Origin: Pseudomonadota bacterium
GTDB lineage: Bacteria > Desulfobacterota > Desulfobulbia > Desulfobulbales > Desulfocapsaceae
DNA: 64,000 nt
Reading direction: 5' to 3'
Assembly (NCBI GenBank): GCA_018817385.1
Contig: JAHIUA010000035.1
Span: forward strand, 248,001-312,000
The notes beneath the pieces are model-generated. The model worked only from the letters and a program-made list of their open reading frames with translations, was not told where the DNA came from and searched no databases. The stretch's first letter is position 1. Every line of letters starts with the position of its first letter. The translations under genes and the position numbers were made by a program. Shown here piece after piece: positions 1 to 64,000 of the stretch.

Positions 1-1
1 A

Positions 2-502
2 AACGGCACCGACCTGGAACTACTGGAAGGGGAAGCTGTGGGCGAGGCCGATGTCAGTGTCTGTATTACCAACAATGATGAAAAAAACCTCCTCTGTTCC
101 CTTCTGATTAAACAACTCAGCTCCTCTGGACGGATCATAACCCGAGTCAGCAATGCTCGAACCGGGCAACTTTTTGAGAAAGTCGGGATTGATGTGGTGG
201 TCTCTCCCATGGAGTCAGCCTTGAAAGAGCTGCTTAACCGGGTGCAGGTCCCGAATGTGAATATCCTGGCCCTGGTGGAAGGAGGCCAGGGTGAAGTATT
301 GCTCCTCACCCTGCCGGAAAACTTTCCAGATACCAGGGTAATTGATTTAAAATTTAAGGTCCAAGCGATCATTGGAGTAGTGAAGCGGGGACGGCGCCTT
401 ATTATTCCCTATGGGGAAACCGTTATTCAGGCTGGCGACCAGCTGAAAATATTCACCACGGCAGAGGATGCCGAGACCGTCAAGACGCTGTTTACCCGAT
501 GA
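2..502 (+). CDS. trkA: Trk potassium uptake regulator TrkA, C-terminal part (cut by window edge)
   Basis: The reading frame is open from base 2, so the true start is upstream of the window; a GTG at 38 is only an internal codon. About 166 residues are visible. The first part reads like the end of a TrkA-N Rossmann domain (ITNNDEKNLLCSLL, then GIDVVVSP), and the rest like a TrkA-C domain (roughly the last 80 residues, ending QAGDQLKIFTT). TrkA is the cytoplasmic NAD(H)/nucleotide-binding gating subunit of the Trk K+ channel. Its TGA stop overlaps the ATG of trkH in an ATGA, so the two are translationally coupled and form the usual trkA-trkH pair. Confidence 0.92.
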   Translation, partial: NGTDLELLEGEAVGEADVSVCITNNDEKNLLCSLLIKQLSSSGRIITRVSNARTGQLFEKVGIDVVVSPMESALKELLNRVQVPNVNILALVEGGQGEVLLLTLPENFPDTRVIDLKFKVQAIIGVVKRGRRLIIPYGETVIQAGDQLKIFTTAEDAETVKTLFTR

Positions 503-1977
503 AGACAAGTAACATTCTCAATGCCCTGGGAATCATCCTGGTTGCCTTTGGCGTAATACTGTTGACGCCCATTGCCGTCGCCGTCATGGAAGGGGAGTAT
601 CGCTCAATAATCCCTTTTGTTACTGCCGCGCTGACTTCCATAATCCTGGGCTTGCTTTTCCAGAAATATGGGGGCTTTTCCCGCAATTTTGATGATCTCA
701 GGCGAAATGAAGGCTTATTGATTGTCTCCCTGGCCTGGATTATTACCGCAGCCATGGGGGCGATACCGTATCTCTTTTATGGTCTCCATCCCCTGGACGC
801 CTATTTTGAATCAGTGTCCGGTATTACCACCACCGGCGCAACCATCCTCACTGATTTTTCCCTCTATCCCAAAGATTTTTTCTTCTGGCGCAGCCTCAGC
901 CAGTGGCTGGGCGGCATGGGAATAATCGTCTTATTTGTGGCTATTTTGCCGCAGTTTTCCGTTGCTGGCCGGCAGATGTTTTTTGCCGAAGCCCCCGGCC
1001 CCACCGAAGAAAAGGTGACACCGCGCATTACCCATACAGCCAAGGCGCTCTGGTTAGTCTATGTCCTGTTGACTGTGGTGGAGGTGATTCTGCTCGTTGT
1101 GGCCGGAATGCCCCTTTTTGATGCTGTCTGCAATGCCCTCTCAACCATGGCTGCAGGTGGTTTTTCACCCCATCCCTTGTCTATCATGGGATATGATAAT
1201 TCAGCGGTTACCTGGATTATCACCTTCTTTATGTTTTTGGCCGGCAGCAACTTCGCTCTCCAATATCGCGTTCTCATGCAACAAAAACCCCTGGCATTGC
1301 TGCAGAGTGAAGAATTCCGTTTCTACAGTGGGATAGTACTCCTCTCATCAGGAGGTCTCTGTCTCGCTCTTCTCGCAACAACTCAGCTCTCCTTCCATGA
1401 CTCTATTCGCGACAGCTTCTTTCAGATTGTCTCAATCATCACCACCGCCGGATTTTCTTCAGCCGACTTCGCCCTGTGGGGCGTTGTCGCCCAGACTGTG
1501 TTATTTACCGTCATGTTGGTGGGTGGCTGTGCCGGTTCTGCTGGTGGAGGCATCAAGGTAATACGCGTCATCTTCGGTTTAAAATATCTCAAGCGTGAAA
1601 TAACCCAAATCATCCATCCACAAGCAATATTACCGATCAAAATCGATCACAAAAGTGTCCCCGACGACGTTCAACGGCAAATGCTAGGATTTCTCCTCTT
1701 TTATTTTGTTCTCATGATCTGTTCCGCCTTGGCCGTGACTGTCCTTGAAGGTGATGCGGCCATCGGCCTGGTAGGTACTGCCGCCACCATCGGTAATATC
1801 GGTCCGGGATTTGGTGAAATTGGACCCATGGGAAGTTTTGGGGGCTTATCGGTGGCAACCAAGATTATTTTTATTATCAATATGATTGTCGGTCGGCTGG
1901 AAATCATTCCCTTTCTCGCCATGCTGCATCCCGATTTTTGGAGTTTCAGAAAAGAGAGCCCAAAGGGCCTTGATTGA
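499..1977 (+). CDS. trkH: Trk-type potassium transporter membrane subunit TrkH
   Basis: A 492-residue polytopic inner-membrane protein of normal TrkH length. The first selectivity-filter loop SGITTTGAT lies at about residues 107-115, and later P-loops are visible (TMAAGGFS, TTAGFSSA, TIGNIGPGF). GGMGIIVLFVAILP matches the conserved segment after the first pore loop. TrkH forms the K+-conducting pore gated by TrkA. The start ATG overlaps the trkA stop, so both are made from one transcript. The gene ends at 1977 and converges on the DedA/PAP2 gene after a 100-base gap in which I see no strong terminator. Confidence 0.95.
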   Translation: MKTSNILNALGIILVAFGVILLTPIAVAVMEGEYRSIIPFVTAALTSIILGLLFQKYGGFSRNFDDLRRNEGLLIVSLAWIITAAMGAIPYLFYGLHPLDAYFESVSGITTTGATILTDFSLYPKDFFFWRSLSQWLGGMGIIVLFVAILPQFSVAGRQMFFAEAPGPTEEKVTPRITHTAKALWLVYVLLTVVEVILLVVAGMPLFDAVCNALSTMAAGGFSPHPLSIMGYDNSAVTWIITFFMFLAGSNFALQYRVLMQQKPLALLQSEEFRFYSGIVLLSSGGLCLALLATTQLSFHDSIRDSFFQIVSIITTAGFSSADFALWGVVAQTVLFTVMLVGGCAGSAGGGIKVIRVIFGLKYLKREITQIIHPQAILPIKIDHKSVPDDVQRQMLGFLLFYFVLMICSALAVTVLEGDAAIGLVGTAATIGNIGPGFGEIGPMGSFGGLSVATKIIFIINMIVGRLEIIPFLAMLHPDFWSFRKESPKGLD

Positions 1978-2077
1978 AAACTCACTGGCATAACCAGTCT
2001 CTTGGCCCTCGATTGGATATCGAAGTACCAGAACCAGGAAGATGACCCTAGGTGAGAGAAAGGTACTCCTCAATCTC

Positions 2078-4063
2078 CTATTTTCCTCTCTCCTCAATCA
2101 AAAGAACCGGATCATTGCCAGCCTGCTTCAAAAGCAGGTCTGCTCCAGACAGGGCAGGAATCAAATCCGCTGGTGAGACTGCCTCTTCGCTTCGGGGCAG
2201 ATACATCAGCTTCAGATAGTGACGAATCCTCATCCGGCTGAGCGTACCGACCCAAAGAGGAGTCGTATTATCCAGTACACTATCAGCAGGCCAAAGCCTC
2301 AAGGCCAGAAATTCTTTCTTTTCTCCTGGCAGAGTATGAATCAGGAGCAGGGCTTCATGGCGACCATCATGGGCCTGGGGAAGGAGAGGAAGATCCCCCA
2401 CCACTGGATTGACCATCAGCCAATGCAGGCTTGAAGCCGGGGTCAACGGCATAGGCTCCTGCCAACCGGACTGTTGCAGCAATCGATGGAGTTGCGGCAG
2501 TGTCCCGGCATACTGCAGATTGAGAATCTGTTCCTCCTCTCCTTCCATATCAAGACGATGAAGAGGGAACTCTTGCCAGCCACAATCACGCCAAATACCG
2601 GCCTCCATTTCCCCTTTTTTGTACTGTTGCTGATAACGAACCTTGTTGTCGGCAAAACCGATTGACCAGTGCACAAGGGCAGAAAAGATAAACAGCAGGA
2701 GAACAAAGGGAAACAATCCATGGCTGCTACAGGGACGTTTTTTGTGCAGGTAAGCAATGGTCATGAGAGTCAGCCATGCCGCCCCCAGGCTGAATCCTCC
2801 GGCGACATCGGAAAGCCAGTGCGCCCCAAGGTAAAGCCGGGAATATCCAATAGTAATGACAAGAAACAGGGAAAGAGCGAAGGGCAGCCAACGTCTACCG
2901 GCAATCAGTTCCCGGCTGCAGAGCAGGGCGAGAAAGCCAAAGATTACCAGGCTCATCGTTGCATGACTGGAGGGAAAGGCCCAGTGCACGGCACCACCAT
3001 ACAGATCCATCGGCCTTGGAATGCGGGTAACCTCTTTAACAATGGTGACCAGAAGGAAACTCCCCACTGTCGTCCCGGTCAGGAACAAAGCGCTGTAACG
3101 ATCTTTTTTCCAGAGCAACCAGAGGACAGCAGCAAGGACAAGCGGCACAATGACCACAGCATCACCTAACATGGTCAATGCCACCATGATCGTGTCCCCC
3201 CAGGGCGTGCGAAGCCCTTGCAGCAAATGATAGAGGGATCGACCCGATTGGAGCAGAGGGTCACCGCTGACCACATCTTCCGTGATACCAAGAAAGAGCC
3301 AGACGGCAGCGATAAAGAAGAAGGTCAACAGAGTAAACGGGCCCAGCAGGGCAGCATCTTTAACCAAAAACCCACTCAGCCAGTGCTGGAGTATAGCTGA
3401 ACGGCTGATAGTGGCGACCAGTTTCTTTTCCCATTGCGGAACGTTACTCAGACCAAGAAGAAATCCTTTGCGAAAAAGTCCGAAAACCAGCCAGCTTATC
3501 AGCATGAGAAAAAACAGCAAAACCGCCAATCGTCCGGCGACCTCTCCTGCCAGAGCCAAAGATGCGCCAAAGGCCATGCCGGGCAACAGATAGGCTGGTG
3601 CCCACCCAAGGGCAGAGAGTATATTATAGACAGTGAAACGGGTATGCCCCATACCCAGCATACCGGCAATAAGGGGAATAACCGGCCGCACCGGTCCGAC
3701 GAAACGCCCCAAAAAAACCGACTTGCCGCCATGCTGATGGAAAAACGTTTCTCCCCTGGCCAGTATTTTGGGATAACGGCCAAAAAATGAAAAAGAACGG
3801 ATACGGCCCTGAAAATGATGCCCCAGCCAAAAACTGATTCCATCGGCAAGAACCGCACCACCGACAGCCCAGGCCATGGTTGACCAGAAAGAAAGGGCAC
3901 CTGTGGCTACAAGGACACCGGCGGTCAGCATTAACGCCGCTCCGGGCATGATCAAACCGACAAAGGCCAGGGATTCGGCAAAAGAGGAGAGAAAAATCAC
4001 ATACCCGGCCAGATTCGGGTGGTTGGCGATCCAACGTGTCAGAAAGGAAAGAAGTTCGTGCAT
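2078..4063 (-). CDS. DedA/VTT - PAP2 phosphatase - LssY_C fusion membrane protein
   Basis: A 661-residue protein with three parts. Residues about 1-200 are a DedA/VTT (SNARE-associated) domain with FAESLAFVGLIMPG and a later GRFVGPVRPVIPLIAG. Residues about 260-450 are a PAP2 lipid phosphatase with all three signature blocks: KEVTRIPRP, PSSHAT and SRLYLGAHWLSD, which supply the catalytic His residues and the Asp. The last 180 or so soluble residues resemble the LssY C-terminal domain. DedA proteins are linked to polyprenyl-phosphate and phospholipid flipping, and PAP2 enzymes dephosphorylate undecaprenyl-PP or phosphatidic acid, so a role in lipid-carrier recycling is inferred. That fits uppP lying upstream on the same strand. 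No clear Shine-Dalgarno precedes the ATG. Confidence 0.85.
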   Translation of the reverse strand: MHELLSFLTRWIANHPNLAGYVIFLSSFAESLAFVGLIMPGAALMLTAGVLVATGALSFWSTMAWAVGGAVLADGISFWLGHHFQGRIRSFSFFGRYPKILARGETFFHQHGGKSVFLGRFVGPVRPVIPLIAGMLGMGHTRFTVYNILSALGWAPAYLLPGMAFGASLALAGEVAGRLAVLLFFLMLISWLVFGLFRKGFLLGLSNVPQWEKKLVATISRSAILQHWLSGFLVKDAALLGPFTLLTFFFIAAVWLFLGITEDVVSGDPLLQSGRSLYHLLQGLRTPWGDTIMVALTMLGDAVVIVPLVLAAVLWLLWKKDRYSALFLTGTTVGSFLLVTIVKEVTRIPRPMDLYGGAVHWAFPSSHATMSLVIFGFLALLCSRELIAGRRWLPFALSLFLVITIGYSRLYLGAHWLSDVAGGFSLGAAWLTLMTIAYLHKKRPCSSHGLFPFVLLLFIFSALVHWSIGFADNKVRYQQQYKKGEMEAGIWRDCGWQEFPLHRLDMEGEEEQILNLQYAGTLPQLHRLLQQSGWQEPMPLTPASSLHWLMVNPVVGDLPLLPQAHDGRHEALLLIHTLPGEKKEFLALRLWPADSVLDNTTPLWVGTLSRMRIRHYLKLMYLPRSEEAVSPADLIPALSGADLLLKQAGNDPVLLIEERGK

Positions 4064-4484
4064 TTTTATTCAGCTTGTGACGTTGCCATACTGGCAGACC
4101 AGGGACAACAGGACCACCCTGCTATCGGTATCCGGTCAGGAAACGGATGTGAAAAAAACAAGTTCCGGTGAGCAATTCAGGCAGAAAGAAGATTCTCTTA
4201 CCTGATACCAGACAGCAATCATCCCACAACGGTCCGATCTCTGGCCACAATCAACAAAAAACTGATCCGCCTTGTTGCGCTTTTTTTCTCACTAGAATAT
4301 ATCTCTCCCATACATCTGGCACAGATGGGAAATATTCACATTCTCATTCCATGGGCCACCACAAGGTTTAGTACCTTAGAAATTCTTTTCGTGTTTTTTG
4401 AAAAGAATTTCATGAAGGTGCTTTCACCCCCCAATGGGGTACTGTACCGAGAACCGGCTTACCGTTCTCACCGGTGTTAGTTCT
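4064..4484. other. Gap between uppP and the DedA/PAP2 gene, with an AT-rich hairpin
   Basis: A 421-base gene-free stretch. Its only clear structure is a perfect 12-bp inverted repeat at 4379-4390/4400-4411 (arm GAAATTCTTTTC, 9-nt loop). It lies about 75 bases downstream of the uppP stop and may end the uppP transcript, although no U-tract follows on the minus strand. A short GGTACTGTACC palindrome is also present near 4437. The rest probably holds the promoter for the fusion gene; I could not single out -35/-10 boxes. Confidence 0.4.
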
Positions 4485-5297
4485 TTAGCCTGTGAAGATT
4501 ACCAGAAGGCCAAGCAACAGACAGTAAACAGCAAAGACGATAAGAGAGTGTTTGCTGAGATAAGCAATCAGCCAGCGAATGGCGACATAGCCGGAGACCA
4601 GGGCCGCCAAAAACCCTGCCAGCAGGGGAAGAAGAAAATTATCCGTTGCCGGCAGAGCAAAGAGGTCCTTAAAAGCGAGTACGCCTGCCCCCAGCATTAC
4701 AGGAACAGACATCAGGAAAGAAAAACGGGCAGCAGATGAGCGATCAAGATTTCTCGTCATCCCTCCGGCAATTGTGGCTCCGGAGCGAGAAATCCCCGGG
4801 AGTAAGGCAAGGACCTGTGAGCAGCCTATCCACAGAGAATCAACCCAGGTGATCTCCTCCATGGATCGCTTTCGTTTGCCAACAATCTCGGCAAAAATAA
4901 GCAGAACCGAGGTGATAAGCAAAAAGAATCCGGTGACTTTGGCGTTGGAGAAGGCTGCTTCAATAAGATCTTTACACAGAAGACCGACCACCACCGCCGG
5001 AATAGTGGCAAGAATCAGATACCAGCCCATACGGGCATCTGCTGTGGCAAAGGGTTTTCCGGCAAACAGTGCTCTGCTGAATGCGGATATGATATGGATG
5101 AGATCCCGGCGAAAATAGATAAAAACTGCAAACAGAGTCCCCCACTGTACCAGAACATCAAAGATAAAGGCCTGGGAGGAACTAAACTCCCAACCCATCA
5201 GGTGGGGGACAAGTACCAGGTGCCCGGAACTGGAAACGGGAATAAATTCGGTCAATCCCTGGACGATACCAAGAATGATTGCCTGCAAAAAAGTCAT
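4485..5297 (-). CDS. uppP: Undecaprenyl-diphosphatase UppP (BacA)
   Basis: A 270-residue integral membrane protein of standard BacA length. The N-terminal active-site block is clear (ILGIVQGLTEFIPVSSSGHL), and the second conserved block is LLPGISRSGATIAGG around residue 170. UppP dephosphorylates undecaprenyl pyrophosphate to regenerate the lipid carrier used for peptidoglycan and O-antigen synthesis, and it can confer bacitracin tolerance. An AGGAG Shine-Dalgarno lies 8 bases before the ATG. The gene is divergent from the LtaS-like gene at 5812, and a PAP2 fusion gene follows it, so two potential Und-PP phosphatases are adjacent. Confidence 0.96.
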   Translation of the reverse strand: MTFLQAIILGIVQGLTEFIPVSSSGHLVLVPHLMGWEFSSSQAFIFDVLVQWGTLFAVFIYFRRDLIHIISAFSRALFAGKPFATADARMGWYLILATIPAVVVGLLCKDLIEAAFSNAKVTGFFLLITSVLLIFAEIVGKRKRSMEEITWVDSLWIGCSQVLALLPGISRSGATIAGGMTRNLDRSSAARFSFLMSVPVMLGAGVLAFKDLFALPATDNFLLPLLAGFLAALVSGYVAIRWLIAYLSKHSLIVFAVYCLLLGLLVIFTG

Positions 5298-5811
5298 GAG
5301 TTGTTCTCCTGAGGAGCTAAGCCATTGTTTGCCAATTATTGAGCATTACCTTCTAAGTAACAACACAAGCTGGCCTGAGCAATGCTTGGAACAGCATAAG
5401 CATCCGTAACGAAACGATTGCAAATGGCCAGGTTATTTCGTAACAGCTCTTAAAAATTTCCCTGCTGCAAAGGGCTCCAAAGCGACCGACCAATGCTATG
5501 ATCCACAACCTTGTTCCCTGCCCAGCGTTTTCCGAAAGGTCCCATATGGGGTTGCCTTTCCTTCATTGGTGAATATAACCAGGCCACATGAAGAAAGGAT
5601 GAAACTTAGGGAAAACAGAAAAAAAATGATCCGCTCGTTCCGGTGATTTTTCATGCAATCCATTAGAGTTACCCAACATAGCCACTCCTCCAGATAACAA
5701 TAAATTTGTTTTTTCGAAACCTTCTTCATCGTTTCTTCATACCAAGGCTGTAGGATATTTCCTCGGTAAGAAAAATTTATCTCGTAACAATTAAGTCTTG
5801 GAGAAGACGGT
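5298..5811. other. Divergent intergenic region between uppP and the LtaS-like gene
   Basis: 514 bases that must carry the promoters of both flanking genes. A minus-strand frame at 5496-5729 could encode a 77-residue peptide with a lipobox-like SLSFILSSCG. It has only a weak AAGAAA ribosome site and no recognised homology, so I do not call it a gene. I see no strong terminator or repeat. Confidence 0.3.
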
Positions 5812-7830
5812 ATGATACTACATCGAAATATGAAGGAACAGACAAACCTTGCCTCTGGCAACAAGGCAGGAGACAAAATTGGTTTCCTTAATCGGTTGCC
5901 CTATGGCGGTCGCTATGCGCCGCTCTACTGGCTTGGTTTCTGCTATTTACTGATTTCCCTGGTTCTGCGACTGGTTTTAGTTGCATGCTTTGGCCCTGCG
6001 GCCCATGTTTCTCTTTGGCATGTGCCAGCCATCCTTGGTTTGGGACTGATCAACGATCTGGTTTCCCTACTCTACCTGCTTATGCCGTTCTCTCTCTTTC
6101 TCCTGCTTATACCGCAACGCATCTATTGCTCACGGCCCAGTCGTCTGTTTATGGCCACACTCCTCTGGCTCCTCCTCTTCGGCATCCTCTATCTTAGCGC
6201 GGTCCAGTTTTTTTTCTTTCAGGAGTTTGATGCCCGTTTCAACCTGGTGGCAGTGGATTACCTCATTTATCCCCATGAGGTCCTGGTCAATATCTGGCAA
6301 TCCTATCCCGTTGGCCGAATACTGATTTTTATGGCATCACTCAGTGCTGTTGTGATGTTAGTTTGTTGGCCGCGTCTTCAAGGCAGCATGGTTGAGCAAA
6401 CAACTTTTCGTCAGCGCATGCTCACTCCCTCTCTCCACCTTATCCTTCTGACGATCGTCATCACCGGTTTTTCAACCAGTACCCTCGCATTATTCGAAAA
6501 CAGGGTCAGTAATGAATTCACGACCAACGGACTCAGTAGTTTTTTTCGGGCCTTTCACACCAATCAGCTTGATTATACTCAATTCTATCATGTCGGAAAT
6601 TCAAGAGAACTGTTCAGCCGTCTCAAAAAAGAGTTGCTGACTGGGGGCGGCCATTTTACAACGACAGAGGCCGATGCTATCAAACGCAGTTTCCCCGCCA
6701 CCACATCTGGACTGGGAAAACTGAATGTAGTCGTCATTGTCGAGGAATCCCTGGGATGTGAGCATATGGATGCCTGTGGTCAGGGACTGGATATCGACTC
6801 TGCCCTGGCAAAGAGCACCGTTCGTCTCACCCCCTTTCTCGATGAATTTGCTCAGCAGGGACTGTTCTTTAACCAGGCCTATGCCACAGGCACCCGCACC
6901 GTACGGGGTCTGGAAGCAATCAGTGCCTCATTTCCACCGATCCCGAGTGAATCTATCGTCAAACGGCCAGGCAGTGATAACATTGCCACCTGGGGGAATG
7001 TTATGCATGAAAATGGCTATCATACAAGCTTCCTGTATGGAGGATACGGACAATTCGATCATATGAACGCCTATTTTTCCGACAATGGGTTTGCCATCAG
7101 CGATCGGCTCGATATCAAGGATCCGGTCTTTGCCAATATCTGGGGGGTATCAGACCAGGATCTCTTCCGACACGCCAGGGATTATTTTGATCGGCTCTCT
7201 GAGGACGACACACCATTTTTCTCTATCATCATGACAACCTCCAACCATTCTCCCTTTACCTTTCCAGAAGGGATAGCAGGCATCCCGCCACAAGGGGGAG
7301 GACGAAATGCCGGAGCACTTTATGCCGATTATGCCCTCCGCGACTTTTTCACCGAGGCCAAAAATCACTCCTGGTATGAAAATACTCTCTTTGTTATTGT
7401 CGCCGACCATGGAGCCAGGGTCTACGGTGAGGCGCAGGTCCCCTTACCCACTTATGAAATACCTTTACTGATCATAGCAGCCGATCATCTCAAGCCCCGG
7501 CAAATCAAGACACCACTCAGCCAGATAGACATTGCCCCCACCGTAATGGGACTCCTGGGACTGCCCTACGAAGCGCCGTTTTTTGGCCAAAATGTCCTGG
7601 CTCAAAATCCAAAGCCCCCTATTCTCCTTTTCAATCATAACCACAATGTGGCCCTCTACCAGGAGGAACAATTAGTGGTCCTAGGACTGCTTGATGATAT
7701 CAAGACCTATCACTACAAACTGGGAAGCAATGTCTTTGCCCAAATCCCGAACGATCCAAATCTGACCGAACTGGCGACCGCATACTATCAATGCGCCTTT
7801 GAACTCTTTCAAACACATCGTTATCAATAA
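5812..7830 (+). CDS. LtaS/OpgB-like phosphoglycerol transferase (alkaline-phosphatase/sulfatase fold)
   Basis: A 672-residue protein with about five N-terminal membrane helices (residues about 38-225) and an extracytoplasmic sulfatase-fold domain from about 303. Metal-site elements are visible: VVVIVEESLG (E311/E312 region), a threonine nucleophile in ATGTRTVRGLE (T363 or T361), TTSNHSPF, and VADHGAR near residue 530. The layout is that of LTA synthase, OpgB or related enzymes that transfer phosphoglycerol or phosphoethanolamine from phospholipid to glycans. In a Gram-negative, decoration of periplasmic glucans or lipid A is more likely than lipoteichoic acid; the acceptor cannot be told from sequence. 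GGAG precedes the ATG. The two-component pair follows after 168 bases. Confidence 0.82.
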   Translation: MILHRNMKEQTNLASGNKAGDKIGFLNRLPYGGRYAPLYWLGFCYLLISLVLRLVLVACFGPAAHVSLWHVPAILGLGLINDLVSLLYLLMPFSLFLLLIPQRIYCSRPSRLFMATLLWLLLFGILYLSAVQFFFFQEFDARFNLVAVDYLIYPHEVLVNIWQSYPVGRILIFMASLSAVVMLVCWPRLQGSMVEQTTFRQRMLTPSLHLILLTIVITGFSTSTLALFENRVSNEFTTNGLSSFFRAFHTNQLDYTQFYHVGNSRELFSRLKKELLTGGGHFTTTEADAIKRSFPATTSGLGKLNVVVIVEESLGCEHMDACGQGLDIDSALAKSTVRLTPFLDEFAQQGLFFNQAYATGTRTVRGLEAISASFPPIPSESIVKRPGSDNIATWGNVMHENGYHTSFLYGGYGQFDHMNAYFSDNGFAISDRLDIKDPVFANIWGVSDQDLFRHARDYFDRLSEDDTPFFSIIMTTSNHSPFTFPEGIAGIPPQGGGRNAGALYADYALRDFFTEAKNHSWYENTLFVIVADHGARVYGEAQVPLPTYEIPLLIIAADHLKPRQIKTPLSQIDIAPTVMGLLGLPYEAPFFGQNVLAQNPKPPILLFNHNHNVALYQEEQLVVLGLLDDIKTYHYKLGSNVFAQIPNDPNLTELATAYYQCAFELFQTHRYQ

Positions 7831-7893
7831 TAGCAGCCACTCTGCATGAACAGAGTATCTTCTTTGAAAACGACTTGTTTGGGCATCTCTTTT

Positions 7894-7908
7894 GTGAGTG
7901 TGACTCAC
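7894..7908. promoter_or_regulatory. Inverted repeat upstream of the OmpR-type regulator
   Basis: GTGAGT-GTG-ACTCAC is a perfect 6-bp-arm inverted repeat 90 bases before the response-regulator start, in the 168-base gap after the LtaS-like gene. The place and symmetry suit an operator, for example for autoregulation. Function is inference, since no promoter boxes could be paired with it securely. Confidence 0.3.
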
Positions 7909-7998
7909 CAGCATATGGAGTATTTTCAGGCGAGGAAACAAAGAGATTTGCCAAGTCCTGTCACTTCAGTTTCAATAAGGCCAACCTGAGAGAAAAAT

Positions 7999-8679
7999 AT
8001 GCGCATTCTCATTGTAGACGATGAACCGGAGCTCGTTGAACAGATCCGCCAAGCCCTGGCTAAGCAGAAATATACCGTCGATACGGCATTGGATGGGGTG
8101 GAGGCCCTGGACAGGATTTTTGTCGACCCCTATGACCTGATCCTCCTGGACATCATGCTCCCCAAAAAAGACGGATTTGGGGTACTCCTTGAACTCCGGA
8201 ACGAAAAGAAAAGCACCCCGGTATTGATGTTGACCGCAAAGGGAGGAATCGAAGACCGAATAAAGGGCTTGGATCTGGGCGCGGACGACTACCTGGCCAA
8301 ACCCTTTTCAATGGAAGAACTCCTGGCCCGGATCCGGGCCCTTCTCAGGCGCAGCAACGAGCTGCTGACATCGGTTCTCCAGATCGGTACCATCACCCTG
8401 GATACCGCAAGCAGGGAGGTCAAAAAAGAGGACCAAGCCATTGATCTGACACCAAAAGAATTTTCCATTCTTGAATTCTTACTCTATAACAAAAATCGGG
8501 CAGTATCCCGTTTTACCATCGCTGAACACGTCTGGGGGGACGAATTTGATCCCTATACCATGTCTAATTCCATTGACGTCCACATCAAAAATCTGCGTAA
8601 AAAAATCGGCGATACCGACGGCAGCCTTATTCGTACCATCCGCGGTGTGGGCTATATGATCAGAGACGAGGAGGCATGA
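7999..8679 (+). CDS. OmpR-family response regulator
   Basis: A 226-residue two-domain regulator. The receiver domain (residues 1-118) has the acidic pocket VDDE, the phospho-acceptor D51 (LLDIMLPKKDG) and K101 in LAKPF. The C-terminal winged helix-turn-helix (about 130-222) ends in the typical TIRGVGYMI. GAGAGA precedes the ATG. It overlaps the sensor kinase by an ATGA, so the two are coupled and form a cognate pair. The target is not evident. The neighbouring envelope genes (uppP, LtaS-like) upstream and the RND efflux operon downstream are plausible regulon members. Confidence 0.93.
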   Translation: MRILIVDDEPELVEQIRQALAKQKYTVDTALDGVEALDRIFVDPYDLILLDIMLPKKDGFGVLLELRNEKKSTPVLMLTAKGGIEDRIKGLDLGADDYLAKPFSMEELLARIRALLRRSNELLTSVLQIGTITLDTASREVKKEDQAIDLTPKEFSILEFLLYNKNRAVSRFTIAEHVWGDEFDPYTMSNSIDVHIKNLRKKIGDTDGSLIRTIRGVGYMIRDEEA

Positions 8680-10103
8680 AGATTCGAAACAGGATTACCC
8701 TGTGGATAACCGGTGCCGGCCTTGTCGCAGGCCTCCTCTTTTCCCTTGTCATTTTTTATGAGTTGGTTGAACAGCCATTTGCATTGCTTGATGCGGAACT
8801 GGACAGTCAAGCCCATACCTTGCTTACAGGGCTCGCTCCTCAGGACGGTAAACGAATCAACCTGCCGGACAACGCCATGCTGGACGCCATTGGCAGCTTA
8901 TACTGGTTCAAGGTCTTTACCCTCCAACATGATCTCCTCTACGCCTCCAGCATGACCCATGTTATCGACTTACCACTCAGGGAAAAAAGCAGCGCCTACA
9001 CTCTCAACGCCCAAATCACCCCCAAGGCAGGCGACCTCAAGCGAGATGACAGCGATCAGATAACCTTGCGAGTCCTCTTTTTGACTCTCCCTTTCGAAGG
9101 CCAAAAGTATCTCATCCAGATTGCCAGGCCCATGGAAAAACTGGATGAAGAAATCAGCGAACTGATCCTTACCATTACTGTTGGACTTGTTTTTTTCACC
9201 CTGGTCCTGATACTGCTTGGATATTTTGTCGCCGGAAAGATATTACAGCCCATTGCAGCAATCAATACCCTGGCCCTACAGATCAGTGCCCAGACCCTGG
9301 ACAAAAGAATTCCCCTGGCAAAGACTGAGGATGAGTTGTATGCCCTGTCCTCGTCCTTAAACCAGATGTTTGACCGCTTACAGTTTTCCTTTCAACACCA
9401 GAAAGAGTTCATCGCCAATGCCTCCCATGAACTAAAAACTCCCATTGCCATGCAGCGCCTCTTTTTTGACGAGGCTATCCAGCGAGATGACCTCCCTGAA
9501 AGTTTTAAAAGAAGGTTGGCAAGCCAGGCTGAGAGCCTTTTTCGCATGAAGCAACTGGTGAAGAATCTTCTTGACCTCTCGGCCCTGGAACAGAATGAAG
9601 TACTGCACTCAGAACCCATTGATCTCAGCAGACTGGCCGCATCGATATTTGCAGAGTTTGAAGAAATTATTCAGGAAGCCACTATCCGCCTGTCCCTGCA
9701 CATAGAAGACAAGGTCCAGTTACTTGCTGACCGGGAGAAAATACAACGCCTCCTGATCAACCTGATTGACAATGCCATCAAATATAACTTCAAGGACAAC
9801 GGTGAAATCCGCTTTTTCCTGAAAATGAAACAAGAGAAGGTGTTGATGGAGATCTACAACAGCAGTCAGGGCATTCCCGCAGAGGAACTGAACTTGGTTT
9901 TCGACCAGTTTTACCGGCTTGAAAAATCACGGGCCATCAGCCTGGGCGGCTCCGGACTGGGCCTGACCATTGTCAAACGGATCATCGAACTGCACCACGG
10001 CACTATTCATATCACGAGCGAAGCTGGCAGCTGGGTCCGAGTTACGATCCTTCTCCCATGTATTCAGCCCTTCCAAAGACAATCAGTAAAACTCGAGGAC
10101 TAG
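8676..10103 (+). CDS. Membrane sensor histidine kinase
   Basis: 475 residues. A first transmembrane helix lies at about 8-28, then a periplasmic sensor region of about 130 residues, a second helix at about 163-186, HAMP at about 188-240, and a HisKA domain with the phospho-acceptor H251 in NASHELKTPIA. The HATPase_c domain carries an N-box (NLIDNAIKYN) and a G-box (GGSGLGLTIVKRI). It phosphorylates the OmpR-type regulator encoded just upstream with a 4-base overlap. The TAG stop touches the left end of the short repeat at 10102. The periplasmic ligand is unknown. Confidence 0.93.
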   Translation: MKIRNRITLWITGAGLVAGLLFSLVIFYELVEQPFALLDAELDSQAHTLLTGLAPQDGKRINLPDNAMLDAIGSLYWFKVFTLQHDLLYASSMTHVIDLPLREKSSAYTLNAQITPKAGDLKRDDSDQITLRVLFLTLPFEGQKYLIQIARPMEKLDEEISELILTITVGLVFFTLVLILLGYFVAGKILQPIAAINTLALQISAQTLDKRIPLAKTEDELYALSSSLNQMFDRLQFSFQHQKEFIANASHELKTPIAMQRLFFDEAIQRDDLPESFKRRLASQAESLFRMKQLVKNLLDLSALEQNEVLHSEPIDLSRLAASIFAEFEEIIQEATIRLSLHIEDKVQLLADREKIQRLLINLIDNAIKYNFKDNGEIRFFLKMKQEKVLMEIYNSSQGIPAEELNLVFDQFYRLEKSRAISLGGSGLGLTIVKRIIELHHGTIHITSEAGSWVRVTILLPCIQPFQRQSVKLED

Positions 10104-10141
10104 GAGCTTGTCGGACTTAGACATAAATCCGACAGACTCCT
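10102..10141. repeat. Short copy of a miniature inverted-repeat element
   Basis: A 40-bp element with near-perfect 14-bp terminal inverted repeats: AGGAGCTTGTCGGA at 10102-10115, and TCCGACAGACTCCT at 10128-10141 (12 of 14 match). Its left part, through GGACTTAGACATAAAT, is nearly identical to the left end of the longer element at 59665-59828. Its right part, AATCCGACAGACTC, matches that element's right end. The short copy looks like the long one with the interior lost between two TAAAT words. It starts at the sensor-kinase stop codon, so it could also act as a transcript-end hairpin. Confidence 0.75.
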
Positions 10142-10371
10142 GGTCATTGAATAATTCATTAGCGCCATTCTCCTCTCCATCCCCAGTGGAGTCCAGAATG
10201 ATCCATATACCAACAACTGCTCAGATCCATGAGAAATGGATGCATTACAATCAGTCTCTGAAAGAGAAACGGAAAGCGGGCAGACATAAGTGATTGGCAT
10301 GAACCGGAACACTTGTTGAAGCAAAACCAGTCAAGGTAGCCAATATGTTTGTCAGCAATCCGTTCAGAAAA

Positions 10372-13300
10372 TTAAACTTCCGGGATCTTCTCTCTATGCG
10401 AAGGCTTTTTGAGCATAAAGTAAAGTACCGGCACCGCCATACGGCTCACCAGCAGAGAGGCAATCTCCCCGAACATCAAAGAAATAGCCAGTCCCTGGAA
10501 GATGGGGTCAGCGAGGATAACCGAGGCCCCGACGACTACGGCCAGGGCTGTGAGGAGCATTGGCCGGAAGCGGACTGCACCGGCCTCAACCACGGCTTCG
10601 GCCAAGGGGAGGCCGTGGCTGATACGCAGCTCAATAAAATCCACCAGGATGATGGAATTTCGCACCACGATGCCAGCTCCAGCCATGAAACCGATCATGG
10701 AGGTGGCCGTAAAAAAGGCACCGAATCCCCAGTGCGCCGGCAGGATTCCGATGAGAGAGAAGGGGATGGCCGCCATGACCACCAAGGGAGTGAAGTAGTC
10801 CTTGAACCAGCCCACCATGAGCATATAGATAAGGATCATGACCACGCAAAAGGCCAGCCCCAGGTCGCGAAAGACCTCCAGGGTGATGTGCCACTCACCG
10901 TCCCACTTGATAGCGGGCTGGGCCGTGGTAAACGGCTGATTGAGATTATAGAGTTCAATCTTGCTGCCGCTTCCGCCAAAATCGGAAGGGACCAACTCGG
11001 CCAGGCGCCTGTTCATATCAAATATGGCATAGACTGGACTTTCCACGGTTCCGGCGACATCACCGGTCACATAAATGACCGGTTTCAAGTTTTTGCGGTA
11101 GATGGCCTGCTCCACTGGTATCTCCTCCACCACCACCAATTCTCGCAGGGGCACCAGAGGCGCCTCCGGATCCATGGAGCAACGGAGGCCGATATTGAGC
11201 AATCCATCGACAGAGGCTCGCAGGGCCCTCGGTAATTGCAAAATAATATTAATTTCTTCCTTGTCACGGGGCTGGTGAAACAGATCAATGGACATGCCCT
11301 GCATTCCCATCTGCACCGCTCGCGTAATTTCCCCAACGGAGATATTATTCAGGCCCGCCTTTTCTTTATCCACTGTCAGGACCAGACGGCTCCGCTCGCT
11401 CTGCCGGTACCAGTCTACATCCACGGCCCCTTCAGTGGCCTCGAAAATGCGCTTCACCTCCCCCGCCAGTTTAACCCGATCCGCGTCACTGGGTCCATAG
11501 ATCTCTGCCACCAGGGTCTGGAGTACCGGTGGCCCCGGCGGAACTTCAGCCACGGCCACAGCCGCTCCGTATTTCTTAGCGATCTCGGCAATGGCAGGAC
11601 GAATGCGTACGGCAATATCATGACTCTGCAGGGAGCGTTCCTGCTTGGGCAGGAGGTTCACCTGAATATCGGCCACCGTAGGTCCCTCACGCATGAAATA
11701 ATGGCGGACCAGACCGTTAAAATTATAGGGAGAGGCGACGCCGGTATAGACCTGATAATTGACCACAGCCGGGTCTGCCTTGACCACCGCTGCCATCTCC
11801 AGAGCCACCCTGTTTGTTTGCTCCAGGGTTGAACCCTCCGGCATATCAAGAATAATCTGGAACTCACTCTTGTTGTCAAAGGGCAGCATCTTCACCTTCA
11901 CCAGCCCCAGATAAAACATGGAGCAGGCCGCAAGGAGCATGGCCATTATGGTGACAAAAAAAACAAAACGGGCCAATCCACTGGCCAGAAGCGGGTCCAT
12001 GATTCGGTGGTAGAGGCGGGTGAAAAAGTCATCGGGGGCATGATCCGCGTCTCCTTCCTCAAGATCGCCAACACACTCCCTGGAACTGCACTTCTTTCTC
12101 AACACCTTCACTGCAGCCCAGGGAGTGACAGTAAAGGCGATGATCAGAGAAAAAATCATGGCAGCAGAGGCACCAATAGGGATGGGACGCATGTATGGAC
12201 CCATGAGTCCGCCGACAAAGGCCATGGGCAGGATCGCAGCAATCACCGCCCAGGTAGCCAGGATAGTCGGATTTCCCACCTCAATCACCGATTCCACAGC
12301 GATCTTGACCAGTGGTTTTTCCTTGTTTCCGGGGAGACGCATGTGGCGGACAATGTTTTCCACTACCACGATGGCATCGTCGACCAGGATACCGATGGAA
12401 AAGATCAGGGCAAAAAGGGTGATGCGATTGAGGGTATAACCATAAAGATAAAAAACAAGAAGGGTAAGGGCCAGGGTGGAGGGGATGGCCAGCATGACCA
12501 CGGCAGATTCCCGCCAGCCGAGAAAAAAGAGGATAAGGATGGCCACGCCAAAGACTGCAATCCCCATATGAAGGAGCAGTTCATTGGATTTTTCGGCTGC
12601 CGTCTCTCCGTAGTTCCGGGTGACGGTAACGGAAATATCGTCAGGAATAAGTCTCCCTTTCAGACTTTCCACCTGTTCCAGAACCTCTTCAACCACACTC
12701 ACGGCATTGGATCCCGGCCGTTTGGCAATGGAAAGGGTAACGGCAGCATCTTCGCCATGCCCTCCTGCCTCACCAAAGAGGACGTAATTGTTCGGTTCCT
12801 CAGGACCATCAAGGACAGTGGCCACCTCATCGAGATAGACAGGTCTGCCGCCATAGACGCCCACCACGACACGGCCCACATCGGCGGCATCGTGGAGAAA
12901 GGTTCCGGTCTGGAGGAGGATTTCCTTATTCATCGCCTCGATCTTGCCACTGAATATCTGACGATTGGCCTGCTGCAGGGCCGGGACCAACTGAGCCACG
13001 GTGAGATTACGAGAGACAAGGAGCAAGGGGTCGAACTGAATACGAACCTGTCTTCTGGTTCCACCAATCAGGGTTGTCTCAGCCACATTATGGATACTCT
13101 TGACCGCATCATCCACCTCGGCAGCGAGACGCCGGAGAATGAAGTGATCGTAATTTTTCCCGTGAAAAGTGAGGGCAAGGATGGGAACATCATCAATGGT
13201 ATGCGGTTTGACCAGGGGTTGGGAAACTCCATGGGGGATGCGATCAAAATTGGTGGCCAGTTTCTGGTTCAGCCTGACGATGGAGGTTTCCAGCTTCTCT

Positions 13301-13626
13301 CCCACATAGAAGCGAACAACGAGTAAACTCTGCCCGGCCATGGAGGTGGAGTAGATATATTCAACCCCGGGAAGTTCGTAGAGGAGTTTTTCCATGGGAA
13401 TGGAGAGCCGATCTTCCACCTCCTTAGGCGTTGCCCCGGGCATGGAGACCATGACATCGATCATGGGTACCTTGATCTGCGGTTCCTCTTCCCGGGGAAG
13501 CATGATGATTGCCATCAGGCCAAGGAGGAGAGAGGCAATAATTCCCACCGGAGTCAACTTCGAATCAATAAAGGCAGCTGCCATTCGTCCGGCAAAACCA
13601 GGATTTTCAAATTCTTTTTTATTCAT
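10372..13626 (-). CDS. RND efflux pump inner-membrane subunit
   Basis: A 1084-residue RND permease, full length for the AcrB/heavy-metal-RND superfamily. The N-terminal helix is followed by the porter segment [16 protein letters not shown] and later a TM4 acidic motif, [16 protein letters not shown], carrying the proton-relay aspartates. The second half repeats this plan ([15 protein letters not shown]). It exports substrates from the periplasm or inner leaflet using proton motive force, with the adaptor and TolC-type proteins encoded upstream on the same strand. Substrate range cannot be told; the IILVDFIEL-type second half argues against a pure metal pump. A 242-base gap separates it from the adaptor gene. 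The start has only a weak GGGAT ribosome site. Confidence 0.93.
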
Positions 13627-13868
13627 GAGATCCCAGGCGTAAAAGTTAAGCGTCCGCTGTCAGACGTTCAACGGTGAAGATCAGTTAAAAGAGAGTGTTC
13701 TGTATCCATATGGTTTCCCCGCAAGACGTGGAAACAAGAATACGATGATGGGTATTAGTCCGCTAAGAATTCACCAGAGTCTCAGATTCGTTCCCTCTGG
13801 CCTCCAACGCCACAGGTTCCTCCATGGGCCAACCTGAGCAAAAAGAGATGAAGCCTTTGTAGAAACTC

Positions 13869-14909
13869 TTAGTTTGTTTCAATGGTGAGGGGCTGGCCAT
13901 CCTGGAGCTTTTCTGCACCGCGAACAACCACCACCTCTCCTGGATCAAGTCCGGATAGGATCTCCACATTGCCATCATAAACCGCCCCTGTCCGGATCAG
14001 ACGCAAGCGGGCAATATTTTCTTCAACCACAAAAACAAGATCCATCTGCCCCCTGCTAATAACGGCAGGCTGAGGAACAACAAGGGTCATTTCAGCGGAA
14101 CTTTCAAGGGTGACCCTGGCAAATTGTCCGACCCTGAGGTCAGGCCCCACCGGAATTTTGATCTTCACCGGGGCAGTACGGGACATGGGATCAGCAGCAG
14201 GTGCCATCTCAACCACCTCACCCAGCAATGTAAGGCCCGCTGCCGGGATATGAACCGGCAGGCTGTCGCCAATGGTAACCTTGAGGATCAAGGCCTCTGG
14301 TACCTGTGCCAGAACCTGCAACGCGTCACTGTTTTCAATCTCCAGCAGGCTCACTCCCGGAGATGCGAGATCGCCGACATTGGCCATCTTCCTCGTAACA
14401 GTCCCGGAAAAAGGAGCAGTAATCAGGGTGTAATCCAGCATTGTTTTGACCTCTGTATAAGCTGCCTCGGCAATACGCGTGACATCCTGCAAGGACTTGA
14501 CGGTTTCCCTGGTGGATGCCCCTTCTTTCTGCAGTTTATTTTCACGAGCCAGGTTGCGGCGGGCTTGAGCCAGTTGGGCCTCGGCCTGTAAGACCTTTGC
14601 TGAAATCTCATCGGCACTAATCTTGACCAATAAATCTCCACTTTCCACCTCAGAACCAAGAACTAACGGCAGTTCAACGATCTGCCCTGAAATTCTCGCA
14701 GAAAGAGAGGCCTTCTGGACGGCCTCAACAGTCCCTACCACTTCAACCCGAGAGCGGCCAACCTCCTTATGAACCTCTCCGACAGTCACCGCCAGCGAAG
14801 GCAATGGCAGGACCTCAGCCTCTGTCTTTTCATCCTGACCTTTGCAACCGGGAATGACTGCAATTCCACTGAGAAGTATGACTCCTGCCATCAATGCGCT
14901 CCAGTTCAT
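13869..14909 (-). CDS. RND periplasmic adaptor (membrane fusion) lipoprotein
   Basis: I place the start at the ATG at 14907-14909, which overlaps the TGA of the upstream TolC-type gene and has a GGAG site; this gives 346 residues. The N-terminus has a hydrophobic segment ending VIPGC, consistent with a lipoprotein. It is followed by the usual adaptor layout: a barrel-sandwich start (VEVVGTVEAVQKASLSARISG), a helical hairpin (AEAQLAQARRNLARENKLQKEG), a return strand (TLITAPFSGTVTRK) and beta-barrel and membrane-proximal domains. It bridges the RND pump and the outer-membrane channel. It is cotranscribed with the channel gene; the pump gene is 242 bases downstream. Confidence 0.9.
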   Translation of the reverse strand: MNWSALMAGVILLSGIAVIPGCKGQDEKTEAEVLPLPSLAVTVGEVHKEVGRSRVEVVGTVEAVQKASLSARISGQIVELPLVLGSEVESGDLLVKISADEISAKVLQAEAQLAQARRNLARENKLQKEGASTRETVKSLQDVTRIAEAAYTEVKTMLDYTLITAPFSGTVTRKMANVGDLASPGVSLLEIENSDALQVLAQVPEALILKVTIGDSLPVHIPAAGLTLLGEVVEMAPAADPMSRTAPVKIKIPVGPDLRVGQFARVTLESSAEMTLVVPQPAVISRGQMDLVFVVEENIARLRLIRTGAVYDGNVEILSGLDPGEVVVVRGAEKLQDGQPLTIETN

Positions 14910-16270
14910 CACCTGTTCTCCTCTTCCCCTGTCATACACTCCTCAAACTGCGGTACCCCCATGGCCCGTCGCAGATCCGCTATGGCCACCTTGATGCTCG
15001 CCTTGGCCACACTCTCGCTCACCAATGCATCTGTGAGACGCATCTCAACATCAATGAGATCGGAGGAAAGAATCACCCCCTCCTTAAAACGACTTCGACT
15101 CAGACGCGCACTCTCTTCCGCCTGCTCCACCATCTTTTCAGTCACATAAAAACGCTGCTCTGCCTGGTGGTAACTGAGGTCTGCCTGCTTTATCTCCAGA
15201 TCCATAGCCAGCTCAGCCTTTTTCCGCTGCGCCCGGACCATGGACAATTCCGCCATGGCCTTGGCCACATCAGCAGAGGTCTTGTTCCCCTCGAAAAGGC
15301 GATAGTTGACCTTCACTCCAGCCATCCAGGAGTCACCTTCTCCCTCCAGGACGTACCCCTTGTCATACTGGTAGGAGGCAAAACCATCGACCGTTGGCAA
15401 ATCCCCCCCCCTTGCCGCCCTCAACATCGCCGTTGCAGCCTCCTCTGCCGAGGCCAGACTTTTGAGCTCTGGACGTTTGGCATAGGATCGATCCTGGGGC
15501 AGTCGCTGTTCACATTCCTGGGAAGTATCAATCTCCACCGTTCCCTCCTCCAGGCCCAGGAGGTTGAGGAAGATCCTTCGTGAAAGTTCCAGACCATGTT
15601 CGGCGAGAATAAGGTTCTCCCTGGCCTTTGATTCCAAAACCTCCAGGTTGAGCAGATCTGTCTTGAGCAGATCACCAGCCCTGTAACGTGCCCAGGCTAC
15701 GGCAAGCGAGGCCTGGATGGCCTTTAAGGAACCCCTGCGGGCCTCAAGCATCTCCCCGGCCTGAACCATGGACTGAAAACTACGCACCACCTCGAAGGCA
15801 AGCCGGGAGTACACCACATCAAGGTCCATGCGTGACCCCTCTACCGTGGCGTTTGCCGCCTCAACAGCAGCCCTGTCCCGACCTCCATTGTAAAGACGAT
15901 ATTCAATACCAGCGCGCAAATTCAGATCATCGGTACGACCCGGATCATTAAAATCCATGGATGAGATGAAAGTGCCCTGGTTAAGAATATTACCAAAAGA
16001 GTACATGGGGTTGTTCGTCTGGCCGTAGAGGGCAGAGAGGTCAATATGGGGATAATATCCAACCCTGGCCTGGTCCACTGCAGCCTGGGCCATCTCCATC
16101 CGCTGCAAGGCAATGCGACTGTCAGGACTGTTTGCCAGGGAAAAAACGACACTGTTCCTGGCAGTCCATCTCTCTGGAACCTCCTGGGCAGGAGAATACC
16201 CTGCCAAAATCACAGGACTCAATAAACTCAGGAGCAAGAGAGCCGTGGTTCTCATTTTGATCATAATCAC
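14909..16270 (-). CDS. TolC-family outer membrane efflux protein
   Basis: 453 residues. A signal peptide (MRTTALLLLSLLSPVILAGYSPA) supports a start at either of two close ATGs, 16270 or 16255. Two repeated OEP domains follow, with long alpha-helical hairpins rich in Ala, Glu and Arg and the typical beta-strand return (RAGIEYRLYNGG and MAGVKVNYRLFEGNKT). It is the outer-membrane exit duct of the tripartite pump. It is the first gene of the minus-strand operon and overlaps the adaptor gene by an ATGA. Confidence 0.93.
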   Translation of the reverse strand: MIMIKMRTTALLLLSLLSPVILAGYSPAQEVPERWTARNSVVFSLANSPDSRIALQRMEMAQAAVDQARVGYYPHIDLSALYGQTNNPMYSFGNILNQGTFISSMDFNDPGRTDDLNLRAGIEYRLYNGGRDRAAVEAANATVEGSRMDLDVVYSRLAFEVVRSFQSMVQAGEMLEARRGSLKAIQASLAVAWARYRAGDLLKTDLLNLEVLESKARENLILAEHGLELSRRIFLNLLGLEEGTVEIDTSQECEQRLPQDRSYAKRPELKSLASAEEAATAMLRAARGGDLPTVDGFASYQYDKGYVLEGEGDSWMAGVKVNYRLFEGNKTSADVAKAMAELSMVRAQRKKAELAMDLEIKQADLSYHQAEQRFYVTEKMVEQAEESARLSRSRFKEGVILSSDLIDVEMRLTDALVSESVAKASIKVAIADLRRAMGVPQFEECMTGEEENR

Positions 16271-16754
16271 ACTCTGTTAATAAGCAGTAAACTTGGATCG
16301 ACCACACCCAGATATTTGTCTGAGAATGGAATTTTTAAAAAAATAAGGCTCTCGATAAATTGAACCTTAGACATCTGTTTGATATTCCGCAAATTAAATT
16401 GGGAAAACGACGAAGAGTTAAGCAAAAAGAGCCAGTTATGGACATGCCCTCATGGGACCACTATATATTGGCCCCCGCACCAGACCACCACACTAGGAAT
16501 TTAAGCAAATGCTTTATCTTACATTATATCACATTTCAACACAAGGAACAAAAAAAAAGACTGTTGGCGACACGACAAAAACCGGGAACAACAGGGACTT
16601 GTCTTTTTCTTCACTTGAGAAATACTATCCGCAAGAAATGTAAACAACCGACAAGGATTGGAGGGAAGAGAAGAATGAATGCCAGGAAAGGAGGAAAACT
16701 ATCCTGAATGTATCATGCACAGCCAGAAACAATGGGGACCGAGCTCGGCGCCGA
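16271..16754. other. Gene-free stretch between the efflux operon and the DUF2721 gene
   Basis: 484 bases. It should hold the efflux-operon promoter near its left end and the 3' end of the DUF2721 transcript at the right. A plus-strand open frame (16360-16707) has low-complexity basic composition and no family resemblance, so I do not call it. No convincing hairpin or repeat was found. Confidence 0.35.
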
Positions 16755-17171
16755 TCAGGTCTTCTTTTTTCCTTTGCGGCGCTTGGCCTCCATGTGACCC
16801 AACTCCAGATTCAAGGCCTCCATGGAGAGGAAGATCTCTTGCAAAGAGATGCTCAGCGAGGCAAGGAGAAGAAAGAGGCTGGCGGCAAAGGTAAGCTGAC
16901 CCAGAAGGTTCCAGCCGGCAAAGAGGACCAGGATACAGAAGACGCAGAGAAAGAGGCCAGCCACTCCGCAGGCCTGCATATTACGAATCAGGACGGCCCG
17001 GTGACGAAGGCTGGCGATCTGAGCGAGTACGACTTCATCCGGCTGGTCATGATAGCGGTCATGCAGATTGCGAATCCTGGAACCAATAGCAAGAAAGCGA
17101 TTGGTGTAGGCCACTAAAAGGAAGGTAACAGCCGGAAAGAGAAGGGCCGGGGTTGTGATCGTAATTTCCAT
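16755..17171 (-). CDS. DUF2721 family membrane protein
   Basis: 138 residues. An N-terminal helix (TPALLFPAVTFLLVAYTNRF) is followed by a conserved polar stretch (GSRIRNLHDRY), then two adjacent helices at about residues 68-110 and a basic tail rich in Lys/Arg. This matches the DUF2721 family of small inner-membrane proteins, which has no known function. It lies 65 bases downstream of the amino-acid ABC ATPase gene on the same strand and may be read through from it. Confidence 0.75.
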   Translation of the reverse strand: MEITITTPALLFPAVTFLLVAYTNRFLAIGSRIRNLHDRYHDQPDEVVLAQIASLRHRAVLIRNMQACGVAGLFLCVFCILVLFAGWNLLGQLTFAASLFLLLASLSISLQEIFLSMEALNLELGHMEAKRRKGKKKT

Positions 17172-17236
17172 CGCGTTCTTTATAGTCGTTACAAAAGGGA
17201 TATTGAGGTTTTTTTCTCACTCGAAACAGGATGAGG

Positions 17237-17977
17237 TTAGAGGATCTGCTCCAAAAACCTTCGACTGCGTTCATGCACCGGGTGGTCGAAAAAACGGTTC
17301 GGAGGAGCAATCTCCAAAATCTTTCCTTCGTCCATGAAGACCACGCTATCGGCCACCTCCCTGGCAAATCCCATCTCATGGGTGACCACCACCATGGTCA
17401 TCCCCTCCCGGGCAAGGGTCACCATGACATCCAGAACCTCACCAATCATCTCCGGATCCAGGGCAGAGGTGGGTTCGTCAAAAAGCATGATCTTTGGATT
17501 CATAGCCAGGGCACGGGCAATGGCCACCCGCTGTTGCTGCCCTCCAGAGAGCTGCACCGGGTAACTTTCTGCCTTATCGACCATCCCCACCTTTTCCAAG
17601 AGCTTCATGGCATGGTGTTCGGCCTGGTCACGAGGCTCTTTTTTCAGCTTGATCGGGGCCAGAGTCAGGTTGTCGAGAACACTCTTGTGACGGAAGAGAT
17701 TAAAACTCTGAAAGACCATGCCAACCTCTGCCCGAATACGGTTGATATCACTGCCTGGATCATTGACGTCTTGACCATCAACTATAATGGAGCCGGAACT
17801 GATGGTCTCCAGGCGATTGATGGTTCGCAACAGAGTCGACTTGCCAGAGCCGGATGGGCCAAGAACGACCACCTTCTGTCCTGCATTAACGGTCAACGAG
17901 ACGTCATCCAGGGCCTTGAAAGTACCGAAGAATTTATGTACCTTTTGAATCGAAATAATGGGATTATCGGCGTTCAT
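17237..17977 (-). CDS. glnQ: Polar amino-acid ABC transporter ATP-binding protein
   Basis: About 246 residues from the ATG at 17977; an earlier in-frame start at 18001 gives 254. Walker A is GPSGSGKST, the signature motif is [16 protein letters not shown], and Walker B with the catalytic Glu is [14 protein letters not shown], followed by the H-loop [10 protein letters not shown]. This is the GlnQ/HisP class that energises uptake of polar amino acids. The coding region overlaps the permease gene end. Neither start has a convincing Shine-Dalgarno, which suggests translational coupling. The exact substrate is unknown. Confidence 0.9.
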
Positions 17978-18749
17978 AATGGTTGAGTCGGTGTTCCACA
18001 TTACTGAGGATTTTGGAGAGAATAAGAGTGATGACCAGATAAATCAGGGCAATCATGGTATAGGTCTCGAAATAAAGAAAGGACTCCGAGGCAAACTCGC
18101 GCCCCCGGCGGAGAATATCAGAAACAGCCAGAATAGAAACCAGAGAGGTGTCCTTGAGCAGAGCAATGAACTCGTTGCCTACGGGTGGGAGGATTGTACG
18201 CCATGCCTGAGGCAGAACGACATAACGCATGGTCTGCGAACGATTGAATCCCAGCGACAAGGAGGCCTCTGTCTGCCCAGTGTCAATGGAGAGGATGCCG
18301 GCCCGGAAGACCTCACCCATGTAGGCACCGTAACAAAACCCCATGGCGACAATGGCCGCAACCATATCAGGCACCCGAACCAGATGCCCCAAGGCGAAAT
18401 AGATATAAAAAAGCTGAACCAGGAGCGGAATTCCCCGAACCACCTCAATATAGGTAGAAGCGGCCAGGTTAAAAAAAGTGTTTTTAGAGATACGGCCAAG
18501 TCCGGCAATGAGACCAAGGACCAGAGCCAGGGCAATGGAGGCAAAAGTTACCTGAAAGGTCACCACAATGCCATCCGGGAGAAACTTGATAATATCCAGA
18601 TAAGGATCCGGCCTGAAAACCACAAGGTAGGCAATAATAGCAAGGGTCCCAAAAAAAGAAATCCGCCAGGCAGTAAATAAGCCCTCGTCTCGAGGGTCGG
18701 GTATAGCAGCCCCGTCGCCCACCTCAATTACTACAGGTTTATCTCTCAT
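17964..18749 (-). CDS. glnP: Polar amino-acid ABC transporter permease
   Basis: A 261-residue HEQRo/His-Glu-Gln-type permease. It has an N-terminal cytoplasmic extension and helix (about 28-46), then the binding-protein-dependent transport domain. The EAA loop reads [41 protein letters not shown] is the conserved family segment. It pairs with the ATPase downstream and the solute-binding protein upstream (18937-19671). A terminator-like hairpin separates it from the binding-protein gene, which would lower permease expression relative to the binding protein. Confidence 0.92.
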
Positions 18750-18881
18750 ATCAAGTAGGTGCTAAAATTTTAAAAGAGTTCGGAGTGGAATCATTCACCG
18801 GTGTTTCGGAGACTAACACTCCCCTGGCCTCCAAGCAGACCAATGGGGGGTGCTGCTGAATGCTTACCTGAAAACAAAAAT

Positions 18882-18912
18882 CCGGGTGGCTTCAGCAGGA
18901 AGCGTCACCCGG
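18882..18912 (-). terminator. Intra-operon terminator after the binding-protein gene
   Basis: On the minus strand the stem CCGGGTG/CACCCGG extends by GCTTC/GAAGC with a 2-nt bulge, and ATTTTTGTTTT follows directly. It lies 25 bases beyond the stop of the binding-protein gene and 130 bases before the permease start. It probably makes partial termination, so binding protein exceeds permease and ATPase. Confidence 0.75.
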
Positions 18913-18936
18913 ATAAAAATGTGGCTTAGACCTCTG

Positions 18937-19671
18937 TTACTGACCGATCCATTTGTGCTGCATTTCCTGAACATAATCAGTCTTGCTGACAGACTCAATA
19001 CCCTTGTTTAACAGATCCAGCACCTCTGTATTTCCTTTGTTTACCGCAATGCCATAATATTCCACCTCACCCGTCTCAATAATAGTTGCGATCTTGAGGG
19101 TCTCCTTATACTGGTCCATGGCGTAGTTGGCAGCAACCGGATCATCACAGACAACAGCGGCAATACGACCCACGCTGAGGTCTTCCATGGCCAAACCTAC
19201 TTCATCATAAGACTTGGCCTCAACCCCTTCGGCTCCCTTGATAGCAAAGTATCCGGTGGTACCGATCTGTCCTCCCACCTTCTCCCCTTTCAAATCAGCA
19301 AGACTCTTAACAGGAGAGTCCTTGGCCACGATCAAAGCCTGACGCACCTTGAAGTAAGGTATGGAAAAATCCATGACCTTCTGACGCGCCTCGGTAATGG
19401 AAACAGAGGAACAGACAGCATCGTACTTGCCAGAGGCAAGTCCTGCAAAAATTCCATCCCAGGCAACATTCTTAAATACCGGGGTAAAACCGGCAGCTTT
19501 GGCTGCAGCCGTCATGTAATCGATAGAGTAACCGACAACCTGCTTATCGCTGTTAACAAATTCCATGGGCGGCCAAGTTGCATCTACGGCAAAGACAATT
19601 GTTTTCTCTGCCATGGCAGAACTGCTTACACAAAGCAACATTGCCAGAGTCAATACGATTTTTTTAAACAT
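18937..19671 (-). CDS. Polar amino-acid ABC transporter periplasmic binding protein
   Basis: 244 residues with a clear signal peptide cut after MLLCVSSSAMA. The mature protein is a SBP_bac_3 fold: ATWPPMEFVN near the N-terminus, then VAWDGIFAGLASGKYDAV, SSVSITEARQKVMDFSIPYF and VGGQIGTTGYF. It captures an amino acid, probably Glu, Gln, Arg or similar, and delivers it to the GlnPQ-type permease encoded downstream. It is the first gene of the minus-strand transporter operon. Confidence 0.93.
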   Translation of the reverse strand: MFKKIVLTLAMLLCVSSSAMAEKTIVFAVDATWPPMEFVNSDKQVVGYSIDYMTAAAKAAGFTPVFKNVAWDGIFAGLASGKYDAVCSSVSITEARQKVMDFSIPYFKVRQALIVAKDSPVKSLADLKGEKVGGQIGTTGYFAIKGAEGVEAKSYDEVGLAMEDLSVGRIAAVVCDDPVAANYAMDQYKETLKIATIIETGEVEYYGIAVNKGNTEVLDLLNKGIESVSKTDYVQEMQHKWIGQ

Positions 19672-19817
19672 GTTATCTCCTCACTAAATGAATTAACAGC
19701 CAACAGAACCGTCCTGCAGGCCCCTGTTATTATGCATATGGTAATAAAAACCGATACCATGCTGGTCTTATGGTAGCAAGAGAATTTTGTCCATGGTGTC
19801 AAGGTAGCCGAAATTTC

Positions 19818-19845
19818 TTGACCTCTTTCTGAATATGACTACAAT
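19818..19845 (+). promoter_or_regulatory. Sigma70-type promoter for pal
   Basis: TTGACC at 19818-19823 and TACAAT at 19840-19845 with a 16-base spacer, about 70 bases before the pal ATG. Five of six bases match consensus at each box. Confidence 0.6.
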
Positions 19846-19914
19846 GCAGCATTGTGGAGAAATGATACTTTTCCAAATTCCCCTTACTTTACATGTTAAG
19901 AATGAGGCCCCACT

Positions 19915-20538
19915 ATGAATCCAATGATCAGATCCGCAATTGTAACCACAGCACTTCTCACCTCCCTTGCCCTGCTCAGCACAGGCTGCAGTAAAAAATC
20001 TGTACTTTCTCCGGATTCTTCTTCCTCTGGTATGACTGGAGGAAACAACATCAACTACCCTGATGCAGATAGTCCTTATTCCGAAAGTGGATTGGCTGGA
20101 GAAGAATCCATGGACAATAGTGGTAGCCAGGGAATGGGAAACCTGTCAATCAATAGTGGAGAAGATATGCAGTCAGAAGAATACCGGCGTACCCATGGTC
20201 GTTCTTCTATAAACTTCAGTCCTGTCTATTTTGATTTTGATCAAGCAGGTGTTGCAAGCGATATGCAAACTATCGTCTCCAGCAATGCCAGCTACATGAA
20301 AGATAATCCCGATTCCGTTGTTGTTATCGAAGGCAACTGTGACGAGAGAGGAACCAACGAATACAATCTGGCATTGGGAGAACGACGAGCTATCAATGTC
20401 AAAGAGTACATGGTTAACCTCGGTGTCCTCCCGCAAAGAATCCGCACTGTCAGTTATGGTGAAGAACGCCCCCTCTTCACCGACTCGAACGAACTGGACT
20501 GGGCCCAAAACAGACGGGCTGATACCATTCTCGAATAG
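19915..20538 (+). CDS. pal: Peptidoglycan-associated lipoprotein (Pal/OmpA family)
   Basis: 207 residues. The lipoprotein signal ends at LLSTGC (C25). A low-complexity Ser/Gly/Asn linker runs to about residue 95, then the OmpA domain begins at SPVYFDFDQAGV. The peptidoglycan-binding residues lie in VIEGNCDERGTNEYNLALGERRA and the domain closes with NRRADTILE. The GNCDERGT wording is characteristic of Pal rather than OmpA. Pal anchors the outer membrane to peptidoglycan and works with TolAB; the tol genes are not in this window, so pal stands alone here. It has its own promoter and terminator. Confidence 0.9.
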   Translation: MNPMIRSAIVTTALLTSLALLSTGCSKKSVLSPDSSSSGMTGGNNINYPDADSPYSESGLAGEESMDNSGSQGMGNLSINSGEDMQSEEYRRTHGRSSINFSPVYFDFDQAGVASDMQTIVSSNASYMKDNPDSVVVIEGNCDERGTNEYNLALGERRAINVKEYMVNLGVLPQRIRTVSYGEERPLFTDSNELDWAQNRRADTILE

Positions 20539-20558
20539 TACTCAGCTACGCGAGAGAC

Positions 20559-20597
20559 AAAAAAGGGTTCGATGATTCACGTCCGAACCCTTTTTTT
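20559..20597. terminator. Bidirectional terminator between pal and cmk
   Basis: A stem of AAAAAAGGGTTCG against CGAACCCTTTTTTT with a 12-base loop. It lies between the converging pal and cmk genes and has A/T tracts on both sides, so it can end both transcripts. Confidence 0.88.
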
Positions 20598-20605
20598 ATT
20601 TCATC

Positions 20606-21307
20606 TCAGCTCCCCACCCGGCTGAACTCTTTTCGAATCACCTCCAGCATGGCCGCAGTAACCTCCTCAATGGTCAACCCCCCGGTATCAATAAGCAGGG
20701 CATCCTTTGCCTTGCAAAGGGGAGCAATGGAACGGGCCTGGTCATCTCGATCACGCTTAATGATCATCTCCAGAAGTTCTTCCTCATCCACACTCTCTCC
20801 TTTGCTGCGAAGCTGTTTTGCCCGTCTCTGCATTCGCACCTCTGGGGCAGCGTCAAGGTAAAATTTCCAGGCAGCACCAGGGAAGACAACGGTCCCGGTG
20901 TCCCTTCCCTCGGCAACAATCTCTCCTTTTTTTCCAATCTCCTGTTGCATATGGGTTAATTTTTCCCGAACAACCGGGAGAGCCGAGACACGGGAGGCTA
21001 TCATGGACATTTCCGGACTGCGAATTTCCTGACTCACGTCACGACCGTCCAGAATCACCCCCACATCGTCACTCCCCTCTGCAGCGGGAAAAAGATCGAG
21101 GGAAATGGTGTCCAGACATTGACGGAGGGCGGATTCATCATCACCTTTGGCAAGACCTGCATCTTTGAGCTTCAACCCCACTGCCCGGTACATGGCGCCT
21201 GTATCGAGGTATGTAAAAGAAAGGGCCTGGGCCACTCGCCGACTGATGGTAGACTTCCCCACTCCAGAAGGCCCGTCAATGGTTACAATATTCTGCCTAT
21301 GCGACAT
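20606..21307 (-). CDS. cmk: Cytidylate kinase
   Basis: I choose the ATG at 21305-21307 (MSHRQNIVTIDGPSGVGKST), giving 233 residues; the longer frame to 21346 adds unrelated residues inside hisC. The P-loop is GPSGVGKS, followed by the conserved YLDTGAMYRAVG and later GRDTGTVVFPGA. Cmk phosphorylates CMP and dCMP. Its start overlaps the hisC end by 11 bases, so it is the last gene of the gatC-gatA-hisC-cmk run. Confidence 0.95.
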   Translation of the reverse strand: MSHRQNIVTIDGPSGVGKSTISRRVAQALSFTYLDTGAMYRAVGLKLKDAGLAKGDDESALRQCLDTISLDLFPAAEGSDDVGVILDGRDVSQEIRSPEMSMIASRVSALPVVREKLTHMQQEIGKKGEIVAEGRDTGTVVFPGAAWKFYLDAAPEVRMQRRAKQLRSKGESVDEEELLEMIIKRDRDDQARSIAPLCKAKDALLIDTGGLTIEEVTAAMLEVIRKEFSRVGS

Positions 21308-22412
21308 AACCCAGCTCGTCAAGACAGTCAGCCAGGGCCCCAACAAAACGATGGTTTTCCTCTTCCGTTCCCACGGTTATCCGAATAACATGGGAATACC
21401 CATAGGGCTTCATAGATCGTATGATTACCCCTTTATAGAGCATGGCTTCATAGAGGGCAGCAGCGTCACCCTTCACGTCGATGAGAAAAAAATTGGTCTG
21501 AGACGGATAGGTCGTGCAGCCTAGCTTTTCAACCTCCTTCCGCAACCAGGCGATACCTTCCCTTGTTCCTCGCAGAGTCTTCTCGTAAAACGCTGTGTCA
21601 GCCAGGGCAGCAACAGCAGCGACCTGGGCCAGCTTATTAACATTAAATGGTTGTCGTACCCGCTGCAGGGCACTGGCAATTTCGGCATCCATCAAGCCAT
21701 ACCCGACACGTATTCCTGCAAGACCGTAGGCCTTTGAAAATGTACGCAGAACCACCACTCCGCAACGTCCCTTGGTGTTACGGATAAGGGAATATGCATC
21801 CACCTGCATCTCGGAGTCCATAAAATCCACATAGGCTTCATCCAATACGACAACGACCGTCTCAGGAACGTTACTCAGAAAAGTATACAGTTTTCCAGGG
21901 GAAATGGCCGTGGCTGTTGGGTTGTTGGGGTTATCGAGAAAAATGAGACGCGTACGGTCAGTAATGTTGTTAAAAATGGTCTCCAAGTCATGACGCATAT
22001 CCTTCAAAGGGAGAATTCTGTTCACCCCCCCCCTGACCTGGACCACCTTCTGATACATAAGAAAAGAGGGATGACTGGTGATCACCTCATCCCCTTTCTC
22101 GACAAAGGCTTTAACCAGAAACTCAATAATCTCATCGGACCCATTGCCAATCATCACCTCGTCCGGGGAAAAACCAAATTTTTCTGCAATAGCCCGTACC
22201 AGATAGTAGTTGGAGCCATCTGGGTAGCGATGGAGGTTGGTAAGGGCCTCACGGATCGCCTCTATGGCCTTTGGTGAAGAACCCCAGGCGTTTTCATTGG
22301 ACGCCAGCTTAATGGCATTACGCACTCCATATTCCCGTTCCAGTTCATCCATGGGTTTTCCAGGAGGATAGGGAGTAATGGACTTTATGTACTCAGGAAC
22401 CAGTATTTTCAA
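21297..22412 (-). CDS. hisC: Histidinol-phosphate aminotransferase
   Basis: 371 residues, a class I/II PLP aminotransferase of HisC length. Visible motifs are KLASNENAWGSSP, the NPNNPT substrate loop, VVLDEAYVDF, and the PLP lysine K227 in RTFSKAYGLAGIRVGYG. It converts imidazole-acetol phosphate and glutamate to histidinol phosphate; some HisC homologues also serve in phenylalanine or tyrosine synthesis. It lies 30 bases after gatA and overlaps cmk. No other his genes are nearby, which leaves a broader aromatic-transaminase role open. Confidence 0.93.
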   Translation of the reverse strand: MKILVPEYIKSITPYPPGKPMDELEREYGVRNAIKLASNENAWGSSPKAIEAIREALTNLHRYPDGSNYYLVRAIAEKFGFSPDEVMIGNGSDEIIEFLVKAFVEKGDEVITSHPSFLMYQKVVQVRGGVNRILPLKDMRHDLETIFNNITDRTRLIFLDNPNNPTATAISPGKLYTFLSNVPETVVVVLDEAYVDFMDSEMQVDAYSLIRNTKGRCGVVVLRTFSKAYGLAGIRVGYGLMDAEIASALQRVRQPFNVNKLAQVAAVAALADTAFYEKTLRGTREGIAWLRKEVEKLGCTTYPSQTNFFLIDVKGDAAALYEAMLYKGVIIRSMKPYGYSHVIRITVGTEEENHRFVGALADCLDELGYVA

Positions 22413-22442
22413 GGTGTTGCCCTCTCTTTTATGACTGATAAA

Positions 22443-23906
22443 TTAACCAAGATCGGGACACCTGTTTGCCAAACCAGTACCCTTTTCCAAATTATATGCT
22501 ACCCGAAAAAGTGTCTCCTCACCAAAGTGCGACCCCTGCAACTGAATACCGATTGGCAACCCTTCCCTGCTCAAACCACCAGGTACTGATATACCGGGGA
22601 TACCTGCAAGGTTGGCGGATATGGTCAGAATGTCAGAAAGATAGAGAGACAGTGGATCATCAACATGGGCCCCACGTTTCCAGGCGGGTGTTGGGGTTAC
22701 TGGAGAAATGATCACATCGCAGGATTCATAGGCCTTTTTAAAATCATTGAGAATAAGGGTTCGAACCTGTGATGCCTTCTTATAGTAGGCATCATAATAC
22801 CCAGAAGATAAGGCATAGGTGCCAATCAGAATTCGGCGCTTGACCTCTTCGCCAAAACCATGGGAGCGGGTTTCCCGATACATGTCTATTATTGAATCTG
22901 CCTTCGCATCACGATAGCCATAGGCCACCCCGTCATAACGAGCCAGGTTAGAGCTGGCCTCTGCCGGAGCAATCAGGTAATACACAGCCACCCCATACTC
23001 GGTATGGGGCAGAGAAATATCCACGGTCTCAGCTCCTGCACGTTTGAGAATTTCAATCCCGTTTTTCACCACAGCGGCAACTTCCGGATCCAATCCTGCA
23101 CCAAAATACTCACGGGGAATCCCCACTCTCAGCCCCTGCAATCCTTCGCTGAGGGACGCGGTGTAATCGGGTGTCTGCCGTTGGATAGAGGTGGAATCCC
23201 GTCTGTCATAGCCGGCAATACCATTCATCATCAAGGCACAATCAGTCACGTCTCTGGTCAAGGGCCCCACCTGATCGAGGGAAGAGGCAAAGGCCACCAG
23301 GCCGTATCGAGAAACGCGCCCATAGGTCGGTTTCATCCCCACCACCCCGCAAAGCGATGCCGGTTGTCGAATTGAACCTCCGGTATCCGATCCCAAAGAG
23401 GCCAGACACTCCATACCTGCAACAGAAGCGGCAGAACCACCAGATGACCCCCCAGCCACATACCCTTTTTTCCATGGATTTTCAGGAACCTGAAAGGCAC
23501 AGTTCTCAGAGGTGGATCCCATGGCAAACTCATCCATCGCCACCTTACCAAGGATAACCGCCCCCTGTGCCTTCAGTTTTTCAATGACCGTGGCATCATA
23601 GGGGGGAACAAAATTTTCCAGGATCTTGGATCCACAAGTGGTCACAACACCCTTGGTACAGAGGAGGTCTTTGATGGAGAGAGGAATACCGCAGAGTGGA
23701 GCTCCTCCACCGCTGCCAATTATCCTGTCCGCCGCATCGGCCTGCTGGAGAGCCTCTTTCTCTGTAACAAGAAGAAAAGAGTGCAGCTCCCTATCCACAT
23801 CTTTTATACGATCAAGACAACTGACCGTGAGCTCACGGGACGAAAGGTTTCCCTTCTCCAGTTCAGCCCTTGCCTGACCAATTGTCAGCTCAAAAGGATT
23901 CATCAT
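22443..23906 (-). CDS. gatA: Asp-tRNA(Asn)/Glu-tRNA(Gln) amidotransferase subunit A
   Basis: About 487 residues. The start is one of two adjacent ATGs (23906 or 23903) preceded by GAGG; a TTG nine bases earlier is not needed. The amidase Ser-cisSer-Lys triad is visible in IPLSIKDLLC, VAGGSSGGSAASVAG and GSDTGGSIRQPA. GatA releases ammonia from glutamine for GatB to amidate mischarged tRNA. gatC is directly upstream, but gatB is at 61.6 kb in the opposite orientation. A short hairpin with a U-tract lies 20 bases ahead of the start. Confidence 0.96.
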   Translation of the reverse strand: MMNPFELTIGQARAELEKGNLSSRELTVSCLDRIKDVDRELHSFLLVTEKEALQQADAADRIIGSGGGAPLCGIPLSIKDLLCTKGVVTTCGSKILENFVPPYDATVIEKLKAQGAVILGKVAMDEFAMGSTSENCAFQVPENPWKKGYVAGGSSGGSAASVAGMECLASLGSDTGGSIRQPASLCGVVGMKPTYGRVSRYGLVAFASSLDQVGPLTRDVTDCALMMNGIAGYDRRDSTSIQRQTPDYTASLSEGLQGLRVGIPREYFGAGLDPEVAAVVKNGIEILKRAGAETVDISLPHTEYGVAVYYLIAPAEASSNLARYDGVAYGYRDAKADSIIDMYRETRSHGFGEEVKRRILIGTYALSSGYYDAYYKKASQVRTLILNDFKKAYESCDVIISPVTPTPAWKRGAHVDDPLSLYLSDILTISANLAGIPGISVPGGLSREGLPIGIQLQGSHFGEETLFRVAYNLEKGTGLANRCPDLG

Positions 23907-23925
23907 ATGCCTCAAAATAAAAAAA

Positions 23926-23939
23926 AGGCCTCTCGGCCT
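23926..23939 (-). terminator. Small terminator-like hairpin between gatC and gatA
   Basis: On the minus strand AGGCC-GAGA-GGCCT is followed by TTTTTTTTATTTT. The 5-bp stem is short but has a good tetraloop and U-run. It lies about 80 bases after the gatC stop and just ahead of the gatA ribosome site, so partial termination or attenuation of gatA is possible. Confidence 0.5.
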
Positions 23940-24018
23940 ATAATTTTTTCACTACAGTTACCCATCATAACGTGTAAGTTACCAACCACAGATATACTGG
24001 CCGTAAGCCACCACCAGG

Positions 24019-24303
24019 TCAGATAATGCGAGGAACGACAAAGGCCTCACCATTTTTCTTTGGTCCATTGGCCAGGGCTTCCTCTCGAGGAAGTGAGGGC
24101 ATCACCTCATCTTCTCGGAAGGCATTCGTAATGGAAAAGGCATGGGTAGTCGGCACCACTCCTTCTGTATCCAACTCATCCAGCTTGGCCACATAGGCAA
24201 GAATGGTATCCAACTGTCCTGTCATTTTAACCAGTTCCGTCTCACTCAGATTCAGCTTGGCCAGCCTGGCCACATGTTCAACTTCTTGACGCGTTATTTT
24301 CAT
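24019..24303 (-). CDS. gatC: Asp-tRNA(Asn)/Glu-tRNA(Gln) amidotransferase subunit C
   Basis: 94 residues from the ATG at 24303 (MKITRQEVEHVARLAKLNL); the 5 extra residues of the longer frame are not typical. The family hallmarks are the N-terminal helix with HVARLAKL, ILAYVAKLDELDTEGVVPTTH, and the C-terminal LREDEV-like FREDEV and FVVPRII. GatC stabilises the GatA-GatB complex. It heads the run gatC-gatA-hisC-cmk. Confidence 0.95.
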   Translation of the reverse strand: MKITRQEVEHVARLAKLNLSETELVKMTGQLDTILAYVAKLDELDTEGVVPTTHAFSITNAFREDEVMPSLPREEALANGPKKNGEAFVVPRII

Positions 24304-24472
24304 ATATCTTCTTCTCAATACATTTTATTTTGATTATTCAAAACAAGAGGCAGAAAGTGAAACTTTGCAACCGATGCCAAACCGAGCTGTACCAACGAAA
24401 GAAAACTATCCTATCGAACAGAGTTAAATCTCTTCACCGTCACTCCACAACCGATAGGGAACCAAAAAGGAA

Positions 24473-25609
24473 TCAGTTCTTCCGCTCAAGATTAAAGTTT
24501 TCCAGATAATCACGGGAAAACGCATCATCGGTGGCAATGAAATCGACAATGGCCTCACTGAAGGCCTGCACACACGCCTCATCAAACTGTGTCCCTGCAC
24601 ACCGGTGCAGTTCAGCCACAGCCTCCTCCATATCCATATTGCGACGATAGTTTCTTCTCGATGTCATCGCATCATAACTGTCAACTACGATCAGAATTCT
24701 GGTCAACAAATCCAGTTCGTTACTTTTGAGCCCATCCGGATAGCCCTTCCCGTCCATCCGTTCGTGGTGATGACGAATGATGAACTGCTCTCTCTCCATA
24801 AATCCCAGAGGTTTTATGATATTTGCGCCAACAACCGGATGTTTTCTGATCAGAGTCCACTCCTCATCGTTCAGCTTGCCCGGCTTTTGGATACAGGAAA
24901 GATCTATCACCAGCTTACCAATATCATGAAACTGGGCCGCACGACGCAAAGTAACTAATTCATTTTCCGAAACTTTCATTGCCAATCCGAGCAAAACAGC
25001 ATATTCGGTTACCCTCATGGTGTGTCCAGCTGTGTAAAAGTCCTTCTCCTCCATGGCGTTTTGAAGACTGGACATCAACTGAATCGTAGCGTTTTCCAGA
25101 CTATGACTGTAGGTCAGCAAGAGCTTATTTGTCTCTTCCAATTCTGCAGCCTTAACCCGGATATCCTCCTCAAGCTCCTTTTTGTAGAGGCGCTCACGAC
25201 GGATAAACATTCTTTTTTCGATGGCGCGGCGGATCTTGACATTAAAAATATCAAGATCCTCTATGGGTTTGGTTAAAAAGTCATAAGCCCCGAGGTTGAT
25301 GGCCTTGACTGCATAATCCATGGAACCAGCCCCGGTGAGAAAGAGAACAGGGATATCATAGTCAAAGGTATTGAGAGCAACAATGGTCTCAAAACCATCC
25401 ATCCCAGGCATGTTGATATCCAGGATAACGACATCGTAAGAATCGTCAACCGTTTCGATGACGTCCCTTCCATCAGAAACCGAGGTGACCGTATGACCAA
25501 ACATTTCAAGAATTTTCGACACGGTGCTCCGCACCATAGTATCGTCATCAGCGACTAGTATTTTTGCCTGTGTCCCCTCCAAAAAAAGCCTCTTCTTTTG
25601 ACTCGACAA
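24473..25609 (-). CDS. Response regulator with HD-GYP-type phosphodiesterase domain
   Basis: 378 residues from a TTG start. The receiver domain (about 15-130) has VADDD, the acceptor D64 (VVILDINMPGMDG) and K115. A coiled-coil linker (about 135-165) leads to an HD domain with H228/D229 in FHDIGK and the HD-GYP signature HHERMDGKGYPDG. Such RpfG-like proteins hydrolyse cyclic di-GMP. The start is unusual: no ATG lies before the receiver domain, and TTG at 25607-25609 sits at the foot of a 12-bp hairpin whose loop holds the GGAG ribosome site. No kinase is adjacent, so the phosphodonor is unknown. Confidence 0.88.
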   Translation of the reverse strand: MSSQKKRLFLEGTQAKILVADDDTMVRSTVSKILEMFGHTVTSVSDGRDVIETVDDSYDVVILDINMPGMDGFETIVALNTFDYDIPVLFLTGAGSMDYAVKAINLGAYDFLTKPIEDLDIFNVKIRRAIEKRMFIRRERLYKKELEEDIRVKAAELEETNKLLLTYSHSLENATIQLMSSLQNAMEEKDFYTAGHTMRVTEYAVLLGLAMKVSENELVTLRRAAQFHDIGKLVIDLSCIQKPGKLNDEEWTLIRKHPVVGANIIKPLGFMEREQFIIRHHHERMDGKGYPDGLKSNELDLLTRILIVVDSYDAMTSRRNYRRNMDMEEAVAELHRCAGTQFDEACVQAFSEAIVDFIATDDAFSRDYLENFNLERKN

Positions 25610-25640
25610 AGTAGCATTTTCTCCACAAAAAATGCTACTT
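25609..25640 (-). promoter_or_regulatory. Perfect hairpin over the ribosome-binding site of the HD-GYP regulator
   Basis: AAGTAGCATTTT (25609-25620) and AAAATGCTACTT (25629-25640) form a perfect 12-bp stem with an 8-base loop. In the mRNA sense the loop reads TTGTGGAG, so the Shine-Dalgarno is in the loop. The last stem base is also the first base of the TTG start codon. It may control translation of the regulator; a weak terminator for the upstream gene is the alternative. Confidence 0.45.
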
Positions 25641-25744
25641 ATTGAAAATGATTATATAAAATACGTAACTCACAGTATAAAAAGCAAAACAATTACTTAT
25701 GAGATACTCTTAAAAGCGAAAAGGTAACCTCTTACCTGGGAATT

Positions 25745-26809
25745 CTACAAGTTCCAATATCTTTTTGCAACCTCCCTTGCCTGATCTATGGCAGGATGCT
25801 GGGATTTTTCCTTGGCAAGCGCATCTGCACTCTTTTTATCCAGATTGATGGCGTATCCGGTATCCAAGGGGTGACCGCAGAGTTCTGAGAGTACAGCCAT
25901 GGCTCCATCGCGCATCCCCTTGAGATTATATCCCCCCTCAAGGGTCACCAGAAGTTTCCCTCCACAAACCTCTTCTGCCAGGTGAACCATGCTCCTCGTC
26001 ATGTAGGCAAATCCCTTTGCCGTGACCTCCATTGCCCCCAGAGGATCCCCTTGGCTGATATCAAACCCACAGGAAACAAAGATCAATTCCGGTTTATATT
26101 TTTTACCAATTGGGACAATTATCTCATTAAAAATAGCAGCATAATCCCTATCCCCCTGGTGGCCGGGAAGAGGGATATTAACAGTATAGCCTGCCCCCTT
26201 TCCTTTTCCTGTTTCGTGGAGAGCTCCCGTTCCTGGATAATATGGGTACTGATGGGTGGAGAGATACAAGACCTTATTCGAGTTATAAAAAGAATGCTGG
26301 GTGCCATTTCCGTGGTGAAGATCCCAGTCCACGATCATAACCCGCTTCAGCCCACACCGTTTTACTGCATAGTGAGCACCAATAGCAACATTGTTAAAGA
26401 GACAGAACCCCATGGATCTATCTCCTTCGGCATGATGTCCCGGAGGACGCACCAGGGCGAAACCGTTATCAATCTCGCCTCCAAGCAGGAGATCCACCCC
26501 TCGAATCAAGGCTCCCACAGCCTTACAGGCGGCAGCATAGGATTCCATAGATGTTTTGGTATCCGGATCCAGGCTGTCAAAAATCTTTCCAGCCGTTTCT
26601 CCTACCCGGTCCATATGATCGGCTGTATGATTGAGGCCGATTATTTTACGCGAGGCTGGAATGAAATCCGGGTAGCTAAAATTAGCCCCAATTTCTTTCT
26701 TGTCCAGCACCTCATAAATAACCTGCAGACGTTCTGGTAGTTCCACATGGCCAAAACCTGGGTCGTGGGCCAGGAAAAGCGGATCTCTAAATACAGCTGT
26801 CTTGCGCAT
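25745..26809 (-). CDS. Histone deacetylase / acetoin utilisation family amidohydrolase
   Basis: 354 residues. Class II HDAC-like residues are visible: GFGHVELPERL near the N-terminus, the active-site RPPGHHAEGD with the tandem His, the Zn ligands in VDWDLHHGNGTQ, and LVTLEGGYNL towards the C-terminus. Bacterial members act on acetylated polyamines, acetoin-pathway targets or acetyl-lysine. The ATG at 26809 is preceded by AGGAGG. It is the gene upstream of the HD-GYP regulator on the same strand, 135 bases away. Confidence 0.9.
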   Translation of the reverse strand: MRKTAVFRDPLFLAHDPGFGHVELPERLQVIYEVLDKKEIGANFSYPDFIPASRKIIGLNHTADHMDRVGETAGKIFDSLDPDTKTSMESYAAACKAVGALIRGVDLLLGGEIDNGFALVRPPGHHAEGDRSMGFCLFNNVAIGAHYAVKRCGLKRVMIVDWDLHHGNGTQHSFYNSNKVLYLSTHQYPYYPGTGALHETGKGKGAGYTVNIPLPGHQGDRDYAAIFNEIIVPIGKKYKPELIFVSCGFDISQGDPLGAMEVTAKGFAYMTRSMVHLAEEVCGGKLLVTLEGGYNLKGMRDGAMAVLSELCGHPLDTGYAINLDKKSADALAKEKSQHPAIDQAREVAKRYWNL

Positions 26810-26898
26810 ATATTTCCTCCTCTATGCGATCACAGACACCGAATATTACAATTTCTACTCTCTGTCGTTATAAAAAAAGGACCACAGGGAACCGAAGA

Positions 26899-27495
26899 TC
26901 ATCTCCCCAATATGGTACGCTTTTCAGTCAAAATCAAATCCATTAATTCATCATGTTCCTGCAGAGGGGCCCGATCCACCATTTGCAGCTCATAAGCAAG
27001 TCCCACTCGCAGAGCCTGCGGTGCCTGAGCCGAGACGAAGCGGTCATAATAGCCGCCACCGTACCCCATCCTTCCACCCTGCTCATCAAAAACCGATCCT
27101 GGAAGAAAGATGATATCAATGGTTTCTGGAGAAACCAATTGACGTTCCCTGATAGTAGCTATCGGTTCTGGAATCAGACAATAGCCCGGCGCCAGCTCTT
27201 GCTCCGGATCCTTGATATAGACCGGAAGTAAGGCTTTTTCCCGAACCAGAGTCACTGGAACCACAACTTTTTTTCCCAATACCAGCATATGATCAATAAG
27301 TGGGCGCGTTTCCACCTCAGAACGAAAATTGACATAGATAAAGAGCGTGTCTGCGATGGCAAATTGTTCTAAGCCAATAGCCCTCTTCGTAATCAATTGA
27401 CTGTATTGAAACCGGTTCTCCTTACTCAACGTATCACGCCTGGTAAGTATATTTCGCCGCAAGGTTTGAGGATTCATAGGGTGGTGATTACTCAA
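26899..27495 (-). CDS. 5-formyltetrahydrofolate cyclo-ligase
   Basis: 198 residues; an alternative start at the second Met (27480) gives 193. The family signature MGYGGGYYDRF lies near residue 140, and the N-terminal basic segment RRNILTRRDTLS matches the ATP-binding start of the fold. It converts 5-formyl-THF to 5,10-methenyl-THF. It lies 89 bases upstream of the deacetylase-like gene in the same direction. Confidence 0.92.
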   Translation of the reverse strand: MSNHHPMNPQTLRRNILTRRDTLSKENRFQYSQLITKRAIGLEQFAIADTLFIYVNFRSEVETRPLIDHMLVLGKKVVVPVTLVREKALLPVYIKDPEQELAPGYCLIPEPIATIRERQLVSPETIDIIFLPGSVFDEQGGRMGYGGGYYDRFVSAQAPQALRVGLAYELQMVDRAPLQEHDELMDLILTEKRTILGR

Positions 27496-27635
27496 GTATA
27501 TGAAAAAAATAAGTTAAGACCAAGAAATAAAGCTTGTTAGCACTCTAGCACAAGGCCTGATCAGAGGTAACAGATCATATTGAGAAGGTAATGAATAATT
27601 CTATCCTATTAGACAAGGAACAGAAACTCAAAAAA

Positions 27636-27670
27636 AAATCGCAGTTTCTGATTAACAGAAACTGCGATTT
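27636..27670 (-). terminator. Terminator of the yedE gene
   Basis: A perfect 15-bp stem (AAATCGCAGTTTCTG with its complement) and 5-base loop. On the minus strand it is followed by a run of eight T, 48 bases beyond the yedE stop. Confidence 0.93.
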
Positions 27671-27718
27671 ATCTCCATGTTCAGCTCGAAGCAGAGAAGA
27701 ATACCCCTGACACTTTTA

Positions 27719-28978
27719 TTACATGGGGATGATAAGTTTGTTTGTATCTTCGTTCCAGGTCACAACCAGATACCAGATCATCATAACAAATGCAATCAAG
27801 GCCAAAGTCCATCCATATCCCATAACATCTGGAAGATACACATAGGAACCAAGTCCACCAGCCCTTTCCAAGTTGATCTCATCAGGACCAAAATTCTTAA
27901 ACCAGGTAACCATCAGGGAATTAGCTATACCGAAAAAAGGTACAACAAGTATGAGTTTAATCTGGCCTTCACCTACGCGCCACAGGGTACCGGAACCACA
28001 ACCACCAGCAAGCATGGCGCCAAGACCGAAAATAAAACCACCAACAATGGAGCCCCAACCAAAAGTCCCACGAACATAATTAGAGGGAGCAAGAACAGCA
28101 TCTCCACCATGGGCAATCGGTACGCTGTACTTCAACACTGCAGCACCAATGGCAACTAACAAAATAGACAAGGCAACAGATTTTGCCATGGTACAGTCAC
28201 CGGTCATGTGCGGTTCACGAAATCCCTGCACCATACACCAGCGACCACGTTGCATGGTGTAACCCAATGCGGCAGCGATCATGATGACACCGCCAAGCGA
28301 GGCAATATAATCACTGTCTTCATTTCCAGCATAGGTATAAGCACCCCAGATCAATGCTGCAATAGCGCCTAAGCCCAAAATGTTTTGCACAACATTGGGA
28401 ATATCAATAGTGGCCGAACCATTATTTCCCCAAGATATATATTCCATCTCCAGATAGAGCAGCTTTAGGCCCAGAAGGACACCAAAAGTCAAGCCAATCC
28501 ACATGGTAAAACCGTTGGCGGCAAGATTACCTATAGCATTGTACATACCACCGACATTACAGCCTCCGGCAAGGGCTGCTCCTATACCCATAAGGATACC
28601 GGCAATAACTGCCTTTACCAACTCCCGGTATGGGGGAAAACGAAAGGCAAAATCTTTACCGAGACAAGCAGAAATAAAAGCGCCGCCTACAAAACCAATA
28701 CCGATTACAGAACCAGAGCTTATAAACATACTTTTAGGAGCTTCATCGTAGTAGCCAAGTATCCCCGACTCAGCTCCAACAATGAGATTCAGTCCATAAA
28801 TTATCCAATCACCCCAGTTCCTTATGGCTCCAACAGCTCCCCAAGGACGCCACCAGGCCATTATCAATACAGAAAGAAACGCAACAATAGCACCGACTAC
28901 TGTTGCATTCCACTCCGACTGACAACATGTCTTGTAAAGTGATTTCACTTTACCTACCATCACACTTTCTTCACTCAT
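27719..28978 (-). CDS. yedE: YeeE/YedE-family sulfur-compound transporter
   Basis: A 419-residue inner-membrane protein with two Sulf_transp (DUF395) repeats. Each has the conserved cysteine motif: GAALAGGCNVGGMYN near residue 145, and GAMLAGGCGSGTLWRVG near residue 330. Homologues import thiosulfate or other sulfane-sulfur compounds, with the cysteines relaying sulfur, often alongside TusA. A strong AAGGAGG precedes the ATG. The gene diverges from tusA-dsrE across a palindrome-rich 340-base region, and ends at a strong terminator. With tusA and dsrE it makes the yedE-tusA-dsrE set that I recall from literature on sulfur disproportionators. Confidence 0.92.
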   Translation of the reverse strand: MSEESVMVGKVKSLYKTCCQSEWNATVVGAIVAFLSVLIMAWWRPWGAVGAIRNWGDWIIYGLNLIVGAESGILGYYDEAPKSMFISSGSVIGIGFVGGAFISACLGKDFAFRFPPYRELVKAVIAGILMGIGAALAGGCNVGGMYNAIGNLAANGFTMWIGLTFGVLLGLKLLYLEMEYISWGNNGSATIDIPNVVQNILGLGAIAALIWGAYTYAGNEDSDYIASLGGVIMIAAALGYTMQRGRWCMVQGFREPHMTGDCTMAKSVALSILLVAIGAAVLKYSVPIAHGGDAVLAPSNYVRGTFGWGSIVGGFIFGLGAMLAGGCGSGTLWRVGEGQIKLILVVPFFGIANSLMVTWFKNFGPDEINLERAGGLGSYVYLPDVMGYGWTLALIAFVMMIWYLVVTWNEDTNKLIIPM

Positions 28979-29318
28979 TTCACTCCTCCTTCCGTCAAAA
29001 TAATCTTAGCAACGGTAACCCGAATATCAATCTGGCTTTTCTACTCTTGCCCAAACCTTTTGTCAAGTATCTATGGGTCAAATATCCTATTTATCAAGGG
29101 GTTCAAATTCAAATTTGTAACATTAAAACAATTGCTTATAAATCAAACACACGTTTGAATGGCCATTCATTTTGCTCTTGACATATTCTCCCCCCTAAAG
29201 TATTAGTCTAGACTACTATCCATTCAGGGTTCTCTACGTTACCTGAATCAGGTTGTTTTAGCTAAGTAAAACAGTCACATCGAAGCCTACCGAACAATAT
29301 TTTTAGGAGGAAAATCAA
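28979..29318. promoter_or_regulatory. Divergent yedE/tusA control region with several palindromes
   Basis: 340 gene-free bases. A near-ideal promoter faces tusA: TTGACA at 29178-29183, 17-base spacer, TATTAG at 29201-29206. A 12-bp palindrome, TAGTCTAGACTA (29204-29215), overlaps the -10 box. A 14-bp palindrome, TGAATGGCCATTCA (29156-29169), lies just ahead of the -35 box. TCAAAC-ACAC-GTTTGA overlaps its left side, and ACCTGAATCAGGT (29241-29253) lies in the leader. The palindromes suggest one or more dimeric regulators; none is encoded next to the locus. Confidence 0.65.
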
Positions 29319-29576
29319 ATGAGTGAATACAAAGTTGCTGCAGACGGGATTGCCGTAAATTTTACGCTTGATGCAAAAGGCCTGAGTTGCCCTATGCCTC
29401 TTCTTCGTACCAAAAAAGAGATCGGAAAAATAGCTTCTGGCGAAATTCTCCAAGTCGATGGTACCGATCCAGGCTCACGTAATGATATTCCCGGTTGGTG
29501 TGCCCGTGCAGGACATGAGTACCTCGGTGAGAAAGAGCAGTCTGGCTATATTAGCTTTTTTATCAAAAAAGGTTGA
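29319..29576 (+). CDS. tusA: TusA-family sulfur carrier protein
   Basis: 85 residues. The sulfur-carrying cysteine is C24 in LDAKGLSCPMPLLRTKK, the canonical CPxP box. An IAS..GEILQVDGTDPGS strand and helix pattern follows. TusA-type proteins carry persulfide sulfur between enzymes in tRNA thiolation or in sulfur oxidation and disproportionation; the neighbours point to the latter. AGGAGG lies 8 bases before the ATG. First gene of a four-gene plus-strand operon and divergent from yedE. Confidence 0.94.
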   Translation: MSEYKVAADGIAVNFTLDAKGLSCPMPLLRTKKEIGKIASGEILQVDGTDPGSRNDIPGWCARAGHEYLGEKEQSGYISFFIKKG

Positions 29577-29615
29577 TCTCTTACCAATTTCGATTCTACA
29601 TGGAGGATAAAGCAC

Positions 29616-29948
29616 ATGGCTGCTGATCCAAATAAATTCGGTATTTTTGTGACCTCTCCGCAAAACATGAGGCACGTGGTTGGTATTGCTGAAGCTGTCA
29701 ATAAGAGCGGCAAACAACCTATGATATTCTTTACCTACAAATCAATTCACCTGACTAAAGATTCCCGTTTCAAAGGCCTTGCCGAGATGTGCGGAAAAGA
29801 CAATATCGCAATATGTGCCGACAGTTACACCTGTGAAGGATACGACTCAGTAGCCGATATCCCTGCCGGTCTGTCCGACACCCAGATGCGAACTCAAGCA
29901 TTCCACGGCGCTATACTTGACGAATGCGGAAAGTACATCGTATTATAA
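29616..29948 (+). CDS. DsrE-like sulfur relay protein
   Basis: 110 residues, the size and fold pattern of DsrE/DsrF (FGIFVTSPQNMRHVVGIAEAVNKSG, a Rossmann-like start). Cysteines fall in AEMCGKDNIAICADSYTCEG and near the C-terminus in LDECGKY. The Cys within the ICADSYTC loop occupies about the place of the active Cys of DsrE-family proteins. GGAGG precedes the ATG, 39 bases after tusA. It probably takes sulfur from or passes it to TusA. Confidence 0.85.
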   Translation: MAADPNKFGIFVTSPQNMRHVVGIAEAVNKSGKQPMIFFTYKSIHLTKDSRFKGLAEMCGKDNIAICADSYTCEGYDSVADIPAGLSDTQMRTQAFHGAILDECGKYIVL

Positions 29949-29960
29949 GGAGCTTATGAA

Positions 29961-30320
29961 ATGGAATCTTTAAAAGTATATATTTTGATTGCTAACCGTA
30001 TGTACAATGACGGTGTACGCTCCGGTCTGGGTCTGGCTGTAGAGAATCACTACGGATACCCTGTTATTTTTAAGGGTGAATTTCCCTCTTTCTCCACCTA
30101 CATGAAAGAGAATATTTCCTGGATTATGGATATGGAAGGACAGGTGTACAGCTGTGGAGCTCCTGTTCCTGAGGAAACTTATGATGCCGACCTGGAAGAG
30201 AATCTGATCAAAGAGATAGATCTCAAGGAACTTGGCGAGGCCATGCGGGAAGCCGATTTTATTATCCCTTACGGCCTCCCGAAACAGACCAATGAGCCAC
30301 CACCAGCCTGTGCTGAATAA
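29961..30320 (+). CDS. DsrE/DsrF-like small protein of the sulfur operon
   Basis: 119 residues, not recognised at family level with certainty. The start LKVYILIANRMYNDGVRSGLGLAVENHYG has the strand-loop-helix opening of DsrE/F folds. YSCGAPVPEE carries a Cys at the place where DsrE-type proteins have their active Cys, and a second Cys is three residues from the end (PPPACAE). It lies 12 bases after dsrE with its own GGAG. With the next gene it would fill the places of DsrF and DsrH in a DsrEFH-like complex. This is inference from position and pattern. Confidence 0.7.
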   Translation: MESLKVYILIANRMYNDGVRSGLGLAVENHYGYPVIFKGEFPSFSTYMKENISWIMDMEGQVYSCGAPVPEETYDADLEENLIKEIDLKELGEAMREADFIIPYGLPKQTNEPPPACAE

Positions 30321-30331
30321 GGAGAAAGATA

Positions 30332-30505
30332 ATGAAAATTTTACAAGTGTATCGTTCAGCACCCAGTGAAGAAACAAAAACACTGGTTGAAATTCTGAAC
30401 CGTGATCGTGAAGCGGATTCTTTTGATCTGAATGTTGCCGATCCCGATTACGATCTGCTCGTTAAAAAAATTGTCGATGCTGACCAGACTGTTTGTTGGT
30501 GGTAA
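30332..30505 (+). CDS. 57-residue protein resembling a shortened TusB/DsrH
   Basis: A small gene with a good GGAG site 11 bases after the preceding stop. The product begins MKILQVYRSAPSEETKTLVE and ends DQTVCWW. DsrH/TusB proteins (95-102 residues) begin with a similar LHTLHRSP-type strand and helix and end DY..FV......TV.AW. The beginning and end fit, with the central 40 or so residues missing. The Cys next to the terminal Trp pair is not where the classical DsrH Cys lies. The match is my pattern reading, not a search result. A terminator follows immediately. Confidence 0.72.
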   Translation: MKILQVYRSAPSEETKTLVEILNRDREADSFDLNVADPDYDLLVKKIVDADQTVCWW

Positions 30506-30529
30506 TGTAACAATTTTTTTTATTGTTCC

Positions 30530-30567
30530 CCCCCCTTGCCTTTACCCGCAACGGGGGGATTTTTTTT
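30530..30567 (+). terminator. Terminator of the tusA-dsrE operon
   Basis: CCCCCCTTGC pairs with GCAA-C-GGGGGG (one bulged C) and is followed by ATTTTTTTT. It begins 24 bases after the last stop of the operon. Confidence 0.85.
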
Positions 30568-30780
30568 GAAGAGTGACACCTCTATTATTTTGTCTAAAAA
30601 CCAAAGATCGTTGAAAAATGAAAATTTTTTCCACGCTCGAGAAGCAGACAAAAAAATATTCGCAGCCTATAGATTGTAGCTTGAGTATCGTTTTTTTACT
30701 GTGACGAAGAGCGAGGGCAAAAAGCAATTTTTCGAGATGGCCTGAAAAGAAATCCCTTCACTCTAACTAATTAATCCCCT

Positions 30781-31881
30781 TCACCTCTTTTTTGTAACTC
30801 CTCTCATAAGGATATCATGAAAGAGCGGCCTGAATTGACGGATCATCTCATTCTCCCTGGATGGATGAACTCGGTTTGTCAATAGTACTGCTATACACTC
30901 CTTTTCCGGATCTATCCAGAAACTGGTCCCGGTAAAACCAAGATGTCCAACACTTCTCTCTGAAAAAAAGATCCCGCTACTTGAACCCTGTTTCGATGGA
31001 GTATCGAACCCCAGGGTCCATGTCGATCCTCTTTCCCGGGTTAACACCTTCCCGAGGAGTGTATTCGCATACGCCGGGTGCTGCCCTCGCCCCTGCCATT
31101 GATCAAGCAACTGTTCACAAAATAGAGTGACTCCCTGAAGAGTACCAAAAAGTCCTGCATGTCCAGCCACTCCTCCTATGGCCCGACAATTATCATCATG
31201 AACACTTCCACAAAGCATTTTCTGGCTCCATGGGCACTTTTCTGTACAAACATATCCCTCACCATTAATTTTATTCATACCTGCGAAAAAAAGGTCTTTA
31301 TGGAGCCGCAAGGGGGTATATATGGTTTTATCTGCTAAAACATCCAGACCTTCGCCGCTAATCTTTTCGATAATAAAACCAAGAAGTATAAAGCCAAGAT
31401 CACTGTAACAGTGTTTCGTACCTGGGTAACTATTTAATTTTTCTTCTAAAATTTGACAAAGGAGGGCTCTTTTTCGTTCTCTTTCGGGAAAAGTAAGAAG
31501 AGTATGATAATACTCTCGGTGAGCTGGCAAACCGGAACAATGAGACATGAGGTTTTGAATGGTAATTTTCTTTTTATCCGGAGGACAAAAAGAAAATATT
31601 TCCTCTATGGTTGTAGTCAATTGGAAACTCTTTTTTCCAAAAAGAGAGAGTAAAACAGGGACAGTAGCTAAGGGTTTTGTCAGTGAGGCCAGGTCAAAAC
31701 AATCAGTTTTCTTCAATTTTTTTTTGACTGGGGTAAGCTGAGAATATCCATAGTGCTTTAGACTGCGCTCATATTCCCTTCCCTTCCATTGGGAAAATCC
31801 AAAGCCAGCACCAGGAAAAACTCCATCATTTAAGGAAGTTAAAAACAACTCGTCGAGCAGTAACCCTCTCTTTTCATCCAT
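30781..31881 (-). CDS. Serine beta-lactamase-fold hydrolase (class C / esterase type)
   Basis: 366 residues. The SxxK catalytic motif is SLTK near residue 66 (FDLASLTKPLATVPVLL), with a YSD in the Tyr position (HCYSDLGFILLG) and HLGFTGTSFWIDP in place of the KTG-type third motif. No signal peptide is visible, so a cytoplasmic esterase, peptidase or amidase is more likely than an antibiotic-resistance enzyme. A similar gene can lie beside peptidoglycan-recycling functions, but no partner is present here. It runs away from the origin-like region upstream of dnaN. Confidence 0.87.
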   Translation of the reverse strand: MDEKRGLLLDELFLTSLNDGVFPGAGFGFSQWKGREYERSLKHYGYSQLTPVKKKLKKTDCFDLASLTKPLATVPVLLSLFGKKSFQLTTTIEEIFSFCPPDKKKITIQNLMSHCSGLPAHREYYHTLLTFPERERKRALLCQILEEKLNSYPGTKHCYSDLGFILLGFIIEKISGEGLDVLADKTIYTPLRLHKDLFFAGMNKINGEGYVCTEKCPWSQKMLCGSVHDDNCRAIGGVAGHAGLFGTLQGVTLFCEQLLDQWQGRGQHPAYANTLLGKVLTRERGSTWTLGFDTPSKQGSSSGIFFSERSVGHLGFTGTSFWIDPEKECIAVLLTNRVHPSRENEMIRQFRPLFHDILMRGVTKKR

Positions 31882-32258
31882 TGCTCATTTTTCCCACCCT
31901 GGCTTTTTATATTCACCTTTTTGAGAAATAAAAAGTCAGTTAATAAATCTTGTCTTTTAACCCCATTTGAACTAGAATAAATAGAAGCTTATTCAAGTAT
32001 TATCATGCTGTTTTTCCATATTAATATTTGCTTATATTTCTCGTTTTCAACAACTTTTTAACACCCATTTGTTGATAAAACATTAAAAACTCTGTTGATA
32101 AGCTGTTAAAAAATAGAAATAAACAAAAAACCTCTTTTTTTTCACAACTTATTGTTCACAATAAATACTTTTATTTTAATATGTTATAATTTTTTTTAAC
32201 ATATTAACTACCTTAATAACAATAATAAAAAGATTATTTTAATAAACGGTTTTCCCCC
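31882..32258. other. AT-rich origin-like region upstream of dnaN
   Basis: 377 bases without a gene, strongly AT-rich from 32160 to 32250. It has two identical TGTTGATAA words (32070-32078 and 32093-32101), one mismatch from the DnaA-box consensus and 23 bases apart. TTGTTCACA at 32152-32160 also differs from the box by one base, and lies in a perfect TTATTGT-TC-ACAATAA inverted repeat (32149-32164). A TATAAT is at 32185-32190. Next to dnaN and gyrBA this fits a replication origin or a DnaA-regulated dnaN promoter. dnaA itself is not nearby. Confidence 0.5.
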
Positions 32259-33389
32259 ATGACACTAAAATGTACCGTATTACGATCTGATTTGATAGAA
32301 GGACTGAATAGCCTGCAAAATATAACCGGCAAACGAGCAACACTTGCTATTCTTTCCAATATTCTCATTGAAACCACCAACGACAGTTTAATTCTGACTG
32401 GGACTGACCTTGAAATTGGATTACAGCTCCATGTCTCTGCTGAGATCCATTCTCAAGGAGCACTGACCCTTCCCAGTAAAAAACTGTTCGAGATTGTTCG
32501 AGAGTCAGGATCTGAATCTATACAGATCGAAGAAACTGAAAACAGTTGGGTTATCATCTCTGCTGGATTCAGTACGTATAATCTGGCAGGTATGGCAAGT
32601 GATGAATTTCCCGAATTTCCGGAATTCGAAGAGAACAGTTTTGTTCCTTTTGAAGCCAGTGTTTTTTCGGAAATGATAGATAAAATTATTTTTTCAGTGG
32701 CTAATGAGCAAGAGAATATCTATTCCCTAACCAATGTCCTTTTTGAGGCGGAAAAAAGAGACGAACTCTCTTATATTCGAATGATATCCTCGGATGGCCA
32801 TCGTCTTACAATCATGGAAAAAGATGTAGTTGCAGACATAGAGCGTCTCAATCTCAATCCTGTAACGCTTATTCCCAAAAAAGGAATACAAGAATTAAAG
32901 AAATTTTGCGATACCCTCGACACGGTTGAAATTTCCTTTGAAAAGAAACAGATGGTTGCCAGAGACAATAAATCAATTATGGTTATTCGCCTGAAACAGG
33001 GAGAATTCCCACAGTACAAAGCCATCGTTAATGCAGTCCAATTGGAAAATAAGATAGAAATAGAGCGCATTCCCTTTCTCGATTCACTGAAACGGATCAA
33101 TATTTTCACTGAGGATATATTTCATACCATCCAGCTAGAAATAGAAAATGGTAAGATGATTCTTACTTCCCAAAATGCTGATCTTGGAAATGCTAAAGAT
33201 ATACAAGAATTAAATTATGAAGGGGAGCCCCTTGTTCTTGGCTTTAATTGTCGTTATTTTATAGAAACATTACAAGTAATGGAGTGCGATGTTGTAGAAG
33301 CTTACATCAATTCCAATAACAGCCCCTGTTTGATGAAATCCGATGTAGATGCCGGTTTTCTAAGTATCATTATGCCCATGCAATTATAA
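32259..33389 (+). CDS. dnaN: DNA polymerase III beta subunit (sliding clamp)
   Basis: 376 residues, the standard length, with three clamp domains. It starts LKCTVLRSDLIEGLNSLQNIT and has the RLTIME-type segment SSDGHRLTIMEKDV in the middle domain, closing on a C-terminal SIIMPMQL, the usual MPM(R/Q)-type ending. The clamp tethers DNA polymerase III and repair factors to DNA. No clear Shine-Dalgarno precedes the ATG. A strong hairpin terminator follows, so gyrB is probably separately transcribed. Confidence 0.97.
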   Translation: MTLKCTVLRSDLIEGLNSLQNITGKRATLAILSNILIETTNDSLILTGTDLEIGLQLHVSAEIHSQGALTLPSKKLFEIVRESGSESIQIEETENSWVIISAGFSTYNLAGMASDEFPEFPEFEENSFVPFEASVFSEMIDKIIFSVANEQENIYSLTNVLFEAEKRDELSYIRMISSDGHRLTIMEKDVVADIERLNLNPVTLIPKKGIQELKKFCDTLDTVEISFEKKQMVARDNKSIMVIRLKQGEFPQYKAIVNAVQLENKIEIERIPFLDSLKRINIFTEDIFHTIQLEIENGKMILTSQNADLGNAKDIQELNYEGEPLVLGFNCRYFIETLQVMECDVVEAYINSNNSPCLMKSDVDAGFLSIIMPMQL

Positions 33390-33406
33390 TAGCTCAGCTA
33401 TATATC

Positions 33407-35889
<2,483 letters not shown>

Positions 35890-36036
35890 CCGATGTATCC
35901 AATTCCGAGCACTCAGAGAAACGAGTATGATAACTACTCTGCTTGTATCTGTTTTAGATATCTCACCTCAAAGGGGCTGTAGCTCAATATTTGAAACACA
36001 CAAAGATGAAGCACAGGTAACCTTTTACCATGTTAC

Positions 36037-36072
36037 GTTTTAAGCTGGTTGGGAGTTGGATCTGCTTAAAAC
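36037..36072 (+). promoter_or_regulatory. Inverted repeat in the gyrA leader
   Basis: GTTTTAAGC (36037-36045) and GCTTAAAAC (36064-36072) are perfect 9-bp arms around an 18-base loop. The repeat ends 31 bases before the gyrA ATG. It could be an operator or a leader stem-loop. Confidence 0.35.
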
Positions 36073-36102
36073 AGACGAACCTATATTGGAAAAAAATTTC
36101 TT

Positions 36103-38592
36103 ATGAGCACTGAAGAACAACATCCCACTATCTCCATTGAACAAGAACTGAAGAAATCTTATCTTGACTATGCCATGAGCGTCATTATCGGCAGGGCTCT
36201 GCCCGATGTTCGTGACGGTCTGAAACCTGTTCATCGCAGGGCTCTGTTTGCCATGCGGGAACTTGGGGTTTTTTACAATAGGCCTTATGTCAAATCAGCT
36301 CGTATTGTCGGTGATGTCATAGGTAAATATCATCCTCATGGTGATACTGCAGCATATGACACCATTGTTCGTATGGCCCAGGATTTTTCCATGCGTTATC
36401 CCCTGGTAAATGGTCAGGGAAATTTTGGCTCCATGGATGGCGATTCACCTGCAGCCATGCGTTACACAGAGGCAAGAATGACCCGTATCGATCGGGAGAT
36501 AGTTGCTGATCTGGATAAAGAGACCGTAGATTTTATCCCTACCTATGATAATTCTATGACGGAACCGACAGTTATGCCTAGTAAGGTTCCCACCTTACTG
36601 ATTAACGGTTCTTCAGGTATTGCCGTGGGGATGGCCACGAATATACCACCCCATAACCTCACTGAGGTTATGGATGGTTTATTAGCCATGGTGGATAATG
36701 CTAATATCACTGTTCATGAACTGATAAATATAATAACAGGCCCTGATTTTCCCACAGGTGCGATGATTTGCGGCCGTGCAGGAATTCGGGAAGCCTATGA
36801 GACAGGTCGTGGTAGTGTTCTCATGCGTTCCACCATCCATATAGAGCAGATAAAGGGAGGAAAGCGAGAGGCCATTGTTATCGATGAAATTCCATATCAG
36901 CAGAATAAAGCCACTCTGGTGATGAAAATTGCCATGCTCGTAAAGGAAAAGAAAATTCAGTCTATATCTGAAGTTCGTGATGAATCAGACAGGCAGGGAC
37001 TCAGGATTGTTATTGAATTGAAAAAGGATGAGATAGCCGATGTGGTGATCAATCAGCTGTATAAAATGACGCCCTTGCAGCGCTCCTTTGGTATTATTTT
37101 TCTGGCCATTGTCAACAACAGACCTGAAGTGCTTAATTTAAAGCAAATTCTTGAGCACTTTATTCTTCATCGTAAGGTGGTGGTATATCGTCGTACTGCC
37201 TTTGAATTGAATAAGGCTGAAGAAAAAGCCCATCTTCTCGAAGGGCTCAAAATAGCTATCACCAATCTTGATGAGGTGGTGAAACTGATAAGAAGTTCGA
37301 AGAATCCAATTGAGGCCAAGACGGATTTAATTAGTCGATTTGCGCTTTCACCCATTCAGGCCCAGTCTATTCTTGATATGCGTCTGCAACGTCTTACCGG
37401 TCTTGAACGGGAAAAAATAATCAATGATTATAATGAGATTATTATCGAGATTGATCGATTGAAGAATATCCTCGGTAATGAAGACCTGGTCATGAAGATA
37501 ATTCGTGACGAGTTTGTGGAAATCAAAGAAACCTATGGGGATGAGAGACGTACCGAAATTATTGACGCTGTTGATGAAATTCTCCCAGAAGATATGATTA
37601 CCCCGGAAGATATGGCGGTAACCGTTACCCATTCCGGTTATATCAAGCGCAATCCGGTAAGTCTGTATCGTTCCCAGCATCGTGGTGGTAAGGGAGTCTT
37701 TGGGGTCAAGAATATTGAAGAGGATTTTGTCTCTAATCTTTATGTAGCCTCAACTCACGACACGTTTCTTTTCTTTACCAATCATGGCAAGATTTTTTGG
37801 CGCAAAGTATATCAGTTGCCGCTTGCCGGTCGCACTGCACGTGGAAAAGCCATTATTAATCTCCTTAACCTCGCAGAAGGCGAGAAGCTTGCTGCCATCC
37901 TGCCCATTTCTGAACTGAGTGATGAGGGGTCTGAGAAAACGATTCTGATGGTTACCCGTCTGGGCAGAGTAAAAAAGACCAGCCTTCAGGAATTTGTCAA
38001 ACCTCGTAAACGTGGTAAAAAGGCCCTGACCATCAACGAAGATGACGAGATCATCGCCGCCCATATCCTAAACGGTGATAATACAATATTTCTTGTTTCT
38101 GAAAATGGGGCATCTATCCATTTTCATGAATCTGATATCCGAACCATGGGCAGAACAGCGGCTGGTGTCAGGGGAATCAGACTGACAGCGGATGATGTTG
38201 TTGTGGGTGCCATTGTTATTTCTTCTGATAATTCTATTCTCACTGTCACTGAAAATGGCTATGGAAAGCGGACTCCAGTAGCGGAACATCGTATTCAGGG
38301 ACGGGGCGGAAAAGGGATTATAGCCATTAAGGTCAGTGAGCGGAATGGTAAAGTCGTGGGCGCCATGCAGGTTGATGAAGAAAATGAAGTCATGCTCATT
38401 GCCGATTCTGGTAAGATGATTCGCATGCCTTTGCAGAATGTCCGGATTATTGGACGTACAACTCAGGGTGTATGTCTTATAAATCTGGCTGACGAAGAGC
38501 GGGTGGTGGCAATGGATCTTGTGGCCCCTGAAGATGATTCAGAAGACGGGGACGAGGAAGGACTAGCAGTAGACCAAAGCACGGATGAGTAA
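36103..38592 (+). CDS. gyrA: DNA gyrase subunit A
   Basis: 829 residues. The catalytic Tyr is Y121 ([10 protein letters not shown]). The quinolone-resistance region reads [10 protein letters not shown] at 77-86, with Thr82 where E. coli has Ser83 and Asp86 where it has Asp87; Thr is common in wild-type gyrases outside enterics. The C-terminal domain shows beta-pinwheel repeats and a GyrA box (QHRGGKG). The tail is acidic ([15 protein letters not shown]). It introduces negative supercoils together with GyrB. The last 8 bases overlap gpsA. Confidence 0.97.
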
Positions 38593-39607
38593 GTCGACAA
38601 TCAACAAAATAGCGGTCATTGGTGCCGGTTCCTGGGGAACGGCTATTGCGGGAGTTCTCTCCGCAAAAAAACTGGATATCATACTCTGGGGTCATAACAA
38701 AGCGCATGTGACTGCTTTGGCTAAAGAGAGGGAAAACAGAAAATATCTTCCTGGTTTTATTTTTCCTCCTTCCTTGAAAGTAACAGATGACCTTGAGGGA
38801 GCTGTGAGGGGAGCTGACGTAGTCTGTATGGTTGTCCCCTCTCATGGCTTTCGTTCAGTTTTTGTAAAACTGATTCCCTTTCTTGAACAAGAGGCTTTTA
38901 TTGTCTCCGCTGTGAAAGGTATTGAAAACGACTCCCTGATGACCATGACCCAGGTTATGAAGCTGACCCTTGGGGAAGCCCTTGATCGTAAAAATTTGAC
39001 CCTCTCAGTGCTGTCAGGACCGTCGTTTGCGAAAGAGGTTGCCTTGGGACTTCCTACTTTGGTTACCATAGGCTGTGGTGATCTGGACAGGGCAAAGGTT
39101 TTACAGAAAATATTTGGCAGTGAGCGCTTCAGGGTCTATGCCGCCCAGGATATGATTGGTCTGGAGATCAGTGCAGCTTTGAAAAACATAGTGGCTATTG
39201 CCGCAGGGATATGTGATGGTCTGGGGTACGGGTTGAATAGCCGGGCGGCCCTTATCACCAGGGGGCTGGCCGAGATTACCCGTATGGGAGTAGCCATGGG
39301 TGCCGATCCTGTTACTTTTTCCGGACTCAGTGGTCTTGGTGATCTGGTTCTTACCTGTACGGGTGATCTCAGTAGAAACCGCACTGTTGGCTTAAAACTC
39401 GGTCAAGGAAAAAAACTTCCTCTGATCCTGGAAGAAATGGAAATGGTCGCAGAGGGGGTCAAGACTACTAAATCAGTTCATGATTTAGTTCAGCGTATGG
39501 GAGTGGATATGCCCATTCTGGAGCAGGTCTATAAGATCCTCTATGAAGAGAAGGATTGTTCATTGGCTGTGAACGATCTTCTTACCAGAGAATTGAAGGT
39601 TGAGTAG
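38585..39607 (+). CDS. gpsA: Glycerol-3-phosphate dehydrogenase (NAD(P)+)
   Basis: 340 residues. The Rossmann motif is [15 protein letters not shown], the conserved central part includes [16 protein letters not shown], and the C-terminal active-site helix reads [20 protein letters not shown]. GpsA makes sn-glycerol-3-phosphate for phospholipid synthesis. The ATG overlaps the gyrA stop region by 8 bases, so it is coupled to gyrA translation. Confidence 0.95.
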
Positions 39608-39735
39608 ATTTCAAGGAGAAGGGCAGGCAGTGTAATGAATGCTCTTTTCATTTACTTGGATAAAAATAAGCAATTACTTCTTCTGCAGCGCTTTTTCATC
39701 TTGTAATCTAAAATCATCACAAAGAGATATGATAT

Positions 39736-40842
39736 ATGCAGTTGACAAATGGTGACGAAGGTCTTCGTTTTCTTTCCTATCTTACCCTGTTTCTTGTTGC
39801 TGCCTCACTCTATCTCTTCTCTTCTTACCTGCATTACATCCTTGTGGCTGCAGTTCTGGCACTCTGCACCAGTCATGGATTTTCAGCACTGACTAGGCTG
39901 TTTGAGCAACATGCCCTGCCCGTTTATATAAAAAAACGGAGTCACATTCTTGCTTCCACCCTTCTCACCCTTTTTTTTCTCTGCCTTATCTTTGCCCCTC
40001 TGGTCTACTTTCTTTCTGAGACCTATACCCAGATGTCAGGGGTGGACCTGGAACATATCAAAAAGGTTACAATGGATATGGTGGATAAAGTGGTGGCCTA
40101 TACAGATTCTATTCCGGTTCTTCATAATTTTCTCGAGAAATTAAAGACGGAGGGGAGTTCAATGTTGGCTGGTGTTTCCATGGAGGCTCTCTATAAAACA
40201 GTGAACGGAGTGGCCTCCGGAGCTGGTGGATTGGTGGTGCAGATTGCCTGGATTCTCATTTTTTATTTTCTTTTTAATCTTTATGGAAAACAAATCCTTG
40301 TTTTTGCCGCCCGGGTTATGCCCACCAGCCTTGAGCATGAAAAATATCTCTACCGTGAATGTACCGGTACGGTGGCTGTAGTCTTTTATGGCACTCTTTT
40401 TAATATGATGGCTCAAGGTATTACCTTCGCCATTCTGATGGCCTTTATTGGAGATTACAATGCCTTTTACCTCGGCGTACTTGCTGGTTTCTGTTCAGTT
40501 ATTCCCCTTGTCGGGGCCGCTCTTGTCTATCTCCCTGTGGTGGCTCTTGAACTCTTTGCCTCCAATTATATGAATGTGGTGGTTATCTTGATCGTTGTCT
40601 GGGGTGTTATGGGGTTTTTTATTGATAATATATTGCGCATGATCTTTATCGGCTATCTGAAACGAATTTTCGGTTTTGAATACACTATGAACGAGATTCT
40701 TATCCTCCTCTCTATTCTTGCAGGAATAGCCAGCTTTGGTTTTTGGGGGTTGATTATCGGTCCATCGGTGATAGCTCTGACTCTTGCTGCGGCCAATCTT
40801 TACAGTTCACAGACGACCCATACTGGTTTTCCGGAAAAATAG
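39736..40842 (+). CDS. AI-2E family transporter (PerM/TqsA type)
   Basis: A 368-residue membrane protein with paired N-terminal helices (about 17-55), a helix near 70-95, a soluble stretch (about 96-165), and a C-terminal helix cluster carrying the family motif (FCSVIPLVGAALVYLPVVAL, then FIDNILRMIFIGYLKR). Family members export autoinducer-2, ions or other small molecules, or act as Na+/H+ antiporters. The substrate here is unknown. It follows gpsA by 128 bases and converges on the hybrid kinase. Confidence 0.9.
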   Translation: MQLTNGDEGLRFLSYLTLFLVAASLYLFSSYLHYILVAAVLALCTSHGFSALTRLFEQHALPVYIKKRSHILASTLLTLFFLCLIFAPLVYFLSETYTQMSGVDLEHIKKVTMDMVDKVVAYTDSIPVLHNFLEKLKTEGSSMLAGVSMEALYKTVNGVASGAGGLVVQIAWILIFYFLFNLYGKQILVFAARVMPTSLEHEKYLYRECTGTVAVVFYGTLFNMMAQGITFAILMAFIGDYNAFYLGVLAGFCSVIPLVGAALVYLPVVALELFASNYMNVVVILIVVWGVMGFFIDNILRMIFIGYLKRIFGFEYTMNEILILLSILAGIASFGFWGLIIGPSVIALTLAAANLYSSQTTHTGFPEK

Positions 40843-40954
40843 AATGAGGCTGGTAATTTTTTTGAACAATGAAGAGAAAAAATAACTGCAGGTATCCATT
40901 ACCTTCTTGTGACGGATATTGAACGCTATCCGGCTCTTTTGATAAAAATATGGA

Positions 40955-42931
40955 TCAGCTATTGAGAGGAGGGAGAATAATACTAAGGGCCTTATTCAGT
41001 TCTTCCACCATAAACGGTTTGGGTACAACCCCGCAAAAGCCATATTCTCTATAATTGGCCATAACTGGATTATTGGCATAACCACTGGAAACCAGGGCCT
41101 TGACCTCGGAATCCAGGATTCGCAGCCTTTCAAGGGTCTCCAGTCCACCTAAACTGCCTGGTATGGTCAAGTCCATGATCAGGACATCAAAGGGGGTGTT
41201 GTTCTCCTTAGCCTGCATGTAGAGGGTAATGGCTTCATGACCGTTGGCTGCAACAGCAGTTTGACAACCGAGACACTCAAGTATTTCCACAGAAATATCA
41301 CGAACAATTTTTTCATCATCCATAACAAGGACATGTCCCCTGATTGGAGAGTGGAGGGGAGCATCTTTGGACAGGCTGAGTTGAGAGGTTGATTTCGAAC
41401 AGGCAGGGAGATAGATGGTAAAAATTGTTCCTATATCAACTTCAGATTGAACAAGAATGAGTCCGTCGTGATTTTTGATAATAGAATAGGATATTGCCAA
41501 ACCCAGGCCGCTACCTGACTGCTTACTCGTGAAATAAGGATCAAATATTTTAGAGAGATGTTCCTCTTTTATACCGCATCCCTTGTCTTCAAATTGAACT
41601 TCTATATATCCTCCGGGAGGCAGAGAGGGAATAATCCCATCATTTAAAATCTTATTTCTGGCCCGGATGGTGATACTGCCCCCATTTGTCATAGCCTGAC
41701 TGGCATTGATTGCAAGATTTTGGGTAACCTGGCTAAGTTGTCCTTCGTCAACATCTACAGGCCAGAGATTTTCGGCAATATCGTATATGCAGTTTACATT
41801 GGACCCTCTGAGAACAAAGGTAGTGGAGTCTGTGATAAGGTCTCCGATGGTTGTGGTGCGTTTGATGGGAGCTCCACCTTTGGAAAAGGTGAGAAGCTGC
41901 TGGGTCAAACCTTTGGCTCGTTGGCTCGCTCGTTCCGTGTTTTCAAGGTAATTAATTACCCTTTCGGGGGAATTGGTATGCATTTTGGCTAAAGAGATGT
42001 TTCCCAGGATGGCAGTGAGAAGGTTGTTGAAATCATGGGCGATACCTCCGGCCAGAACACCTAGTGATTCGATTTTCTGTGCCTTGTGCAATTCTTCCTC
42101 CATTTTGTTTTTCTGAGTTACATCACGGAAGATACATTGGGTCCTAATGGGCTTACCGTCTACAAATTTGCAGATGGCATTGCCTTCGATACTGATTTTC
42201 CGTCCATCCTTGGCGGTAAAAACGGTGTTGATATAGTTTATTTTCGGTATGGTGATAATTTCTTGAAAAACCTGTTCACATTGGTTTTGGCAGTCGGGCG
42301 AGATCAGTTCGAAGATGGAGAGTTCTGCGATTTCTTCATCACTGTAACTGAACGTTTCTCTCCAGGCTTTGTTGACATAGAGAATGTATCCATTGGGATC
42401 AAGTATTTGGATGAGATCTGTTGTGTTTTCAAAAAGATCTCGGTAGCGTTCTTCGCTTTCAATAAGGGCCTTGGCGTTGATCTGATGCTCGCTGAGATCG
42501 CGAAAAATCCCTGTCATGGCCACAGCCTTGCCGTTAACAAAACGTGTGTTACAGCGGCCTTCAACTGATATTTTTCGTCCATCTTTGGCCAGAAATACAG
42601 TGTTGTTTCTGTCTATTTTCTGCCCTGTATGCAGATCATTGAAGATAGTTTCACAATTTCCCAGACATTCAGGGTGAATGATATCCATGAGAGTTAGGGT
42701 TTGAAGATCTTCATCACTGTATCCCAAGGTGTTCTGCCAGGCCTGGTTAACAAAGAGAAAATGTCCATCCGCTGTAACAGAATGGATGGGGTCGGAGGTA
42801 TTATTTTTAAGGGAATCGAAAGAGTTAGCTTTGTTTTCAAGGGAGAGAATGATTTTTTTTTGCCGGGCAACAGTCTGTTCCAGTTGTTCAATTCTTTTTG
42901 CAAGAGTTGTTGCCTTGTGTTCGTCTGTCAT
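40955..42931 (-). CDS. Hybrid histidine kinase with two PAS domains and a receiver
   Basis: 658 residues with no membrane segment. An N-terminal coiled coil (about 8-38) is followed by two PAS domains (about 45-150 and 165-275), HisKA with H299 in GGIAHDFNNLL, HATPase_c (about 390-500), and a C-terminal receiver (about 535-655) with the acceptor in LIMDLTIPGS. The two PAS domains look like a tandem duplication (both carry KDGRKIS and VF.AKDG). Each carries a CxxxC pair (C89/C93 and C214/C218). It is divergent from the unrecognised gene at 43144 and has no adjacent response regulator. Confidence 0.92.
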   Translation of the reverse strand: MTDEHKATTLAKRIEQLEQTVARQKKIILSLENKANSFDSLKNNTSDPIHSVTADGHFLFVNQAWQNTLGYSDEDLQTLTLMDIIHPECLGNCETIFNDLHTGQKIDRNNTVFLAKDGRKISVEGRCNTRFVNGKAVAMTGIFRDLSEHQINAKALIESEERYRDLFENTTDLIQILDPNGYILYVNKAWRETFSYSDEEIAELSIFELISPDCQNQCEQVFQEIITIPKINYINTVFTAKDGRKISIEGNAICKFVDGKPIRTQCIFRDVTQKNKMEEELHKAQKIESLGVLAGGIAHDFNNLLTAILGNISLAKMHTNSPERVINYLENTERASQRAKGLTQQLLTFSKGGAPIKRTTTIGDLITDSTTFVLRGSNVNCIYDIAENLWPVDVDEGQLSQVTQNLAINASQAMTNGGSITIRARNKILNDGIIPSLPPGGYIEVQFEDKGCGIKEEHLSKIFDPYFTSKQSGSGLGLAISYSIIKNHDGLILVQSEVDIGTIFTIYLPACSKSTSQLSLSKDAPLHSPIRGHVLVMDDEKIVRDISVEILECLGCQTAVAANGHEAITLYMQAKENNTPFDVLIMDLTIPGSLGGLETLERLRILDSEVKALVSSGYANNPVMANYREYGFCGVVPKPFMVEELNKALSIILPPLNS

Positions 42932-43143
42932 TCTGGTATCATCTCCTACACGATAAAAAGGAAGAATTCCAAATTGTTAAATAGTTAACCAGATCATTCG
43001 GGAAAAGACAAGGTAAAGCTCGTTCTCAATCGCACTCTTATTTTTGAAAGGAATTTGTTGCTCTCTTGCTGTTTTTATGACAGTTTTTGATACAAACAGG
43101 GTGTGGGAATAACTTTTTCGGCAATATGATAAGGGAAAGAATT

Positions 43144-44454
43144 ATGAGTATTTTGAATAAGGAATCCATCTTCACTTCAATGCTCCAGGATGGTCCTTTT
43201 GCGGTCAAAGCGATGCCTCCTTTCGTTCATCCTTTTTCTAGAGAGGCAAAGGAGTGGATTAAAGGTTTTCAAGGTGATCAGCTGATGAAGACTAAATATC
43301 GCGCTGTTCGCAGCCAGATTTTTGATTTTCTCGGGGTGGCTGGTTTCGACGAAATACTTTCCCTCATATACACGCCATCAAGGAGGGATTTTGCTGCCCA
43401 GCGTGCCAATGTCCTTCTTGGGAATATGTTTGCGGTCGATCAATCGAGTCAGGATGTCAGGCGCTACCTTCGTGATTACGCGAGAACCGCCGATGATGTT
43501 GTTAACTCACTGCGGGCCAAGGTCCTGGCACCCTACAGTTCACATATAGAAACAACAAATGAGATTGAAACAACTCATGATCCCGTAGATTTGCTACTTA
43601 TTTTTTTTGATGAGCATTTTCACAAGAAAGCACGTTTTGAGGCCAAAAGAAAATTAGTCCTCATGAATCTTGCCGGTTCCATTGATCAACGTGAACGGGA
43701 AACTGATATCGAAAAAAAGTTTTCCGATTTTATCACCTTTCTCAATGCCCACGTCTGGAGTCCCAGTCTACAAATTGGGGATCTTAAAATTCACTATCTC
43801 CATAGCAGTCATCGTCAAGATGATTTCAGTTGTGAGCAGGTCAATGTCCTTTCTGAGGATCAGGCCCGTCAACTGACACCAATTGCTGGTGAAAAACTAA
43901 CCCTGATCAAACGCAGAACTTTCCGCTATCTGGGAAGAGAAATTCCAATCTATGTCACCATCCGTAAAAAGCCTCCTTCTGATAAGGTTATAAAACTACT
44001 CAGAAAAAATGAAAAAAATCCTGCTACTGCCGTTGATGATGAGTTGGGTTTGATGGCTGTTCTAAATTCAGTGGGAGATGTGAAGTGTTTTCTTCGTCAC
44101 CTCACTCGCAGTGCAGTAGAGGCAGGTTCATTTATGACCCTGGAGGATATTTCCGATACCCTGACTGGTGGTAACTATACCGGCACCGCCACGGGAAGTT
44201 CAATAAAGACTCCAATGCTCAAGTTTTTTGCCCGGCTTGGGGGAATGCGGGTGGAGTTTATCATTCATACCAATCGGTCTTACTTGAATTATATCTATCA
44301 GCGCGATGTGGCCCATGACGAGTATGAGGTCAAGCGTGTTTTCGATACCGGAGTAGCCGAGTTTCTCTTCCCCTGGGATATTTATCGCTTAAGTATGAAT
44401 GAGATTCGCAGCAGACAGCTTCAGCTTTTCAGGAGGCGGATCGAAGAGTGGTAA
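43144..44454 (+). CDS. Unrecognised 436-residue cytoplasmic protein
   Basis: I use the ATG at 43144 (MSILNKESIFTSMLQ), which has GGGAAAG ahead of it; an earlier in-frame start at 43087 adds 19 residues. No signal peptide or membrane helix is seen. The first half is helical and charged. The second half is alpha/beta, with DDELGLMAVLNSVGDV, then SSIKTPMLKFFARLGG and RVEFIIHTNRSYLNYIY, ending in VAHDEYEVKRVFD. The order D..G, VE..I.T and H..Y recalls RelA/SpoT-type nucleotidyltransferases, but key residues are not assured. I do not assign a function. It is divergent from the hybrid kinase and has its own terminator. Confidence 0.75.
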   Translation: MSILNKESIFTSMLQDGPFAVKAMPPFVHPFSREAKEWIKGFQGDQLMKTKYRAVRSQIFDFLGVAGFDEILSLIYTPSRRDFAAQRANVLLGNMFAVDQSSQDVRRYLRDYARTADDVVNSLRAKVLAPYSSHIETTNEIETTHDPVDLLLIFFDEHFHKKARFEAKRKLVLMNLAGSIDQRERETDIEKKFSDFITFLNAHVWSPSLQIGDLKIHYLHSSHRQDDFSCEQVNVLSEDQARQLTPIAGEKLTLIKRRTFRYLGREIPIYVTIRKKPPSDKVIKLLRKNEKNPATAVDDELGLMAVLNSVGDVKCFLRHLTRSAVEAGSFMTLEDISDTLTGGNYTGTATGSSIKTPMLKFFARLGGMRVEFIIHTNRSYLNYIYQRDVAHDEYEVKRVFDTGVAEFLFPWDIYRLSMNEIRSRQLQLFRRRIEEW

Positions 44455-44463
44455 TCGAATATT

Positions 44464-44493
44464 CCTCTGCTCCACGGATCTTGTGAGCAGAGG
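44464..44493. terminator. Terminator between the 43-kb gene and rdgB
   Basis: CCTCTGCTC pairs perfectly with GAGCAGAGG around a 12-base loop, 9 bases after the plus-strand stop and 9 bases beyond the minus-strand rdgB stop. It is followed by a U-rich ATGTATTGTTATTT on the plus strand. Confidence 0.75.
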
Positions 44494-44501
44494 ATGTATT
44501 G

Positions 44502-45173
44502 TTATTTCGACCAGTCATTGCCCTCAAACTCACTATGATCGGGTTTGGGTGGTTTTTCTTCTGCCAGGCGCTGATTAAGCCACTTTAAGACCTTGTCAAA
44601 TTCGGAGCTCAAATCAGCCAAGGCCTTTCCGCGGTGGCTGTACTTGTTTTTTTCTTCCATGGTGCATTCAGCGAAGGTTTTGTTAAGTGGCTCAAAGAAA
44701 AAGAGAGGATCATAACCAAAGCCTGATTCTCCACGCTTTTCATTAAGAAGTACTCCTTCACAGCTCCCTTCGTAGGTTAAAGCTGGACCAGATGGGACGG
44801 CAATAGAAAGAACACATTTAAAAGCGGCCTTTCTGTTTTTATTGCCAGCCATCTCCTGGAGCAGTTTTTCACAATTTTCTGCATCCGTTGCTGATTCTCC
44901 GGCATATCTGGCAGAGTAGACCCCTGGGGCTCCGTTCAGTGCTTCAACTTCAAGACCAGAATCGTCAGCTATGGCAGGCAGGCCAAGGATTTTTGCTGTG
45001 TGCAGGGCCTTTTTGTAGGCGTTATCGTCAAAAGTCTTGCCGTCTTCGATACACTCCGGAAGAGGACCAAAGTCTCCAACTGATCTGATTTCAATGGGAA
45101 AATCTTTGACGATCTCCTGAAATTCTTTAATTTTATTTTTATTCGTTGTTGCCAGTACCAGTATAGTGACCAT
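44502..45173 (-). CDS. rdgB: XTP/dITP diphosphatase (RdgB/HAM1)
   Basis: 223 residues, slightly longer than usual owing to a Lys/Pro-rich C-terminal tail. Motifs are ATTNKNKIKEFQEI, FDDNAYKKA, ADDSGLEVEALNGAPGVYSARYAG, GFGYDPLF and the C-terminal SHRGKAL. It removes non-canonical purine nucleotides such as ITP, dITP and XTP from the nucleotide pool. It lies 44 bases after queH on the same strand. Confidence 0.95.
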   Translation of the reverse strand: MVTILVLATTNKNKIKEFQEIVKDFPIEIRSVGDFGPLPECIEDGKTFDDNAYKKALHTAKILGLPAIADDSGLEVEALNGAPGVYSARYAGESATDAENCEKLLQEMAGNKNRKAAFKCVLSIAVPSGPALTYEGSCEGVLLNEKRGESGFGYDPLFFFEPLNKTFAECTMEEKNKYSHRGKALADLSSEFDKVLKWLNQRLAEEKPPKPDHSEFEGNDWSK

Positions 45174-45217
45174 GTCTTTCCTCTTTTTTCTTCTTTACCG
45201 CTTTAGGTTGTTAAACG

Positions 45218-45787
45218 TCAGGATGTTATTGTTGAGGCAGTTCTTAATTTCTTCTGTAGTTTTTTATCGTATCGTTCCTGCTCGCTGTAAATGCATCCAC
45301 AATAGGGCTGGCGGTACAGTTTCATGGCGATGGATTTATCTATACCCTCCTGCCAGCCCACGCGAAAATCTTCATAATAGAATGCGATACCGTATTTTTC
45401 AGCTATTGTCTTGCCAATTCCAATAATGGCCTGGTGATTCTGATACTTGCTGTATAAGAGTGTCGTGGAAAATGCCTCGGCACCGATTTTTAAGCCATAC
45501 TCTGCCGCTTTTTGCAAGCGCATTGCATAGCAGAGAGGACACCGTTCTTTTTCATGATAAACAATCTGTTGCAGATAGTTGGTCAAACCGTATTCAGTCT
45601 CGATTTCCACCTTAAAGTCACTCCTGTCGGCCATATCTCGCAATGAGGTCAGGCGTCGGTGAAACTCCCGATACGGGTGGATGTTTGGATTGTAAAAGAA
45701 ACCAGTGACGTCAAAATCCTGAGCACGCAATATCCTCAGAGGATAAATGGAACAAGGACCGCAACAGAGATGGAGGAGAAGGTTCAT
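45218..45787 (-). CDS. queH: Epoxyqueuosine reductase QueH
   Basis: 189 residues. The metal-binding cysteines are CCGPC at 8-12, CPLC near residue 77, and CGC near residue 163 ([10 protein letters not shown]). QueH is the non-orthologous replacement of QueG for the last step of queuosine synthesis in tRNA, using an iron-sulfur cluster and a catalytic metal. Its start overlaps the stop of the sigma54 regulator in an ATGA. I see no functional link between the two beyond coupling. Confidence 0.93.
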
Positions 45788-47355
45788 GAGGCACTTATTT
45801 TAAATTTTTTCGGGTCTATGTTATATTGATGAATCTTGTAATTAATGATTCGCAGGCTGGTGTCCAAATACAGTGCTGTCTTTGTTTGATTTCCTCTATT
45901 TTTTTTCAACCCTTCAATAATAATGTCTTTTTCAAAATTTTCCACCGCCGATGACAGAGAGAGTGGATTTTGGTCGGAGTTAATAGATTCAGAGGTCTGC
46001 AGAGTTGGCGGGAGATGAATTCCCTTAATGGTATCACCATCACAAATCAGTACCGCCCGTTCCATGCAATTCTGTAATTCTCGCACATTTCCTGGCCAGT
46101 GGTATTGGATGAGCATGTCAATGGCAGGGGTTGATATCCGTTTTATGGATTTGTTATTTTCCTTTGCGTATTTATCGAGGAAAAATTCTGCCAGGAGGAG
46201 AATATCTGTTCTTCGCTCGCGAAGAGATGGCATAAATACCGGGAAGACATTTAAGCGATAATAAAGGTCCTCGCGGAAGCTTTTATCTTTTACCGCACTC
46301 TCAAGGTCTCGATTTGTTGCGGCAACCAGCCTTACATCGCAGGCGATCGATTTCCCCGAACCCAGTCGTTGAAACGTTCGTTCCTGGACGACGTTCAGCA
46401 GTTTTATTTGTACGGCATGGCTGATTTCACCAATCTCATCCAGGAACAGGGTACCCCCTTCAGCCTGTTCAAACCTGCCAATTTTTCGTTCCGTGGCTCC
46501 AGTAAAGGCCCCTTTTTCATGGCCAAACAACTCGCTTTCAAGCAGGGTCTCTGGAAGGGCTGAGCAGTTAACAACAATAAAGGGTTTTGTCTTTCGTTTT
46601 CCATTATAGTGGAGGGCCCTTGCCACCAGTGTCTTTCCTGTACCCGATTCACCACGGAGAAGGACGGTGGCATTGGAATCAACCACCCGATAAACCATCT
46701 CATACACTTCCTGCATTCTGCTGGAATTCCCGATGATGTCATTAATTTTGTTTTTTTCTGAAAGCTCGCGTTTGAGTTTGAGATTTTCTACCCGTAACTC
46801 TTCCTGTTCTTGGTTTACTTTCTGAATTCTATGGGTAGTTTGAGCAATCAGTGTGCTGAGAATTATGAGAAAACGGAGATCTTCCTCGGCCTGGCCAGAA
46901 ATACCGTCTTTATAAAGTCGGTCTACAGAGAGGGCGCCGATTACCTGTTTACCACCACGTATAGGGACGCAGATAAACGAACGCATTTGATTGCTGAGGT
47001 CGCCGCGCGATCTCGTTTTATTTAAAAAGTTTGGCTCGTTAGCTATATGAGGAACGATAATGGGTTCTCCTGAGGCCACAACTCTTCCCGTTATCCCCTC
47101 ACCTATCTGATATTTTCCCCGTTTTCGCCCTTCAGCGTTTATTCCATGGGCTACTTCAATTTCAAGTTTTCCGGTCAATGGGTTAATGATGGTCACGGTA
47201 CCGTTTTCCATCTTTTTCATTGAGTCGAGAGTTGCCATGGTTCGTTCCAGACATTCTTTTAAATCAGTTGATGAGGCGAGGCTTTTGCTAATCTCATAGA
47301 GACAACTAAGGTCTTCAAGTTGTGCCGAGATATCTATATGTTCTTGCATGGGCAT
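45784..47355 (-). CDS. Sigma54-dependent transcriptional activator (GAF-AAA-Fis)
   Basis: 523 residues. An N-terminal GAF domain (about 30-175) resembles that of NifA. The AAA+ domain has Walker A GESGTGKT (235-242), the sigma54-contact GAFTGA (282-287), Walker B in [11 protein letters not shown], and the sensor [13 protein letters not shown] Fis-type HTH ends the protein. NifA-like proteins have a Cys motif between the AAA domain and the linker; none is evident here, so a nitrogen-fixation role is not supported. A small-molecule or redox signal at the GAF domain is likely. It overlaps queH by ATGA. Confidence 0.93.
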
Positions 47356-47538
47356 TTATTCTATAAGGTTATTTGGGAATAATTGTTTATTTTATCTCTC
47401 TTACCATTTTTATCGGCATTTATCGAATCTTTCTTACATATTTGTTAATGTATTTGTTGTTTTTGTTGCTTTTGTTGTTTTTTCTCCACTTTTGTAACGT
47501 CTCATTTTTCTATATCATTTTTTTCATGCCCCTCAATA

Positions 47539-47567
47539 TTGACACTTTAGTGCTCAAGTGGTAAAAG
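47539..47567 (+). promoter_or_regulatory. Promoter of the tandem tRNA-Ser genes
   Basis: TTGACA at 47539-47544 (perfect -35), 17-base spacer, TAAAAG at 47562-47567. The expected start is within a few bases of the first tRNA nucleotide at 47577. Confidence 0.55.
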
Positions 47568-47576
47568 ACCTCGAGT

Positions 47577-47662
47577 GGAGGAATGGCCGAGTGGTTTAAG
47601 GCGGCGGTCTTGAAAACCGTTGTACGAAAGTACCGTGGGTTCGAATCCTACTTCCTCCGCCA
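47577..47662 (+). tRNA. tRNA-Ser (anticodon UGA)
   Basis: An 86-nt class II tRNA. Acceptor arms GGAGGAA/TTCCTCC, anticodon loop CTTGAAA within GCGGT/ACCGT, a variable arm (TGTACGAAAGTACC), T-loop GGTTCGAATCC and an encoded CCA. The UGA anticodon reads UCA/UCG-type serine codons. First of two adjacent serine tRNAs, 4 bases apart. Confidence 0.95.
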
Positions 47663-47666
47663 CTCT

Positions 47667-47758
47667 GGAGAGGTGACCGAGAGGCCGATGGTGCTCGCCT
47701 GCTAAGCGAGTGTGGGGGTTAAACTCCACCGAGGGTTCGAATCCCTCCTTCTCCGCCA
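47667..47758 (+). tRNA. tRNA-Ser (anticodon GCU)
   Basis: A 92-nt class II tRNA. Acceptor GGAGAGG/CTTCTCC, anticodon loop CTGCTAA between CTCGC and GCGAG, a long variable arm (TGGGGGTTAAACTCCA), T-loop GGTTCGAATCC and an encoded CCA. GCU reads AGC and AGU. Cotranscribed with the UGA tRNA upstream. Confidence 0.95.
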
Positions 47759-47767
47759 GACGCAATA

Positions 47768-47805
47768 AAGCCGTCTGTAATCAATAGGTTACAGACGGCT
47801 TTTTT
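47768..47805 (+). terminator. Terminator of the tRNA-Ser pair
   Basis: AAGCCGTCTGTAA pairs perfectly with TTACAGACGGCTT around an 8-base loop, followed by TTTTTG. It begins 9 bases after the CCA of tRNA-Ser(GCU). Confidence 0.93.
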
Positions 47806-48391
47806 GTTCACTGCGCAATGCGCTGTTGTCGTTCTGCTTGGTTTTTTAAATTTTTGTTTCAACTTGAACTCGTGAGAGATTCATTTCTCCACATGTCAAA
47901 AGGGGCCTCCGGCTCTCTTGTCCTTTTTCGCTTGCCTTGTTTCTGCAGCCTTCCAGTGGATTGATGTTGTGAAGTTTGTTTGAATGACTTTCTTAATTTG
48001 CAATCTCTTGATCTCCTCTAGGTTCCTCCTGTGAAGCATCGATAATAAAGCTTTACTTGGCCATAGGATTTGAGAAAAAGAAATTTAGTAAGGGGGGGAT
48101 CCGCGCGGCAGCGGAGTTTGTCGCTGTTCCTCTCCAGCGTGTCTGCTGCCTTTCCTTCAAAATACGATCAGGATTAGGGGATTGGACAATAGTTGCTACA
48201 CCTTTATTTCATGAGGTCCCATAGCGGTGTTCATCAGGTTCTCTACAGGTGGGATAACAGAGGTTGAAGTGTTGTAAGAGTTCAACTCTTAAATACAATA
48301 AAACAGACTCTCCATAAACCTGAGCTGGTGAATATTCGTCCGGCAAAAACGTACTGTAAGGTTGGATAAGGGAGGCATTTTTCTCTCCCAG
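47806..48391. other. Gene-free stretch after the tRNA-Ser pair
   Basis: 586 bases with no convincing frame. A minus-strand 66-codon frame (48209-48409) runs into the terminator hairpin and is rejected. Part of it (about 48090-48160) is GC-richer than its surroundings. I found no tRNA, box or long repeat. The right end is the downstream side of the SH3 gene. Confidence 0.35.
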
Positions 48392-48443
48392 AAAAGAGAA
48401 AAGCCGCATTTCATCCTATAAAGATGTGCGGCTTTTCTCTTTT
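48392..48443. terminator. Terminator of the SH3-domain gene
   Basis: A perfect 17-bp stem (48392-48408 with 48427-48443, core AGCCGCA/TGCGGCT) with an 18-base loop and A/T-rich ends on both sides. It lies 21 bases after the minus-strand stop at 48464. Confidence 0.85.
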
Positions 48444-48463
48444 GATACGATTTGGCTTTTGAA

Positions 48464-48937
48464 TCAGAATCCCCAGAGCAGGCTCCGTTTTATCCATCCT
48501 ATCAGGCCTGATTCATGTTTAATCTTGACCCATCCCTTTTCTTGCGCAAGTGTCTCAAAAACAACTCCATAGTATGCCTTACCGACTATTTTGTAACCAA
48601 CGCCTGGGCCGGATCTGATGTTAATTTTTGTTTGCTGGCCCTTATTGACTTTGACAATCATATGGGGGGTTGAATCCACATACTCATTAAATATCCAACC
48701 AGAATCATCTTCAAAATCCTTTACCTTGATCCAAGCGCCCTTCTCTGAGAGGATTTTGAGGGGAATTCCATTTCCGTATTCCCACTTGACTGAGTAGTTG
48801 GTTCCGGGTCCAGATCGTAGTTGAACCTTGTCTCCTTTGATACTCCCCATTTTCGCGCTTGCTGAGGAGGTAACCACCAAAAAGAGAATTACAATGAGAG
48901 GGAGGATGAGTCTAAGTTTTAATGGTAATTTATTCAT
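48464..48937 (-). CDS. Exported protein with two SH3b domains
   Basis: 157 residues from the ATG at 48937 (MNKLPLKLRL...); 13 more residues are possible upstream. The signal peptide is a hydrophobic helix ending VTSSASA. Two bacterial SH3 repeats follow, marked by VQLRSGPGTNYSV with W..V....GWI and by INIRSGPGVGYKIV with GWVKI..GLIGWI. Such proteins bind peptidoglycan or other cell-wall ligands in the periplasm. It is a single gene with its own terminator. Confidence 0.87.
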   Translation of the reverse strand: MNKLPLKLRLILPLIVILFLVVTSSASAKMGSIKGDKVQLRSGPGTNYSVKWEYGNGIPLKILSEKGAWIKVKDFEDDSGWIFNEYVDSTPHMIVKVNKGQQTKINIRSGPGVGYKIVGKAYYGVVFETLAQEKGWVKIKHESGLIGWIKRSLLWGF

Positions 48938-49293
48938 TCTAGCTGACCTTAATCTACTTTTCTTGTGAATGATCATAAGTTATTTTTGGCTGTGGAGAGA
49001 GTACGATTATCCTTTAGGCCCACATACTTCATCGACATCTACTGCGAAAAACAGCCGGGTACAGTACACCTCCTTCGTTAAAAGGATAAAAAACATACCC
49101 CCCCCAACTGAGAAAGAATGGATGTTTTTTAATTCCTGTGCCTCGAACTTACAACAATTTCAGTTTGTTGATGACGACCTTGTTAAAAAATATGAGCCAC
49201 TACCGCTATTTTATAGCTTCTTTTAATACAAACTAGCCTATATCAATTATCATTTCCAGAATTTATTGTTCATAATTACCGATAGTTTCCTTC
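48938..49293. other. Gap between the ferredoxin-like gene and the SH3 gene
   Basis: 356 bases. Besides the upstream region of the SH3 gene there is a plus-strand 85-codon frame (48969-49226) without ribosome site or family features, which I do not call. No repeat or terminator with a clear U-tract was seen at the end of the ferredoxin-like gene. Confidence 0.3.
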
Positions 49294-50199
49294 TTACTCA
49301 GGTATCAGAGGTTTTTCTTTTCCTGGTAACCTCTGGTTCGCGGTTAAAGGAAAGCCGCCAAGGGTGACTTGAATAGCCGCGAACTGGCATGCCTCATTCA
49401 TACAACGCATGCACATAATGCACTCCGGGCTCCCGGCCACTTCATTAAATTGTATACCCATGGGACAGACCTTGGCACAGGCCCCGCATTTCGTACAGTT
49501 GTCCTCTACCAGTTCAAGTTTAATGAAAGATATCTTGTTTAGAATGCCATAAAAGGCACCCAAAGGACAGGTCGTCTTGCAAAAAGGCCTTGAGGTGACA
49601 ACACTCCATCCAAGGAAAAGGATCATCCAGAATAATTTATTGTAGAACAAAATCCCTAGTGTCGCCCTGAGGTCTGGCTGAAGTAGGAGCATGGGGATTC
49701 CCGCTTCCAGGGTGCCAGCTGGACACACATACTTACAAAACCAAGGTTTCCCCATTCCCCAGTCATTCGTGAGCAGGAGGGGGAAAAGAAAGACGAATAC
49801 GATGAGCATGAAATATTTCCCGTATCTAAAGAAATACGGTATTTGGCGTTTTTTGCCAAAGGGTATTTTGTAGAGGAGTTCTTGGATGAGGCCAAAAGGA
49901 CAGAGCCAAGCACAGGTTATTCTTCCACTCAATGTTCCTATAAGGCCAATAGATCCAACTACATAGGACCCAAAATAATACGATCCGGTTTCAAACGAGA
50001 ATCTCACCCCCAGGAGCAATTGTTGAATGGCACCAATGGGGCAGGAGGTTGTGGATGCTGGACAAGAATAACAGTTCAGGCCTGGCGAACAGATTATTTT
50101 TAAGGGCCCTTGGTAGATATTTTTCGTTTGGGGAAAGAGAAAATAGCTGTTTGTGAGGAAGGTGGCGATAACCTGGATGAGTTTACGAATTGATTCCAT
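49294..50199 (-). CDS. NapH/CcoG-like membrane ferredoxin (4Fe-4S binding protein)
   Basis: About 301 residues from the ATG at 50199 (MESIRKLIQVIATFL); a longer frame to 50316 runs into the upstream CXXC gene and is unlikely. Membrane helices alternate with Cys clusters: SCPASTTSCPIG near the start, WLCPFGLIQE, YVCPAGTLE and TTCPLGAFYG. They are followed by two 4Fe-4S motifs, CTKCGACAKVCP and CIMCMRCMNEAC. NapH-type proteins pass electrons from the quinol pool or cytoplasm to periplasmic acceptors. It lies 22 bases after a CD1871A-like gene, suggesting joint thiol or iron-sulfur redox work. Confidence 0.85.
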   Translation of the reverse strand: MESIRKLIQVIATFLTNSYFLFPQTKNIYQGPLKIICSPGLNCYSCPASTTSCPIGAIQQLLLGVRFSFETGSYYFGSYVVGSIGLIGTLSGRITCAWLCPFGLIQELLYKIPFGKKRQIPYFFRYGKYFMLIVFVFLFPLLLTNDWGMGKPWFCKYVCPAGTLEAGIPMLLLQPDLRATLGILFYNKLFWMILFLGWSVVTSRPFCKTTCPLGAFYGILNKISFIKLELVEDNCTKCGACAKVCPMGIQFNEVAGSPECIMCMRCMNEACQFAAIQVTLGGFPLTANQRLPGKEKPLIPE

Positions 50200-50221
50200 G
50201 GGTTCAATACGGTTAAGGTTC

Positions 50222-50419
50222 TTATCCGATGCCAATGCAGTCCAGGCATATATTCCATGCCTGTTCAAGTACGCGTTGAGGTTCCTGGACGTTAACCCCA
50301 AAGAGGAAAAGGGCAAGGAAGATAAGCAAAGGGAGAAATGTCAGCCAATGAATTCTTCGTTTTTCCGGTTTTTTCTTCATACGACTCCCGGAGTTATTGG
50401 CGTCTCTCTCATTGTTCAA
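50222..50419 (-). CDS. CD1871A-family CXXC motif membrane peptide
   Basis: 65 residues (or 52 from the second Met at 50380). A basic N-terminus is followed by one helix (LTFLPLLIFLALFLFG), then a short segment ending in NICLDCIGIG at the very C-terminus. The ICL(E/D)CIGIG ending is the hallmark of the small CXXC family named after CD1871A of Clostridioides difficile. Such genes typically neighbour 4Fe-4S NapH-like or thioredoxin-type genes, as here. The exposed C-terminal CXXC suggests a periplasmic thiol or metal site. The start overlaps the preceding gene by 11 bases. Confidence 0.8.
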   Translation of the reverse strand: MNNERDANNSGSRMKKKPEKRRIHWLTFLPLLIFLALFLFGVNVQEPQRVLEQAWNICLDCIGIG

Positions 50420-50711
50420 CTTTCCTCAATGTTACCGATGAAATTTTATCACCGATGTGGACATTTTTATCCCTTCTGTCATCGATGACGATATGGGTAA
50501 TTACTCTGATCGCCCCTTGATCAAAAGGGGTCTCGTAGATTTTCCCCACAAGCTGCAAAAGCTCTTGAACCTCCCCCTCAATAACTGTGCCCATGTCGTT
50601 CAGACGAAAGGTTGCCCCTTCCCTATCCAGACTTTTTTGGATTTCCGTGATATATTCGCCAACGCTGATATTCACTCCCATTGGAATCATGGTTAATTGG
50701 AGTAATGCCAA
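50409..50711 (-). CDS. MTH1187 family thiamine-binding-like protein
   Basis: 100 residues with the DUF77/MTH1187 pattern: a ferredoxin-like fold with LTMIPMGVNISVGEYI at the start and DMGTVIEGEV...L in the middle. Family members bind thiamine or a related ligand in the cytoplasm and are linked to HMP/thiamine uptake. It lies 50 bases after parB and overlaps the CXXC gene by 11 bases, so it may be the first gene of a separate three-gene unit or part of the par transcript. Confidence 0.88.
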   Translation of the reverse strand: MALLQLTMIPMGVNISVGEYITEIQKSLDREGATFRLNDMGTVIEGEVQELLQLVGKIYETPFDQGAIRVITHIVIDDRRDKNVHIGDKISSVTLRKVEQ

Positions 50712-50760
50712 TGCGTACCCTCCCTTTCTTGTATAGGTTGATCAGAATCAGGTCGCAGTG

Positions 50761-51627
50761 TCATTCACCTGCAATCAGGTCAATGACACGTTCGAGATCG
50801 TCAAGTGAATAATATTCGATTTCCAATTTTCCTCTGTTACCGTTTTGTATCAATTGGACCTTTGAGTTCAGTTTGTTTGTCATTCTGGTGATCAGTGCGT
50901 GGGAAAAAGAGGCCGGGATAGTATTATTCTCCCTGGGGGGGGGCGTCCTGCCACTTCTCCTGGTTTGCCGCATTCTACTGGTAAGTTTTTCTGCTTGACG
51001 TACTGATAAACCCTTGCTTACGATCTGATCTCTGGCCTCCTTCATGGCCGCATTGTCCTCCGAGAGGCGTAACAGGGCCCTGGCATGGCCTTCGCTGAGC
51101 TGGGACTGTAAAACATCATTTTTAATAAAATCAGGGAGTTGTAGGAGTCTGAGTCGGTTCGTTACAGTAGATCTCTTCTTTCCCACCTTTTGGGCGGCCT
51201 GTTCCTGGGTGTAAGAGAAGACTTCTATCAATTTTTCATAGGCTTCTGCCTCTTCAATGGGATTGAGATCTTTTCGTTGCACATTTTCAATGAGTGCGAG
51301 TTCCAGTAACTCATCATCACTCTTGATTTCTCTGAGGACAACGGGGACCGTCTGCAGGCCTATCTGTTTAGAGGCTCGCAAACGTCTTTCTCCAGCGATG
51401 AGACCATAGGTTCCGTCTGAGTTGGCCACTACAACCAGTGGCTGGATGATACCATTCACTGCTATGGAATCGGCAAGTTCTGCCAGACTCGCTTCGTCAA
51501 AATGACTCCGCGGCTGATATTGGTTAGGAACGATATTCCCTATTTCGCATTCAAAATATTTCTCTTCGACCTGTTCTTGATTGAATAACAGGTCAACCCC
51601 TCTGCCTAATCCTTTTTTTGCTGCCAT
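50761..51627 (-). CDS. parB: Chromosome-partitioning protein ParB
   Basis: 288 residues. It starts with the typical MAAKKGLGRGVDLLF and has the ParB/Srx CTP-binding part (GERRLRASKQIG), the ENVQRKDLNPIEEA box and the HTH QAAQKVGKKRSTVTNRL, which binds parS. A short C-terminal dimerisation domain follows (LERVIDLIAG). It loads at the parS site found at 52632-52647 and spreads as a CTP clamp. Its start is 9 bases after the parA stop. Confidence 0.96.
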   Translation of the reverse strand: MAAKKGLGRGVDLLFNQEQVEEKYFECEIGNIVPNQYQPRSHFDEASLAELADSIAVNGIIQPLVVVANSDGTYGLIAGERRLRASKQIGLQTVPVVLREIKSDDELLELALIENVQRKDLNPIEEAEAYEKLIEVFSYTQEQAAQKVGKKRSTVTNRLRLLQLPDFIKNDVLQSQLSEGHARALLRLSEDNAAMKEARDQIVSKGLSVRQAEKLTSRMRQTRRSGRTPPPRENNTIPASFSHALITRMTNKLNSKVQLIQNGNRGKLEIEYYSLDDLERVIDLIAGE

Positions 51628-51635
51628 TGTTATCT

Positions 51636-52409
51636 CTACCCCTGTCTTCGTATGAATTCGTTGGTCAAATTGATGTATGCCTTCGCCCCACTGCTCTTTA
51701 TATCATATTCGATAACGGATTGTCCGTGGCTGGGGCACTCACTCAATCGTACGTTCCGAGGAATAACGGTTTTGAATACCTGGTCGCCAAAATGCTTTTG
51801 GATTTCTTCGGCGACCTGAAAAGTGAGCCGGTTTCGTTTATCGAACATGGTAAGGAGGAGACCTTCTATGAAGAGCTCTTTATTGAGGGACTTCTTGACT
51901 GAGCGGATGGTGGAGATCAACTGGGACAGTCCTTCCAGGGCAAAATATTCGCACTGCATAGGAATAAGTACTGAATTTGCTGCCGTAAGACTGTTAACAG
52001 TCAATAGACCCAAAGATGGAGGGCAGTCTATGATAATATATTCAAAGTCATTCTGGACTGGTGCTAACATTTTTTTGAGAACGTACTCCCTCTCTTTTCT
52101 CGGAAAGAGCTCCATTTCTGCCGCTGCCAGATCTATGGAGGATGGGACTACTGTTAATTTCCATTTGGACTCAGGGATTACAAAAACATCCGCCAGAGGA
52201 ATGTCCCCGGTGTAACTATGGTAGAGGTGATTGCTCACTTCTCTGGGGTTGACGCCTATCCCTGAGGATGCATTTCCCTGAGGGTCAGAGTCAACCAAAA
52301 GAACTCTTTTCTTTTTCCGGGCCAAGGCGGAAGCCAGACTGATTGCCGAAGTCGTCTTCCCCACCCCACCCTTTTGATTTGCGACGGCGATAACTTTTCC
52401 TTTACTCAT
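51636..52409 (-). CDS. parA: Chromosome-partitioning ATPase ParA
   Basis: 257 residues from the ATG at 52407-52409, preceded by GGGAGGTGAG; the 12-residue longer form lacks a ribosome site. The deviant Walker A is KGGVGKTTSA, with the DSDPQGNASSG Walker A' and IIIDCPPSLG for Walker B. This is a Soj/ParA of the chromosomal type that moves ParB-parS complexes. It is divergent from nadB, with parS in the shared intergenic region. Confidence 0.96.
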   Translation of the reverse strand: MSKGKVIAVANQKGGVGKTTSAISLASALARKKKRVLLVDSDPQGNASSGIGVNPREVSNHLYHSYTGDIPLADVFVIPESKWKLTVVPSSIDLAAAEMELFPRKEREYVLKKMLAPVQNDFEYIIIDCPPSLGLLTVNSLTAANSVLIPMQCEYFALEGLSQLISTIRSVKKSLNKELFIEGLLLTMFDKRNRLTFQVAEEIQKHFGDQVFKTVIPRNVRLSECPSHGQSVIEYDIKSSGAKAYINLTNEFIRRQG

Positions 52410-52631
52410 CTCACCTCCCGGTTCCAGCACTGAAAATCGACACAATGTTTATTGATTACTCTATGTATCCCATTTTTTCTTATCGCACAAGATTTTTGCC
52501 TCTATTTACCATTTTCAACACCTGTTTTCCCAGTTATTTCTTTTATGGTATTCATTCTCTTGCCTTTAGTGTTGTGCAGCGCTACACTATCCCATGTGAT
52601 TTTTGTCTTTTTAACGATTGTCTTACTGCTA

Positions 52632-52647
52632 TGTTTCACGTGAAACA
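52632..52647. promoter_or_regulatory. parS centromere site
   Basis: TGTTTCACGTGAAACA is a perfect 16-bp palindrome matching the ParB-binding parS consensus, and symmetry extends to 22 bp (52629-52650). It lies 17 bases before the nadB ATG and 220 bases from parA. I found no second copy in the window by eye. Confidence 0.93.
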
Positions 52648-52663
52648 TAGAGAGGAATATATA

Positions 52664-54304
52664 ATGGAAAGTGATTTTTTGGTCATTGGGAGTGGTATTG
52701 CAGGGTTGTCGTTTGCCTTGAAGTGTGCAGAGTTGGGTTCGGTGGTTGTGGTCACTAAAAAAAGAGATGTGGATACTGCAACGAATCTTGCCCAGGGAGG
52801 AATAGCGGCGGTACTGGAACGGGAGGACAGTGTCGGGTCTCATGTGGAGGATACCCTTATCTCTGGGGCGGGTTTGTGTGATGAAGAGGTGGTTCGTCTG
52901 GTGGTAGAGGGTGGGCCGGCTAGGGTAAAGGAACTGGTTCGGCTTGGTGTTGATTTTGTAAGAGATAAGAAAAATTCTTCTGGGTATTCATTGGGAAGGG
53001 AGGGGGGGCATAGCCATCGTCGTGTCGCCCACTCGTATGACTTGACGGGGAGAGAGATAGAACGGGCGTTGCTGGAAAAAGCAAGGGCCAGTGACAATAT
53101 TACCCTATTGGAAGAACATATTGCTGTCGATTTGTTGGTGGTGGAAGAGTCGCTCGGTGTGTGGGGTGAAGGTGGAAAGGAGAGGTGTGTCGGTGCGTAT
53201 GTGATGGATGGGGGAGGGGTTGAAACCTACCGCGCCAGGGTAACAGCCCTGTGTAGTGGTGGTGTGGGGAAGGTCTACCTCTATACGACAAACCCGGATA
53301 TTGCCACGGGAGATGGGATGGCAATGGCTTTTCGGGCTGGAGCTGAAATGGAAAACATGGAGTTTGTTCAGTTCCATCCAACGTGTCTGTATCATCCTTT
53401 GGAGAAGAATTTTCTCATTTCAGAGGCGGTGCGAGGGGAAGGCGGGATATTGATTGGTGCTGATGGGATTCCCTTTATGAGCAAATACGATTCGAGAAAA
53501 GATTTGGCGACAAGGGATACTGTGGCGAGGGCCATAGATAAAGAGTTGAAAGAAAGTGGCGCGGATTGTGTGTTTCTTGATATAACTCAACTTGATAGTG
53601 AGTATGTCAAAAAGCGCTTCCCTACGATATACCAAAGGTGTCTGAGGCGGGGAATCGATATCACAAAACAACCTATCCCTGTGGTACCAGCAGCCCATTA
53701 TATGTGTGGAGGGGTAAAGACGGATAATCAGGGCAGGACCTCCATTCCGGGTTTGATAGCATTAGGGGAAACGGCTTGCACAGGACTCCATGGTGGAAAC
53801 AGGTTGGCCAGTAATAGCCTTTTGGAGGCCGTGGTCTTTGCAGACCGGGCAGCAGAGTATTGTCGTTCTCTGTGGTCGGTGCTCAAAGAGATTGGACTGC
53901 CGGTTGTGGACGAATGGCAAAGTGGTGATGCCAGGAAGTTGGGTGAAGAGATTTTGATAAATCATAACTGGGATATGATTCGGCGAACAATGTGGAATTA
54001 TGTCGGGATTGTTCGTTCGATGAAAAGGTTGCGATTGGCGAAAAAAAGAATGGTCGCAATTTATGATGAAATCGACCAGCATTATAGAGATTATATTATA
54101 ACACCGAATATGGTTGAACTGCGAAATATTGCCTTGATAGCATTGCTAATTATTCAGTCGGCAATGCAACGTAAGGAGTCGCGAGGTCTGCATTATGTTA
54201 TTGATTATCCAGATCAACGTAAAGAGAAAAAGCAGACATGCTTTGCAAAAAAGAAGGGTGGAGAAAAGTGGGAGATAGAGTTGAGCGAGGAGAAAAGCAA
54301 ATGA
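52664..54304 (+). CDS. nadB: L-aspartate oxidase
   Basis: 546 residues from the ATG at 52664-52666 (MESDFLVIGSGIAGLSF) with an AGAGGAA site. The open frame continues upstream through parS, but that part is not protein-like and is rejected. The FAD-binding Rossmann motif is VIGSGIAGLSFALK, followed by TNLAQGGIAAV, GGHSHRRVAHSYDLTG, MEFVQFHPT and HYMCGGVKTD with the active-site region. NadB oxidises aspartate to iminoaspartate, the first step of NAD synthesis; anaerobes can use fumarate as acceptor. No nadA or nadC is next to it. The stop overlaps the ACT gene start. Confidence 0.96.
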   Translation: MESDFLVIGSGIAGLSFALKCAELGSVVVVTKKRDVDTATNLAQGGIAAVLEREDSVGSHVEDTLISGAGLCDEEVVRLVVEGGPARVKELVRLGVDFVRDKKNSSGYSLGREGGHSHRRVAHSYDLTGREIERALLEKARASDNITLLEEHIAVDLLVVEESLGVWGEGGKERCVGAYVMDGGGVETYRARVTALCSGGVGKVYLYTTNPDIATGDGMAMAFRAGAEMENMEFVQFHPTCLYHPLEKNFLISEAVRGEGGILIGADGIPFMSKYDSRKDLATRDTVARAIDKELKESGADCVFLDITQLDSEYVKKRFPTIYQRCLRRGIDITKQPIPVVPAAHYMCGGVKTDNQGRTSIPGLIALGETACTGLHGGNRLASNSLLEAVVFADRAAEYCRSLWSVLKEIGLPVVDEWQSGDARKLGEEILINHNWDMIRRTMWNYVGIVRSMKRLRLAKKRMVAIYDEIDQHYRDYIITPNMVELRNIALIALLIIQSAMQRKESRGLHYVIDYPDQRKEKKQTCFAKKKGGEKWEIELSEEKSK

Positions 54305-54879
54305 AAAAACAGTTTGTCATATCGGTAATGTCGAAGGATCGTCCAGGGATTGTCGCGGACATTACCGGCACTATTTTGGATCTTGATGGAGACCTTGCAG
54401 ATTTGAATCAATCGGTATTGGGTGGGTTTTTTACCATGATTCTGATTGCCGAGTTTGATGCCAAGGTAACACCAGAGGACGTTTTTGCCGGGTTTTCCCA
54501 TATCCAATCTGAGACCAGAATAGAAGCGAATATCAAAGAGTTGACAGTTCCCCTTGAAACATTTAAGGCGGAATTGCCCAAGGAAACGTTTGTGGTCACG
54601 GGTCAGGGAGAAAATCGCAAAGGGCTGGTGAAAATAATGGGTGATTTTTTTAATTATAGGAATATCAATATTTTAGACCTGGTTACGACCCGGGATGAGC
54701 AGCTCTATACCATGATTTTCCAGGTGGATCTCAGCAGTATAGATTCGGTAGAAGATTTAAGGAGTGAGTTAGCAGCGTTGGCCGAGAGGGAACAGCTAGC
54801 GCTGGTTCTTCAACATAATGATATATTCCGGGCGACCCACGAGATTGGAACGCCTTTTGATCAAGATATAAGGGAGTAG
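54301..54879 (+). CDS. Two-ACT-domain regulatory protein (GcvR-like)
   Basis: 192 residues from the ATG at 54301, which overlaps the nadB TGA and has GGAG 8 bases ahead. Two ACT domains are visible: VISVMSKDRPGIVADITGTI near residue 6 and VTGQGENRKGLVKIMGDFF near residue 100. ACT pairs bind amino acids; GcvR-type proteins act as regulators. A small ACT protein next to a UPF0210 gene is a conserved gene pair in many bacteria. Translation is coupled to nadB. Confidence 0.88.
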   Translation: MKKQFVISVMSKDRPGIVADITGTILDLDGDLADLNQSVLGGFFTMILIAEFDAKVTPEDVFAGFSHIQSETRIEANIKELTVPLETFKAELPKETFVVTGQGENRKGLVKIMGDFFNYRNINILDLVTTRDEQLYTMIFQVDLSSIDSVEDLRSELAALAEREQLALVLQHNDIFRATHEIGTPFDQDIRE

Positions 54880-54883
54880 AGAA

Positions 54884-56263
54884 ATGCTTCGTTCCGACCA
54901 AATAATGGCAACGGTGGAAATGATCCAGAAGGAGAATCTGGATGTGCGAACAGTGACCATGGGCATCAACCTTCTTGATTGTCGTCGCGATACCGTTAAA
55001 GACACCTGTGACAGGGTGGAAGCAAAAATTGCCGAAAAATCCGATAAGTTCGTAGAAACATGCAATAAAGTTAGTATGAAATACGGTATTCCGGTGGTCA
55101 ATAAGCGAATATCTGTTACTCCAGCATCTTTTGTTGGGGCAGGGTTTAAGATTCACGATTTTGTGGCCTTGGCCAAGAGTCTGGATCGAGCGGCAGAAAA
55201 TGCCGGGGTGGATATTCTGGGTGGATTTTCGGCCCAGGTCGAGAAAGGAATAACTGATACAGATAGAGAGTTTATAGCCTCAATTCCACAGTCCTTGGAG
55301 GAGACAGAGAGACTCTGTGCCTCAATCAATGTTGGTTCGAGTCAGAAAGGAATCAATATGGAGGCTGTGGCCATGATGGGAAAGACCATTAAGGATTTGG
55401 CCGAGAGGACCAGCGCTAATGGAGGATTCGGAGCTGCCAAATTTGTTGTTTTTTGTAATCAGCCTGGAGACAACCCTTTTATGGCTGGAGCAATTCATGG
55501 CCTTGAGGAGGCAGAGGTGGTTTTGAATGTAGGCGTGTCAGGGCCGGGGGTTATTGCCAGATCGCTTGAAAAAACCATCAAAAAAAGGGGAAAAGAAAAC
55601 CTCAAACTTGATGATATTGCAGAAGAAATCAAACAGATCACCTTCCGGGTGACTAGGTGTGGTGAATTGATAGGGCGACAGGTTTCCCAAGAGTTGGGAG
55701 TGGAGTTTGGTGTCATTGACCTCTCGCTGGCTCCTACGCCGAAAATTGGCGATTCTGTAGGAGAGATTCTCCAGATCCTCGGTGTCGATGTGGTCGGAGC
55801 ACCAGGTTCAACAGCCATTCTGGCTTTACTTAACGATGCCGTGAAAAAGGGTGGTATTTTTGCCAGTAAGGCCGTTGGCGGTCTGAGTGGCGCTTTTATC
55901 CCGGTGATGGAAGATGCAGTCCTTGCCGACGCTGTTGGCAAGGGAGCATTGACCCTTGAAAAATTGGAGGCCATGACCTGTGTATGCTCCGTAGGGCTCG
56001 ATATGATACCGATACCAGGGGATGTGGGGGCGGACACGATATCGGCCATTATAGCCGATGAAATGGCCCTGGGAATGATCAATCAAAAGACAACTGCGGT
56101 AAGGCTTATCCCGGTTCCAGGAAAAACTGTCGGTGAAATGGTAAGTTTTGGCGGATTGTTCGGGGCCAGCCCAATTATGGAGGTGCGTAATGTCAATAAG
56201 TCTGGAAGATTTATTGCGTGGGGAGGGAGAATACCAGCGCCGATTCATAGTTTCAAAAACTGA
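54884..56263 (+). CDS. PFL/UPF0210 (DUF711) family protein
   Basis: 459 residues, the full family length. The start LDVRTVTMGINLLDCRRDT, the mid segment FGAAKFVVFCNQPGDNPFMAG and GVDVVGAPGSTAILALLND are typical of UPF0210, a pyruvate-formate-lyase-like fold without an evident glycyl-radical site. Function is unknown; the constant link to ACT proteins suggests amino-acid-related metabolism. GGGAGTAGAG precedes the ATG, 4 bases after the ACT gene. Confidence 0.92.
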   Translation: MLRSDQIMATVEMIQKENLDVRTVTMGINLLDCRRDTVKDTCDRVEAKIAEKSDKFVETCNKVSMKYGIPVVNKRISVTPASFVGAGFKIHDFVALAKSLDRAAENAGVDILGGFSAQVEKGITDTDREFIASIPQSLEETERLCASINVGSSQKGINMEAVAMMGKTIKDLAERTSANGGFGAAKFVVFCNQPGDNPFMAGAIHGLEEAEVVLNVGVSGPGVIARSLEKTIKKRGKENLKLDDIAEEIKQITFRVTRCGELIGRQVSQELGVEFGVIDLSLAPTPKIGDSVGEILQILGVDVVGAPGSTAILALLNDAVKKGGIFASKAVGGLSGAFIPVMEDAVLADAVGKGALTLEKLEAMTCVCSVGLDMIPIPGDVGADTISAIIADEMALGMINQKTTAVRLIPVPGKTVGEMVSFGGLFGASPIMEVRNVNKSGRFIAWGGRIPAPIHSFKN

Positions 56264-56300
56264 TCTGATGAATATTTTTTCTAACACAAAAGGGGAACCT

Positions 56301-56534
56301 ATGGTTTTGCAGCGATGGTTTATGCTCGTCTCTGTGGTATTGGTTTTGTTTATTTCTTCGTGTTCAAGCCCTGAAAATGAGGAAGAGAAGGGTGCTATTG
56401 AACAGAAAACTGAGGTAATAGCTGCTGAAGCTGTGAGCAAGATAACAACCCCAATAGATAAGGCAAAGCTAGCAAAAGAACTGCACGAATTTCACAACCC
56501 TGAGATTCAGGAATCAAAAGAGATAAAAGAATAG
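56301..56534 (+). CDS. Small putative lipoprotein
   Basis: 77 residues from an ATG with AAGGGGAAC ahead. The signal is a short hydrophobic helix (FMLVSVVLVLFISS) ending in a lipobox with C21, then a charged Glu/Lys-rich mature part of about 55 residues ending HNPEIQESKEIKE. I do not recognise it. A frame continuing further upstream overlaps the UPF0210 gene and is unlikely to be translated. It probably shares the UPF0210 transcript, and a strong terminator lies 55 bases downstream. Confidence 0.6.
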   Translation: MVLQRWFMLVSVVLVLFISSCSSPENEEEKGAIEQKTEVIAAEAVSKITTPIDKAKLAKELHEFHNPEIQESKEIKE

Positions 56535-56589
56535 GCAGTCTCTTCGTGGTTGGATAAAAAAACAATTCTCTCTAAAAGCATCGAATCCT

Positions 56590-56628
56590 AAAAGGGCCTG
56601 TAACGAAAAATTCGTAACAGGCCCTTTT
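56590..56628 (+). terminator. Strong terminator of the nadB-ACT-UPF0210 operon
   Basis: AAAAGGGCCTGT pairs with ACAGGCCCTTTT; inside it, after an A-A mismatch, ACGAA pairs with TTCGT, with an AAA loop. Symmetric A/T ends allow either direction. Confidence 0.92.
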
Positions 56629-57329
56629 CAATAGGAATCCACAACCTGGAGTGGCGTCTTCTTTTACTTAGTAACGAACCGTTCAGGGATCAAAATGATA
56701 GGGCGGCTCAGATCAGTGACAGGATTCTATCTTTTGGCCACACTTCATAAAATTGCCTTCTAGTGAACACTCCTGGTTATGAAAAAAATATAAACCGAGT
56801 AATAACAAATAGATGCAGAGTATCTGCTTTTTTTAGGCCTCGATCCTGAACACAAATGCTCATTTTTCAAGCTACCTTTGAGTCGATCGAGGAACGGCGC
56901 TCAGGGTTGGATTTTTGAGCGCTGTTGAATTAAGTGATCCTAAAATGTATCATGAGTAAAGACAGAGGGAAAAACAGCCTGGCAAAAAGCTATTTGTTCT
57001 TAAACTGTACGTGCTGGGTATCTGCATTACCAATGTTACGCTCGAGCGAAATTGTATGAAAACGGTGTGCTATGGATAAGGGCGTCCAGGAAGAACGTAG
57101 TTTTATGCCCTCTTGAAAGAATATTGATCGATGAGGGAAATAAAACCCTCCGCCTGGAACTGAAAGAGAGGAAGGGGTTCGTGTTAAAAAATGAAAGCAT
57201 TTTGAAAACGTTGCCGCAGGATGATTCACTTTTTGTTTTGGCCGTCCTGATTTGTTTGGCCTGCGTACCTTTAAGAATAGTGCTTCATACCAAAAACGAC
57301 GAGTTGAAACGTTGGGGCATACGCGCCAT
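56629..57329. other. 701-base region with a possible gene remnant
   Basis: No gene is called with confidence. An 8-bp inverted repeat CCTCGATC/GATCGAGG lies at 56838-56892. A plus frame at 57052-57333 (93 codons) reads like part of a LytTR DNA-binding domain (VVLCPLERILIDEGNKTL, then FVLKNESILKTLP). It has no clear ribosome site and its end does not look like the rest of that fold, so it may be a frameshifted remnant. It runs straight into the phosphoesterase gene. Confidence 0.35.
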
Positions 57330-58088
57330 ATGAACAAGGAAAGGCGTCCTGAAAAAATCGCAATTATTTCTGATCTTCATGCCAATATAGAGGCCTTACA
57401 CGAGGTTCTTGCAGATATCGCAGGACTTAAAATTGCAAAAATTATTTGTCTTGGCGATTTGGTGGGGTATGGACCTGATCCTGAAAAAACAGCCAGACGC
57501 ATTTGGGACCTCCATATTCCTGTGGTCATGGGAAACCATGAACTGGCCCTGGCCGGAGGCAACTACCTCCGCCGCTTAAACGAGTCCACCCAGGAATCAC
57601 TGGCCATCACCGAAAAACTTCTTTCGGCTCCTGTTCGTCGTTATTTACTCTCATTGCCACCGACACTGGTGAAAGACGGTGTTCGTTTTGTCCATGGTTG
57701 TCCGCCTGATTCCATTGAAACCTATCTTTTTCATCCCGAGGCTTCCCGTCTCAGACGAATTTTTTCCATGTTTGCTGAAGGACTCTGTTTTTTTGGCCAT
57801 ACCCATCAACTTGAACTCTTTGAATATGATCCGGTCAGTACCAGGGTCTTGTTTACGGAACTTGAACCGGGTTTCTTTCCATTGAGAAGGGAAAAACGGT
57901 ATCTTATCAATGCCGGGAGTGTCGGCCAACCTCGGGATGGGATAAATAATTTTGCCAAATACGTGGTCTATGATCAAGAAAAGAGGCAGATAGAGGTTCG
58001 AGCAGTAGCTTACAATGCGGAAAAGACTGCCCGAAAAATTATTAACTTAGGCTTTCCGGAATTTAATGCCCTGCGGCTATTGCGGTAA
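57330..58088 (+). CDS. Metallophosphoesterase (calcineurin-like, YfcE/MJ0936 type)
   Basis: 252 residues from the ATG at 57330 (MNKERRPEKIAIISDLH); the open frame upstream is not family-like. Motifs are IISDLHANIEAL, CLGDLVGYGPDP, VVMGNHELAL and CFFGHTHQLE near residue 160, the four metal-site blocks. Such enzymes hydrolyse phosphodiesters or phosphoprotein bonds with a dinuclear metal. The Ser/Thr kinase starts 3 bases after its stop, which makes a kinase-phosphatase pairing possible. No clear Shine-Dalgarno precedes the ATG. Confidence 0.88.
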   Translation: MNKERRPEKIAIISDLHANIEALHEVLADIAGLKIAKIICLGDLVGYGPDPEKTARRIWDLHIPVVMGNHELALAGGNYLRRLNESTQESLAITEKLLSAPVRRYLLSLPPTLVKDGVRFVHGCPPDSIETYLFHPEASRLRRIFSMFAEGLCFFGHTHQLELFEYDPVSTRVLFTELEPGFFPLRREKRYLINAGSVGQPRDGINNFAKYVVYDQEKRQIEVRAVAYNAEKTARKIINLGFPEFNALRLLR

Positions 58089-58091
58089 ACT

Positions 58092-59486
58092 ATGCGAAAA
58101 ATAGGAAAGTATACGGTTGTCGGCCTGCTCGGCAAGGGAGGGATGAGTTCAGTCTATAAAGTCCAGATGCCGATTACCGGTAAGGTAGTGGCTCTCAAAC
58201 ACCTGCAGCCATCGGAGCCTCTGCTTATGGTCATGGGGATGGAGAGACTGCAGCGTCTGTTTACCAGCGAGGCCATCACCATGGCAAGACTTCAGCATCC
58301 CCATATCGCTGGCATCATGGATTTTGATCACGATGCCAGTGGGATTCCATTTTATACCATGGAATATTATTGCGGCAATCTCGGGGCCTTAATTGGTGAA
58401 CATGTTGAGCCTGAAAGACCAACCAGGATCATGACCCCCCAGCTTGTTTTCCGTTATGGGCGTCAGATTATGGCGGGCCTTTTTTGTCTCCATAATGCCC
58501 ATATCATCCACCGTGATATAAAGCCGTACAATATGATGATTGATGAGGGTAACCAGATCAAGATATGTGATTTCGGCCTCTCAAAGCTCCATGGCGAGCC
58601 GTTTGCCACCCCCTCTGCAATGCAAGTCGGTTCCCCCTATTATGTCGCTCCCGAGCAGAGTAGCGCCCCGGATGAGGTTGATGAGCGGGCAGACATCTAT
58701 TCTCTGGGGGTAACGATATTCCGGATGATCAGCGGTCAGCTGCCGAGGGCTGGCAGGAGGGCAAGTTCCATTAATCCGTTGATCGATGGGGCCTGGGATG
58801 CGTTTTTCAAGTGTTGTCTGGCCAGTAAACCAGAAGGACGCTTTGCTTCTGTTTTTGAGGCCAGGAAGGCTTTTGAGCAACTCGCCGGTCACTGGCGCAA
58901 GCGGAGATTAACAGATTGTCAGCTTGTGGATATTGGCAAAGAGGAGATAAAAAGGAAGGGCGAGGCTCTCCGTTCAGAAGGGCAAAAAGTCGCGCCCCGT
59001 CAGGCGAGGGAAGTCTTCCAACTTGATGAAAGAAGAAGTCCTTTGCTGTGGAGGCAAAATGATTTCAGACGGGTTAATAGGGAATTAATCCATGACGCGT
59101 TGTCAGGTCTCACCTGGCAGAAAAATGGGTCGGAGTTTCCCTTTTCCTGGGAAGAGGGCAATGATTATATAAGGGGCTTGAACCTGGAAGCATGGCAGGG
59201 GCAAACGAACTGGCGGTTACCAACTGTCGATGAACTCCTCAGCCTGCTAGGGCCCAATGATGATCTGGCTCAGTCGTGCCGGAGGCAGTTTTTCAGCCCC
59301 AGGCAATCATCTCTCTGGAGTAGTGATACCCGCTCAGTCCTTGCGGCATGGTATGTGAATTTGGATTTTAGTTTTGTCGAATCCCGTGATAAATCGTGTC
59401 GTAACTTTGTGCGGGCCGTTTGCAGTTCTTTTTCCTCCGGGATTGAACCTGATGAAAAAAATGGTATCTGGGGCAGCAAACAATAA
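58092..59486 (+). CDS. Ser/Thr protein kinase fused to a DUF1566/Lcl domain
   Basis: 464 residues. The Hanks-type kinase (about 7-275) has a glycine-rich GKGGMSSVYKV, Lys36 (VALKHL), Glu60, HRDIKPYNMM with catalytic D142, DFG at 160-162 and VAPEQ. After a charged linker, residues about 335-445 form a DUF1566/Lcl_C domain: DALSGLTWQKN, NWRLPTVDELLSLL and WYVNLDFSFVESRDKSCRNFVRAV. That domain is usually found in extracytoplasmic or fimbrial-type proteins. No transmembrane helix is seen, so here it should be cytoplasmic. It is 3 bases downstream of the metallophosphoesterase. Confidence 0.9.
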   Translation: MRKIGKYTVVGLLGKGGMSSVYKVQMPITGKVVALKHLQPSEPLLMVMGMERLQRLFTSEAITMARLQHPHIAGIMDFDHDASGIPFYTMEYYCGNLGALIGEHVEPERPTRIMTPQLVFRYGRQIMAGLFCLHNAHIIHRDIKPYNMMIDEGNQIKICDFGLSKLHGEPFATPSAMQVGSPYYVAPEQSSAPDEVDERADIYSLGVTIFRMISGQLPRAGRRASSINPLIDGAWDAFFKCCLASKPEGRFASVFEARKAFEQLAGHWRKRRLTDCQLVDIGKEEIKRKGEALRSEGQKVAPRQAREVFQLDERRSPLLWRQNDFRRVNRELIHDALSGLTWQKNGSEFPFSWEEGNDYIRGLNLEAWQGQTNWRLPTVDELLSLLGPNDDLAQSCRRQFFSPRQSSLWSSDTRSVLAAWYVNLDFSFVESRDKSCRNFVRAVCSSFSSGIEPDEKNGIWGSKQ

Positions 59487-59566
59487 TCACAGATGGTATA
59501 ACAAACAACGAAATTTTGAGATGGCATGGCCATTCCGTCTTCTGGGTCCTTGTGGCGCAGTTATGA

Positions 59567-59601
59567 GCCGTTCTCCCGATTATATAGATTTTGAGAACGG
59601 C
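59567..59601 (+). terminator. Hairpin downstream of the Ser/Thr kinase gene
   Basis: Perfect 9-bp arms GCCGTTCTC and GAGAACGGC with a 17-base AT-rich loop. No T-tract follows, so it is only a weak terminator candidate. Confidence 0.35.
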
Positions 59602-59664
59602 CCAGAGTGTGAGCGAGGGAGTCTCGTTGATCAGAACAATTACTCTGATCCCATTGACAACCCT

Positions 59665-59828
59665 AGGAGCCTGTCGGACTTAGACATAAATCTGCTGCAA
59701 ATTTGACAAATCGGCCCATATTTCCATAAGTTTTCGTTAAATAGGCCTGCTATTCGCCTCAAATCCATGAAAATCTGGTCTCGATTTCTCTAATTTTCGC
59801 TACGATTCTCTAAATCCGACAGACTCTT
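59665..59828. repeat. Long copy of the miniature inverted-repeat element
   Basis: A 164-bp element with terminal inverted repeats AGGAGCCTGTCGGA (59665-59678) and TCCGACAGACTCTT (59815-59828). Its first 27 bases match the left end of the element at 10102 with one change, and its last 17 match the right end with one change. The AT-rich interior has no open frame of note. No target-site duplication is certain. It looks like a non-autonomous element or the decayed ends of an insertion sequence. Confidence 0.7.
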
Positions 59829-59943
59829 AGAAAATCCTGTTTGCTTACCCTTTTCCCCAGGGCCATTGGCTCCCCAACGGTGCTGTATTTTTTAGAGTGT
59901 TGTCGCCTGTGGGTGAACGTTAGTGGGCCAGGTTGTTTTATAA

Positions 59944-59985
59944 AAAAAAAGGCACTTTGCGAGAAATCGCAAAGTGCCTTTTTTT
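59944..59985 (-). terminator. Terminator of the tRNA-Lys/tRNA-Glu unit
   Basis: GGCACTTTGCGA and its complement form a perfect stem with a GAAA tetraloop and seven A/T pairs at the base. On the minus strand it starts 5 bases beyond the tRNA-Glu CCA. Confidence 0.93.
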
Positions 59986-59989
59986 ATGA

Positions 59990-60067
59990 TGGCGTCCCCA
60001 ACCGGATTTGAACCGGTGTTGCCGGCGTGAAAGGCCGGTGTCCTGGACCCGACTAGACGATGGGGAC
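59990..60067 (-). tRNA. tRNA-Glu (anticodon UUC)
   Basis: A 78-nt tRNA on the minus strand. Acceptor GTCCCCA, anticodon loop CTTTCAC in the CCGGC/GCCGG stem, T-loop GGTTCAAATCC and an encoded CCA. UUC reads GAA and GAG. It is 12 bases downstream of tRNA-Lys. Confidence 0.96.
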
Positions 60068-60079
60068 AAAAAATCTTTT

Positions 60080-60155
60080 TGGTGGGGCGTGTGCGACTCG
60101 AACGCACGACTCTCTGCTTAAAAGGCAGATACTCTACCGACTGAGTTAACGCCCC
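60080..60155 (-). tRNA. tRNA-Lys (anticodon UUU)
   Basis: A 76-nt tRNA on the minus strand. Acceptor GGGGCGT/ACGCCCC, anticodon loop CTTTTAA in the TCTGC/GCAGA stem, T-loop CGTTCGAGTCG and an encoded CCA. It is the first of the two tRNAs, transcribed from the promoter just upstream. Confidence 0.96.
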
Positions 60156-60167
60156 ATAGAGCTAGGC

Positions 60168-60196
60168 TTTATACAAAGTCATTATTCTGATGTCAA
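60168..60196 (-). promoter_or_regulatory. Strong sigma70-type promoter of tRNA-Lys/tRNA-Glu
   Basis: On the minus strand TTGACA (60191-60196), a 17-base spacer and TATAAA (60168-60173) lie 12 bases before the tRNA-Lys 5' end. The -35 box is perfect. Confidence 0.8.
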
Positions 60197-60381
60197 GAAA
60201 AAAAGATCAATATAAAATTCTAACATGCGGAGCTTCCTGAGTCAAGCCTGAGCAGCAAGGGACCCTCTTTATTCAGCGAAAAGGGAAGCACAGAAATTTG
60301 ATGTGACCCTGGGCAAGGAATAAGGTATGATAACTATCAATCTGCATTACTATATTACAGTCATTCATAACGGAACAGAAA

Positions 60382-60987
60382 ATGGGATTTATAAACGGAA
60401 CAGCAAGTTTTGTCCGCTTCAGTGTTGAAGGGGATTTGCCTGAAAATGTATGGGATTTTATTGCGGATAGAGTCGTTGCTTTTGCTTTTCGCGATATTGA
60501 TGAGACCTATGAGGAGGATTCTTTGGGGTGGGTCTCGGTTTTTAATATGTTCGATATGGAATTTAACTACGCTTCCTATGCCGCTGGCAACTATGTCACT
60601 CTGTCCATGCGCCATGATGAGCGTAAGGTCTCTTCTGCCATCGTCAAAAAATATGTGCAAAAGGAAGAAGAGCGCATCAAGAAGGAAAAACAGATTCCGA
60701 AAATTTCGCGGACCATGCGAGTGGAGATCAAAGAGCGTATTCAAAATGAGTTAATGCGTAAATCTCTGCCCGTGCCGGCGGTGTATGATCTGTGCTGGAA
60801 TCTGGAAAATTCGACTCTGCTCTTTTTTTCTACCAATAAAAAGGCTCAGGCCCTGCTCGAAGATCATTTTAAGGAGAGTTTCGGACTCACCTTGATGCAG
60901 CAGATCCCGTATATCTGCGGTCAGCATCTCCTTGATGAGAAAGATGCGGACAGATTGGCAGGGATTACAGCGGATGTCTTTTTATAA
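60382..60987 (+). CDS. rdgC: RdgC-like recombination-associated protein, N-terminal part
   Basis: 201 residues. The early segment TASFVRFSVEGDLPENVWDFI and the later KEEERIKKEK...RVEIKERIQNEL resemble the N-terminal half of RdgC, and TLLFFSTNKKAQALLEDHFKESFG resembles its central strand-helix pair. E. coli RdgC is about 300 residues and binds DNA as a ring that limits RecA. Here the C-terminal part seems to be encoded by the next gene, 18 bases on. GGAACAG precedes the ATG. Confidence 0.75.
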   Translation: MGFINGTASFVRFSVEGDLPENVWDFIADRVVAFAFRDIDETYEEDSLGWVSVFNMFDMEFNYASYAAGNYVTLSMRHDERKVSSAIVKKYVQKEEERIKKEKQIPKISRTMRVEIKERIQNELMRKSLPVPAVYDLCWNLENSTLLFFSTNKKAQALLEDHFKESFGLTLMQQIPYICGQHLLDEKDADRLAGITADVFL

Positions 60988-61005
60988 GGTAGGGAGAGCA
61001 AGAAA

Positions 61006-61548
61006 ATGGATTTAGTCGATCTCATAGAAGAAAAGCGCTTTATTGGCCAGGAATTTTTGACCTGGCTGTGGTGGAAAAGCGAGGAGCGTGGCGGTGTGGT
61101 TAATCTTCCCAGTGAAGGCGATATCGTCGTGGTCTTTGAAAAACATATGCTCCTGGAATATGGCGAAGGGGAGTCAAGCGAAAAGCTTACCTGTCGTGGC
61201 TTGCAGACGGAGTTACAGGAGGCGCGTACAGGGCTGGTCATGGGCAAAAAACTGGAACAGGCCAGGATTCAGCTGACTCATAACGATTATGAATGGAATT
61301 TTACCCTCGCCGGGGCCTTGATGGAGTTTCGCAATGTGAAACTCCCCAAAACAGAAGGAGACACGGGGAACACCCAGAATCCGGAAGAGCGTGAAGGGAT
61401 GGTCCTGGAACGGATTTTTCTCTTCGAGGAACTGGAGCGCATGGTCTTGGAACTGTTTCGACTCTTTTTACAACTGCGAGTCGGTGAGGGGTGGCGGGAA
61501 GAGTTGCTCAAGGTACGTGAGTGGGTGAACAGGGCGGAACGGGCTTGA
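61006..61548 (+). CDS. Partner of the RdgC-like protein, probably its C-terminal part
   Basis: 180 residues with a GGGAG site. It starts VDLIEEKRFIGQEFLTWLWWKSE and carries LTCRGLQTELQEARTGLVMGKKLEQARIQL, which resembles the RdgC helix EITNHIEAGKVVTKLALDW. It ends with a long amphipathic helix (LERMVLELFRLFLQLR). RdgC proteins finish with a similar helix. I infer a two-gene RdgC rather than a broken gene, since the second frame has its own ribosome site and start. A separate partner protein is the alternative. Confidence 0.6.
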   Translation: MDLVDLIEEKRFIGQEFLTWLWWKSEERGGVVNLPSEGDIVVVFEKHMLLEYGEGESSEKLTCRGLQTELQEARTGLVMGKKLEQARIQLTHNDYEWNFTLAGALMEFRNVKLPKTEGDTGNTQNPEEREGMVLERIFLFEELERMVLELFRLFLQLRVGEGWREELLKVREWVNRAERA

Positions 61549-61595
61549 GGCCTGTCTGACGTCAAAATAATTGATGAAGCATAGACGAGTGAATC

Positions 61596-63017
61596 ATGGA
61601 GTTTGAAACCGTAATCGGGCTGGAGATCCATGCCCAGCTGAAAACCAAATCAAAAATTTTCTGCGGCTGTTCCACCGAGTTTGGAGCACCACCGAACACC
61701 CACACCTGTCAGGTGTGTCTGGGGATGCCTGGGGTCCTTCCTGTTCTCAACAAGAAGGTGGTCGAGTATGCAATCAAAATGGGCCTGGCAACGAATTCCA
61801 CCATCAACACCTTTAATCAGTTCGCCCGGAAAAATTATTTTTATCCAGACCTCCCCAAAGGCTATCAGACTTCGCAGTTTGATTTACCCATTGTCGAATT
61901 TGGCCAGGTGGAGATTGAGGTGGATGGCAAGAAGCGGGTGATTGGTATCACCCGCATGCACATGGAAGAAGATGCCGGTAAACTGATCCATGATGATCGG
62001 GAGCCGGTTTCGTATGTGGATCTGAACCGCACCGGAACCCCGCTTCTGGAGATAGTCTCGGAGCCGGATCTGCGTTCCCCTGAGGAGGCGTATGCCTACC
62101 TGCGGAAGATTCATGCCATTCTCCGCTATCTGGATATCTGTGATGGCAATATGGAGGAGGGAAGTTTTCGCTGTGATGCCAATATTTCCCTCAGGCCCAT
62201 TGGCCAGGATGAGCTGGGGACGAGGACGGAGTTAAAAAATATGAACTCCTTTAAAAACGTCCAGAACGCTTTGGAGTACGAAGTGCGCCGGCAGCGTGAT
62301 ATCCTTCTTGACGGCGGCGAAGTGGTGCAGGAAACTCTGCTCTGGGATGCAGATCGGAATAGGACGGAGTCCATGCGTTCCAAAGAAGAGGCCCATGATT
62401 ATCGTTATTTTCCCTGCCCGGATCTGGTCCCTGTGGTCATTGACGAGAGCTGGATTGAGGCAATCAGGGCCACTCTACCTGAGCTTCCGGATGCCAGAAA
62501 AGAGCGGTTTGTTGACCAGTATGAACTTCCGGATTACGATGCCGCAATTCTTACCTCATCCCGGGATTTGGCAGACTATTTTGAGAGGGCGGTGCAGAGT
62601 TGCGGTCAGGCCAAGAAGGTTTCCAACTGGATCATGACTGAACTGCTGCGGGAGCTCAAGGGGGAAGAGGTGAGCGCCTGCAAGGTGACTCCGGAACAGC
62701 TTGGCAGCCTGCTGAAGATGGTAGCTGACGGGATCATTTCCGGAAAGATCGCCAAGACCGTTTTTCTGGAGATGATGGCTTCGGGCAAGGATCCGGAAGT
62801 GGTGGTCAAAGAGAAAAAGCTGGTCCAAGTCTCTGACCAGGGCGAACTGTTGGCCATTGTTCGGGAGATTATTGCTGAAAATCCCGGCCAGGTTGCTGAA
62901 TTCAGAGGCGGTAAGAGCAAACTCATGGGATTTTTTGTGGGCCAGCTTATGCAGAAGACCAAGGGCAAGGCCAACCCAAAACTTGCCAATGAACTGTTCG
63001 GCAGGGAGTTATCATAA
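61596..63017 (+). CDS. gatB: Asp-tRNA(Asn)/Glu-tRNA(Gln) amidotransferase subunit B
   Basis: 473 residues, the standard length. It starts [24 protein letters not shown] and has the family's [48 protein letters not shown] and [16 protein letters not shown]. The C-terminal YqeY-like tail ends [10 protein letters not shown]. GatB binds the mischarged tRNA and transfers ammonia delivered from GatA. It lies about 37 kb from gatCA, in opposite orientation. It sits 47 bases after the RdgC partner. Confidence 0.97.
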
Positions 63018-63171
63018 GAGGGAGTTGGCTGAAAATGCTGTTTTGGCAAATTCTGCCTTCTCTGAAAGATTCTTCTCAGAAGAGTGTTCAGGTGACCGCG
63101 ATTGTTGGTTGGAGTGGTCTTGATTCGAGAATAATATCCTCCTTTCGGCTAACCTCACAGGCCAGCAGGTA

Positions 63172-63909
63172 ATGGAAAAAGAGCAGTGGCAGAAAAAAGG
63201 GGCCGGGCACAGGCAGCGCCTTCGGAATCGTTTTCTTGAGTGCGGACTGGAGGGCTTCACTGACGCCGAGGTCCTGGAGCTCCTCCTCTCTTTTGGAACT
63301 CCCCGCAGCGACTGCAAGGACCCCGCACGGTCGGCCCTGGAACACTTCGGCAGCCTAGCAGCTGTGTTGGAGGCATCATTGCCGGCCCTGCAGGAAATCA
63401 AAGGCATTGGGCCAAAGAACGGTTTTGCTGTCCATTTCATTCAGGCGGTGGCCCGGCGTTACCTGAAGGAACGACTTCGCGGCAAACGCTATCTCCATTC
63501 CTCCAACGAGGTCCGCGACTACCTGCTCCATAGCCTGCGTGGCCTCAAGAAAGAAGTTCTCACCGTTATCTACCTCGACTCCTCCCATGCAATTCTCAAC
63601 ACCGAGACCGTGGCGGAGGGGACTATCAATGTCAACACCGTTTATCCTCGGGAGTTGGTGAAGAAGGCCCTGCTGGAGAACGCCTCGGCTCTGATCATCG
63701 CCCACAATCACCCATCCGGTTCCCTCGATCCCTCTCCTCAGGATCTGCAGTTGACGCGCACCCTTTCTCTCTTGGGCAGCCTGATGCAGATCCAACTCCT
63801 GGACCACATCATTATCGGTGACGGCAGTTTCTCTTTTGCTGACCATGGCTTGATGAGTGAGATCGGCCGGCAGTGCCGGGAGACCATGGAAGGGCTGCAT
63901 CAGCGTTAA
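63172..63909 (+). CDS. radC: RadC/MPN+ JAB-domain protein
   Basis: 245 residues. An N-terminal helix-hairpin-helix region (about 10-95, with IKGIGPKN) precedes a JAB/MPN+ domain with the metal motif LIIAHNHPSGSLDPSPQD (HxHPSG) and a downstream DHIIIGDGSFSFAD. The role is uncertain; the old link to DNA repair is weak. It is the gene before hemW, with no gap (TAAATG). Confidence 0.93.
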   Translation: MEKEQWQKKGAGHRQRLRNRFLECGLEGFTDAEVLELLLSFGTPRSDCKDPARSALEHFGSLAAVLEASLPALQEIKGIGPKNGFAVHFIQAVARRYLKERLRGKRYLHSSNEVRDYLLHSLRGLKKEVLTVIYLDSSHAILNTETVAEGTINVNTVYPRELVKKALLENASALIIAHNHPSGSLDPSPQDLQLTRTLSLLGSLMQIQLLDHIIIGDGSFSFADHGLMSEIGRQCRETMEGLHQR

Positions 63910-64000
63910 ATGGTTACTGCCCTCTACATCCATATCCCTTTCTGTGCGGCCAAGTGCAGTTACTGTTCTTTTAACTCCTATGCGGGCCTGGAAGGGCTTC
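63910..64000 (+). CDS. hemW: HemW-like radical SAM protein, start only
   Basis: The first 30 residues (MVTALYIHIPFCAAKCSYC) contain the radical SAM CxxxCxxC cluster and the IHIPFC opening typical of HemW and oxygen-independent coproporphyrinogen III oxidase. The rest lies beyond the window. The ATG directly follows the radC stop, so translation is probably coupled. HemW handles haem and is not the same as HemN; the fragment alone cannot tell them apart. Confidence 0.85.
   Translation, partial: MVTALYIHIPFCAAKCSYCSFNSYAGLEGL

Follow-up and report, generated by a model that had tools for sequence, protein, structure and literature searches.

The window analysed here is a stretch of 64,000 nucleotides from the genome of a Desulfocapsaceae bacterium. 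Positions 27719–30505 carry a yedE gene on the minus strand, divergent from the plus-strand genes tusA, dsrE, dsrF-like and dsrH-like (29319–30505), and all five ORFs lie where the sequence-only reading had placed them. The yedE/yeeE-like sulfur transporter gene (27719–28978, minus strand) codes for a 419 amino acid protein that matches PF04143 (4.2e-42) and features the two AGGC motifs recognized earlier, within LAGGCNVGG and LAGGCGSGT. A sequence scan identified a terminator-like stem-loop of 15 pairs with a T tail downstream of yedE (27636–27670, minus strand); five such sites were found across the region while 2.7 were expected from shuffled sequences. Divergent yedE and tusA are separated by an intergenic region that, as delimited by the ORF positions, spans 28979–29318. 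The eight promoter-like sites of the region are near the chance level (shuffle mean 5.9, sd 2.3) and no promoter is assigned.

The first plus-strand gene, tusA (29319–29576), codes for a sulfur carrier of 85 amino acids (PF01206, 5e-24). It is followed by dsrE (29616–29948, plus strand; 110 amino acids), whose product has cysteines at positions 59, 67 (the active one), 73 and 104, by dsrF (29961–30320, plus strand; 119 amino acids), whose product ends in the tail KQTNEPPPACAE that includes Cys117, and by dsrH (30332–30505, plus strand), coding for 57 amino acids with a CWW end and Cys55 as sole cysteine. Inspection by eye identified a Shine-Dalgarno-like stretch upstream of the ATG of every plus-strand gene. 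None of DsrE, DsrF and DsrH exceeds the Pfam or NCBIfam cut-offs; matches of DsrE/DsrF to PF09671 / PF19783 fall under the gathering scores and were dismissed. The second DsrE/F-like gene had been named DsrE2, a designation that we discard: DsrE2 is a different membrane protein, found in no Desulfobacterota according to the text of PMC12998232, and the gene found here is DsrF-like.

Kinship, fold and conservation of the DsrEFH proteins

The locus has the same five genes as the YTD cluster (yedE, tusA, dsrE and two conserved hypothetical genes), whose dsrE and hypothetical genes are DsrEFH type II according to PMC13293266. This reading of the YTD locus is already in print and the window provides a further member: dsrE, dsrF, dsrH, tusA and yeeE/yedE are found in one cluster and their products are akin to a complex that was assayed experimentally. 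Relative to Candidatus Electronema aureum GS (L160), the identity is 80% for DsrE, 76% for DsrF, 67% for DsrH, 79% for TusA and 68% for YedE. The two loci have in common the divergent yedE, the gene order, seven cysteine positions including DsrE Cys67, the DsrF tail and the 57-residue DsrH with its CWW end. They differ in host lineage and in the neighbour genes, which are rearranged in E. aureum, while the window genome carries an additional second cluster of the tailless kind (see below). The proposal that the two hypothetical genes occupy the DsrF and DsrH places is published for the cable-bacterium orthologues (PMC13293266, PMC13047784), for which PMC13047784 provides DsrEFH type II models, and the DsrF model obtained here fits it.

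The predicted DsrF structure has a DsrE/F-type fold, as expected for DsrEFH type II. It resembles YchN (1jx7; Z 9.2 over 96 residues), 2hy5_C (Z 8.2) and 2hy5_B (Foldseek E 1.2e-3, probability 1.00). The DsrH model (pLDDT 93) has no Foldseek match under E 0.001 and no significant fold match in the PDB; its top scores in VIA are Z 5.0 (HypX) and 4.7 (YchN), and the DsrH of 2HY5 is absent among the matches listed. The expectation that both small proteins fold like their DsrEFH counterparts was borne out for DsrF and left without a significant match for DsrH. Sequence-profile searches of the PDB with DsrE, DsrF and DsrH found no credible relative. The top matches were the designed protein 8g8i (0.15) and the DsrE/F-like 2qs7 (0.2) for DsrE, neither of them credible, 7pvp_A (SAKe6BC; 0.0072) for DsrF, which was dismissed as no stretch passes by itself, and 1vpk (2.4) for DsrH, also not credible.

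The similarity of the DsrF fold extends to the DsrEFH type I of Allochromatium vinosum (2HY5), in which a DsrE cysteine was reported to receive sulfur from TusA and to give it to DsrC; the window system would work alike. It is nevertheless distinct from type I. The window DsrE has no match to PF02635, the three matches to this family in the window genome being all outside the locus; DsrH has 57 residues as compared to 101 in 2hy5_C and lacks the canonical cysteine 20, which is missing also in cable bacteria (PMC13047784); and the partner DsrAB is of the reductive type.

A dsrF-like gene is found in 162 of the 193 genomes sampled from the order, and the dsrH-like ORF has a length of 57 codons in all 37 aligned relatives, a conservation which argues that the locus is more than a chance arrangement. 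Eleven DsrH positions are invariant in this alignment (M1, K2, L4, Y7, R8, L18, L33, Y40, D51, W56 and W57). DsrE Cys67 is present in the window and in 183/183 distinct clusters, and is invariant in the 36 aligned DsrE sequences, as is Cys117 in the 44 aligned DsrF sequences. The order tusA-dsrE-dsrF-dsrH is kept across the loci compared.

Proposed sulfur relay and its physiological role

We interpret the locus, with a probability of roughly 0.88 for the explanation as a whole, as a DsrEFH type II (YTD) relay in which sulfur passes from TusA to DsrEFH and then to DsrC, the dsrEFH part being an exchangeable cassette. YedE would bring sulfane sulfur into the cell. By homology with E. aureum, TusA would accept it as a persulfide and transfer it to Cys67 of DsrE within a DsrE-F-H heterotrimer, which would deliver it to DsrC. 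DsrC would in turn supply the DsrAB of the window genome, most likely operating in the oxidative direction, either in sulfide/sulfur oxidation or in the oxidative half of disproportionation. The window genome codes a dsrA above the TIGR02064 cut-off, adjoined by dsrB and dsrD (named by reading), a dsrC with two C-terminal cysteines, and aprA. Such a reductive dsrAB is typical of genomes with DsrEFH type II, though not strictly required. Operation of reductive DsrAB in the oxidative direction is described as unproven at the enzyme level in PMC13293266.

The E. aureum proteins were reported to form the DsrEFH complex in vitro, with transfer from TusA to DsrE Cys67 and from DsrEFH to DsrC (PMC13293266). 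The high identity of DsrE (80%) to the assayed protein makes the suggested passage of sulfur over a DsrEFH-like complex probable, and by homology the window proteins would behave similarly, with the direction in which sulfur flows in vivo following from the same kinship. Thiosulfate led to no persulfidation of E. aureum TusA, DsrEFH or DsrC in the experiments described in PMC13293266. The same work observed transfer from TusA directly to DsrC in vitro, so the trimer may be bypassed. The recently described sulfur-transfer system to which the locus belongs may let sulfate reducers reverse their pathway.

A housekeeping role of the TusBCD type, in tRNA thiolation or another sulfur relay, could draw on the same common fold, the DsrF model matching the TusBCD chain 2d1p_A with Z 7.3 over 97 residues. 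We regard it as very improbable given the published transfer to DsrC (PMC13293266), the strong expression of the cluster in sulfur-metabolising cells (PMC13047784) and the lack of a DsrE match in 243 of the 297 genomes of the phylum sample, which does not fit a housekeeping function.

The name YTD implies a marker of sulfur disproportionation, and the sequence-only reading had mentioned the cluster as one reported to be such; while its assignment of the DsrF and DsrH places stands, this part is weak. A system serving disproportionation only would account for the presence of the cluster in every S0 disproportionator studied in PMC12998232. The same paper considers it not usable alone as a marker, it is found in non-disproportionators according to two 2026 papers, PMC13293266 among them, and the latter records it in no more than 25 of 63 cultured disproportionators. 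The frequency of the dsrF-like gene in the order, counted irrespective of physiology, also speaks against such a dedicated function, which we consider very improbable.

Two kinds of dsrEFH cassette

Application of a strict tail pattern divided the distinct clusters into 98 tailed, including the one in the window, and 85 tailless. DsrE Cys73 and the C-terminal cysteine tail of DsrF occur together in 98/98 tailed clusters, while Cys73 is found in 0/85 tailless ones. The tail cysteine is Cys117, mostly within PPPAC[AS][ED]. A looser pattern yields 105 tailed clusters out of 195, including one (L282) whose cysteine sits outside any PP..C tail. Cys104 was dropped as a mark of the tailed kind since it is found in 18 of the 85 tailless clusters, and the claim is limited to Cys73 and the DsrF tail. 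Their coupling corresponds to one deep split of the tree, that is one change, and represents evidence of conservation rather than a series of independent events.

Between the window and a genome of the same genus (G041), YedE is 81% and DnaN 79% identical, whereas DsrE and DsrF reach only 41–42%. Both the YedE and the DnaN trees reject a single origin; two long branches (L187 and L155) were flagged in the DnaN tree. The comparison supports the view that the dsrEFH part is exchanged as a single cassette within a yedE-tusA-dnaN setting that stays resident, and the two kinds probably replace each other in place beside yedE-tusA, at one fixed chromosomal spot. Our gene-by-gene trees suggest that the dsrEFH part has been exchanged, unlike the YTD trees of PMC12998232, in which evidence for lateral transfer is stated to be absent. 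No description of tailed and tailless kinds or of their in-place replacement was found in the open-access main texts consulted. If replacement occurs, presence or absence of the "YTD cluster" is too coarse as a marker.

Alternatively, the two kinds may once have stood in tandem at the dnaN address and been lost differentially, with no replacement by lateral transfer. The tailed DsrE and DsrF of the window and of genome G187 are 79% and 74% identical, similar to YedE and TusA (75% and 85%), and because of this comparable divergence between families the tailed kind needs no recent donor. G187 has two tailed clusters, one of them on a 7.4 kb contig, and a genome contamination of 5%; the comparison within genus g61 relies on the second of these clusters, which sits on a 59 kb contig (L037). 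The two kinds are side by side in none of the loci listed, and six tailless cassettes of family f12 are scattered in the tree of this kind: one is placed next to genus g1 (family f1), four fall among those of family f3, and their grouping in one clade is rejected (p 4.6e-9). Descent from a tandem is thus unlikely, and in-place replacement is the preferred reading.

The cassettes may also differ in mechanism, a possibility that we put forward tentatively. DsrE Cys73 and DsrF Cys117 could make up a second relay that takes sulfur from Cys67 to DsrC, or act as a swinging arm to the same end, and the other cassette kind would then do without them. In PMC13293266, persulfidation at further cysteines and loading of DsrC by the Cys67Ser variant were attributed most likely to nonspecific reactions; if the second relay exists, they would be in part a real second step, and the two cysteines could explain why transfer to DsrC persists in this variant. 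The coupled Cys73 and DsrF-tail cysteine offer a concrete target for mutagenesis, in proteins of a type already expressed in E. coli.

Identity and genomic address of the cluster

The five ORFs at 27719–30505, yedE on the reverse strand and divergent from tusA, dsrE and the dsrF- and dsrH-like genes on the forward strand, were confirmed at the positions proposed in the sequence-only reading. Pfam models identify YedE and TusA; searches of Pfam and NCBIfam returned no family above cut-off for DsrE, DsrF or DsrH. AlphaFold2 models of DsrF and DsrH were built from alignments of window and named-collection sequences. The DsrF model (mean pLDDT 85.8; least certain in tail residues 111–119, mean pLDDT 69) matches YchN (Z 9.2, 96 residues, rmsd 2.8), two Sulfolobus DsrE/F-like proteins, DsrH of 2HY5 (Z 8.2), TusBCD (Z 7.3) and, by Foldseek, 2hy5_B (E 1.2e-3, probability 1.00). 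Structure searches with the DsrH model (mean pLDDT 93.0) gave no significant match, so the DsrH assignment rests on gene order, conservation and published models.

DsrEFH type II, as dsrE and the two hypothetical genes of the yedE-tusA-dsrE (YTD) cluster are now named, is the subject of PMC13293266 (May 2026), where the organism tested was Candidatus Electronema aureum GS; PMC13047784 (March 2026) models the same double heterotrimer. A collection scan, in which 283 stretches matched a pattern, 231 were confirmed and the best 80 kept, recovered this organism as locus L160. Its DsrE, DsrF and DsrH are 80, 76 and 67% identical to those of the window (TusA 79%, YedE 68%). Both organisms have DsrE cysteines 59, 67, 73 and 104, DsrF Cys65 and DsrH Cys55, as well as a cysteine in the DsrF tail, at position 117 in the window protein and 113 in that of E. 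aureum; PMC13293266 counts seven cysteines in total. The proposal that the hypothetical genes fill the DsrF and DsrH places thus holds and has been published before; the window locus adds one more example of a system described only recently. Among the best 80 of the 231 confirmed stretches, the closest named relatives are L139, labelled Desulfocapsa (DsrE 95% identical), and L140, an unclassified proteobacterial MAG (DsrE 93%).

The window corresponds to G000:C82:248001-312000, G000 being its genome. The cluster is preceded by genes for an HD-GYP-type response regulator (named by reading), a histone-deacetylase-family (HDAC) protein and 5-formyltetrahydrofolate cyclo-ligase, and followed by a beta-lactamase-family gene, dnaN and gyrB (the last two named by reading). 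This address (window 24473–35889) is conserved across many genomes of the order. It is rearranged in L158 (Desulfobulbus sp. F5) and in E. aureum GS, where dsrH is followed on the same strand by all three of the beta-lactamase, cyclo-ligase and HDAC-like genes.

Two kinds of DsrEFH cassette

Comparison of 204 loci, 201 of them with DsrE, DsrF and DsrH on the stretch compared and 156 distinct, gave a joint tree with a clean division (support 1.0) between 89 clusters with a C-terminal cysteine tail on DsrF and 67 without it. In an extended set with loci of the genus and phylum added (195 minus 12 duplicates, 183 clusters), Cys67 of DsrE is universal (183/183), Cys73 is found in 98/98 tailed and 0/85 tailless clusters and Cys104 in 97/98 and 18/85, respectively; no mixed cluster was seen among the 183. 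This set over-represents the window's kind, since the 80 collection loci retained were those whose DsrE most resembles that of the window. FastTree gene trees of 122 complete loci, the tail columns being left out of DsrF, recover the tail split in 122/122 loci for DsrE, 122/122 for DsrF and 121/122 for DsrH, while the best branch does so in only 91/122 for YedE and 89/122 for TusA. Searches of the main texts of the literature found no description of the two kinds, of their in-place exchange or of the coupled cysteines.

A C-terminal [CST]WW is near-universal in DsrH of both kinds (window 30332–30505, for example). It ends 88/89 tailed proteins, the remaining one being cut by a contig end, and 65/67 tailless ones, the exceptions being one WF and one without the last residue in the alignment.

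The window genome (5.38 Mb) has a second complete yedE-tusA-dsrE-dsrF-dsrH cluster on contig C101 (L032, 6928–9389), of the tailless kind, with yedE and tusA co-directional and a DsrH ending in ISWW. It adjoins a sigma-54-type (NtrC-like) response regulator, a histidine kinase and a PhnD-like binding protein, is also present in G096 and G023, and has its nearest tree relatives in genus g17 of family f5 (support 90), which includes G004. Two DsrF matches occur in five of the 193 genomes of the order sample (the window genome G000, and G023, G087, G096 and G187).

Probable exchange in place at the dnaN address

Tailed and tailless cassettes both sit at the same address before dnaN. Of 12 genomes examined from the window's genus, g1, four (the window genome, G079, G096 and G158) have a tailed cassette at this place and seven a tailless one (two seen partly, at contig ends); G145 gave no match. 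Between the window and its congener G041, protein identity is 82, 73 and 68% for the left flank (HD-GYP, HDAC, cyclo-ligase), 81% for YedE and 89% for TusA, 41% for DsrE, 42% for DsrF and 70% for DsrH, and 56, 79 and 83% for the right flank (beta-lactamase, DnaN, GyrB). DNA identity falls from the tusA-dsrE junction on (0.84 to 0.62 to 0.54) and is again about 0.7 in dsrH, a fall absent from the comparison with tailed G079. Against G187 of another family (f12, genus g61; copy L037), the window reaches 79% for DsrE, 74% for DsrF and 85% for TusA, with flanks, YedE included, at 42–75%. The same pattern is found within genus g61 (G187 versus G181: YedE 78, TusA 86, DsrE 44, DsrF 46%). The pattern of exchange indicates joint movement of DsrE, DsrF and DsrH, with YedE and TusA serving either kind.

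On a DnaN tree of the 52 loci with dnaN adjoining the cluster (31 tailed, 21 tailless), kind changes at least six times, and strong branches force three of these changes; with shuffled labels the mean number required is 16.6, so related loci also tend to share a kind. The YedE tree has six changes and the DsrE+DsrF tree one. Quick trees reject the tailed loci as a single clade for YedE (p-AU 1.8e-51) and DnaN (p-AU 0.0036), and reject genus g1 as a single clade for DsrE+DsrF (1.7e-75). An ancestral tandem of both kinds followed by loss would agree with the between-family identity of tailed DsrE and DsrF, which is similar to the identity seen for YedE and TusA. However, the six tailless cassettes of family f12 are scattered on the tailless tree (single clade rejected, p 4.6e-9): G181 groups next to genus g1 (family f1; 99), four lie among family f3 (99) and G127 is at the base of the group holding family f1. 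Such scatter speaks for lateral replacement rather than for loss from a tandem ancestor.

Metabolic setting and putative sulfur relay

In the window genome, dsrA scores above the family cut-off and has dsrB and dsrD next to it (named by reading); DsrC with a two-cysteine C-terminal arm and aprA are also present. The sequence-only reading had linked the cluster to sulfur disproportionation. The cluster is found in all S0 disproportionators studied in PMC12998232, and its proteins are more abundant during thiosulfate disproportionation (PMC9751629). Its near-ubiquity in the order (DsrF match in 162/193 genomes; dsrA over cut-off in 173/193) and its presence in non-disproportionators, reported in PMC13293266 and PMC12998232, argue against its use as a marker. 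In the phylum sample DsrE matched in 54/297 genomes.

Sulfane sulfur from outside would likely pass through YedE to TusA, DsrE Cys67, DsrC and DsrAB. Cys73 and the DsrF tail, kept together in 98/98 tailed clusters, may provide a second relay step; they may equally form a structural disulfide or a redox switch. According to PMC13293266, DsrC loading persists with the Cys67Ser complex and polysulfide persulfidates DsrF, both attributed there to nonspecific chemistry. The same paper reports that DsrF is not persulfidated by persulfidated TusA, a result that makes DsrF less likely as a direct acceptor.

Besides DsrC on contig C93, the window genome has another DsrC/TusE-family match at G000:C82:30270-30551, which scores lower but still exceeds the cut-off (66 bits against 53.5). 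Apart from both clusters, PF02635 DsrE-family matches are found at G000:C37:86321-86656, G000:C10:6559-6900 and G000:C38:19960-20226.
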